From a virus: 29,746 nt of DNA. Where the stretch lies: the IMG/VR virus record IMGVR_UViG_3300042556_001864, positions 1 to 29,746 of that record. One strand, given 5' to 3'. The translations under genes were made by a program, and so were the position numbers. The notes below the pieces were generated by a model that saw nothing but the letters and a program-made list of their open reading frames with translations, searched no databases and was not told the DNA's origin. The first letter of the stretch is position 1; each line of letters begins with the position of its first letter. Shown one piece after another: positions 1 through 29,746 of the stretch.

Positions 1-177
1 CCAACCGAAAAAATGACAGACCAAAACACCAGTGATGAACGCAAGAAAAGGACGCTTGCTGCAATTCGTTATGAACTGACTTACCGACTTCTTTTCACCG
101 CCGCTCGCAACACACCAAACATCGAATGAGCCGATTGCACAGAGAAAACCAAAGGTGACTATTCCTGTCGTGCTCAT
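1..177 (-). CDS. small membrane protein, partial (runs off the window start)
   Basis: Reads leftward from an ATG at 177 and stays open to base 1 (59 codons visible), so the C-terminus lies outside the window. A GAGGTGGGT Shine-Dalgarno-like stretch precedes the ATG. Two hydrophobic segments are visible, around residues 4-16 and 44-58, with a lysine/serine-rich stretch between them, suggesting a two-pass membrane protein. It lies downstream of the capsid gene and its terminator, so it probably has its own promoter; palindromes at 196-212 and 214-232 are in its leader. Family not recognised; a holin-like role is possible but unsupported. Confidence 0.6.
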   Translation of the reverse strand, partial: MSTTGIVTFGFLCAIGSFDVWCVASGGEKKSVSQFITNCSKRPFLAFITGVLVCHFFGW

Positions 178-195
178 ACCCACCTCAAATCAACA

Positions 196-232
196 GCGGA
201 TCAACGATCCGCGTTTACTCTCTGTAAGTAAA
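196..232 (-). promoter_or_regulatory. two adjacent palindromes upstream of the leftmost gene
   Basis: GCGGATC-AAC-GATCCGC (196-212, 7-bp arms) is followed by TTTACT-7 bases-AGTAAA (214-232, 6-bp arms). They lie between the capsid-operon terminator and the leftmost gene, where a promoter and operator for that gene would be expected. No convincing -35/-10 pair was found, so the promoter is not placed. Confidence 0.45.
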
Positions 233-234
233 TA

Positions 235-270
235 CGCAAAAAGGTCGCAGACCTTTACTTCTGCGACCTT
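235..270 (-). terminator. intrinsic terminator of the head-gene operon
   Basis: A perfect 10-bp stem, AAGGTCGCAG (241-250) with CTGCGACCTT (261-270), has a 10-base loop. Read on the minus strand it is followed by a run of T (complement of 238-242). It sits just downstream of the capsid stop codon and is the strongest terminator in the left arm. Confidence 0.85.
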
Positions 271-293
271 ATTTGGGTTAAATTACTAAGCTC

Positions 294-1298
294 TTAGAGG
301 GAGCCAAGCAAAATCCGACGATTGTCAAGAGCAGCGAAGCCAAGCTCGCAATTTCCGAAGAACGAAACTCTTCCCTGACGGAAGTAGCTAGGATCTGGGT
401 AGATCATAACTTCCTGTCGAACTGGCATGATGAAGGAGTCGCGACTAGTCATATCAAGACCAACAACCAACTCTACGTCGCTTGATGGGCCAAGAGCACC
501 ACTAAGCTGACTTGTAAAGTAAGATTGATATTCCTGTGACTCACCAAGCTCGTCCATAGCATGAAGGTTGATACCGAAGATTCGGGTAATAGCACCATCG
601 TCGCTAGCGACATAGATTTCTCTACGAGTCGTTTCGTCAACAATGTCCACACCCCAGTTTCGAATATCTTCCAAAGCTTCTGGGCTAAGATAGATATCAG
701 TCAATCGACCGCGAGAGATAGAGCCAGAGTTACCCCCAGCGTTTCTTCGCATAACCGACTTCATAAGAGAAACCAATCTCTTAGTAAACTGACCAGCAGC
801 AGCGTCCGCATCATAAACCATGATGTTTCGGTCAGTACCGGCGGCAAGCAGAACGTGCCAAGCATCGTCGTTAATCTTCTTAACGAAACCAGCTTCCAAC
901 ACCTTCATAGCACGACCAGCAACATCCCAGCGGGCGTCACGGGCATATTTTGCCAAAAAGTCAATTGAGTTAGCGATACCGTAGGTTGGCACCTGAATGT
1001 AATCGCCTTCAACTGATCGTTCTGGAATCCGACCATGGCCGGGATTCGTATAGGCCACGAAGTCAACTTCGTCGCCGGGATTCAGCAAGTCGAGTGGAAA
1101 CTCGGCAGTGCTATTACTATCGAGAACTAGCTTCTCAAAGATAGGAGCAGTGACGTCTCCCACCAAGATAGCTTCGCGGAGAGGAGTCTGAAGGGCTTTC
1201 GCCATCTGCTCCTGACCAGCATATGCTACAGATGGCGACACATCGCCAGCCTGCTTAAGCATTTCAATGAACTCTGGATTCGGCTTAGTGAACGACAT
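294..1298 (-). CDS. major capsid protein (HK97-fold type)
   Basis: 334 aa if started at the ATG at 1298, which has AAGGGG seven bases upstream; an upstream in-frame TTG (1301) is less likely. Size, position (last of protease/scaffold, decoration, capsid) and composition fit an HK97-type major head protein. The N-terminal part (PEFIEMLKQAG...) looks like a delta/N-arm region, and the end is beta-rich (SFFGNCELGFAALDNRRILL). The order portal, protease, decoration, capsid is standard for siphovirus/myovirus head modules. The product would assemble into the procapsid shell with the portal and scaffold encoded upstream. Identification rests on context plus fold-level resemblance. Confidence 0.85.
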   Translation of the reverse strand: MSFTKPNPEFIEMLKQAGDVSPSVAYAGQEQMAKALQTPLREAILVGDVTAPIFEKLVLDSNSTAEFPLDLLNPGDEVDFVAYTNPGHGRIPERSVEGDYIQVPTYGIANSIDFLAKYARDARWDVAGRAMKVLEAGFVKKINDDAWHVLLAAGTDRNIMVYDADAAAGQFTKRLVSLMKSVMRRNAGGNSGSISRGRLTDIYLSPEALEDIRNWGVDIVDETTRREIYVASDDGAITRIFGINLHAMDELGESQEYQSYFTSQLSGALGPSSDVELVVGLDMTSRDSFIMPVRQEVMIYPDPSYFRQGRVSFFGNCELGFAALDNRRILLGSL

Positions 1299-1309
1299 CA
1301 AATTACCCC

Positions 1310-1759
1310 TTATAGATTGATTGAAACCTTGGCGAAACCATCAGCATCCTTAGAACTAAGGAACTGACCGACCTTCAGAGCCCCAGTGGCCTGAGTGGCA
1401 CTAATAAGACCAGTACCAGCAAGATAAGCATCCTGACCACCGGCTGGTGTTCCACTGATTGCATCAGTAGTAACCCATCCCTTACGCAGAATAGTAATCT
1501 TGCCACCCTTCTGGACTTCATCCTTGTGCTGGTTCAAGTGCTGACGAGTCAGGTCAAGATTGACCATATCATTCAGCAGAACCCCAAGAGGATATGCTCC
1601 AGATGGATTTGCTTTTACTGTCGCCAAAGCTACAGCACTATCCATAGCGGCACCTGAGCCCGCTGTGCTTACAGAAACAACCAAACCACGAGTGGCAGTT
1701 TCATTCATGAAGAATGAAATGTCTGTGTCCAGCTCGTAACGATCACCCTTTAGTGACAT
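1310..1759 (-). CDS. putative head decoration/stabilisation protein
   Basis: 149 aa, ATG at 1759 with AAGGGGTAA upstream, the same kind of ribosome site as the capsid gene. Only about ten bases separate it from the capsid gene, so the two are co-transcribed. The sequence is beta-strand and glycine/alanine rich with no catalytic motif, and lies between the protease/scaffold and the capsid gene, the usual place for gpD-like decoration proteins. A direct hit to a named family cannot be claimed by eye. Confidence 0.6.
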   Translation of the reverse strand: MSLKGDRYELDTDISFFMNETATRGLVVSVSTAGSGAAMDSAVALATVKANPSGAYPLGVLLNDMVNLDLTRQHLNQHKDEVQKGGKITILRKGWVTTDAISGTPAGGQDAYLAGTGLISATQATGALKVGQFLSSKDADGFAKVSINL

Positions 1760-1769
1760 GCTTTACCCC

Positions 1770-3089
1770 TTATTTCGAATTTTTTGTGGACTGAAGGACA
1801 CTAGCACGCAGCCATTGTGAGGCAACGCTTATCTTGTCAGCGACAGAGTCTTCAACTACTACAACTGCTGGTTCATCAACCTCGGTTACAGTTTCTAGAG
1901 CTTCAGTCTCTGTTTCGACTTCGACTTCAACCGACTCAGTGTCCGCAACAGGGGTCGGCTTAACAATCAGGGCTACTACTACATCGAACATCTCGTCAGT
2001 AGCGTCTGCAAACTTAGAGAGCAACTCAGTTGCTTTATCTTCGGTTGCACCAGCGGTAACGAGAGCATTCTTTCTTGCAGCAGCTTTCACTTCAGAAACC
2101 ATCTTCTGGATTTCCTGACTCAAAGTCAGTTTTTCCTGAGAGATAGTTGCAATAGTGGCTTCAAGTTCATTTACTTTTGTCTCAAGCGAAGCAATAGTGG
2201 CTTTATGAGTGCCAATTTCTGTCGCTAGAGTGCTTGCAGTAGTCTTCTCTGTTGAGAGAGCTTCTTTCAAAGCTGTGACTTCTGCTAGTTGCACTGAATT
2301 ATCTTCAGGCATCACTACCTCCATAGCCAATGTGGAAAAAGTATCTACGGGCTTGAATGGGTTAACTTCCTTCGGGAGGATAACACTTCTTGGATTTGCT
2401 GGCTTATCTACAAGACCCTTACCAGAAAAATATAGGTCTCTCAACAAGCGGCCAATTTTGTAGCCCTCATACGATCCAGTGCCACCATAAGCCCGCAAAT
2501 GCTTGGTGAGGAACGCAGAGTTTTCGTCTCTAGCTATAACTTTTTGTGAACCATCAGGCTCAACAACTGCATAATCGAAGTTTCGAAATACGCATTCCAT
2601 AGATACAGCTAATTGACCCTCGTCTATTTTGGCAATCAAGTCATTGACTCGACTGGACTGGTCGGGGTCGCCCCAAGTCTTATAAATAACGGCGGAAGTA
2701 ACTAGATCCATCTTTTCTGGAAGAGGGAGTTCGTTAATGATGGCACCATCCTCAGCCATTGCGGCTGAAGAAATCATATGTCCGATGATATCTGTCTCAT
2801 CGTGCATATAATTGAATGGCTTGTCGACTGGTGTTTCGCGTGCCGCCCATAGGTCTGCTACATCGAATACATCGTCGTTTTTATTCCATCCCGCCGATAC
2901 TAGAATGGAATTTAGATAGTAAAGATCTGCTTGAACTGGCCTATCACTAATTGAAGCTAGTGTTATTCCAGCTATCTCAGAGTCTCCACTAAGTAATTGA
3001 GTGCTAGTAATTGGGCATACCATAGCAACACTAACGCTCTTAAGAGCGTCAGATAAGTTGTCTAATTTTTCAGCTTCATATACTTGCAT
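1770..3089 (-). CDS. prohead protease-scaffold fusion protein
   Basis: 439 aa, ATG at 3089 behind GAGGTAA. The N-terminal ~230 residues look like a phage prohead protease: a His in FNYMHDETDIIGH (about residues 93-105) and a Ser in QLAVSMECVF (about 159-168) fit the His/Ser pair of S78-like head maturation proteases. Residues ~265-345 are a long heptad-rich coiled coil typical of a scaffold, followed by a very acidic Glu/Val/Thr-rich tail (about 375-420) and a short basic end. Such fusions let the protease remove its own scaffold after procapsid assembly. Protease assignment is inferred from motif placement and gene order. Confidence 0.72.
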   Translation of the reverse strand: MQVYEAEKLDNLSDALKSVSVAMVCPITSTQLLSGDSEIAGITLASISDRPVQADLYYLNSILVSAGWNKNDDVFDVADLWAARETPVDKPFNYMHDETDIIGHMISSAAMAEDGAIINELPLPEKMDLVTSAVIYKTWGDPDQSSRVNDLIAKIDEGQLAVSMECVFRNFDYAVVEPDGSQKVIARDENSAFLTKHLRAYGGTGSYEGYKIGRLLRDLYFSGKGLVDKPANPRSVILPKEVNPFKPVDTFSTLAMEVVMPEDNSVQLAEVTALKEALSTEKTTASTLATEIGTHKATIASLETKVNELEATIATISQEKLTLSQEIQKMVSEVKAAARKNALVTAGATEDKATELLSKFADATDEMFDVVVALIVKPTPVADTESVEVEVETETEALETVTEVDEPAVVVVEDSVADKISVASQWLRASVLQSTKNSK

Positions 3090-3141
3090 TGATTACCTCA
3101 TAATTTAAATACGCAGCTATTCTAAGTTTTCTGCTTTTTTC

Positions 3142-5136
3142 TTAAAATTCTTCGTAAGCATATGCTAAGCAGTTTATTTGACGTGCCTCATCAATAGTCG
3201 GCTGTCTATTATGGGTCGCCAAAAAGTTTCGGTAAAAAGGATGGGCATCTATTTTCTTCTTTTTCTCCATGGCCTCGGCCACAGACTCAGTATCTACTAG
3301 AGAGAATGGTTCTAGCCCACAAAGGGTCACGAACTTAATCTCCTCTAATTCGGCCTGCTGGCCCGTAGTCAATTCTCGCAGAGAATTACACCCATACTGA
3401 GAAAGCATAACTGGATTAAGAATGGCCGAAATCTTCTTCTGGGCCTCTGTGGTCCACAAGATAGTACTAGCCAAATCTGCTTTGCTCTTAGGGAGAACTC
3501 TTCTCTGCTTCCTAGGACCAGCATCCTTTTTGAACAAAGGTCGGCCATTATCTTTTACCGGCTTCTTTCCGGCAGGATTTCCGGCTCCGGGCTGGACAGG
3601 AGGCTTTCTTGCCTTATAATCTGTCACATCTTCAATGCTGAGTGTGTCTTTGGTGAGGGCCAATTTCACAAACTCAGACTCGACGTTGCCATTATGGAAT
3701 GGATCAGATTTAGGTGGCAATTTACGCTTCTTCCTGTCTTTTTCCTCTTTGGCGATTCGTGACTCTTCAATATCATGGGACTCACCGAATCTCTCCCTAA
3801 GGGTCTCAGCAGAGATGATGTGCCGATCTGACAATTGAATCCAAAGGTTCTTTTCAGCCGCCTCATCTGACAGGATCATATTGTCAAAGCGGAGTTCCGC
3901 TGGAGATGGGAAGCCCATAGCCGTAGCGATAGACTCAAACTCTAGCCTCCAGAAGTTTTCTAGTAGGCCCCGACCATATTCAAGCTTTTCAATGAGGGTC
4001 TTAAGGCTGAGGTAATTATTAGTGAAACCCCCACCAGAGGAAGTCCCAGTCATAGTTTGTGGGACTCCTAGTCCCCCATATACAGCATTAAGCACTGGGC
4101 CGTACTTCTCACTACCCAAGAAGTGGTAAATTTGGCTAGTGGATTCTTTAAAGTCGAGTTCTGGACCCCAAACAAGGTCCATAGTTCCACCACCCACATT
4201 ACTAGCCAATACATCTCGTAGCTTATCTACGGCTGCTCTAGTGGGGGCGATTTTATGCTCTAAGCTACCCAAACGCCACAGGCGTATATTAGAAATGGCC
4301 CCATCTAAAGCCGACATATCGGCCAACTTCATCTTCTCCATCATAGTAATATCATCTAAGATGGCATGGATCATTGGGTTTGCCCAAACTGCCCAATCAT
4401 CCTTCTTATAGTGATAGAGCGACAACCTCTCTGAATCTAATGGTATAAACTCGGCACCATCTAAAATCATCTTTCTGATCTTAGGGTCTACATCCTTTAG
4501 GAAGGATGGGTCGGCCTTCTTATTAGCAATAGCATTCTTGGTCTTGGAAGAGATTCTGATCTTGTAGCTCTTCTCCCCGCCGAAGATATCAGAATAGTCC
4601 CCATCTGCCTCAACGACTAGCGGATTAAGGAAGTCATATCTGAATGGGATGACTCTCTTTTCAGCCCTAGACATATCCTTCTGCTGCGACTTAGTGATTT
4701 TACCATTAGCCTTATAGACTATTACATTGCCTAGCCGGTACAGGTAATTGAGGAAACGTTCAGAACGTTCAGCCCCATTGACCTTCTGCCACCATCTCCG
4801 ATAGAATCGCTCTATGTTCTTATTAGTGTGGGAGATCCTGATGCCCTGAGAGGCAAAATCCCCCATCAGGTCAATAACCTGCTTGATAAGGCCGACATTA
4901 TCGTAAGCCTTAACGCACTTCCGCATGATGCCCTTAGCATCACCCTCTGGGGACTCCGAAGGGCGAAACCCGTAATAGTCTTCCCGATTGTACTCATCGC
5001 GAACCGATATGTTCGGCTCCAGCGAGAGATATCTGCGGTTGCTTGCAGAGGTACTCATCAATCCGGTGTACGAGGCTAAAGCCTCGTCTTGGAGAATTGC
5101 ATTGGTTGTTTGTGAAACACTCTTTTTTACTGCCAT
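3142..5136 (-). CDS. portal protein
   Basis: 664 aa, ATG at 5136. Large size, position directly after the terminase large subunit, and segments typical of portals (YHYKKDDWAVWANPMIHAIL, then TMTGTSSGGGFTNNYLSLKT in the middle) identify it as the dodecameric DNA-entry ring at the capsid vertex. Residues ~490-560 are a Lys/Pro-rich, probably disordered linker, and a C-terminal extension of roughly 100 residues (from about 560, including TILWTTEAQKKISAILNPVM) follows. That extension is longer than in compact portals and may be a separate small domain. The leader contains a palindrome at 5159-5176. Confidence 0.82.
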   Translation of the reverse strand: MAVKKSVSQTTNAILQDEALASYTGLMSTSASNRRYLSLEPNISVRDEYNREDYYGFRPSESPEGDAKGIMRKCVKAYDNVGLIKQVIDLMGDFASQGIRISHTNKNIERFYRRWWQKVNGAERSERFLNYLYRLGNVIVYKANGKITKSQQKDMSRAEKRVIPFRYDFLNPLVVEADGDYSDIFGGEKSYKIRISSKTKNAIANKKADPSFLKDVDPKIRKMILDGAEFIPLDSERLSLYHYKKDDWAVWANPMIHAILDDITMMEKMKLADMSALDGAISNIRLWRLGSLEHKIAPTRAAVDKLRDVLASNVGGGTMDLVWGPELDFKESTSQIYHFLGSEKYGPVLNAVYGGLGVPQTMTGTSSGGGFTNNYLSLKTLIEKLEYGRGLLENFWRLEFESIATAMGFPSPAELRFDNMILSDEAAEKNLWIQLSDRHIISAETLRERFGESHDIEESRIAKEEKDRKKRKLPPKSDPFHNGNVESEFVKLALTKDTLSIEDVTDYKARKPPVQPGAGNPAGKKPVKDNGRPLFKKDAGPRKQRRVLPKSKADLASTILWTTEAQKKISAILNPVMLSQYGCNSLRELTTGQQAELEEIKFVTLCGLEPFSLVDTESVAEAMEKKKKIDAHPFYRNFLATHNRQPTIDEARQINCLAYAYEEF

Positions 5137-5158
5137 TTGCTCGATCCGATCGTAATTG

Positions 5159-5176
5159 GATTATGTACCTATAATC
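5159..5176. repeat. palindrome in the terminase-portal gap
   Basis: GATTAT-GTACCT-ATAATC, perfect 6-bp arms, in the ~67-base gap between the terminase stop and the portal start. It could be an operator or an mRNA hairpin setting portal expression. On the minus strand it holds TATA-rich -10-like sequence but no matching -35 box was seen. Confidence 0.45.
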
Positions 5177-5203
5177 TAATACGGTCGAGCCGACTTGGGA
5201 GAC

Positions 5204-7192
5204 TCAATATCCATCATATGCGTCTTGAGCACTCTTGAACCATTGTGGGGCGACGTATGCGAGCTTGGCTTTCTTCCCTGCGGCCCCGCTAGAGAATCCT
5301 CCATAGCTTTCGTATGCCGCCTGACCATCTAGGGAGAAGTTTCTGGCCCCCATATTCGCCATCAGTAAAGCAGAATACCTGTCTTTTCTCATCTTCTTCT
5401 TCTTATTGGCCCCCACCTTAATGTCTGGTGTGTCCCAGCGATCTCGCCCATTTGGGGTCTTGGTAATCTCAATTAGGACTAGCTCGTTCTTCATCTCCTC
5501 AATTTCCATAACACAGTCTTCCAAAGTGTCATAGAGTTTGTTATTGACCTTGTCTTGTTCCGCAGCTAAGCCAAGAACGACGGGGTCGAACTTAGGAAAG
5601 AGCAAAGTCTTATCCTCTAGGTCTTTTCTCAATCCATGATTGGCCTCAGAGGTCCATTCAGCCTTGGCGAAATTGACAAGCTCGATAATATGCAGGCCAG
5701 CCTCATCATCTGTGGGCTTCTCTTTGTCCTCGTCAATTACGGGCCAGAAGGGGACTTCTCCGGGATGCAAATTAGAGGTTTCGTGGAGGGCTTCGTTAAC
5801 CGCAACACCACCGCCCTGAGAGTCGAGCATGATACGCTCAGTAGGGAATACACGCATAAGCTCACGAATCTTTCTAGCAGCATAACTGTAGAAGTTATCC
5901 TCAGTAGTTAGACCAAGCTTAACTCTTTCCGTGTGAGACTGACGAGTAGTAGTCCAACAGTGTACGATTCTTCTATGATCTTGATAGAGTTCCAAAACCA
6001 CTATGGAGAAGTTGTCGATTTCGGAGGCCGGGTCAACACCAATGATATATCTGGCGGCTGGATTGCCCTTTATCGCAGCATCGAATACAACTGGGCCAGA
6101 TGGGAGAATAACCTCATTATGTTCATTAGTAACACAAGACTCGATCAGGCTTCGTTTGAAAAACCCATTACTGTCTGTTACAAAAATGGCTCCCCACTCC
6201 ATATTGAAGATACCACTATGAACAGACGCCTTAGATCTGGCTACGTTTCCCTCATCCATAAAGCCCTTGGGTAGAACCTCGTATGGTATTCTAATGACAG
6301 AATAGTCTTTCCAATTAAACCCATCTGGAACACCTTCTGGGAATAGCTCTCTAACTCTTCTCGGATCGCCCTTTGAGCTGATAATCTGCTTATACTTCTT
6401 CCAGTAGTCGGCAAAGTGATTAAAGTCGTAGAAAGCGGTTCCGCACAAGATAATTTGATTTCCCATAGCTAGGTCGTTGGCTCCTAGCAATAGTGGATCA
6501 ATCCCTCTCTCAGCGGCCATCTCTTCGGCGGCTCGTCTTCTAACCACATCAGCAGGAGCGGCTGATACGTTACCGAAACCAGCAATAACGGTTTCAAAGA
6601 TTTCTCGGGAATGAGAGCTGAATTCTTCGATCAAAAGGTCTTGACAGCGATACCCTCGGATCTTCTCACCAGTACCAATAGGAATACATGTTATGGTAGA
6701 CCCATTTATGCCAAACCTACACATGTCTGGCGATCTGGTGGGGCCACTGTCTTGATCTACTAAGTCCCTTAAAATAGGAGCCCCTTTCCATATGGTCTCC
6801 ATATACTCATGAATGAATTTTGACTGTCTAAAGGCCGCTCCCGCAACAAGTATTCTCCTGTTGGGCATAATCAAGGCCCGCATCAGAGAATACAATGCAA
6901 GCATAAAACTCTTAGAGCTTCCTCGACTACCAATAAGCATAGGGTACTTGCGTACCCACAACTCTTGCAAAACTACATTCTGAAATGGCAGGATGTCTAC
7001 GTTCAAAATGTGATGACACAAGAAGGCAAAATACTCAGGCTGAGATAGTAGCCATGCTACTTTTTTCTCAAAATCTAAGTTATCGTCTGTCCTTAAAATA
7101 TCTAATGGGTTATACGCTGGTTCCTCTTTAACATACTTGGTTAAGTATGCTTCGTTGAGTTCGCGTAAAACTTGTTTAGTTAATTTTTCCAA
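5204..7192 (-). CDS. terminase large subunit (packaging ATPase/nuclease)
   Basis: 662 aa. ATPase: Walker A GSRGSSKS at residues 88-95, Walker B LLIEEF at 186-191 with the catalytic Glu after it. RNase H-like nuclease: acidic residues in YIIGVDPAS (D387) and RIMLDSQGG (D457), and a late acidic cluster (about 555-559). It pumps DNA into the prohead and makes the packaging cut. The only reasonable start is TTG at 7192, because the next in-frame ATG is inside the ATPase core; the upstream ribosome site is weak. A copy of the 13-mer CGGTAAAAGAGAA lies in its leader (7219-7231). Confidence 0.93.
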   Translation of the reverse strand: MEKLTKQVLRELNEAYLTKYVKEEPAYNPLDILRTDDNLDFEKKVAWLLSQPEYFAFLCHHILNVDILPFQNVVLQELWVRKYPMLIGSRGSSKSFMLALYSLMRALIMPNRRILVAGAAFRQSKFIHEYMETIWKGAPILRDLVDQDSGPTRSPDMCRFGINGSTITCIPIGTGEKIRGYRCQDLLIEEFSSHSREIFETVIAGFGNVSAAPADVVRRRAAEEMAAERGIDPLLLGANDLAMGNQIILCGTAFYDFNHFADYWKKYKQIISSKGDPRRVRELFPEGVPDGFNWKDYSVIRIPYEVLPKGFMDEGNVARSKASVHSGIFNMEWGAIFVTDSNGFFKRSLIESCVTNEHNEVILPSGPVVFDAAIKGNPAARYIIGVDPASEIDNFSIVVLELYQDHRRIVHCWTTTRQSHTERVKLGLTTEDNFYSYAARKIRELMRVFPTERIMLDSQGGGVAVNEALHETSNLHPGEVPFWPVIDEDKEKPTDDEAGLHIIELVNFAKAEWTSEANHGLRKDLEDKTLLFPKFDPVVLGLAAEQDKVNNKLYDTLEDCVMEIEEMKNELVLIEITKTPNGRDRWDTPDIKVGANKKKKMRKDRYSALLMANMGARNFSLDGQAAYESYGGFSSGAAGKKAKLAYVAPQWFKSAQDAYDGY

Positions 7193-7218
7193 GCTACACT
7201 TCGTTGGGCTAATCGCCC

Positions 7219-7231
7219 CGGTAAAAGAGAA
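7219..7231 (+). promoter_or_regulatory. 13-mer operator/stoperator-like site, copy 1
   Basis: CGGTAAAAGAGAA, exact match to the consensus CRGTAAAAGAGAA, in the ~70-base gap upstream of the terminase gene. It is on the plus strand while transcription is leftward. Confidence 0.7.
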
Positions 7232-7264
7232 AGGGCCGACTTGCCCCTTGTATGCCGTTACGCC

Positions 7265-7798
7265 CTAGTCAACCAGTCGTTCTGCCTGAGACACAAAGAA
7301 TGGTCTACAGCGAGAGGCCATAATGGGTCTAACTCCTAGTACTGTCATTCCACGTTGATCTGCCGAATCAGCAATCCTTGTCTTTATCTTGTTGCAGATT
7401 CGCCATACTCCATATTCCTTAATCTGATCACTTGATAGCTGGCTAATAATTCTGACGAGAGCTGCCCCACCAAGCATCTCTAAATGATTTTGGCCACTAA
7501 ACTGCGAGGTCTCATACTTCAGGACATCATGAATCTCATATTCAATCCCAAGCCTCCATTGCCAGTCTTTATCATCGGCGGAAGTTACAGCAATAATTGC
7601 AGTCTCACAGATTTGGCTTGCTACTGTATGAACTCGCCAATATTGAATAAGCGGCCATATTAGGTAGAGGCCCGGACCTTTTCTTCGGCCCCATCGACCA
7701 AACCAATAACAAGCTGCCTCCTCCATTGGGCCAACAATTGTTGGTCTTGGAAGAAGTTCCCAGATAAACTGGATGATCTGAGTTAGTAGGTCTAACAT
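7265..7798 (-). CDS. SPFH/band-7 (stomatin-prohibitin)-like membrane protein
   Basis: 177 aa. A short hydrophobic N-terminus (about residues 4-16) is followed by a pattern typical of the SPFH domain: PTIVGPMEEAACYWFGRWG, then GPGLYLIWPLIQ, then TSADDKDWQWRLGIEYEI with an alternating-strand rhythm. SPFH proteins line membranes and form large oligomeric rings. It ends before the long C-terminal coiled coil of host stomatins, so it is a minimal version. Its ATG overlaps the end of the ERCC4 nuclease gene (ATGTTAG), implying translational coupling. The role in a packaging module is unknown; membrane association during lysis or injection is only a guess. Confidence 0.65.
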   Translation of the reverse strand: MLDLLTQIIQFIWELLPRPTIVGPMEEAACYWFGRWGRRKGPGLYLIWPLIQYWRVHTVASQICETAIIAVTSADDKDWQWRLGIEYEIHDVLKYETSQFSGQNHLEMLGGAALVRIISQLSSDQIKEYGVWRICNKIKTRIADSADQRGMTVLGVRPIMASRCRPFFVSQAERLVD

Positions 7799-8292
7799 TG
7801 TTCCAGCTCTTTAAATCGCCCAAGGACATAGTCTTCAGCATTACGCCTATTACCACAAAACACTACGGGCATTCTAGATGCCACCTTATCAACGAGGGTT
7901 TTAAGATGCCTCCCATTGATTCTAAGCTCGGACCAAGCGTCAACTCGTTCTCCCCTAGTGTATTTGCCACTAGCTATCTCTCTTACCGATGGTCTTCTGA
8001 ACTTTGGTATTCCAGAATTCTCTGGGAAGCAGTGGATATCAGACTCTGAAAACTCAAAGACGCATTCTGCCGATTCTAGGAGAAGAAGCTTATCTACTTC
8101 TCTATGAAACCTCTCCATATTCTTGGTTCTACCAAGGTTCATATAAATTTCGCCAACAGAGGCCTTCCTCTCTATGACAAACTTGCCCAAAAGGGCCCTA
8201 GTTGTATAATCCCCACAGTCAAGTTTCTGAACTGTCGTCTTCTCCATGAAGGTCCAAAAGTTTTTCTCTCTGGTGTCTCGTATGATTTCCAT
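7792..8292 (-). CDS. ERCC4 (XPF-type) nuclease
   Basis: 166 aa, ATG at 8292. The start places the ERCC4 motif in order: IIRDTREK (D6, R8, E9), CGDY (G27-Y29), then FVIERK (E41-R42-K43), matching the family signature GDxxxERK. This metal-dependent fold cuts branched or flapped DNA. The rest (residues 55-166) completes a small single-domain nuclease without the HhH domain of cellular XPF. Its start overlaps the PAS gene by 74 bases in another frame, and its end overlaps the SPFH gene by 7. Likely roles are resolving recombination or replication forks before packaging. Confidence 0.78.
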   Translation of the reverse strand: MEIIRDTREKNFWTFMEKTTVQKLDCGDYTTRALLGKFVIERKASVGEIYMNLGRTKNMERFHREVDKLLLLESAECVFEFSESDIHCFPENSGIPKFRRPSVREIASGKYTRGERVDAWSELRINGRHLKTLVDKVASRMPVVFCGNRRNAEDYVLGRFKELEQC

Positions 8293-8857
8293 CTCTTACC
8301 TTGTTTACCTTTATATATCCCACATAGCACTGAACTACATCTTCGTCATTTTTTACAGCCATGGCAGATGCAGTCACGTCAAGCTCTATGCCATCTCTCT
8401 TATTAATAATAGTATAGTCACAATCATACGCTATATCGTTTTCAATTGAGTAGATCCAATGATCGTTTACTCTCTTTCTGTCAGACTGGTGTATGCCTTG
8501 CAGCCAGCCAAACCCCATCATATCCTTCGAGTCAAGACAAAATAACTCATTGAGGTATGAGTTGCTCCATGTACATCTGCCTTTTGTGTCGCAGATGAAT
8601 ATTCCAATTTTGATATGCCGTTCTGTAATTTGCTGCCGAAGTTCATAGACTTCATAGGAGGTCTGAATGGCGTCATGAATTTCCTTAATAGATTCCGCTG
8701 GGTTATCACCAAATACGACATGGAAACGATCCCCAAGCACAAGAGACCTAATTGCATTTTTTACATACCTCCTGCATCTTACTACAAAAGTAATGATGCT
8801 GACTAAAAATATAGAAATAGTACCATAGTTCTCAACGAGAACTTTAATTATGTCCAC
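8219..8857 (-). CDS. membrane-anchored PAS-domain protein
   Basis: 212 aa, GTG start at 8857 with AGGAG upstream. One N-terminal transmembrane helix (about residues 12-27) is followed by a basic stop-transfer segment, a helical linker (about 50-80), and a PAS domain (about 84-186). The domain shows GIFICDTKGRCTWSN at its first strands, the WLQGIHQSDRKRV 'IHpdDR' motif, and a closing strand YVGYIKVNK. No kinase, cyclase or HTH output domain follows, so it is a bare sensor or scaffold. It overlaps the HNH gene (14 bases) upstream and the ERCC4 gene (74 bases) downstream. A PAS sensor inside a head/packaging operon is unusual. Confidence 0.75.
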   Translation of the reverse strand: MDIIKVLVENYGTISIFLVSIITFVVRCRRYVKNAIRSLVLGDRFHVVFGDNPAESIKEIHDAIQTSYEVYELRQQITERHIKIGIFICDTKGRCTWSNSYLNELFCLDSKDMMGFGWLQGIHQSDRKRVNDHWIYSIENDIAYDCDYTIINKRDGIELDVTASAMAVKNDEDVVQCYVGYIKVNKVRDGNHTRHQREKLLDLHGEDDSSET

Positions 8858-9107
8858 TTATGATACTCCTGAATAAAGGGGCATAATGTAGCTCCTTGTC
8901 CTTTATGGAGTCATGGCAGGTTTTACACAAAGTTACTAAATTAAACAGTTCGAACCGAAGAGATGGGGCATCGCTCCACCTTTCTATGTGATGGACCACT
9001 AACTTCTTCTTTGCCTTACACCCCGGCATTTGGCATCTCTTCTTGTCCCGCTTGATACAAGCAAGTCTGGCTTCCTTATAAAATGGGCAGTCATAATCTC
9101 TTTTCAT
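8844..9107 (-). CDS. HNH endonuclease (packaging-associated type)
   Basis: 87 aa. Compact Cys4-HNH: C25/C30, the HH pair at 39-40 (LVVHHIERW), N56 in ELFNLVTL, and C61/C64 plus H65 in LCKTCHDSI. This small stand-alone HNH is commonly next to terminase genes and in cos phages works with terminase in genome end cutting. The ATG at 9107 overlaps the stop of the upstream gene (ATGA), so it is translated with it. A free-standing homing nuclease is less likely given the tight coupling. Confidence 0.85.
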   Translation of the reverse strand: MKRDYDCPFYKEARLACIKRDKKRCQMPGCKAKKKLVVHHIERWSDAPSLRFELFNLVTLCKTCHDSIKDKELHYAPLFRSIISGHN

Positions 9108-9919
9108 TCATCGCCAACCGTTTCATGCGAGAGAATGATACGATCCACCTTGCCATCAGCATAGGTATGATATGAGCCTAATTCTTCTTTGGCCCCATGA
9201 GCGGCGAGACGCATCATTTCCATAATTCTACCTTGCTCTTCAAAGAAGTCTGGGTCTTGTAGGAGCTTACTCATTAAGCCTGCAAAGGTAGTCTTATTGC
9301 TTTCAAGCTTCTGGACTCGCTGCTCTCTAGTCGCCTTAAGGTCCTTGAACATGGCTGATTTTTTAGTCTGAAGCTCTTTGTAGTCTCGGCTCAGAGCTTC
9401 CTTGGCCGATCGCAAACTTGCGATCTGCCTCTGTAAAGAGAAATGATGCTCCTTGTCGCGATCTGCGACCGCTTTGGCGTCTTCTACAGCAATCTGCTCT
9501 TCTAGATCTCTAACGGTCTCGATTGTCTGCTGCTGTTCCCTTAACGCCCTATTCATCAATACTTCTAGCTTGATCGTATCAATGATCTGAAGTTCCTCAG
9601 TTGCGAGTACATCTCGGCGGAACTGGGCGATAATTTGCTTCCAGTGGTAAAGGAACATCTCTAGTTCATCTTTACTGAATTGTCCCTGTAGTTCCTTCCA
9701 GAAAGGCCGCGTCTTGATGTCGTATTCGGCCTGAACCTCAAAGGCTTCCTTCTTATTATTAGTCTTGCCGATTTTTTGCAGATAGAGCCTAACAGGCTCG
9801 ATATCTCGACCAAGATTCTTGGCCATCTGGTCAGCCGTCATCTTGTTACAGTTTTTCTCGATGTAGTCCCACTCGGCTTTACTTAGTCTACCCTTAGCCT
9901 TAGCTATATTACTGGCCAT
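9104..9919 (-). CDS. probable terminase small subunit
   Basis: 271 aa. Residues ~12-50 (LSKAEWDYIEKNCNKMTADQ..., then a second helix) form a helix-turn-helix, and residues ~120-210 are a long Lys/Glu/Gln-rich coiled coil likely to drive oligomerisation. DNA-binding HTH plus oligomerisation coil, just upstream of HNH and the terminase large subunit, fits a small terminase that recognises the packaging site. No family match is certain. It overlaps the sigma-like gene by 11 bases. Confidence 0.6.
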   Translation of the reverse strand: MASNIAKAKGRLSKAEWDYIEKNCNKMTADQMAKNLGRDIEPVRLYLQKIGKTNNKKEAFEVQAEYDIKTRPFWKELQGQFSKDELEMFLYHWKQIIAQFRRDVLATEELQIIDTIKLEVLMNRALREQQQTIETVRDLEEQIAVEDAKAVADRDKEHHFSLQRQIASLRSAKEALSRDYKELQTKKSAMFKDLKATREQRVQKLESNKTTFAGLMSKLLQDPDFFEEQGRIMEMMRLAAHGAKEELGSYHTYADGKVDRIILSHETVGDE

Positions 9920-10358
9920 CGACTAGATCCTTCACTACTTTAATGAGGGCTGCTCGTCTTGCCGAAGGCAGAGACACCCCATTTGCCCATCTTAGATAGT
10001 CAGACCTCATACTCACTGAGAGATTATCGAGGATATAATCAACTAGATCAGGAGTAATAAAGTCGTGTTCCTCGGTTGGGTGCTCCAGAATCTCAGAGAA
10101 ATCTAAAACAGACCTCTTCTCTTGATTCTTGTAGTAACTTCGTGATAAGGAGATGAGTCGCTTTGAAACGGAGTACATTAGGAAGAACTCTAAGGAACGG
10201 ACCCTGTCCCATTTATCATAAAGTTGGCAGGCTATGATCATGGCCTCCTGTCCTATATCCTCTTCGGTCATAAACGAGAAAGGTTTCTTCTTGACTTTGT
10301 CTACGACGAAGTAGATAATATCAAGGTGTTCCTTGGGAATCTCTGTCAGCTTTTTCAC
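9909..10358 (-). CDS. sigma-70 region-2-like transcription factor
   Basis: 149 aa, GTG start at 10358. Residues ~30-75 (EEDIGQEAMIIACQLYDKW then SLEFFLMYSVSKRLISLSR) resemble sigma-70 region 2 (core RNA polymerase binding and -10 recognition). The C-terminal ~40 residues are short and only vaguely like region 4. Comparable phage proteins direct late transcription. Its position at the upstream end of the late operon, ahead of all head genes, fits such a role. Start: the upstream sequence TAGGTAAAG is an acceptable ribosome site. It overlaps the preceding small gene by 38 bases. Confidence 0.65.
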   Translation of the reverse strand: MKKLTEIPKEHLDIIYFVVDKVKKKPFSFMTEEDIGQEAMIIACQLYDKWDRVRSLEFFLMYSVSKRLISLSRSYYKNQEKRSVLDFSEILEHPTEEHDFITPDLVDYILDNLSVSMRSDYLRWANGVSLPSARRAALIKVVKDLVDGQ

Positions 10359-10491
10359 GGACTTTACCTAGGATAGCTTTCGCCATCTCCTTTGGGGGAT
10401 CGGGTATAAGAAGCTCATCTTCAATTCGCTTCTTTAGATCTGCAGTAGCTATAGCTATATAGTGGCTATCGCCACGAACAAGAACTTTCAT
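10321..10491 (-). CDS. small basic protein at the head of the leftward operon
   Basis: 56 aa: starts MKVLVRGDSHYIAIATADLK and ends KADRDSQGTP; ATG at 10491 with AAGAGG six bases upstream. It is the first gene after the leftward -10 box and the palindrome at 10504-10518, so it is probably real despite its size. It overlaps the start of the sigma-like gene by 38 bases in another frame, which suggests coupled translation. Predicted beta-strand followed by a charged helix; no family recognised. Confidence 0.65.
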   Translation of the reverse strand: MKVLVRGDSHYIAIATADLKKRIEDELLIPDPPKEMAKAILGKVREKADRDSQGTP

Positions 10492-10503
10492 TATCAACCT
10501 CTT

Positions 10504-10548
10504 GAGTCCGTAGGACTCCGGTAAAAGAGAAGGTGTACCATTATTATA
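10504..10548 (-). promoter_or_regulatory. leftward promoter (-10), 13-mer site and leader hairpin
   Basis: On the minus strand a TATAAT box (complement of 10543-10548) is followed just past the expected start by the 13-mer site (CGGTAAAAGAGAA at 10519-10531 on plus). Directly abutting it is a perfect hairpin GAGTCC-GTA-GGACTC (10504-10518), then the ribosome site and ATG of the first leftward gene. No good -35 box was seen, so an activator or phage sigma factor may be needed. The 13-mer is well placed to block the start of late transcription. Confidence 0.5.
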
Positions 10549-10591
10549 TACGCATTTAGCTAATTCTGGGGCTGTTTAGTAAGAAATAGCG

Positions 10592-10622
10592 TATAATGGG
10601 GGTGGAGTACCCCTTCTTTTCT
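10592..10622 (+). promoter_or_regulatory. rightward -10 box followed by attenuator-like hairpin
   Basis: TATAAT at 10592-10597 without a good -35, then GGGGT-GGAGT-ACCCC (10599-10613) followed by TTCTTTTCT. The hairpin and T/C tract begin almost at the transcription start, so they would attenuate or mark the 5' end of the homing-endonuclease mRNA. Confidence 0.45.
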
Positions 10623-10649
10623 ATTACATCATTGTTATAAGGCGTGGCC

Positions 10650-11069
10650 ATGAAACTCTGGTTGTCTGGTGTTGCTGGTGCTGGTAAGTATGCAGAGGTT
10701 GATCCGGAAGATTATGTTCGGCTCAACCGATACAAGTGGTTCTTGAGGAACACATATGCGGTGGCCGTAGTGGACGGCTGTACAGTCCGCATGCACCGAA
10801 TGGTTATGAACGAGGATGATCCTAGGATCGTCATTGACCACGTTAATAGGGATCGGTTAGATAACCGGACATCCAACTTACGTAGGATGTCACCCATCGA
10901 AAACGCAAATAATCGAGTAGATAACGTAAGAGTCGAAGCTTTTGGGGAGACTCTCACTATTGCAGAGTGGGCGAGAGATCCTAGGTGTGGGGTGTCTTAT
11001 GATACGCTGCATAAGCGTATATATCGTGGATATCCAGCCGAAGTAGCGATCTTAGCAAAGGAAGAATAA
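10650..11069 (+). CDS. HNH homing-type endonuclease
   Basis: 139 aa from the ATG at 10650 (AAGG seven bases upstream; an in-frame GTG at 10644 is too close to it). Catalytic core: MHRMVM (H49), VIDHVNRDRLDNR (D63-H64, N72) and SNLRRMSPIENANNR, typical of the HNH_3 homing nucleases found free-standing in phages. Residues ~13-40 (DPEDYVRLNRYKWFL) form the usual N-terminal substrate-facing part and the last ~40 residues resemble a small DNA-binding module. It overlaps the GIY-YIG gene by one base (TAATG), so both are made from one mRNA. Confidence 0.85.
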   Translation: MKLWLSGVAGAGKYAEVDPEDYVRLNRYKWFLRNTYAVAVVDGCTVRMHRMVMNEDDPRIVIDHVNRDRLDNRTSNLRRMSPIENANNRVDNVRVEAFGETLTIAEWARDPRCGVSYDTLHKRIYRGYPAEVAILAKEE

Positions 11070-11986
11070 TGGCTAGACCAATTGGCAAATTGAGCAACAA
11101 TAACCCGCTGACGGCAGCAGAGACTAGATCTTTAGTTGCTGAATATTCTACTATGACCAATAATGACCTGATGAAGAAATACAATATTTCTAAGACTCAG
11201 TTTAAATCTATAGTAAAACACTATAAGTTAAAGACTAAGTACTTTGGGAAATTTATATCTGGGAAGAAGGATTTAGATTTCTTCAAGGATAAATGTGGTG
11301 TTTACGCGATAGTCAGAACTGACTGCACAAAGGTCTACATAGGATCTAGCACGAACGTACATTCTAGATTCCAGACTCATATATCTCAGCTTGACAGGGG
11401 ATCGCACAAGAATGTAGACCTTCAGAATGACTGGGGCAAGTATGGTTTTTATTTGGCCTATATAGAAGACTGTGATGAGAAAGACTTACTAAGGAGGGAA
11501 AATGAAATCATGTCTGGTCTAGATTCATGGTGTCTGTACAACCGTACAGTAGTCTCTGACAAGGACATTGATTATCCAGAGATCTGGCAAAAGATGCAGC
11601 CTGACTTAGTTATAATGGAATCTGGATGCTGGGAATATGGAAAGCCGGGCATATCATTATGTGGGAAAAAATTTATTCCCCATCGCGTGTCCTACATGTA
11701 TCATTATGGGGACTTCTCCTATATGGTGCAGAGAAAATGCAAGAACTTTAAGTGCTGTAATCCTGACCATTTAGTGAGCGTATCATGTAAGGAAAGTTGC
11801 AAGCTTAACACGAAGAGAATAGCTAATATGAGCTATCGCGGGAGCAAGCTGGATCGATTCAGGGATCAAATATTAGCAATGAAAGATGACGGGAAGACGC
11901 TAAGGGAGATAGCTATGGCCTTGCCGTACGAGGTCCATGTGTCTACGCTATCGAGATTTCTAGGGCGTTGCGTGGGTGGGGTTTAA
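11069..11986 (+). CDS. GIY-YIG endonuclease with degenerate HNH and two HTH segments
   Basis: 305 aa. Order: HTH (about 22-52), GIY-YIG nuclease (GVY at 77-79, VYIG at 89-92, R100, E144), then a zinc/HNH-like module (about 185-245), then HTH (about 262-300). The module shows C187-W, HRVSY at 205-209 and KCCNPDHL at 228-235. In active HNH proteins of that type a His precedes the first Cys of the pair; here it is VQRKC (residues 220-224), so the HNH is probably catalytically dead and used for DNA recognition. The GIY-YIG residues look intact. Likely a free-standing homing endonuclease. Confidence 0.82.
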   Translation: MARPIGKLSNNNPLTAAETRSLVAEYSTMTNNDLMKKYNISKTQFKSIVKHYKLKTKYFGKFISGKKDLDFFKDKCGVYAIVRTDCTKVYIGSSTNVHSRFQTHISQLDRGSHKNVDLQNDWGKYGFYLAYIEDCDEKDLLRRENEIMSGLDSWCLYNRTVVSDKDIDYPEIWQKMQPDLVIMESGCWEYGKPGISLCGKKFIPHRVSYMYHYGDFSYMVQRKCKNFKCCNPDHLVSVSCKESCKLNTKRIANMSYRGSKLDRFRDQILAMKDDGKTLREIAMALPYEVHVSTLSRFLGRCVGGV

Positions 11987-12077
11987 TTGGGTTTGGCGGG
12001 ACATTACTTTTGAGCAGGCCCCGGCATCTTAACATACCTGTACAGACCCCTCCCCCTAAGGAGATAAAACCCCACCC
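11974..12077 (+). ncRNA. long-range 11-bp stem after the homing endonucleases
   Basis: GGGTGGGGTTT (11974-11984, overlapping the end of the GIY-YIG gene) is exactly complementary to AAACCCCACCC (12067-12077). The enclosed ~80 bases contain a CTGTACAG palindrome and a C-rich stretch. After it comes a T-rich tract (about 12108-12120). It may be a terminator-like closure of the homing cassette or a leftover of an intron; no group I core was recognised. Confidence 0.45.
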
Positions 12078-12142
12078 CTCCTACGCCATCGACCAATTCC
12101 AGAAAAGTTTTTTTTATTTTGGTCGAATCATTGATGCCAGCA

Positions 12143-12172
12143 TTGACGTATGGCCGATAAGTATGGTATGAT
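12143..12172 (+). promoter_or_regulatory. sigma-70-type promoter
   Basis: TTGACG (12143-12148), 18-base spacer, TATGAT (12167-12172). It is upstream of the small gene starting at 12210 and rules out the longer reading frame beginning at 12150. Confidence 0.6.
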
Positions 12173-12209
12173 CCGCGTGTCAATTCAAAACACTCTAAGG
12201 AAAACAGTC

Positions 12210-12371
12210 ATGGAAATCAACGGATTCACTTTCTCATCCCGCCTCATCGGAACCGCAGCTTGTTACCATATCGCCAAACGAGGCGACGTAGTTTTCACTT
12301 CGAAAGAAATGAGTTATTTGATTCGAAAAGTGAAAAGTTATGCTCCTGCTATTGCAATCAAAACGAAGTAA
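12210..12371 (+). CDS. hypothetical small protein
   Basis: 53 aa beginning MEINGFTFSSRLIGTAACYH. The ATG at 12210 is chosen because it follows TAAGGA and lies downstream of the promoter at 12143-12172; earlier in-frame starts fall inside the promoter. Basic C-terminus (IRKVKSYAPAIAIKTK), no transmembrane segment, no recognised family. First gene of the promoter-rich small-gene arm. Confidence 0.6.
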   Translation: MEINGFTFSSRLIGTAACYHIAKRGDVVFTSKEMSYLIRKVKSYAPAIAIKTK

Positions 12372-12421
12372 CGCTATACTTCACCCGGTTCAAGAGTTAA
12401 CCCCCGATAGGAAAAACGATC

Positions 12422-12604
12422 ATGAGATACGATGACAGGGAAACAGCAATCGAATCAGATGACCGATTGGTTTACGAGATGATGGAAGCCGAAGCTGCTG
12501 AAATGCAGAATTGGATCGCAGACGTGGTCGAGACCGCAACAGCGGTCTACGATCCGACTCCTGAATATCTCGACCAAGATTGGTGTGATAAAGGCAATTA
12601 CTAG
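12422..12604 (+). CDS. hypothetical acidic small protein
   Basis: 60 aa, strongly acidic (MRYDDRETAIESDDRLVYEM..., many Glu/Asp), mostly helical in appearance. ATG follows GATAGGA at a good distance. Likely co-transcribed with the gene ending at 12371. Acidic microproteins of this kind in phages often mimic DNA or bind host enzymes, but nothing here shows that. Confidence 0.6.
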   Translation: MRYDDRETAIESDDRLVYEMMEAEAAEMQNWIADVVETATAVYDPTPEYLDQDWCDKGNY

Positions 12605-12606
12605 GC

Positions 12607-12635
12607 TTGACACAGTTCGGGGAATCTGCTAAAAT
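12607..12635 (+). promoter_or_regulatory. sigma-70-type promoter
   Basis: TTGACA (12607-12612), 17-base spacer, TAAAAT (12630-12635). The spacer holds an imperfect dyad (CAGTTC...GAATCTG). Drives the gene at 12669. Confidence 0.75.
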
Positions 12636-12668
12636 CCCCCTATCATTCACCCCCTGAGGAGAGTTAAA

Positions 12669-12938
12669 ATGGGCAAATTGTCTGACCTGATGATCGAATT
12701 CTGCGAAATCAAAGAAAAGTCTGGCTTCGACTTCGATGCAACGATGTCTGCGCTTGTACGTGGCGGCAACCCTACTACTGATGAATTCTGTGCATGGCAT
12801 AGTACCAACTACTCCCCCCCTAAGTGGGAGATGCCAATGCACCTAAGGAGTGAGGCCGATAAACAACTAATGGCTATCGCTGAAAAGATGCGGGCAGCTA
12901 ATGCCGCACCCGTAGGGTGGGATAGTGTTGAGGCCTAG
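12669..12938 (+). CDS. hypothetical protein
   Basis: 89 aa. ATG at 12669 follows GAGGAGAG. Helical N-terminal half (LSDLMIEFCEIKEKSGFDFD) and a motif TTDEFCAWHSTNYSPPKWEMP. No known family. A terminator-like hairpin follows at 12961. Confidence 0.65.
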   Translation: MGKLSDLMIEFCEIKEKSGFDFDATMSALVRGGNPTTDEFCAWHSTNYSPPKWEMPMHLRSEADKQLMAIAEKMRAANAAPVGWDSVEA

Positions 12939-12960
12939 TACAATTTGATCTTTCCCTGTA

Positions 12961-12976
12961 GGGGGCGAAAGCCCCC
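12961..12976 (+). terminator. GC-rich GAAA-capped hairpin
   Basis: GGGGGC-GAAA-GCCCCC, perfect 6-bp stem with a GNRA tetraloop, followed by ACCCTTACTCTC rather than a pure T run. It has the form of the first half of the composite hairpin element that recurs further right, but the second half is missing here. Confidence 0.6.
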
Positions 12977-13003
12977 ACCCTTACTCTCTTTAGGATACAC
13001 CCC

Positions 13004-13165
13004 ATGCAGTACATCAAGATCACCTCCCTCAAGGCTATTCAGCGTGGTATGCTTACTGGCAAGGCACCTCGCTCCACCTACGTGCCAGTGCCACTACCCC
13101 CTAGCTTCCAGCCCATAGCCGCCCACAAGGCAGCTCAGGAGGCTGCCCGTAAGGCTCAGCAGTAG
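13004..13165 (+). CDS. hypothetical small basic protein
   Basis: 53 aa: starts MQYIKITSLKAIQRGMLTGK, then a Pro-rich middle (VPVPLPPSFQP) and an Ala/Lys/Gln helix at the end. ATG follows TTAGGATACACCCC. Too short for automatic calling but has a good ribosome site and lies between two hairpins. No family recognised. Confidence 0.6.
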   Translation: MQYIKITSLKAIQRGMLTGKAPRSTYVPVPLPPSFQPIAAHKAAQEAARKAQQ

Positions 13166-13210
13166 GTCACCCTATAAGGGTGACTATGCAGCCCACCCTA
13201 TGGGAGGGTG
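13166..13210 (+). repeat. two tandem hairpins ahead of element copy 1
   Basis: GTCACCC-TATAA-GGGTGAC (13166-13184, 7-bp arms, immediately after the stop codon) and CACCCT-ATGGG-AGGGTG (13194-13210). Together with the next element they form a stack of intergenic hairpins. Confidence 0.6.
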
Positions 13211-13211
13211 A

Positions 13212-13255
13212 CGGGGGCCTCCCTCCCCGCTCCACCCGGCAAGGATGGCGGGTGG
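13212..13255 (+). repeat. composite double-hairpin element, copy 1
   Basis: First hairpin CGGGG...CCCCG (13212-13229), very short linker, second hairpin CCACCC/GGGTGG (13232-13255) with apical GGCAAGGATGGC, the most divergent loop of its class. Confidence 0.7.
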
Positions 13256-13295
13256 TAGTTGTTACCATCTTCAGACACTCTTCAGGACCTGCACT

Positions 13296-13613
13296 ATGAT
13301 CGTTACCCCCGGCATGGCTGGCTACGCTACTGGCTTTGGCTTCATTGGGAACCCTTACTTCCATGGTGACGTCCACTGGCGTCTCAAGGACGGGGACACC
13401 GTAATGGAGTGCGAGAGCACCCACCCTCAGGCCATGCCAATCGCAGAGGCCTACGCCGAGCTGCGTCGGCAGTTCGAGGAAGACAACGCCGCGTGGGAGT
13501 GTGAGGCGGCACGCCTAGATGACCTGTATGAATCCGCCCGGTATGAGGCGATGCTGGAGGCCGAGTGGGCACCCATCGAGCGGCTCTATGCCATTCAGGA
13601 TGCTCTCTCGTAG
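13296..13613 (+). CDS. hypothetical protein
   Basis: 105 aa. ATG at 13296 is preferred over the in-frame ATG at 13245, which lies inside the hairpin element; TCAGGA precedes 13296. N-terminus Gly/Phe-rich (PGMAGYATGFGFIGNPYF), C-terminal half a charged helix rich in Glu, Ala and Trp. GC-rich codon use compared with neighbours. No family recognised. Confidence 0.6.
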   Translation: MIVTPGMAGYATGFGFIGNPYFHGDVHWRLKDGDTVMECESTHPQAMPIAEAYAELRRQFEEDNAAWECEAARLDDLYESARYEAMLEAEWAPIERLYAIQDALS

Positions 13614-13641
13614 GGGGACCTACTCGGTCGCACAAGGAGAG

Positions 13642-13693
13642 GGGCCTGAAAGGGCCCTATCCTCCTGTTTCACCCGGCAGGCGTGGCGGGTGA
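13642..13693 (+). repeat. composite double-hairpin element, copy 2
   Basis: GGGCC...GGCCC hairpin (13642-13657), linker TATCCTCCTGTT, second hairpin TCACCC/GGGTGA (13670-13693) with the standard loop GGCAGGCGTGGC. Confidence 0.85.
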
Positions 13694-13726
13694 CACATCA
13701 CACAACTCTCAGACGGATACCTGATC

Positions 13727-13891
13727 ATGAGAAAATTCCTTGTTTCTTTCGTTTTCTCTAATGGCTTCACCCACGAGATTCAGGTTGATGCGATCACTGC
13801 AATGCTGGCCGTGAGAAACGCCCACGCGAAACTCTCAGAAACGGTAAATCTGTCTGAAGCTGTTGAAATTATTTGTACAGAGAAAGTCTGA
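13727..13891 (+). CDS. small protein of a paralogous F-x-S-N-G family
   Basis: 54 aa: MRKFLVSFVFSNGFTHEIQV, then a helix (DAITAMLAVRNAHAKL). The strand-SNG/ASG-strand-helix layout is shared with the proteins at 14694 and 22877, so these look like diverged copies. Each follows a composite hairpin element or a promoter. Function unknown. Confidence 0.6.
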   Translation: MRKFLVSFVFSNGFTHEIQVDAITAMLAVRNAHAKLSETVNLSEAVEIICTEKV

Positions 13892-13894
13892 AAA

Positions 13895-13993
13895 ATGAAG
13901 ACAATCGACTGGCTTTGTGTGGTGTTCTACTATACAATTGGGCCTGTGGTTGGCCTATGGTGGTTTTTCCTGTTGAGAGAATTAATGTTATGA
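13895..13993 (+). CDS. single-pass membrane microprotein
   Basis: 32 aa, almost entirely one hydrophobic helix: starts MKTIDWLCVVFYYTIGPVVG and ends FFLLRELML. Its stop overlaps the ATG of the next gene (TTATGACA), giving translational coupling. It starts four bases after the previous stop. Possible roles are lysis or host membrane modulation; not determinable here. Confidence 0.55.
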   Translation: MKTIDWLCVVFYYTIGPVVGLWWFFLLRELML

Positions 13994-14136
13994 CACAATA
14001 CATCTGGATAGTTGTGGATTATGATTCTTGGGAATACCCAATCTACTATGGGGCTTTCCAGTCTCAGGAAGCGGCAGAAGCCAAAGCCGCAGAAATGCGA
14101 GCCGATGTTGAGAAAGTAGAATTCTTTACTACATAG
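13990..14136 (+). CDS. small protein of the 'VVxD...GPF/GAF...E-A' family
   Basis: 48 aa: TQYIWIVVDYDSWEYPIYYG, then AFQSQEAAEAKAAEMRADVE. ATG at 13990 overlaps the upstream stop and has GAGAG upstream. A strand ending in D, then G-[AP]-F, then an Ala/Glu helix is also seen in the proteins at 28553, 29015 and 29229, so they form a small paralogous family. The last codons overlap the 5' arm of the RNA pairing at 14132. Confidence 0.6.
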   Translation: MTQYIWIVVDYDSWEYPIYYGAFQSQEAAEAKAAEMRADVEKVEFFTT

Positions 14137-14320
14137 TCGGACGACCTCCGGCAAAACCGGCCATATAGACGGAAGCCATGTGCGACCGCGTGACCGGCGT
14201 TATCTCTCGGGACTATGGAAGACCGAGACACCCTGCAAAAGAAAATCAGCAGGAGTCGATGCCTTTGGGCTAATTTTACTGAGCTTCCCAGTCTTGAGAC
14301 TCGACATGGGAATAGGTATG
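14132..14320 (+). ncRNA. structured intergenic RNA with possible pseudoknot
   Basis: About 210 gene-free bases. CATAGTC (14132-14138) is complementary to GACTATG (14211-14217), which is itself the loop of a perfect 6-bp hairpin TCTCGG (14205-14210)/CCGAGA (14223-14228): an H-type pseudoknot arrangement. Further hairpins are CCGG-CAAAA-CCGG (near 14148-14160), CCTGC/GCAGG (14232-14253) and GTCGA/TCGAC (14255-14259 with 14301-14305). No known RNA family was recognised. A riboswitch-like leader for the gene at 14423 or a free small RNA are both possible. Confidence 0.5.
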
Positions 14321-14339
14321 CTTAGAGTCCACACTAAGG

Positions 14340-14394
14340 GGGAGGGGTGAAGTGCCCCTCCCTTCCTGTTTCCACCGGCAGGCGTGGCGGTGGA
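14340..14394 (+). repeat. composite double-hairpin element, copy 3
   Basis: GGGAGGGG-TGAAGTG-CCCCTCCC (14340-14362), linker TTCCTGTT, second hairpin TCCACC/GGTGGA (14371-14394), loop GGCAGGCGTGGC. Confidence 0.85.
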
Positions 14395-14422
14395 TAGTTA
14401 AACACAAACAATGGAGCGAAGC

Positions 14423-14623
14423 ATGTTCATTACCCTCACGATCAAGTCTCTGTCACCAACCAAGTCTGAAATCCATGTACGCACGACCAGCGTCACAAGC
14501 GTCAAGGCCGATGGGAATGGCTCGCTTCTCTCAGTAATGGGAATCGGTGATCTTGCCGTTACTGAGAAACCTCTGCATATTCTGAATTGGATTTCTGATA
14601 AAGAAACAATTTCTCGTCGCTAG
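14423..14623 (+). CDS. hypothetical beta-rich protein
   Basis: 66 aa from the ATG at 14423, which has GGAGCGAAGC directly upstream, the same ribosome-site string seen before 21807, 29015 and 29229. An in-frame ATG at 14411 has no ribosome site. Ser/Thr-rich beta-strand pattern (MFITLTIKSLSPTKSEIHVR). No family recognised. Confidence 0.65.
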   Translation: MFITLTIKSLSPTKSEIHVRTTSVTSVKADGNGSLLSVMGIGDLAVTEKPLHILNWISDKETISRR

Positions 14624-14626
14624 GGC

Positions 14627-14654
14627 TTGACGGGAAATGCGGATTTGATACAAT
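14627..14654 (+). promoter_or_regulatory. sigma-70-type promoter
   Basis: TTGACG (14627-14632), 16-base spacer, TACAAT (14649-14654). A short dyad AAAT-GCGG-ATTT lies in the spacer. Drives the gene at 14694. Confidence 0.75.
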
Positions 14655-14693
14655 GGGGCCTAACGGCCCCTAAACCCCTGAGGAGAAAAGCTC

Positions 14694-14855
14694 ATGCAAC
14701 CATACTGTGTCGAAATCACTTTCGCGTCTGGCTCTACAATCCAACAGGAAGTCAGAGCATTGGGTTTCACCGATGCAATCAACACTATTGTTGACAAAGT
14801 GTCCACATACGTCTTCGAGACAATCATTATGGTCAAAGTCTGGCCACTAGCTTAA
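14694..14855 (+). CDS. small protein of the F-x-S/N-G family
   Basis: 53 aa: MQPYCVEITFASGSTIQQEV followed by a helix (GFTDAINTIVDKV) and a short strand. ATG follows GAGGAGAAAAGCTC. Same layout as the proteins at 13727 and 22877. Own promoter at 14627. Function unknown. Confidence 0.6.
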   Translation: MQPYCVEITFASGSTIQQEVRALGFTDAINTIVDKVSTYVFETIIMVKVWPLA

Positions 14856-14880
14856 TTGGACACGAGCGGCCAGTACTAAG

Positions 14881-14934
14881 GGTGGGGCGACAGGCCTCTA
14901 CCTTGCGGTTCTACCCGGCAGGCGTGGCGGGTAG
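14881..14934 (+). repeat. composite double-hairpin element, copy 4
   Basis: First stem GGTGGGG/CCTCTACC (14881-14902, with G-U pairs), linker TTGCGGTT, second hairpin CTACCC/GGGTAG (14911-14934), loop GGCAGGCGTGGC. Confidence 0.8.
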
Positions 14935-14967
14935 CAAAACACACAACAGTGCTGAGAAGAGGGTTCA

Positions 14968-15090
14968 CAGGGGGATAAGGGTGTTTCCTGATACTGGTGT
15001 ACACAGTGTTGGGCACAAGCCTTATTGTACAGTGGTTGTATACGATAGGCGTATGAGCCACTAGGATTCGCGACAGCGAGTATCCCCCTG
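14968..15090 (+). ncRNA. structured RNA closed by a 10-bp stem
   Basis: CAGGGGGATA (14968-14977) pairs exactly with TATCCCCCTG (15081-15090). Nested pairings include TAAGG/CCTTA, TACTG-GTGTACA-CAGTG (a 5-bp stem with 7-base loop, T at loop position 2 and GTA at positions 3-5, like a tRNA-Tyr anticodon arm), AGTGGT/GCCACT enclosing ATACG-ATAGG-CGTAT, and TTCGC-GACA-GCGAG. The multibranched 123-base fold is larger than a tRNA and lacks a normal T-loop. No ORF of note lies inside. It is an unassigned ncRNA between element copy 4 and the gene at 15139. Confidence 0.55.
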
Positions 15091-15138
15091 CGAGCCCTTT
15101 TAGGCCACAAAAATTCACCCCTTTTAGGATTGTCAATT

Positions 15139-15462
15139 ATGAGAACTTCAATCAAGACCATGGTCAAGACCAAGAGCACTTCAGGCCAGCATCATGCGTC
15201 CCTGACTTTCTGGACACGGGACGAACAGGGCAACCTGCGAGGGATCTGGGTGTCGGGGAGCACATTCTCATCTGGAGACTCGATCCTCGGGATTCGGATG
15301 ACTGGAAATCAGGAAGTTTCCAGCGAAATCTTCAAGAGCCTTGACAATGCTGTCGAGTTCCCTACAATGCACGGGAAGGTCAAGGCCCGGATCTGCAAGA
15401 ACCGGATTTTCGTGAAAATCCCTGACGGGGTTGTGATGGATCACGAGCATCTGCCAGTATAA
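15139..15462 (+). CDS. hypothetical protein
   Basis: 107 aa from the ATG at 15139 with AGGA upstream; an in-frame TTG (15130) overlaps that ribosome site. Beta-rich with a Lys/Thr-rich N-terminus (MRTSIKTMVKTKSTSGQHHA) and a strand-rich end (KVKARICKNRIFVKIPDG). No family recognised. Its stop codon overlaps the 5' arm of the leader stem of the next gene. Confidence 0.65.
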   Translation: MRTSIKTMVKTKSTSGQHHASLTFWTRDEQGNLRGIWVSGSTFSSGDSILGIRMTGNQEVSSEIFKSLDNAVEFPTMHGKVKARICKNRIFVKIPDGVVMDHEHLPV

Positions 15463-15558
15463 TCCCGCTCGGGATGACGAAAAACGACTTTTCCAAAAAC
15501 ATTGGCTTTATTAACCACCCGGTCGGGCCTTGTCCCGATCGGGATTCCGGAGGAATCC
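15461..15558 (+). promoter_or_regulatory. leader with mutually exclusive stems that hide or free a Shine-Dalgarno site
   Basis: GGATTCC-GGA-GGAATCC (15542-15558) is a perfect 7-bp hairpin ending one base before the ATG at 15559, with the GGAGG ribosome site in its loop and 3' arm. Its 5' arm overlaps TCCCGATCGGGATT (15533-15546), which is complementary (one mismatch) to AATCCCGCTCGGGA at 15461-15474. Forming the long-range stem would release the ribosome site, so this looks like an RNA switch or thermosensor. Trigger unknown. Confidence 0.6.
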
Positions 15559-15762
15559 ATGAGACGTTTTGAGATTATGGCAACAACGGAACGAGACGGG
15601 GAACAGGTTTTCCTCCCAGCGTTTTACATCGACGCGGAGAATGCTTTAGAGGCTCGTAGGCTTGCGAGGAACGTAGTGGGGGGTAGAGAGACCGCCCTAG
15701 CTGTAATCGCCGAGGGTGCCCTAGAGGGTAGTGTGGCAAGCAACAGGACGTGGGGCCGGTAA
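15559..15762 (+). CDS. hypothetical protein
   Basis: 67 aa from the ATG at 15559 (GGAGG six bases upstream, inside a hairpin). Sequence: MRRFEIMATTERDGEQVFLP, then a helix AENALEARRLARNVVG. Strand-then-helix layout typical of the small proteins here. Its TAA stop is embedded in a variant of the 13-mer site (15757-15769). Confidence 0.65.
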   Translation: MRRFEIMATTERDGEQVFLPAFYIDAENALEARRLARNVVGGRETALAVIAEGALEGSVASNRTWGR

Positions 15763-15769
15763 AAGAGGA
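15757..15769 (+). promoter_or_regulatory. 13-mer site, variant copy
   Basis: CGGTAAAAGAGGA: one base off CRGTAAAAGAGAA. It overlaps the stop codon at 15760-15762 and precedes double-hairpin element copy 5. Confidence 0.5.
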
Positions 15770-15778
15770 ATAGGGGGT

Positions 15779-15829
15779 GGGGTGACAGGCCCCTTTCTTT
15801 CCGTTCTACCCGGCAGGCGTGGCGGGTAG
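15779..15829 (+). repeat. composite double-hairpin element, copy 5
   Basis: GGGG...CCCC (15779-15793), linker TTTCTTTCCGTT, second hairpin CTACCC/GGGTAG (15806-15829), loop GGCAGGCGTGGC. Almost identical to copy 6. Confidence 0.85.
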
Positions 15830-15854
15830 CAAACAATACAACAAAGGGATAGAC

Positions 15855-16133
15855 ATGACGGCCACAGTATACAAAAAAGATGCAGAAGTAGCGAAAGTAG
15901 AACGAGACAGCCTTTGGGGTATGATTCATGCCCTTAAGGGTCTTATCCCTGATGAGCTATACACACAGCTTCAGACATCGATGTCAGATGTCGATCAAGC
16001 GTGCGTCCCAAAAGTTCCGATCTGGCGAGGATATACCCAGATTGGAGTCGGCCTCAGTAAATCACAAAAGGCTATTGCCTGTGACCAGATGAGTGCCATC
16101 ATCAAACAAATCAAAGCTTTAAAAGCATGGTAG
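15855..16133 (+). CDS. hypothetical helical protein
   Basis: 92 aa from the ATG at 15855 (AAAGGGATAGAC upstream). A GTG at 15819 is in frame but lies in the hairpin loop and is rejected. Mainly helical, with SLWGMIHALKGLIPDELYTQ in the middle and a Lys-rich end. No family recognised. Confidence 0.65.
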   Translation: MTATVYKKDAEVAKVERDSLWGMIHALKGLIPDELYTQLQTSMSDVDQACVPKVPIWRGYTQIGVGLSKSQKAIACDQMSAIIKQIKALKAW

Positions 16134-16135
16134 GA

Positions 16136-16164
16136 TTGACAGGTTAAAGTCTCTCTGATATAAT
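16136..16164 (+). promoter_or_regulatory. sigma-70-type promoter
   Basis: TTGACA (16136-16141), 17-base spacer, TATAAT (16159-16164): the best match to consensus in this region. It begins three bases after a stop codon and reads into a tiny ORF and element copy 6. Confidence 0.8.
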
Positions 16165-16181
16165 CCCTCATAAGGAGAATG

Positions 16182-16217
16182 ATGATGTCGTGGAAATATG
16201 TTCGATTTCGCGAATAA
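16182..16217 (+). CDS. 11-codon leader-type ORF
   Basis: MMSWKYVRFRE from the ATG at 16182, with AAGGAG eight bases upstream and a strong promoter immediately before. It may be a leader peptide, or the remnant of a gene removed from this slot. Few residues, so low confidence that a stable product exists. Confidence 0.35.
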   Translation: MMSWKYVRFRE

Positions 16218-16236
16218 TAAAAACGTGAGAATCGAG

Positions 16237-16249
16237 CAGTAAAAGAGAA
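16237..16249 (+). promoter_or_regulatory. 13-mer site, exact copy
   Basis: CAGTAAAAGAGAA between the 11-codon ORF and element copy 6, about 70 bases downstream of the promoter at 16136-16164. Confidence 0.7.
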
Positions 16250-16259
16250 GTTGAAACAC

Positions 16260-16310
16260 GGGCCGAAAGGCCCCTTTCTTTCCGTTCTACCCGGCAGGCG
16301 TGGCGGGTAG
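16260..16310 (+). repeat. composite double-hairpin element, copy 6
   Basis: GGGCC-GAAA-GGCCC (16260-16273), linker CTTTCTTTCCGTT, second hairpin CTACCC/GGGTAG (16287-16310), loop GGCAGGCGTGGC. Confidence 0.88.
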
Positions 16311-16338
16311 CAAACAATACGACATACGGAGAAACGAA

Positions 16339-16572
16339 GTGATCAACACTATTGAATGCTGGGCTGAGATCTGCATGCAAGACATTGCTGAAAACTGTGA
16401 ATTCTGTAAGGTTGTTTGTATCAACCCCTCGACAAACCGGAAGGAATCACATATAATGGTTCCAAGTGAGAAGGTTATCGAGGGAATCAAGAATGGTGGT
16501 CTCAAGGTGAACAACGGAGAACGGTATATTCTGGTGTCGGTCGATCCCGACAACATTGATAGGCTCTGGTAG
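16339..16572 (+). CDS. hypothetical Cys-rich small protein
   Basis: 77 aa from GTG at 16339 (GGAGAAACGAA upstream); a GTG at 16300 lies in the hairpin and is rejected. N-terminal half has five cysteines (CWAEICMQDIAENCEFCKVV and one more just after), the rest is beta-rich. Metal binding is possible but the spacing matches no finger I know. Ends just before a tRNA-like element. Confidence 0.6.
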   Translation: MINTIECWAEICMQDIAENCEFCKVVCINPSTNRKESHIMVPSEKVIEGIKNGGLKVNNGERYILVSVDPDNIDRLW

Positions 16573-16576
16573 TCTT

Positions 16577-16652
16577 GAGCAAACTTACCTAGCGGTCCAA
16601 CAGGGCTGACGTGCAGGGTTTGGTTTAGTGGTTCGATTCCACAGTTTGCTCC
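16577..16652 (+). tRNA. tRNA-like element with unclear anticodon arm
   Basis: Acceptor AGCAAAC (16578-16584)/GTTTGCT (16644-16650), extended by G577-C651 (the G-1:C73 pair is a tRNA-His hallmark). D-arm CCT/AGG with G18G19 in the loop (16588-16604). T-arm GTGG-TTCGATT-CCAC (16628-16642) is canonical. The anticodon arm folds poorly: the best fit (16606-16622) has a 7-base loop with T33 and GCA, and one mismatch. It is a degenerate or unusual tRNA. Confidence 0.45.
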
Positions 16653-16998
16653 TCTTGCAAGACGGTTTATGATCTTTTGGAAGGTGTGACTTGCACCGTA
16701 AGCAAAAACATCCTTATCCGGTTTATGGCTCCACTTCAGAAGCAAGAGATTTTCCTCAAAAAGTATTGGTAGTCTCGTCAATAGGTTCGCAACTCAACTG
16801 ACGTTAACTTTGAGTGTGCCGTAGAATGGTTTGATTCAGCAGGTTCGTGTCCTCAACGCAGTAGGAAAGAAGAACCGCCAGCGAGGAAACTCTTAAAGTG
16901 TCACGCCCTAACGGTGTAAGCCGATTCCTCCAGAAATTGGAGTGGGCCTAGGGGGAAACCTGTGAACACACTGAACGCCATCATCTTAAGGAGTGTAC
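16652..16998 (+). other. gene-free stretch with long-range pairings
   Basis: About 350 bases with no credible gene. CTCTTGC (16652-16658) is exactly complementary to GCAAGAG (16742-16748). ACTCAA...TTGAGT forms a hairpin near 16792-16814. CTCCA-GAAAT-TGGAG (16928-16942) is a further hairpin. The string CGGTTTATG occurs twice (near 16664 and 16719). It directly follows the tRNA-like element, so it may hold further divergent tRNA-like or structured RNAs, but none can be folded convincingly by eye. Confidence 0.4.
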
Positions 16999-16999
16999 C

Positions 17000-17323
17000 A
17001 TGATTAGCGAAAAACGAGATACAAGCACGATTTTCAAACTATCGAGCGAAGTATTCACAACGGTGATTGATGTTCCTGTGACTTTTGTAATTGACACAGC
17101 GGACGACTTCCATTGTCGTGTCCATCCGATGGACTGGATGAAATATGTTTCCAGTATATCGGACGACGGGGAATCCGTTTACTCGGAATGCACAATCGAG
17201 GAATTCTGTAAAAAAGAAAAGATCAGCATCTATCGACTTTGCGACGGAATCGCTGATCAGTCTGCATCTCTGGTTTGGGAAATTCTCTGTCGGCCTAGAC
17301 ATGGCGGAATGCTAAACGGTTGA
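17000..17323 (+). CDS. hypothetical protein
   Basis: 107 aa. ATG at 17000 follows TTAAGGAGTGTACC. Mixed alpha/beta, acidic (TADDFHCRVHPMDWMKYVSS, then ISDDGESVYSECTIEEFCKK). No family recognised. First gene after the RNA-rich gap. Confidence 0.7.
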   Translation: MISEKRDTSTIFKLSSEVFTTVIDVPVTFVIDTADDFHCRVHPMDWMKYVSSISDDGESVYSECTIEEFCKKEKISIYRLCDGIADQSASLVWEILCRPRHGGMLNG

Positions 17324-17341
17324 AACACGGGGGTGGGGACT

Positions 17342-17393
17342 GGGGCCGAAAGGCCCCTTTCTTTCCGTTCTCACCGGCAGGCGTGGCGGTGAG
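17342..17393 (+). repeat. composite double-hairpin element, copy 7
   Basis: GGGGCC-GAAA-GGCCCC (17342-17357), linker TTTCTTTCCGTT, second hairpin CTCACC/GGTGAG (17370-17393), loop GGCAGGCGTGGC. The clearest copy. Confidence 0.9.
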
Positions 17394-17427
17394 CACTTAA
17401 GCGACACATTCAAGCACACGAGGGACT

Positions 17428-17574
17428 ATGAACTCACTATCTCAAGAACAGTTGATGATTGTTATTCGTGCTCTGTCTCTGTACATGATTGATCAGGTAC
17501 AGAATGGTGATTTGGATAATTCAGAGAAAACGGCCAAATTGATTCACGAAGCGGCCCACAACATTAAGGGGTAA
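17428..17574 (+). CDS. hypothetical small helical protein
   Basis: 48 aa: MNSLSQEQLMIVIRALSLYM then IDQVQNGDLDNSEKTAKLIH and a short end. ATG follows GAGGGACT. Two amphipathic helices. It lies four bases upstream of the next gene in a run of co-directional genes. Confidence 0.6.
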   Translation: MNSLSQEQLMIVIRALSLYMIDQVQNGDLDNSEKTAKLIHEAAHNIKG

Positions 17575-17577
17575 GAT

Positions 17578-17844
17578 ATGAACGTTCGTCAAGCTGTTGC
17601 GAAAATCCGAGAACAAGAAAGCAAAACGGGAGTCAAAGAGGTTTTGCTGATTGATTCGGGTTTTGTCGGCAGGGCTGAAAAGGCCTATCGTAGAAACCTG
17701 CAAGATCCCGGAGATTGTGCAGTAGATGAATTCCTACTTCTGGGACTTTCGATCGCTGAAGCCGACATTGGACAGGGAACTGGTTGGATTCCCGAAGTCC
17801 AGAAAATCGGCGTCAGATATGCCGAAATCCTAGAGAAAGCCTAG
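17578..17844 (+). CDS. hypothetical protein
   Basis: 88 aa. AAGGGG from the preceding gene's end serves as ribosome site. Helical N-terminus (MNVRQAVAKIREQESKTGVK) and a Leu/Gly-rich strand-helix part (DEFLLLGLSIAEADIGQGTG). No family recognised. Confidence 0.65.
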   Translation: MNVRQAVAKIREQESKTGVKEVLLIDSGFVGRAEKAYRRNLQDPGDCAVDEFLLLGLSIAEADIGQGTGWIPEVQKIGVRYAEILEKA

Positions 17845-17862
17845 GCAGAAAGAAGTTCTGCC

Positions 17863-18024
17863 ATGGAAGCAACAATTAAAGAACTCTGGCAAGAATACAC
17901 CCGGAAGTACCTTGCTAAATTCGGAGAGTTCCCTAGAATACGCATCACAAGTCGTGACGCTTTAATCCTTGCAATTCTTGAATTGGAAAACCCCTACGAT
18001 GAGCCAGACTATGACTTTGATTGA
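17863..18024 (+). CDS. hypothetical small protein
   Basis: 53 aa: MEATIKELWQEYTRKYLAKF ... ending in an acidic tail (NPYDEPDYDFD). ATG 17863 follows AGAAAGAAG. Its 3' end overlaps the next gene by 26 bases in another frame, so the two are likely coupled. Confidence 0.6.
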   Translation: MEATIKELWQEYTRKYLAKFGEFPRIRITSRDALILAILELENPYDEPDYDFD

Positions 18025-18361
18025 GCAGATTGATTCCCTGAAGACTCCGGCCCGAGACCTATTGAAAGGTCTCTATGATGCTTGGAGCGAAGCTATTGAG
18101 ATTCCCAATTCTCTGCTGCCGCCTAGGCTGCATGGTCGCACTGGCCGAACGGCCAAAGACCTCCTTCACCCGAAGAAAACCGCCGCCGAGATCAAAAAGC
18201 AGGAAGCTGAAGACCGCGAGATTGAAAAGGAACTCCGGCTTGAAGCCTATTGTGCGGACACTGACGCACAACGAGAGATCCGCTTCCACGAGGACGAGGA
18301 ACGCCTCTACCGTAATCAATTGGCTTTCGCCAATCTAATCGGGATCGAATTTGATGAATAG
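17999..18361 (+). CDS. hypothetical coiled-coil/charged protein
   Basis: 120 aa from the ATG at 17999; an in-frame ATG at 18011 is the alternative. Long charged helix (AAEIKKQEAEDREIEKELRL) flanked by TLIEQIDSLKTPARDLLKGL and an acidic C-terminus. Probably a dimerising helical protein. No family recognised. Confidence 0.65.
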   Translation: MSQTMTLIEQIDSLKTPARDLLKGLYDAWSEAIEIPNSLLPPRLHGRTGRTAKDLLHPKKTAAEIKKQEAEDREIEKELRLEAYCADTDAQREIRFHEDEERLYRNQLAFANLIGIEFDE

Positions 18362-18365
18362 CATA

Positions 18366-18437
18366 ATGGTCTGGATAGTTGTTGTTATCATCTGTATGAT
18401 TTCAACATGCTTAGTGTTAGACAATGACAATTTCTAG
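18366..18437 (+). CDS. membrane microprotein
   Basis: 23 aa: MVWIVVVIICMISTCLVLDN then DNF. One hydrophobic helix and an acidic tail. No clear Shine-Dalgarno, but it starts five bases after the previous stop and resembles the other one-helix microproteins of the window. Low-moderate confidence. Confidence 0.4.
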   Translation: MVWIVVVIICMISTCLVLDNDNF

Positions 18438-18444
18438 GAAATGA

Positions 18445-18497
18445 GAGGGGTGACGAGCCCCTCCTTTGCTGTTTCACCCGGCAGGCGTGGCGGGTGA
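18445..18497 (+). repeat. composite double-hairpin element, copy 8
   Basis: GAGGGG-TGACGAG-CCCCTC (18445-18463), linker CTTTGCTGTT, second hairpin TCACCC/GGGTGA (18474-18497), loop GGCAGGCGTGGC. Followed by a promoter rather than directly by a gene. Confidence 0.85.
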
Positions 18498-18542
18498 CAC
18501 TTAGTGTTACTCTGGTGCTCCTCGGAAAGTTCTGTTTTGTGC

Positions 18543-18570
18543 TTGACAACGGAACGTTGTCTGGTACAAT
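18543..18570 (+). promoter_or_regulatory. sigma-70-type promoter with palindrome
   Basis: TTGACA (18543-18548), 16-base spacer, TACAAT (18565-18570). GACAACG-GAA-CGTTGTC (18545-18561), a perfect 7-bp palindrome, overlaps the -35 box. Drives the DUF932-like gene. Confidence 0.85.
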
Positions 18571-18624
18571 GTACCTGTCTGGTGGCAATTCGCCGCCTAA
18601 AACCCCTGTTTCTGGAGAATTGGT

Positions 18625-19500
18625 ATGACTACTTTGATTTCTGCTGCTGACGTTGTTCGCTCTACTTTCAACTTTACTGTTGACAAACTGCGTCTGGAAG
18701 GTCCGGACGGGTTTAAGACGCCCTATTACGGGCTTTTCAAGTCCGACGACAATTCCTGCCTGAATGCGGTGACGGCGAAGTATTCGCCGCACACCACTGA
18801 CGATGTTGTCGTTCTGGTTGAGGCCGCTCAGGCTGCTTTCGATGATGGTGTCAACGTCCAGTGCCATTGGCGAAACGGCCACTACGTGGTTATCGAGCCT
18901 ACTCGCGAGCACCGCAAAGCGGTTTACGGGACTGCCGACAACATCTTCCCACGCATGATCGTCTCGGCGGGGTATGATGATCGTCCGTTCCGTGCGTCTC
19001 TCGGTATGTTCCGAGATGCCTGCTTGAATCTTGCTCGCCTGAAGCAAGTGTCTGGAACCAGCGTTTCAATTCGTCACACTCAGTCGCTCCGGCCTCGCCT
19101 GAATGAACTGATCGACGTGTTCTCTGGCCTGAAAGAGGGCTGGAAGTCGGTGACTGAGACCGTCGCAGAAATGGAAGCGAGACAAGTCTCGCTTGTGAGT
19201 TTCCTCGATGCCGTCTACCCGCTCGCGTCTGATGCGACTCCGCGATCAGTCACGATTCACAAGAATCGTACCGAAGCGATTGTAAAGCGTGTAATGTCCG
19301 AATGCTATCGGACTGGCCGAACTTTCGGCGGGGACTTCATGGTCTCTCGGTTTATAGCGTACAACAGCGTTCAGGGGTATGTTCAGCACGTCCAGCGTGC
19401 GGGTAAGGGTGGCGATCGAATGTCCCGTATGGATCAGACCCTGATGGCCCTTGAGGACCCCGCAGTCGACCGTGCTGAGGCACTGGCGATTGCCGCCTAG
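18625..19500 (+). CDS. DUF932-like phage/plasmid protein
   Basis: 291 aa, ATG behind TCTGGAGAATTGGT. The order of features fits the DUF932 family: YYGLFKSDDNSCLNAVTAKY (the 'current version of the residue' strand), the block VVVLVEAAQAAFDDGVNV, then MFRDACLNLARLKQVSGTSV followed by IRHTQSLRPR, the family's conserved 'C-N ... R-H-T' region. DUF932 proteins are common on phages and plasmids; their function is unknown. It has its own promoter and GC-richer codon use than many neighbours. Confidence 0.65.
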   Translation: MTTLISAADVVRSTFNFTVDKLRLEGPDGFKTPYYGLFKSDDNSCLNAVTAKYSPHTTDDVVVLVEAAQAAFDDGVNVQCHWRNGHYVVIEPTREHRKAVYGTADNIFPRMIVSAGYDDRPFRASLGMFRDACLNLARLKQVSGTSVSIRHTQSLRPRLNELIDVFSGLKEGWKSVTETVAEMEARQVSLVSFLDAVYPLASDATPRSVTIHKNRTEAIVKRVMSECYRTGRTFGGDFMVSRFIAYNSVQGYVQHVQRAGKGGDRMSRMDQTLMALEDPAVDRAEALAIAA

Positions 19501-19529
19501 GGGGTAGGGTGGTGAGAGACCCGAGGGAG

Positions 19530-19581
19530 GGGGCTGAGAGGCCCCTTCCTTCCTGTTCCCACCGGCAGGCGTGGCGGTGGG
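19530..19581 (+). repeat. composite double-hairpin element, copy 9
   Basis: GGGGC-TGAGAG-GCCCC (19530-19545), linker TTCCTTCCTGTT, second hairpin CCCACC/GGTGGG (19558-19581), loop GGCAGGCGTGGC. The last copy with this loop class; followed by a promoter. Confidence 0.87.
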
Positions 19582-19617
19582 CAATCAAGCCAAATACCTG
19601 AGCCAAAAGAATCTCAC

Positions 19618-19645
19618 TTGACAAGCACAATTGTTGTGCTACAAT
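19618..19645 (+). promoter_or_regulatory. sigma-70-type promoter with palindromic spacer
   Basis: TTGACA (19618-19623), 16-base spacer, TACAAT (19640-19645). AGCACAA-TTG-TTGTGCT (19624-19640) fills the spacer exactly and ends on the first base of the -10 box. Drives the ATPase/peptidase gene at 19684. Confidence 0.88.
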
Positions 19646-19683
19646 GCGTGTGTCAGTTAAAAACCCCTAGTTGAGAGACAGTC

Positions 19684-20970
19684 ATGAAGTACGTTAAAAT
19701 CGTTAGCAAGTCCGTTACAACTCCGGAAGACATGTTCACTCTTGGTGTTAGCACCTCTCGTGGCAAGGCAGACAAAATTGGTCAGTTCGGATCGGGGACC
19801 TTACTCGGGACCCTTGCGTGGATGCGAGCCTATGGTACGTCCCCGATCTTCATGATCAATGGGAAGAAAGTAGTCTTTGAGACGAAAGAGATTCTCAAGT
19901 CTGACGGGGAACCCTTTAAGCAGGTTCTCATGTGTCATAGTCGCAAGAAAGCCCCACTCAACGTTGCGTTGGAATATGGTACGCTCGATTGGCCTACTGC
20001 CTGCCTCGGATTGCGAGAATGGATCTCTAACGCGATTGATGGTTCAAAGGAAGGAACCGATCCTAGTACTCTGATCACATTGACGAATAAGATTGAAGCG
20101 TCTGACGATGAGGTCGCGGTCTTCGTTCCCTATACCGATCTCGCGAAGGAATACTTCGACAACATCGGCAAATACTTCCTGCATTTCGTAGGGAAGCAGG
20201 AGAACAAAGTTGTCGAGAAAGACACTGTCTCGAAGTGCCGAATCTATCGGAAGGGTGTTTTCATTCGGGAACTCAAGGAAGATTCCCTGTTTGATTACAA
20301 CATGAACTTCGACATCAACGAGTGTCGCACGGGTAGCTCTGATTCCTTGCTCAATAGCATTGAGTACCATATCACCTACTACGAGCAGGATACGACAAAA
20401 CTCCGACAGATCCGAGATGCGGTTCTGGCAAATCTGGACTTAGTTGAGACCGGCAAAACATACCACTCTCTGAGTGATTCATTCACTGAAGTTTGGCGAG
20501 AACTCATTGGCAAGGTGGGATTGTGCCCGTCGAACTTCACGGTGGCAAACTGCACAGCCATCGCCCCGATCTGGCACAAATCTGTCATCAAGGCTGTTCC
20601 AGAATTGGATGGTCTGAAGGAAGTCTGCGAAGCAGAGATTAAGGGGTTTCTAATCTCGCCACCTAGTGAGGCAGTGCTGAAGCACTATCACAACATCTGC
20701 GAATTGATTGAGACGGTCGGACTTTCTGGTGGAATGAGTCGGCCAAAGCTGATTATGTACAACACAAAGGACAATTGCCATCCGGGATTCCTCGGGTTGT
20801 ACAGTACGGGCAAACAGGAAGTTATGCTCTGGGAAAAGAACAAGAAACTGAGCGAGACTATGGTGCATGAACTTGCTCACCACTACACTCGTGGGGCAGA
20901 TGACTACACTTCAGAGTTTGCCAAGTTTGGACATGATCTGGTTGCTGCGATTGTCAACCAACTGATGTGA
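19684..20970 (+). CDS. GHKL-like ATPase fused to a HExxH zinc peptidase
   Basis: 428 aa, ATG behind GAGAGACAGTC. N-terminal part: LGVSTSRGKADKIGQFGSG (residues 20-38) resembles the GHKL lid/G2 box (G33, G36, G38), and LREWISNAIDGSKEG (110-124; E112, N116, D119) resembles the N-box. The order G2-then-N is the reverse of normal HSP90/MORC/histidine-kinase domains, and no DxGxG box was found. The C-terminus has ETMVHELAHHYTRG with H395, E396, H399, the zincin motif; E411 or H417 could be the third ligand. The middle (~200-370) is unassigned. An ATP-gated protease acting on host proteins would fit but is inference. Confidence 0.65.
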   Translation: MKYVKIVSKSVTTPEDMFTLGVSTSRGKADKIGQFGSGTLLGTLAWMRAYGTSPIFMINGKKVVFETKEILKSDGEPFKQVLMCHSRKKAPLNVALEYGTLDWPTACLGLREWISNAIDGSKEGTDPSTLITLTNKIEASDDEVAVFVPYTDLAKEYFDNIGKYFLHFVGKQENKVVEKDTVSKCRIYRKGVFIRELKEDSLFDYNMNFDINECRTGSSDSLLNSIEYHITYYEQDTTKLRQIRDAVLANLDLVETGKTYHSLSDSFTEVWRELIGKVGLCPSNFTVANCTAIAPIWHKSVIKAVPELDGLKEVCEAEIKGFLISPPSEAVLKHYHNICELIETVGLSGGMSRPKLIMYNTKDNCHPGFLGLYSTGKQEVMLWEKNKKLSETMVHELAHHYTRGADDYTSEFAKFGHDLVAAIVNQLM

Positions 20971-21024
20971 GGCTAAAGCCTCGAATATGGTGGCTAGGGT
21001 TCAGGGGTGTCCCCTAGCCGCCCT

Positions 21025-21094
21025 GAGGGGTGGGGTCGAAAGGCCCTGCCCCTCCCCTTTCTTCCCGCTCGTCCCGGCCACTTGTGGCGGGACG
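21025..21094 (+). repeat. composite double-hairpin element, copy 10
   Basis: Extended first hairpin: GAGGGG/CCCCTC outside, GGGTC-GAAA-GGCCC inside (21025-21054). Linker CCCTTTCTTCCCGCT. Second hairpin CGTCCC/GGGACG (21070-21094) with the alternative apex GGCCACTTGTGGC, itself a CCAC-TT-GTGG stem. Confidence 0.87.
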
Positions 21095-21119
21095 CACTAC
21101 TCGACACACTGAGACAACC

Positions 21120-21290
21120 ATGTACGAAGTCAAGCCTATCAACTCTGTCTTTGGCATTGTCAACATCTATGGTGATTTTATCACCAATGAGAATGGCATC
21201 ATGATCTTTGAAACAGAGCTTGACGCCCAGACTTTCTGTGATAGAATTAACGTGTGCAGTGATGGTGGTATCATCACTAATTTCATCTAG
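21120..21290 (+). CDS. hypothetical small protein
   Basis: 56 aa: MYEVKPINSVFGIVNIYGDF then ITNENGIMIFETELDAQTFC. ATG at 21120 follows CTGAGACAACC; the longer frame from 21030 runs through the hairpin element and is rejected. Strand-rich start and a helix with ETELDAQTF. Possibly related to the 'GPF...E-A' family. No known function. Confidence 0.6.
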   Translation: MYEVKPINSVFGIVNIYGDFITNENGIMIFETELDAQTFCDRINVCSDGGIITNFI

Positions 21291-21299
21291 GACAAAGCC

Positions 21300-21584
21300 A
21301 TGTATCGTGCAGATTTTGAAGAATCAATCGATTTTGACCAAATCCTCCTGTTTGAGGTTAAAGAGACACGGTATCTCTACAGGTTTAGTCACTACGAGTG
21401 CTATCACTACTTCCGCAATGGAGTAGAAATTGCATACTTCATTCCATGCATGGATCGTGGGCTAGTGTTTGAAACTCCCAGAATCTGGCATGAATCTTTC
21501 AAATCTCATCCGAGTATGAGAGATCTTAATTACAGAAAGGATGATTGTGGACTGCAAACGACTACAGATTTACCGCCATCGTGA
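21300..21584 (+). CDS. hypothetical aromatic-rich protein
   Basis: 94 aa: MYRADFEESIDFDQILLFEV ... with many Tyr/Phe (RYLYRFSHYECYHYFRNGVE). ATG 21300 follows GGACAAAGCC. Overlaps the next ORF by 44 bases. No family recognised. Confidence 0.6.
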   Translation: MYRADFEESIDFDQILLFEVKETRYLYRFSHYECYHYFRNGVEIAYFIPCMDRGLVFETPRIWHESFKSHPSMRDLNYRKDDCGLQTTTDLPPS

Positions 21585-21744
21585 CATGATGGCAATTCAG
21601 GGGGAAGGATTCCCCACGATCTATCTGAACGCTGCCATGTGTCACATGTTGGCCAAGAACCTTCAGGATGGAGTCGTGAGTTTGCTCAGCGACAAGGAAT
21701 TCTCAAAGAGCAATTTTCCAGATACGACCTTGCAAGCGAACTAA
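21541..21744 (+). CDS. hypothetical protein, start uncertain
   Basis: 67 aa from the ATG at 21541; a GTG at 21547 is better spaced from AGAAAGG, and ATGs at 21586/21589 are further alternatives. Central part reads GFPTIYLNAAMCHMLAKNLQ. The 3' end overlaps the -35 region of the promoter at 21730. No family recognised. Confidence 0.5.
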   Translation: MIVDCKRLQIYRHRDMMAIQGEGFPTIYLNAAMCHMLAKNLQDGVVSLLSDKEFSKSNFPDTTLQAN

Positions 21745-21757
21745 AGTTCGCTATAAT
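21730..21757 (+). promoter_or_regulatory. sigma-70-type promoter with palindromic spacer
   Basis: TTGCAA (21730-21735), 16-base spacer, TATAAT (21752-21757). The whole spacer is GCGAACT-AA-AGTTCGC (21736-21751), a perfect palindrome. Drives the gene at 21807. Confidence 0.85.
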
Positions 21758-21806
21758 GGGCTCACAAATTCACCTGTTTCATTTTTAACCCCTAAGAGGC
21801 GAAGCC

Positions 21807-22100
21807 ATGCAGTACGTTTCACGAGCCGAACTCATCGAAAAGATCAAAGCCACCAATGGGACCATTTTCAGCGTCCTGTTCCTCAAGAGTCGTAGCAACA
21901 ACGAACCCCGCCGCATGAATTGCATGCTGAACGTGAAGAAGCACCTTACAGGTACGGGGAAGGCCGCTCCTGAGTCCGCCAAAGTTATTACAGTCTATGA
22001 CCTCGTCAACAAGGGCTATCGCTCCATTGCCCACGAGGGGCTGATTCAAGCCCAAATCGGTAAAGAGGTGTATGAGGTCCGAGAATTGGTGGCGAAGTAA
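21807..22100 (+). CDS. Sm-like SH3 beta-barrel phage protein (DUF2693/WYL_2-like)
   Basis: 97 aa, ATG behind AGAGGCGAAGCC. The pattern TIFSVLFLKSRSNNEPRRMN followed by C, then VYDLVNKGYRSIAHEGLIQA and GKEVYEV resembles the small phage SH3-barrel proteins 'xFxVxFxKxdGxxRxMnC ... V.D...yRsi'. Nucleic-acid or partner-peptide binding is plausible for the fold; function not established. Own promoter; its stop codon is followed by a 7-bp hairpin (22099-22115) and tRNA-Ile. Confidence 0.6.
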   Translation: MQYVSRAELIEKIKATNGTIFSVLFLKSRSNNEPRRMNCMLNVKKHLTGTGKAAPESAKVITVYDLVNKGYRSIAHEGLIQAQIGKEVYEVRELVAK

Positions 22101-22115
22101 GTTCCATAGGAACTT
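22099..22115 (+). repeat. hairpin directly upstream of tRNA-Ile
   Basis: AAGTTCC-ATA-GGAACTT, perfect 7-bp stem, ending on the base before the tRNA. It separates the mRNA end from the tRNA and may guide 5' maturation. Confidence 0.55.
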
Positions 22116-22188
22116 GGGTAGTGTCCTCGACGGTTTTGAGGACGGTCCTTATAAGGCCGCACACATGGTTCGATTCCATGACTGCCCA
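22116..22188 (+). tRNA. tRNA-Ile (anticodon UAU)
   Basis: Complete cloverleaf: acceptor GGGTAGT/ACTGCCC (one G-U), D-stem CCTC/GAGG with G18G19, anticodon stem CGGTC/GGCCG with loop CTTATAA (anticodon TAT, 22150-22152), T-arm CATGG-TTCGATT-CCATG, discriminator A. No encoded CCA. It would read AUA. In most bacteria AUA is read by a CAU tRNA carrying lysidine, so a UAU tRNA is uncommon and would not need that modification. A promoter begins two bases downstream. Confidence 0.88.
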
Positions 22189-22189
22189 C

Positions 22190-22217
22190 TTGACAGCAAC
22201 ATATTTGTTGCTATAAT
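22190..22217 (+). promoter_or_regulatory. consensus sigma-70 promoter with palindromic spacer
   Basis: TTGACA (22190-22195), 16-base spacer, TATAAT (22212-22217), both boxes perfect. The spacer is the palindrome GCAACA-TATT-TGTTGC. Transcription would start at the RNA cluster 22220-22500, so its main product is probably RNA. Confidence 0.9.
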
Positions 22218-22219
22218 TC

Positions 22220-22290
22220 AAATCCCGCCCTGATTCATCAGGTGGTGTAAATAAGCACACAAGTGTTCACTCACTAGGAGTGCGGGATTT
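22220..22290 (+). ncRNA. cloverleaf-like RNA at the 5' end of a transcript
   Basis: AAATCCCG (22220-22227) pairs exactly with CGGGATTT (22283-22290). Inside are three hairpins: CCTGA-TTCA-TCAGG (22229-22242), GTGT/ACAC (22245-22260) and CACTC-ACTAG-GAGTG (22268-22282). The four-way layout is tRNA-like in size (71 bases) but the loops are not tRNA-like. Starts at the predicted transcription start. Confidence 0.6.
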
Positions 22291-22292
22291 TC

Positions 22293-22364
22293 GGCCCATT
22301 AGTTGTGAAGTCATGACGTCGCACTTTCACTGCGAAGGAGCGGGAGCATTACCCGCATGGGTCA
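22293..22364 (+). tRNA. tRNA-Glu(UUC)-like cloverleaf with non-canonical elbow
   Basis: Acceptor GGCCCAT/ATGGGTC (one G-U), TA at 8-9, D-stem GTTG/TGAC, anticodon stem TCGCA/TGCGA with loop CTTTCAC (anticodon TTC, 22326-22328), T-stem GCGGG/CCCGC, discriminator A. All spacings are those of a tRNA. But the T-loop is AGCATTA instead of TTCRANN and the D-loop TGAAGTCA lacks G18G19, so the standard D-loop/T-loop elbow cannot form. The co-loss on both sides suggests selection or joint decay. Confidence 0.65.
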
Positions 22365-22367
22365 TTT

Positions 22368-22426
22368 GAGGTCGCGGCTCGATAGGTTCATGGGGTTCAT
22401 TCCAGCAGACCTATCGGGCGGGCCTC
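22368..22426 (+). ncRNA. long hairpin between the two tRNA-like elements
   Basis: GCTCGATAGGT (22377-22387) pairs over 11 bp (one G-U) with ACCTATCGGGC (22409-22419), flanked by GAGGTC/GGCCTC (22368-22373, 22421-22426). A TTTT run follows at 22428-22431, so it might terminate transcription. Its CGATAGGT string is repeated at 22492-22499 in the permuted tRNA-like fold, allowing alternative pairing. Confidence 0.55.
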
Positions 22427-22438
22427 GTTTTAAGCCAG

Positions 22439-22498
22439 CCTATTACATTGGTTCGAATCCAATACACTTCGTGTTCGTCTAGTGGTCAGGACGATAGG
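22439..22498 (+). ncRNA. circularly permuted tRNA-like fold
   Basis: Order along the strand: 3' anticodon-stem strand CCTAT (22439-22443), 3-base variable loop, T-arm ATTGG-TTCGAAT-CCAAT (22447-22463), ACAC-TTC-GTGT (22464-22474), TC, D-arm GTCT-AGTGGTCA-GGAC (22477-22492), G, then 5' anticodon-stem strand ATAGG (22494-22498), which pairs perfectly with CCTAT. D- and T-loops have all conserved tRNA bases. The acceptor is only 4 bp and closed by TTC, while the anticodon loop is open, so it cannot be charged as written. Confidence 0.6.
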
Positions 22499-22527
22499 TA
22501 TTTTCAATTTTCAGAAGGCTTTAGCCC

Positions 22528-22794
22528 ATGTTTCAATTGGTCAAATTCTCCTGTGATTGTGTCGGAACTGCCCCAATCGGTGGGGTCACAACAATGGTTA
22601 AAAGTTGCGATGGAGAAGGCAATCTTTCCTTCTACCAGCGAAAAGTTGAGAACAAGAGTTTCCGCCCGCTCTCCTCTGAAGAAACTGAGGAATTCCGCTC
22701 AGAGCTTGAAAAGCTCATCTTGGATGGATACAATATGAAGGCCATGAGGTCGGTCCTAGGCGTTCAAACACAACTTAAGAAACTACTGGAGTAA
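22528..22794 (+). CDS. hypothetical protein
   Basis: 88 aa, ATG at 22528 with AGAAGG upstream. N-terminal strands with Cys (MFQLVKFSCDCVGTAPIGGV) and a helical C-terminus (EETEEFRSELEKLILDGYNM). First gene after the tRNA-like cluster, so its translation could depend on that RNA. No family recognised. Confidence 0.62.
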   Translation: MFQLVKFSCDCVGTAPIGGVTTMVKSCDGEGNLSFYQRKVENKSFRPLSSEETEEFRSELEKLILDGYNMKAMRSVLGVQTQLKKLLE

Positions 22795-22799
22795 GTCAT

Positions 22800-22851
22800 G
22801 GGCTGAAAGGCCCCTTTCCTCCTGTTCTAGCCGTCCACTTGTGGCGGCTAG
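22800..22851 (+). repeat. composite double-hairpin element, copy 11
   Basis: GGGCT-GAAA-GGCCC (22800-22813), linker TTTCCTCCTGTT, second hairpin CTAGCC/GGCTAG (22827-22851) with GTCCACTTGTGGC. A stem sequence seen nowhere else, yet fully paired. Confidence 0.88.
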
Positions 22852-22876
22852 CACATAACACCCAACTGAGACCACC

Positions 22877-23041
22877 ATGAGATCAATCAAAGTCTACTTC
22901 TCTAACGGCGATCATCTGTTCACCAACATCAATGGTACGAATGATCACATCCTCGCTTACTACATCGGGAAAGAATTCAATCTCGGGAATGGTGAGCATG
23001 ATCTGATGGCAATTGCCACAAAGGTTGAGTTTCTAGATTGA
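22877..23041 (+). CDS. small protein of the F-x-S/N-G family
   Basis: 54 aa: MRSIKVYFSNGDHLFTNING, then a helix and the tail ATKVEFLD. ATG follows CTGAGACCACC. Resembles 13727 and 14694 in layout. The TGA stop overlaps the -35 box of the next promoter. Confidence 0.6.
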   Translation: MRSIKVYFSNGDHLFTNINGTNDHILAYYIGKEFNLGNGEHDLMAIATKVEFLD

Positions 23042-23065
23042 CTTTCCTTTTACTGATGGTATAAT
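23038..23065 (+). promoter_or_regulatory. promoter with 13-mer site in the spacer (a)
   Basis: TTGACT (23038-23043), 16-base spacer, TATAAT (23060-23065). Spacer region TTTCCTTTTACTG (23043-23055) is a near-match of the reverse complement of the 13-mer. The ATG at 23072 lies seven bases after the -10 box. Confidence 0.82.
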
Positions 23066-23071
23066 TTTACT

Positions 23072-23239
23072 ATGAGCAGCAAAATAAAGTACCATACCCA
23101 CTATGACGTATTTGCCAGACTCTATCGTTTGACGTTATTGGGTGGTGAATTTGCCAATTGTCATGGACAGGGGCCAACGATAGAACAGGCTGAGATCAGT
23201 CTCAGGCTGACTATCAATGCGTTGCGAAAAAGGTCTTGA
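23072..23239 (+). CDS. small protein, probably from a leaderless mRNA
   Basis: 55 aa: MSSKIKYHTHYDVFARLYRL then a helix (GPTIEQAEISLRLTINALRK). The ATG is at the expected transcription start of the promoter at 23038-23065 and there is no room for a Shine-Dalgarno site, so translation should be leaderless. Its stop overlaps the -35 box of a second, near-identical promoter. Function unknown. Confidence 0.65.
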   Translation: MSSKIKYHTHYDVFARLYRLTLLGGEFANCHGQGPTIEQAEISLRLTINALRKRS

Positions 23240-23263
23240 CTTCTCTTTTACTGATGGTATAAT
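23236..23263 (+). promoter_or_regulatory. promoter with 13-mer site in the spacer (b)
   Basis: TTGACT (23236-23241), 16-base spacer, TATAAT (23258-23263). TTCTCTTTTACTG (23241-23253) is the exact reverse complement of CAGTAAAAGAGAA. Nearly identical to promoter (a) from -35 to -10. Drives the gene at 23270. Confidence 0.85.
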
Positions 23264-23269
23264 AACCCC

Positions 23270-23473
23270 ATGAAACCAACACCAGAACAAGTAGAATCAC
23301 TAGCAAACTTGGTAGTCGAGTCAATGACACTCGAACAACTTCAGCAATTTGTCTTCGACGACATATATTCCATCATGCTGGAAGATGATGATTGTTTCGA
23401 GTCAAATCTAGAAATGTTGAAAATCTCAGTCGATGACTTAGTTATCGATCCAATTCCATTGATGCCACTATAA
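23270..23473 (+). CDS. acidic small protein, probably leaderless
   Basis: 67 aa: MKPTPEQVESLANLVVESMT ... FDDIYSIMLEDDDCFESNLE. Helical and acidic. The ATG is seven bases after the -10 box, as in the gene at 23072, so this is the second leaderless start of a twin promoter-gene unit. No family recognised. Confidence 0.68.
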   Translation: MKPTPEQVESLANLVVESMTLEQLQQFVFDDIYSIMLEDDDCFESNLEMLKISVDDLVIDPIPLMPL

Positions 23474-23494
23474 TTCCCGGCGTCAGTCGGGTGA

Positions 23495-23619
23495 CACACA
23501 GGGGGCATTAAACAGCCTAGGGGCCTATCGGCTAATCTTCAAACGTCCCAACGTGCGAAGTACCTAACACAAGCTTGAAAAGCTTAAATACCCTGTGTGG
23601 CTTATTTTATAAACCACAC
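23495..23619 (+). ncRNA. switch-like structured leader
   Basis: CACACAGGG (23495-23503) pairs perfectly with CCCTGTGTG (23591-23599), enclosing hairpins AGCC/GGCT (23514-23532), CTTC...GAAG (23537-23560) and AAGCT/AGCTT (23571-23585). But GTGTGG (23595-23600) can instead pair with CCACAC (23614-23619), with TTAT/ATAA inside. The two folds exclude each other, and the gene at 23641 follows with AAGGGG as ribosome site. This is the geometry of a riboswitch or attenuator; ligand unknown. Confidence 0.6.
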
Positions 23620-23640
23620 TGAAAAACTAAGGGGACTAAA

Positions 23641-23877
23641 ATGGTTGGCGTAGACGAAGTTGTTGTTGAGTTCTCGGGCTGGTGCCGAATTCCTGCCAGA
23701 AAGATTAAGTTCCAGTATACTGGAGAGAATGAATCCATTCCTGAGATTATCTCAGGAGAAGAGTATATTAAGCTCTCAGTAACAGAACGACAGGACTACA
23801 TCGCAGAAAGCATCTGTGATGCAATGAGAGACTCCGACGATCTTGAGTGGTCCGATATTCAGATCGTTGCTGATTAA
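23641..23877 (+). CDS. hypothetical acidic protein
   Basis: 78 aa: MVGVDEVVVEFSGWCRIPAR ... EYIKLSVTERQDYIAESICD ... acidic end. Strand-rich N-terminus and a helical second half. Preceded by the switch-like leader 23495-23619 and AAGGGGACTAAA. Followed after eight bases by a tRNA-like RNA. Confidence 0.68.
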   Translation: MVGVDEVVVEFSGWCRIPARKIKFQYTGENESIPEIISGEEYIKLSVTERQDYIAESICDAMRDSDDLEWSDIQIVAD

Positions 23878-23885
23878 AACACCAC

Positions 23886-24020
23886 GCCCACTTAGTTTAT
23901 CTGGCGAAAACACGCCTGTCAGTCAACCGAATACGTGGGTTAACACGCGGATAGGGTCACGGAGTAATTAACCGCTGATAGCTGACGACCGAGAACGGGG
24001 TTCGAAGCCCTGAGTGGGCT
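23886..24020 (+). ncRNA. tRNA-like RNA with a greatly enlarged anticodon region
   Basis: Acceptor GCCCACT (23886-23892)/AGTGGGC (24013-24019) perfect; TA at 8-9; D-arm GTTT-ATCTGGCGA-AAAC with G18G19; T-arm CGGGG-TTCGAAG-CCCTG (23996-24012). Between D- and T-arms there are 84 bases instead of about 23. They fold as a stem TGTCAGT (23917-23923)/GCTGACG (23981-23987, G-U at the ends) with an inner CGTG/CACG hairpin. No 5-bp anticodon stem can be drawn. Either a tRNA with an insertion or a tRNA-like regulatory RNA. Confidence 0.6.
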
Positions 24021-24037
24021 ACTTACATGCAGAGTGG

Positions 24038-24057
24038 AAGGGGGAGAAATCCCCCTT
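24038..24057 (+). repeat. GAAA-capped 8-bp hairpin
   Basis: AAGGGGGA-GAAA-TCCCCCTT. It follows the tRNA-like RNA and precedes the terminator, probably within the same transcript. Confidence 0.6.
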
Positions 24058-24093
24058 GTAATGCGACTTTCCGGTCACAAGTCCGGACACTTT

Positions 24094-24120
24094 GAGCCTA
24101 GCAATTGCTAGGCTCTTTTT
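24094..24120 (+). terminator. intrinsic terminator
   Basis: A 22-base perfect palindrome (24094-24115, GAGCCTAG... core) is followed by TTTTT. The strongest plus-strand terminator in this part; it ends the transcript carrying 23641-24057. Confidence 0.85.
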
Positions 24121-24126
24121 GTTGGT

Positions 24127-24178
24127 GGGCTGAAAGACCTCTGCCTTCCTGTTACACCCGGCCACTTGTGGCGGGTGT
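24127..24178 (+). repeat. composite double-hairpin element, copy 12
   Basis: First hairpin degenerate (GGGCTGAAAGACCTC). Linker CTGCCTTCCTGTT. Second hairpin ACACCC/GGGTGT (24154-24178) with GGCCACTTGTGGC. Confidence 0.8.
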
Positions 24179-24221
24179 CACTTCAGTAACTTCCAAGCGA
24201 CTCAAATCGTGAGTTTTTCGC

Positions 24222-24249
24222 TTGACTCTTATTGATAGTGTGTTACAAT
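24222..24249 (+). promoter_or_regulatory. sigma-70-type promoter
   Basis: TTGACT (24222-24227), 16-base spacer, TACAAT (24244-24249). Drives the Gp88-like gene. Confidence 0.82.
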
Positions 24250-24291
24250 GCACCAGTCAAGTCAATCACCCCTAGTTTACGGAGTAAACCT

Positions 24292-25041
24292 ATGAAGTTC
24301 TCACCAGCTAACGTCAAGATCAAGGCATTATCCGGCGTTCCTGCAATCGCCAAATACCTTCCCAAAGGCAAGAAAGTTTACAGTTTCGACATTCTTTCTG
24401 GACATTCGTGCCCGTTCGCGGATGAGTGCCTTTCGAAAGTTGTTGAGACTCCCGAAGGATTCCGCATTCAAGACGGTCCAAATACTGAATTCCGATGTTT
24501 TTCTGCTTCTCAGGAAGTCATTTTCACGAACGTGCGAAAACTACGTTCTGCAAATTTTGCAGAACTGAAAGGACTGACGACTGAACAAATGGCCAGCAAA
24601 TTGCTGGCGGCTATGCCGAAGAATTTAGGAGTCTGCCGGGTTCACGTTGCCGGGGATTTTTTCAATCAAAATTATTTCAATGCGTGGTTGGCTATCGCTC
24701 TTGCGAATCCTGACCGATTGTTTTACGCTTATACGAAAAGCCTGCCATATTGGGTGAATCAGATTGGTATCATTCCTGAGAATTTTGTGCTCACAGCTTC
24801 TCGCGGTGGTCGCAAGGATGATATGATCGACACCTATGGGCTTCGTTCTGTCAAGGTAGTTTTTCATCCGAGTGAAACAATTCTCGAAATTGACCACACG
24901 GATGAACACGCCGCAAACCCTGAAACTCGCAATCAGGATTTTGCTCTACTGATTCACGGAGTACAGCCGAAGGGATCTAACGCCGCAAAAGCTATTCGAA
25001 CTCTCAAATCCGAGAACGTGGAATTCTCATATTCCGCGTGA
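24292..25041 (+). CDS. Gp88-family phage protein
   Basis: 249 aa from the ATG at 24292 (GGAG seven bases upstream); the longer frame from 24232 starts inside the promoter and is rejected. Family-like features: SFDILSGHSCPFADECLSKV with C40 and C46, ECRCF-type Cys at about 69, VCRVHVAGDFFNQNYFNAWL in the middle, FYAYTKSLPYWV. These match the 'gene product 88' family of actinobacteriophages and others, whose function is unknown; the conserved Cys/His suggest a metal or iron-sulfur site. It has its own promoter. Confidence 0.65.
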   Translation: MKFSPANVKIKALSGVPAIAKYLPKGKKVYSFDILSGHSCPFADECLSKVVETPEGFRIQDGPNTEFRCFSASQEVIFTNVRKLRSANFAELKGLTTEQMASKLLAAMPKNLGVCRVHVAGDFFNQNYFNAWLAIALANPDRLFYAYTKSLPYWVNQIGIIPENFVLTASRGGRKDDMIDTYGLRSVKVVFHPSETILEIDHTDEHAANPETRNQDFALLIHGVQPKGSNAAKAIRTLKSENVEFSYSA

Positions 25042-25052
25042 AAGGGGGTCGA

Positions 25053-25133
25053 ATGAGATTGCTTTTCTGGCTCATGATTGTCCTGATTGCGGGAATGCTC
25101 AAAGGAATCCTAGGATATAAGGACGGGCGGTGA
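25053..25133 (+). CDS. membrane microprotein (MR-x-L ... YxDGR family)
   Basis: 26 aa: MRLLFWLMIVLIAGMLKGIL then GYKDGR. One transmembrane helix with a short tail. AAAGGGGGTCGA precedes the ATG. It aligns along its whole length with the 27-aa protein at 27030 (shared MR..., M-[KR]-G-I, Y-x-D-G-R), so it is a real and duplicated gene. Confidence 0.6.
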   Translation: MRLLFWLMIVLIAGMLKGILGYKDGR

Positions 25134-25138
25134 GTAAG

Positions 25139-25210
25139 GGGGAGGGAATACCTCCCCTCGGCTCGCCGGGCCTGAGCCTTCCTGTTCGTTCCGCCTGTCA
25201 TGGCGGAACG
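25139..25210 (+). repeat. composite double-hairpin element, copy 13
   Basis: GGGGAGG-GAATA-CCTCCCC (25139-25157), an extra hairpin GGCTC/GAGCC (25160-25178), linker TTCCTGTT, and second hairpin CGTTCCGCC/GGCGGAACG (25187-25210), 9 bp, with a short TGTCAT loop. The only copy without the usual apical sequence. Confidence 0.75.
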
Positions 25211-25251
25211 TGTTTCTGTGTCTTCTGTCTCAATCTTTTGCCTAATTGCTA

Positions 25252-25279
25252 TTGACATTAGAAACATGTGTGATACAAT
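25252..25279 (+). promoter_or_regulatory. sigma-70-type promoter
   Basis: TTGACA (25252-25257), 16-base spacer, TACAAT (25274-25279). Drives the 25316-26535 gene group. Confidence 0.85.
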
Positions 25280-25315
25280 GGGTGTATAAGAAACAACGAA
25301 CCAAAGGAGTCAACA

Positions 25316-25549
25316 GTGGAAATCAATTGGCCAGAGAATTCAAAATCAGAAATTTCCGCAAAGATTATCTCTGATGGAATCACAATTCGGCACACCGGAA
25401 CAGGATGTTACGATGGGGACTATGCTCCTATTGTCATCGAGTGGTATGATGGGGTTCCTCGTATCATCATCTGGGCAGACATCAACGATCAAGATCCGAC
25501 ACACATCATCGACATGAGCAAGGCTCTGGAGTCTAACCGCCATGAGTAA
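25316..25549 (+). CDS. hypothetical beta-rich protein
   Basis: 77 aa, GTG start at 25316 with AAAGGAG six bases upstream. Strand-rich (MEINWPENSKSEISAKIISD, then GITIRHTGTG and VIEWYDGVPRIIIWADI). First gene of an operon; its end overlaps the next start by 8 bases. No family recognised. Confidence 0.7.
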   Translation: MEINWPENSKSEISAKIISDGITIRHTGTGCYDGDYAPIVIEWYDGVPRIIIWADINDQDPTHIIDMSKALESNRHE

Positions 25550-26015
25550 ACCGATTGCAAACAGCCATGAGGGCCAATTGGCCCTTCTCAATCCCGAGAA
25601 ACCTTGCCGGATCTACCGCAATCTCCACACCGGCCTCTGGTCAGTGAAACAGGGTGTAGTACGGTTTCATACCGACTGCATTTTTCTGAAAGACGCAACT
25701 TTTCTCGTTAATGAGAAAGTTCGGCAACGTGTAATTGCTAACAAGAGGAAAGAAGTTCACGCCTACGTACAGGGGTTCATCTGCGATCGTCCCGACTACT
25801 TCACAGTTGGTGTCGATTGTTACGAAGTGACCTACAATCCGTATAAGTGCCGACACTTCGTAACAGGTGACAGATTCGCCTTCTCTGCTGACATAGTTTG
25901 CCTGAACAAGCAGAGAGAAGGAAATGAATTCAAGATGCGAGTATTCGCATCAAACATATTGACAGAGGCTATCGCCTCTGATATGATTCAGTCAGTTCCA
26001 GTTCACATCCTCTAG
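25542..26015 (+). CDS. hypothetical protein
   Basis: 157 aa, start overlapping the previous gene. Begins MSKPIANSHEGQLALLNPEK; the middle is beta-rich with several Cys (ICDRPDYFTVGVDCYEVTYN). No family recognised. Probably soluble and translated in concert with its neighbours. Confidence 0.68.
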   Translation: MSKPIANSHEGQLALLNPEKPCRIYRNLHTGLWSVKQGVVRFHTDCIFLKDATFLVNEKVRQRVIANKRKEVHAYVQGFICDRPDYFTVGVDCYEVTYNPYKCRHFVTGDRFAFSADIVCLNKQREGNEFKMRVFASNILTEAIASDMIQSVPVHIL

Positions 26016-26025
26016 GGAATCTACC

Positions 26026-26535
26026 ATGCCAAACTGGTGCAACAACTATGTGGAATTCTCATGTTCAAGAGAACTCTACAACAAGTACAACATGGGAGCG
26101 TTTCAGTTCTCTAACCTGCTACCATGCCCACCTGAATTGCTGGAACGGTCAGCTCCGAATAGCGACGACCCAGAAGAAATGCGAGCAAAGTACGAACACC
26201 CAGACTGGTACGATTGGTGCGTATGCAGATGGGGCTGCAAATGGGATATTGAAGAAGCAACCCCATCTCTGGATGATTCCCATTCGTCAGAAGTTGTGTC
26301 TGGCTCAATCGCATTTGATACAGCGTGGTCGCCACCGATTGAACTCTACAGACATATGGAAAGTTTAGGCTTTCAGATTGATGCCATGTACTTCGAAGGT
26401 GGTATGGCGTTCTATGGGTTCTATCACGATGGTAGCGAAGACACCCAGAACTTTTCAAACTACGATGATATTCCCGAGAACGTAGCCACTACTTTCGGGA
26501 TTGATGAAGAGTGTTACGAAGAATGTGAAGACTAA
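26026..26535 (+). CDS. YubB/DUF1281-type ferredoxin-fold phage protein
   Basis: 169 aa. Starts MPNWCNNYVEFSCSRELYNK, continues FSNLLPCPPE, has DWCVCRWGCKWDIEEA and FDTAWSPPIELYRHMESLGF. These are the signature blocks of the YubB/DUF1281 (Api92-like) family found on plasmids and phages: 'MPNWC.N', 'l.P.P', 'W...WG.KW', 'f.TaWSPP'. Function unknown. Last gene of the operon, ending in an acidic tail (DEECYEECED). Confidence 0.82.
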   Translation: MPNWCNNYVEFSCSRELYNKYNMGAFQFSNLLPCPPELLERSAPNSDDPEEMRAKYEHPDWYDWCVCRWGCKWDIEEATPSLDDSHSSEVVSGSIAFDTAWSPPIELYRHMESLGFQIDAMYFEGGMAFYGFYHDGSEDTQNFSNYDDIPENVATTFGIDEECYEECED

Positions 26536-26601
26536 TAGGTCTGGTATGTTCCAGACCGATTTTTTCGAAACCCGGCAAAGCCGGACAATAGGGGTAAAAT
26601 C

Positions 26602-26949
26602 ATGGTCACAGTTACAGAACTTCGCTCAGCTTACGCAGCCGCCGCCGCCAATGGTGAGACCAACGAACAGTTGGCCGCAACACTTGGAATCAAGCTAGCT
26701 TCGCTCCAACAGAACATCACAGCGGCCCGAAAAGATCTGCGGGAGATTGGCACCACTGAGGATGAACTCAAGCTTATCTTCCCTCCTCTCAAGCGTCGTA
26801 CCGGCCCACGCACCTCGAAGCGAGCCGAAGCATTGCTGGCGATGCGAGACGCGGCCCGATTGATTGCTGCTCCTGCGGAGCCGGAAGCTCCGACCGATTC
26901 CGAGGTCGAAGACCTCAGCGAACTCGAAGCATTGACCGCTCCCGTGTAG
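26602..26949 (+). CDS. small HTH-like DNA-binding protein
   Basis: 115 aa, ATG behind AGGGGTAAAATC. Residues ~18-45 (GETNEQLAATLGIKLASLQQ) look like a helix-turn-helix, the middle is basic (PPLKRRTGPRTSKRAEALL), and the end is Ala/Pro/Glu-rich, probably disordered. A regulator or nucleoid-type protein is plausible. Ends before a terminator (26959) and a promoter (26985). Confidence 0.55.
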   Translation: MVTVTELRSAYAAAAANGETNEQLAATLGIKLASLQQNITAARKDLREIGTTEDELKLIFPPLKRRTGPRTSKRAEALLAMRDAARLIAAPAEPEAPTDSEVEDLSELEALTAPV

Positions 26950-26958
26950 TCCGATCCG

Positions 26959-26984
26959 AGGGGGCGGAAAGTTTCCGTCCCCTC
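26959..26984 (+). terminator. GC-rich terminator-like hairpin
   Basis: A 12-bp stem, GAGGGGGCGGAA with TTCCGTCCCCTC (one G-U), followed by TTG rather than a long T run. It separates the gene at 26602 from the next promoter. Confidence 0.6.
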
Positions 26985-27012
26985 TTGACTTTGGGACAAA
27001 GTCTCTTAAAAT
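26985..27012 (+). promoter_or_regulatory. sigma-70-type promoter with palindrome
   Basis: TTGACT (26985-26990), 16-base spacer, TAAAAT (27007-27012). GACTTTG-GGA-CAAAGTC (26987-27003), a perfect palindrome, overlaps the -35 box as in the promoter at 18543. Confidence 0.8.
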
Positions 27013-27029
27013 GGAGCGAGGGGTGCTGA

Positions 27030-27113
27030 ATGCGTGTATTAAAGTTTGTGGCGATTTTGATCATTTTGTCGATGTTCAGAGGGATTTCGAGTTACAATGA
27101 CGGCAGAAGTTAG
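27030..27113 (+). CDS. membrane microprotein (MR-x-L ... YxDGR family)
   Basis: 27 aa: MRVLKFVAILIILSMFRGIS then SYNDGRS. ATG behind GAGGGGTGCTGA, directly after the promoter. Paralogue of the 26-aa protein at 25053. Its 3' end overlaps the next gene by 17 bases, like a lysis-type gene pair, though no lysis function is shown. Confidence 0.6.
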   Translation: MRVLKFVAILIILSMFRGISSYNDGRS

Positions 27114-27282
27114 CACAATTGATGGGGAAACTGAGGTAATTCGGGTACTTCGTGCTCGAATTGCCTCTCTTGAGACCGAGAATTCGTCACTAAAGGACGA
27201 TATTGCTGAGTTAGAGCGTGAAATGGAGTACATTTCGCGTGCAAAACACACAAAACGGAGACGTCAAGATGAGCTGGATTAA
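27097..27282 (+). CDS. coiled-coil small protein
   Basis: 61 aa with a clear leucine-type heptad run (IRVLRARIASLETENSSLKD then DIAELEREMEYI) and a very basic tail (KHTKRRRQDELD). Probably a dimer; the basic tail could bind nucleic acid. Starts inside the membrane microprotein gene and overlaps the next gene by 14 bases. Confidence 0.65.
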   Translation: MTAEVSTIDGETEVIRVLRARIASLETENSSLKDDIAELEREMEYISRAKHTKRRRQDELD

Positions 27283-27535
27283 GGCGGCAGAACGCGAAGA
27301 CGCCAAAGACAGAACTAAGATCCGATCAATGTTCGGGGTAACAGCACACGTCCCGATCATCGAAGACGAAAAATTCACAGAGCCGACACTAGACGGAACG
27401 TCTGGCGGCTGGTTCACTAAAGGTGGAACACCTATCGCTTACCCTTCAGCCTACTCGAAGAAGGGATTCAGCAATATGGTATACGAAGGATCATCTCTGA
27501 CGATCCGAGTCCCTAGAGGATTCAAAATACGATAG
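27269..27535 (+). CDS. hypothetical protein
   Basis: 88 aa from the ATG at 27269 (GGAGACGTCAAG upstream); the longer frame from 27218 lacks a ribosome site. Helical charged N-terminus (MSWIKAAEREDAKDRTKIRS) then a Gly/Pro/Tyr-rich part (GGWFTKGGTPIAYPSAYSKK). Ends directly at a strong terminator. Confidence 0.65.
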   Translation: MSWIKAAEREDAKDRTKIRSMFGVTAHVPIIEDEKFTEPTLDGTSGGWFTKGGTPIAYPSAYSKKGFSNMVYEGSSLTIRVPRGFKIR

Positions 27536-27537
27536 AG

Positions 27538-27568
27538 GGGGGAGGGCGATTGCTCTCCCTCTTTTTTG
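27538..27568 (+). terminator. intrinsic terminator
   Basis: GGGAGGGC-GATT-GCTCTCCC (27540-27559) with extra flanking pairs, followed by TCTTTTTTG. Closes the 26985 transcription unit. Confidence 0.88.
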
Positions 27569-27778
27569 TTCTGGGGTGACTGGGCTGTACTATGCAGTTC
27601 ATTCCGCCCGAAAGGGGCGGAATGCGTTTAATCCAATTTTTCCCGGAACTAGGACCCCTCCCCATCCCCGAGAAAATCCGACTTCCACCTTGACACCGCC
27701 CAGCTTCCCAGTTCGCCTTGGTGCCACAGATCCGCAGTGGTCAGGACCTGCAGTTACTTTTTGTCGGAGTCAATAGAT

Positions 27779-27871
27779 ATGTGCCTACATTTAGTAACTT
27801 TCCAGAATCTTTCTGAATTTGAAATTCTTGCACGAATGTTCTTGATTCTCGGTGTGTTTAGTCATATTTGA
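27779..27871 (+). CDS. possible 30-aa microprotein
   Basis: MCLHLVTFQNLSEFEILARM then FLILGVFSHI; hydrophobic C-terminal half. GGAG lies about ten bases upstream. No promoter seen nearby and no paralogue found, so it may be chance. Confidence 0.35.
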   Translation: MCLHLVTFQNLSEFEILARMFLILGVFSHI

Positions 27872-27970
27872 ATCGCAGTGAATGACGGACGGTTGCGACT
27901 AGCACCGGGCTCCGGCAGAACGAAGATTGGGGTTCCCCCGACCATGCCACTACAGAATCTCATAAGCACA

Positions 27971-27983
27971 CGGTAAAAGAGAA
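27971..27983 (+). promoter_or_regulatory. 13-mer site, exact copy
   Basis: CGGTAAAAGAGAA in the gene-poor stretch, about 115 bases before the next copy, which is inside a promoter. Confidence 0.68.
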
Positions 27984-28080
27984 TAGCAACAGGGGCGACC
28001 AGTGCTCTAACCAAGGAGGGGAAGTCTTCAGAACCCCACCTTCTCCGGAGGAGTTGTCTTGATATTCTTCAGAGTTGTTC

Positions 28081-28108
28081 TTGACTTCAGTAAAAGAGAA
28101 TGTATAAT
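28081..28108 (+). promoter_or_regulatory. promoter with 13-mer site in the spacer (c)
   Basis: TTGACT (28081-28086), 16-base spacer, TATAAT (28103-28108). CAGTAAAAGAGAA (28088-28100) fills the spacer, in the opposite orientation to the sites in promoters (a) and (b). Confidence 0.87.
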
Positions 28109-28158
28109 GGAGGAGTGCGGTGACGCGGCTCTTGTCCTCAGTTAAGGGCGACAACGTA

Positions 28159-28353
28159 ATGAATCCCATCATCTTGATCTACTACAAAGAATGGAGAAGA
28201 GCTTATCCTCTTGTTCCTGCTAAGTGGGTTTTGTATTATGCTAAGCATTGCAGTACTGGATATATGCATCCAGTATCTGCTGTAGCATTCTTTGGGTTCG
28301 CTACCAGAGCGGCCAAGTTTAAAGAACTCATCAGTAAAAGAGAAATGGGCTGA
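28159..28353 (+). CDS. hypothetical basic/aromatic protein
   Basis: 64 aa from the ATG at 28159 with AAGGGCGACAACGTA upstream; a GTG at 28120 is too close to the transcription start. MNPIILIYYKEWRRAYPLVP, then AKWVLYYAKHCSTGYMHPVS and a basic C-terminus. Weakly hydrophobic, perhaps membrane-associated. A 13-mer copy (28332-28344) lies inside its last codons. Confidence 0.6.
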   Translation: MNPIILIYYKEWRRAYPLVPAKWVLYYAKHCSTGYMHPVSAVAFFGFATRAAKFKELISKREMG

Positions 28354-28375
28354 CGTAGCCCTTCCTTCCCGTTCG
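28332..28375 (+). promoter_or_regulatory. 13-mer site followed by half of the composite hairpin element
   Basis: CAGTAAAAGAGAA (28332-28344, exact) then GGGCT-GACGT-AGCCC (28347-28361) and linker TTCCTTCCCGTTC. The second hairpin of the composite element is missing, so this looks like a truncated copy. Confidence 0.6.
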
Positions 28376-28412
28376 CCCCTAGTGACACCTTTTGACTGTG
28401 GTTAGGACTTCC

Positions 28413-28556
28413 ATGATAACCTCTTTGTTCTTTGCTGTACTTAATCTGTTCATTGCTATGAACTCTGATAATCCTAACCCATGGTATAATTGGATGGCGT
28501 CAGGCTTCTGTTTTGGACTTTTCTTAGCCTCGGTCGTAATGGAGATGTCTGAATGA
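28413..28556 (+). CDS. two-helix membrane microprotein
   Basis: 47 aa: MITSLFFAVLNLFIAMNSDN, then PNPWYNW and a second hydrophobic helix (ASGFCFGLFLASVVMEM). Its stop overlaps the next ATG (ATGA). Too short for standard calling but coupled to a clear gene. Holin-like in size, function unknown. Confidence 0.6.
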   Translation: MITSLFFAVLNLFIAMNSDNPNPWYNWMASGFCFGLFLASVVMEMSE

Positions 28557-28744
28557 ATCTAATAGCAGTACTCATAGATGAAGACGGAAACATTCTATCT
28601 GCCTATGGGCCATTCCCATCAAGTGAAGCATTAAGAGAGTGGGCTAATAACGAACTCATGAAGATTGATCGGCTTGAGTGGTGGAGATACGAAGAGGTAA
28701 GGTTGGTGGGCGTAACGGAAGACAAGGGGGAAGTAGGCCCATGA
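28553..28744 (+). CDS. small protein of the 'VLxD...GPF...E-A' family
   Basis: 63 aa: NLIAVLIDEDGNILSAYGPF then PSSEALREWANNELMKI. Strand ending in D, G-P-F and a helix are shared with the proteins at 13990, 29015 and 29229. Its 3' end carries a ~36-base sequence repeated at the 3' end of the next gene, so both proteins end in GVTEDKG-type residues. Overlaps the next ATG. Confidence 0.65.
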   Translation: MNLIAVLIDEDGNILSAYGPFPSSEALREWANNELMKIDRLEWWRYEEVRLVGVTEDKGEVGP

Positions 28745-28981
28745 ATTGGCAACAAGTCCCAAATACAAGAGAGCTAGAACTATATATTGGATTCCTCCGA
28801 TATACAATAAGTGGCAAGTCTTGGAAGTGTGAATGTAAACTTGCTGACGGAAGCTTTGGTTTAGTGAAATCAGGGAAGGCAAGATCCCGCCCAGAAGCAG
28901 GTAAAAAGGCAGACCTACACTTCTTTAGTAACATCCTGCCTAACATGGGCGTAACGGAAGACAAGGGCTAAGTCGGCCCAT
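28707..28981 (+). repeat. direct repeat at the ends of two neighbouring genes
   Basis: The 22 bases at 28707-28728 recur exactly at 28946-28967, and similarity continues to 28742/28981 (AAGT-x-GGCCCAT). Each copy can close as a TGGGC/GCCCA hairpin. The first copy includes the start codon of the gene at 28741. Confidence 0.7.
28741..28971 (+). CDS. hypothetical protein
   Basis: 76 aa: MNWQQVPNTRELELYIGFLR, then YTISGKSWKCECKLADGSFG and a basic helix (KSGKARSRPEAGKKADLH). The start overlaps the previous stop (ATGA) and lies at the base of a possible hairpin. Ends with the duplicated GVTEDKG tail. No family recognised. Confidence 0.65.
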   Translation: MNWQQVPNTRELELYIGFLRYTISGKSWKCECKLADGSFGLVKSGKARSRPEAGKKADLHFFSNILPNMGVTEDKG

Positions 28982-29014
28982 TTCCTTTTTACTGAATGCG
29001 ATTGAGGCGAAGCC

Positions 29015-29218
29015 ATGGAATACATTGTAGTTCTCTCTGACTATCGTAAGGAAGACTGGGGCGAAGATACCCTAGTTCCGTTTAAGACGTTCGGCCCGTT
29101 CAATACGGAGGAGTCCGCTTGGAACTGGGTCATTGAGAAATTGCCAGAGCGGAACATAACTCACACCATGTCCAACATAGTGGAGATATCATGTCCGTGG
29201 CCGGATCTGCAACCTTAG
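29015..29218 (+). CDS. small protein of the 'VLxD...GPF...E-A' family
   Basis: 67 aa: MEYIVVLSDYRKEDWGEDTL, then FGPFNTEESAWNWVIEKLPE. ATG behind GAGGCGAAGCC, the ribosome-site string also used at 21807 and 29229. Clear member of the family with 28553, 29229 and 13990. Function unknown. Confidence 0.7.
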   Translation: MEYIVVLSDYRKEDWGEDTLVPFKTFGPFNTEESAWNWVIEKLPERNITHTMSNIVEISCPWPDLQP

Positions 29219-29228
29219 GAGCGAAGTC

Positions 29229-29387
29229 ATGTACTGTGTAGCTATACAAGATGAGTACAATCTAGTCCAAGAGATCTATGGTCCATATAATAATACCAAC
29301 GAGTGTATGATGCATGTGGACAAGATGAGTCGGATGAATCAGATCCCGGAGGATTGGAAGTTCAAGATCTTCCCTATGCTCAAATAG
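29229..29387 (+). CDS. small protein of the 'VLxD...GPF...E-A' family
   Basis: 52 aa: MYCVAIQDEYNLVQEIYGPY, then NNTNECMMHVDKMSRMNQIP. ATG behind AGGAGCGAAGTC. Shorter, diverged member of the family (GPY in place of GPF). It directly follows its relative at 29015, suggesting tandem duplication. Confidence 0.68.
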   Translation: MYCVAIQDEYNLVQEIYGPYNNTNECMMHVDKMSRMNQIPEDWKFKIFPMLK

Positions 29388-29450
29388 GTCTATGAGGTCT
29401 CCCGATCACAGTCCTTAAAGCGGCAAGGCTTAGGTCCGCCAAATCACCTC

Positions 29451-29569
29451 CAAAAACATTGGGGTTTTGATAAAAAATGAGGTTTTGGGACCGCTATAAC
29501 ATAAACATAGATGAGGCCAATTTCTGGGCTCACTGGGCACGCCAAAACATCAAAAAACATTGGGGTTTT
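29451..29569 (+). repeat. CAAAAACATTGGGGTTTT repeat pair ahead of two starts
   Basis: CAAAAACATTGGGGTTTT at 29451-29468 and AAAAACATTGGGGTTTT at 29553-29569. Each lies just upstream of an ATG (29477 and 29574) that lacks a purine-rich Shine-Dalgarno site. AAAAC/GTTTT can pair, exposing the GGG. A partial copy (CAAAAACATTGG) is at 15494-15505. Confidence 0.65.
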
Positions 29570-29584
29570 ACATATGAACGATGA
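29477..29584 (+). CDS. small Trp-rich protein
   Basis: 35 aa: MRFWDRYNINIDEANFWAHW then ARQNIKKHWGFTYER. No classical Shine-Dalgarno, but preceded by the 29451 repeat. Its last codons contain the second repeat copy and overlap the next start by 11 bases. Basic and aromatic. Confidence 0.5.
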   Translation: MRFWDRYNINIDEANFWAHWARQNIKKHWGFTYER

Positions 29585-29746
29585 CATGAACAAGGCTTTT
29601 GGGTTCGGATTCTTCTTCGGGGTCCTATTGAGTGCTGTACCTTGGGTGTTCTTAGGTGGATTCTTGGCTAGAATAGACCTTAGAGAGGCAGCCATCAAGG
29701 CAAAAGTAGCCGAGTACGACTCCAAAACAGGGGAGTTTAAGTACAA
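29574..29746 (+). CDS. membrane protein, partial (runs off the window end)
   Basis: 57 codons visible from the ATG at 29574: MNDDMNKAFGFGFFFGVLLS then AVPWVFLGGFLARIDLREAA and a helical, charged cytoplasmic part. One transmembrane segment (about residues 9-34). Preceded by the second copy of the 29553 repeat instead of a standard ribosome site. C-terminus outside the window. Confidence 0.6.
   Translation, partial: MNDDMNKAFGFGFFFGVLLSAVPWVFLGGFLARIDLREAAIKAKVAEYDSKTGEFKY

What the first reader, a model, noticed from the sequence alone, without database searches (positions are those of the whole stretch)
22439..22498. Circularly permuted tRNA-like fold with a closed acceptor and an open anticodon
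The T-arm, D-arm and 5-bp anticodon stem of a tRNA are all perfect, with the conserved D- and T-loop bases, but the 3' half comes before the 5' half. The halves are joined by ACAC-TTC-GTGT, so the acceptor is a 4-bp hairpin and the free ends are in the anticodon loop. Known permuted tRNA genes carry a removable spacer between full acceptor strands; here it is only TTC, so charging seems impossible. It may be a tRNA mimic (decoy for tRNA enzymes or anticodon nucleases) or a translation-control element for the gene at 22528.
Basis: partly seen in the sequence, partly recalled or inferred. Interest (0 to 1): 0.88.

Follow-up and report, generated by a model that had tools for sequence, protein, structure and literature searches.

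The report
Phage-encoded Y-RNA-type tRNA mimic (YrlA-like)
A phage genome carries a small RNA element that copies the body of a tRNA in rearranged order, with the amino-acid end closed off; this matches a known class of tRNA mimics, the bacterial Y RNAs, so it is a new example of a known kind rather than an unprecedented tRNA.

Summary
At window 22438-22499 a T-arm, a 4-bp closed acceptor hairpin (ACAC-TTC-GTGT), a D-arm and a 6-bp anticodon stem follow one another in permuted order. The closest relative (L003, a 110-kb phage contig) has the same element: the two halves are 65/66 identical while flanks and linker diverge, and every difference inside a helix keeps its pair. I found 14 such modules in 12 of 17 neighbourhoods of Ro-like genes in annotated phages, and one with the same tRNA-Glu-type D-arm next to a Ro-family gene in an IMG/VR contig. 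A covariance model built without window or L003 hits exactly 22439-22498 (41 bits), though ordinary tRNA-tRNA junctions also score well; none of 306 real tRNA junctions has both the closed acceptor and the anticodon stem. Best reading: a phage YrlA-type tRNA mimic, transcribed behind a tRNA-Glu-like gene from a perfect sigma-70 promoter. Not shown: a Ro gene (none in 29.7 kb or in L003's contig), a Ro-binding stem, expression. Control of the ORF at 22528 is not conserved.

The parts
22438..22443 (+). 3' strand of the anticodon-stem equivalent (GCCTAT); opens to the upstream flank
   Evidence: pairs with 22494-22499; identical in L003 3515-3520
22447..22463 (+). T-arm ATTGG-TTCGAAT-CCAAT with T54 T55 C56 G57 A58
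   Evidence: sequence; CM hit
22464..22474 (+). closed acceptor hairpin ACAC-TTC-GTGT (4 bp, 3-nt loop); in L003 the same place holds a linker with two hairpins
   Evidence: sequence; L003 pairs 3541-3545 with 3592-3596, one compensatory change
22477..22492 (+). D-arm GTCTAGTGGTCAGGAC, tRNA-Glu type
   Evidence: sequence; same D-arm type in modules of L116, L128, L133, L140, L162, L165, L169
22494..22499 (+). 5' strand of the anticodon-stem equivalent (ATAGGT; ATAGGC in L003)
   Evidence: pairs with 22438-22443; G-U to G-C in L003
22432..22436 (+). AAGCC, 5' strand of a possible basal stem
   Evidence: MFE fold; basal-stem test inconclusive for window (z -1.7), positive for L003 (z -4.3)
22517..22521 (+). 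GGCTT, 3' strand of a possible basal stem; overlaps the likely ribosome-binding site AGAAGG of ORF 22528
   Evidence: MFE fold; sequence
22190..22217 (+). sigma-70-type promoter, 12/12 with TG before the second hexamer; also 12/12 at L003 3256-3283
22293..22364 (+). tRNA-Glu-like gene (anticodon TTC) between promoter and element, T-loop not canonical
   Evidence: Rfam RF00005 42.5 bits; 78% identical homologue L003 3294-3365
22528..22794 (+). 88-aa ORF directly downstream; not at this place in L003, no relatives found

Best explanation
The element is the tRNA-like (effector) module of a phage-encoded bacterial Y RNA of the YrlA type, or a close derivative. The RNA is transcribed from the promoter at 22190 behind a tRNA-Glu-like gene. 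T- and D-loops dock into a tRNA elbow; the acceptor is a blunt hairpin, so it cannot be charged or used in translation; the anticodon stem runs into the flanks, where in Y RNAs the two ends pair to form the stem that holds the Ro/Rsr protein. By analogy (inferred, not shown here) the elbow is modified and bound by tRNA enzymes, and the RNA tethers or gates a Ro-family protein or PNPase, or competes for a tRNA-binding enzyme during infection. Shown here: architecture, conservation, promoter sequence, match to Ro-linked phage modules. Inferred: expression, Ro partner, protein binding.
For: Exact permuted order with all four helices; relative L003 with 65/66 identity in the two halves and pairing-preserving changes. 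The same order T-arm / closed hairpin with short loop / D-arm occurs 14 times in 12 of 17 Ro-gene neighbourhoods of annotated phages (90 kb; SM23 TROVE PF05731 E 2e-25; Finnry, Boopy, Tonenili, Trina annotated Ro-like), against one in 1.17 Mb of Ro-less relatives of the window, which is the L003 element itself. A module with the same tRNA-Glu-type D-arm (L140) lies beside a DUF2828 Ro-family gene. CM R1, trained without window and L003, hits window 22439-22498 with 41.1 bits and L003 with 36.4 bits. L003 has a significant basal stem (0 of 300 shuffles). 12/12 promoter upstream in both phages.
Against: No TROVE or DUF2828 protein in the window or in the 110-kb contig of L003, although both are fragments. 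RF02553 gives no match even at E 10; none of the Ro-linked controls reaches its gathering score either (31-52 of 69 bits, some unmatched), so this test is weak. The window's basal stem is not significant (20 of 300 shuffles). R1 also scores ordinary tRNA junctions highly: up to about 48 bits for junctions of annotated arrays and 56 bits for unsorted hits in tRNA-rich loci. The link between module and Ro gene across IMG/VR contigs is only suggestive (7/13 against 10/36, P 0.09). Only one homologous locus was found.
Confidence: 0.75

Rival explanations
1. Ro-independent decoy: the module is expressed alone and sequesters a tRNA-binding host enzyme (modification enzyme, anticodon nuclease or other tRNA-targeting defence), using the elbow but offering no cuttable anticodon.
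For: No Ro gene found in this phage group. The two halves are held at 65/66 identity while flanks change. PMC7790460 proposes that the YrlA tRNA-like domain may competitively inhibit an anticodon nuclease and reports that it is not cut by it.
Against: Genomes are incomplete, so absence of Ro is not established; no defence partner identified. It is a special case of the YrlA reading and not exclusive of it.
Confidence: 0.2
2. Remnant of a tRNA array: 3' half of one tRNA-Glu copy abutting the 5' half of another after deletions, without function.
For: It lies in a tRNA region, next to tRNA-Ile and tRNA-Glu-like genes; paralogous halves would share anticodon-stem complementarity; array junctions can score well with the CM.
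Against: 0 of 306 real junctions show both the closed acceptor and the stem; a decaying remnant should not be 65/66 conserved between phages whose neighbouring tRNA is 78% identical; acceptor pair 3 changed A-T to G-C between the two phages; no missing partner halves nearby.
Confidence: 0.07
3. Permuted tRNA gene whose ends in the anticodon loop are spliced to give a circular precursor and then a working tRNA-Glu(UUC).
For: Order 3' half then 5' half; in L003, joining CAUU to CAG would give a UUC anticodon loop (inference from sequence).
Against: Window acceptor strands are 4 nt with a 3-nt loop, no room for 7 bp plus CCA; L003 has 5 pairs then a mismatch; position 33 would be A instead of U; no group I intron or other splicing element found by Rfam in the flanks.
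Confidence: 0.02
4. Cis-acting 5'-UTR element controlling translation of the ORF at 22528.
For: AGAAGG lies 9 nt before the ATG and its GG can pair with AAGCC 22432-22436.
Against: In L003 the element is conserved but the ORF is absent from that place and is replaced by a terminator-like repeat; the ORF has no detectable relatives.
Confidence: 0.08

Closest known systems
YrlA, bacterial Y RNA with tRNA-like module (Rfam RF02553; Salmonella structure PDB 6CU1 as cited in PMC8394870)
   Same: D-, T- and acceptor-arm mimicry; T-arm, closed hairpin, D-arm in that order; ends leave through the anticodon stem
   Different: No Ro/Rsr or RtcB gene in the available sequence; tRNA-Glu-type D-arm; short 4-bp acceptor hairpin; too far from RF02553 to score; follows a tRNA-Glu-like gene in one transcription unit
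Phage Y-RNA-type modules next to Ro-like genes (Mycobacterium Finnry, Gordonia Boopy and GMA2, Microbacterium SM23, Enterococcus GVEsP-1, Sinorhizobium phiM7)
   Same: Same order, closed acceptor of 5-9 bp with short loop, often beside phage tRNA genes
   Different: Those lie within about 4 kb of a Ro-family gene and mostly carry GCTC-type D-arms; the window lacks the gene
Circularly permuted tRNA genes (algae, archaea; reviewed in PMC3978253, abstract only seen here)
   Same: 3' half before 5' half
   Different: Those keep full acceptor strands around a removable spacer and are joined in the anticodon loop (own knowledge); here the acceptor is closed and short

Membership tests
YrlA / bacterial Y RNA | tRNA-like module with canonical T- and D-arms in permuted order, closed acceptor hairpin and anticodon stem as exit | tested here: met
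YrlA / bacterial Y RNA | 5' and 3' ends pair into a long basal stem (the Ro-binding stem) | tested here: inconclusive
   L003 z -4.3 (0/300 shuffles), window z -1.7 (20/300); Ro-linked controls range from -0.1 to -5.4; the Ro-binding motif itself was not tested
YrlA / bacterial Y RNA | encoded near a Ro60/Rsr (TROVE or DUF2828) gene | tested here: inconclusive
   none in window G000 or in L003's contig G001, but both are fragments; the element lies about 4 kb from the end of the L003 contig
YrlA / bacterial Y RNA | match to RF02553 above the gathering score | tested here: not met
   no match at E 10; Ro-linked phage controls also stay below the gathering score of 69 bits, so this is a weak criterion, not a biological one
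YrlA / bacterial Y RNA | bound by Ro/Rsr and modified by tRNA enzymes such as TruB and DusA | not testable with these tools
   needs biochemistry
Circularly permuted tRNA gene | full 7-bp acceptor that can be matured to NCCA | tested here: not met
   4 bp plus a 3-nt loop in window; 5 bp then a mismatch in L003
Circularly permuted tRNA gene | splice elements joining the anticodon-loop ends | tested here: not met
   no intron family found in flanks; flanks not conserved in L003

The most novel reading that the evidence does not exclude
A Ro-less, Y-RNA-derived tRNA mimic that has become an independent phage counter-defence or takeover RNA, co-transcribed with a tRNA-Glu that lacks a canonical elbow: one RNA keeps acceptor and anticodon, the other only the elbow, so that a tRNA-targeting enzyme is drawn to the mimic.
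Probability: 0.15. Interest if true: 0.7.

Novelty: new member of a known kind. Interest (0 to 1): 0.4.

Why it matters
It shows that YrlA-type tRNA mimics, usually discussed with Ro60 in bacteria and actinobacterial phages, also occur in an unrelated group of environmental phages where no Ro gene is seen, and that Rfam's YrlA model does not reach them. If the RNA works without Ro, it would make the proposal that the YrlA tRNA-like domain can act as a competitive inhibitor of tRNA nucleases directly testable.

Tried and rejected
Permuted intron-exon (group I) reading: no intron family in the flanks, flanks unconserved. Permuted tRNA gene maturing to tRNA-Glu: acceptor too short, no U33. Chance: excluded by the junction control and by L003. 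Translation control of ORF 22528: ORF absent in L003. My first descriptor scans used a greedy D-arm pattern that missed GCTC-type D-arms, and one search had the same fault; corrected. The CM score alone was dropped as proof because hits in ordinary tRNA arrays score as high. Exact-pattern scans found no further close homologue. The Ro enrichment test across IMG/VR contigs was only P 0.09. RtcB was searched and not found. A rejoined-tRNA query found only ordinary phage tRNA genes.

Full report
What is there. Window 22438-22499 reads GCCTAT-TAC-ATTGG(TTCGAAT)CCAAT-ACAC(TTC)GTGT-TC-GTCT(AGTGGTCA)GGAC-G-ATAGGT. Read as RNA this is the anticodon-stem 3' strand, a variable loop, a perfect T-arm, a closed 4-bp acceptor hairpin, a D-arm of the tRNA-Glu type and the anticodon-stem 5' strand. 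The MFE fold gives these helices, but the energy is not unusual for the composition (z -1.44). ARAGORN and Rfam do not call a tRNA here. Upstream lie a tRNA-Ile (22116-22189), a 12/12 sigma-70-type promoter (22190-22217) and a tRNA-Glu-like gene (22293-22364, 42.5 bits).

Conservation. The ORF at 24232 led to L003, the end of a 110-kb viral contig. It carries the same order promoter, tRNA-Glu-like gene, element, next gene. The 3' half (window 22432-22465) is identical over 34 nt and the 5' half (22473-22504) over 31 of 32, while the neighbouring tRNA-Glu-like gene is 78% identical and the flanks do not align. At 80% local identity 65/66 has a probability of 7e-6; at 88% it is 0.003. The gap between the two conserved blocks is 7 nt in the window and 52 nt in L003, where two hairpins fill the acceptor position. 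All three pairs that differ inside helices stay paired, one of them by a double change (A-T to G-C).

Identification. Scanning the hits of a flexible pattern search showed the same permuted order in other phage contigs; one of them (L165) aligned weakly with Rfam YrlA (RF02553), the Y-RNA family whose tRNA-like domain resembles the D, T and acceptor arms (PMC8394870). The YrlA consensus then found phage loci annotated 'Ro-like RNA binding protein' (SM23's protein matches TROVE with E 2e-25, Finnry's matches DUF7788/DUF2828). In 17 Ro-gene neighbourhoods (90 kb) 12 hold 14 such modules with acceptor hairpins of 5-9 bp and short loops, whereas 1.17 Mb of the window's Ro-less relatives hold one with canonical T- and D-loops outside tRNA genes, the L003 element. 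Modules with the window's D-arm type occur in L116, L128, L133, L140, L162, L165 and L169; that of L140 sits next to a DUF2828 gene. L162 is strikingly close to the window (same T-arm letters, TGCCTC-TTCG-GAGGTA hairpin).

Model test. A covariance model of 27 modules without window and L003 hits window 22439-22498 at 41.1 bits, E 5.7e-12, and L003 at 36.4 bits. Helix percentages in that alignment are partly circular because the scan required T, D and acceptor pairs; the outer acceptor pairs, not required, are still almost all paired with many double changes. The score is not specific: hits in tRNA-rich loci, which are largely T-arm/D-arm junctions of neighbouring tRNAs, reach as high or higher. 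The specific feature is the in-register acceptor hairpin together with the anticodon stem, seen in 0 of 306 real junctions, and the absence of flanking tRNA halves.

What is missing. No TROVE, DUF2828 or RtcB gene in the window or in L003's contig; both are fragments. RF02553 does not match the window even at E 10, but Ro-linked phage controls also miss its gathering score. A basal stem is supported in L003 (z -4.3) and not in the window (z -1.7), within the range of the Ro-linked controls. Across IMG/VR contigs, Ro genes are found in 7/13 contigs with modules and 10/36 without detected ones (P 0.09).

Reading. The element works, by architecture, like the YrlA tRNA-like module: an elbow without a chargeable acceptor. 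Full membership in the Y RNA family is probable but not proven, because the Ro partner and the Ro-binding stem are not established. A Ro-independent decoy is the main alternative; PMC7790460 itself raises competitive inhibition of an anticodon nuclease by the YrlA tRNA-like domain. Y RNAs in phages are already reported (PMC12282133, PMC7765460), so novelty is modest.

Noticed in passing
window 22293-22364; L003 3294-3365: tRNA-Glu(TTC)-like gene with intact acceptor and anticodon but non-canonical T-loops (AGCATTA in window, ATCGTCC in L003) and, in the window, no GG in the D-loop; conserved between two phages and apparently co-transcribed with the mimic.
   Followed up: partly
window 24028-24086: Type-P5 twister ribozyme, 57.1 bits, about 1.5 kb downstream of the element.
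   Followed up: no
L075 10461 and 6164, L076 9395 (minus strand, contig G013): Three tRNA-Leu-like genes with nearly identical acceptor, D-arm and T-arm but quite different anticodon/variable regions; ARAGORN does not call them.
   Followed up: no
L044 14333 (minus, same sequence as L004 9894-10075); L028 1492-1673: tRNA-like gene with an insertion of roughly 110 nt after the anticodon arm that itself can pair at its ends; Rfam scores it as tRNA.
   Followed up: no
L044 about 2450-2700 (minus): Apparently nested or overlapping tRNA-like genes with canonical T-arms and odd anticodon arms.
   Followed up: no
L077 1234 (minus), L080 12378-12746: tRNA genes interrupted by sequences resembling group I intron cores; L080 has three consecutive T-arm-like hairpins.
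   Followed up: no
L101, L128, L133, L155: Several YrlA-type modules per large phage contig, some in contigs without a detected Ro gene; candidates for an extended Rfam family.
   Followed up: partly
L003 2378-2415 and 3618-3660: Repeated A/G/T homopolymer element (TTTTTTTAAAAAAAGGGGGGGCCTTTTTT) that looks like a terminator; the second copy lies just after the element.
   Followed up: no
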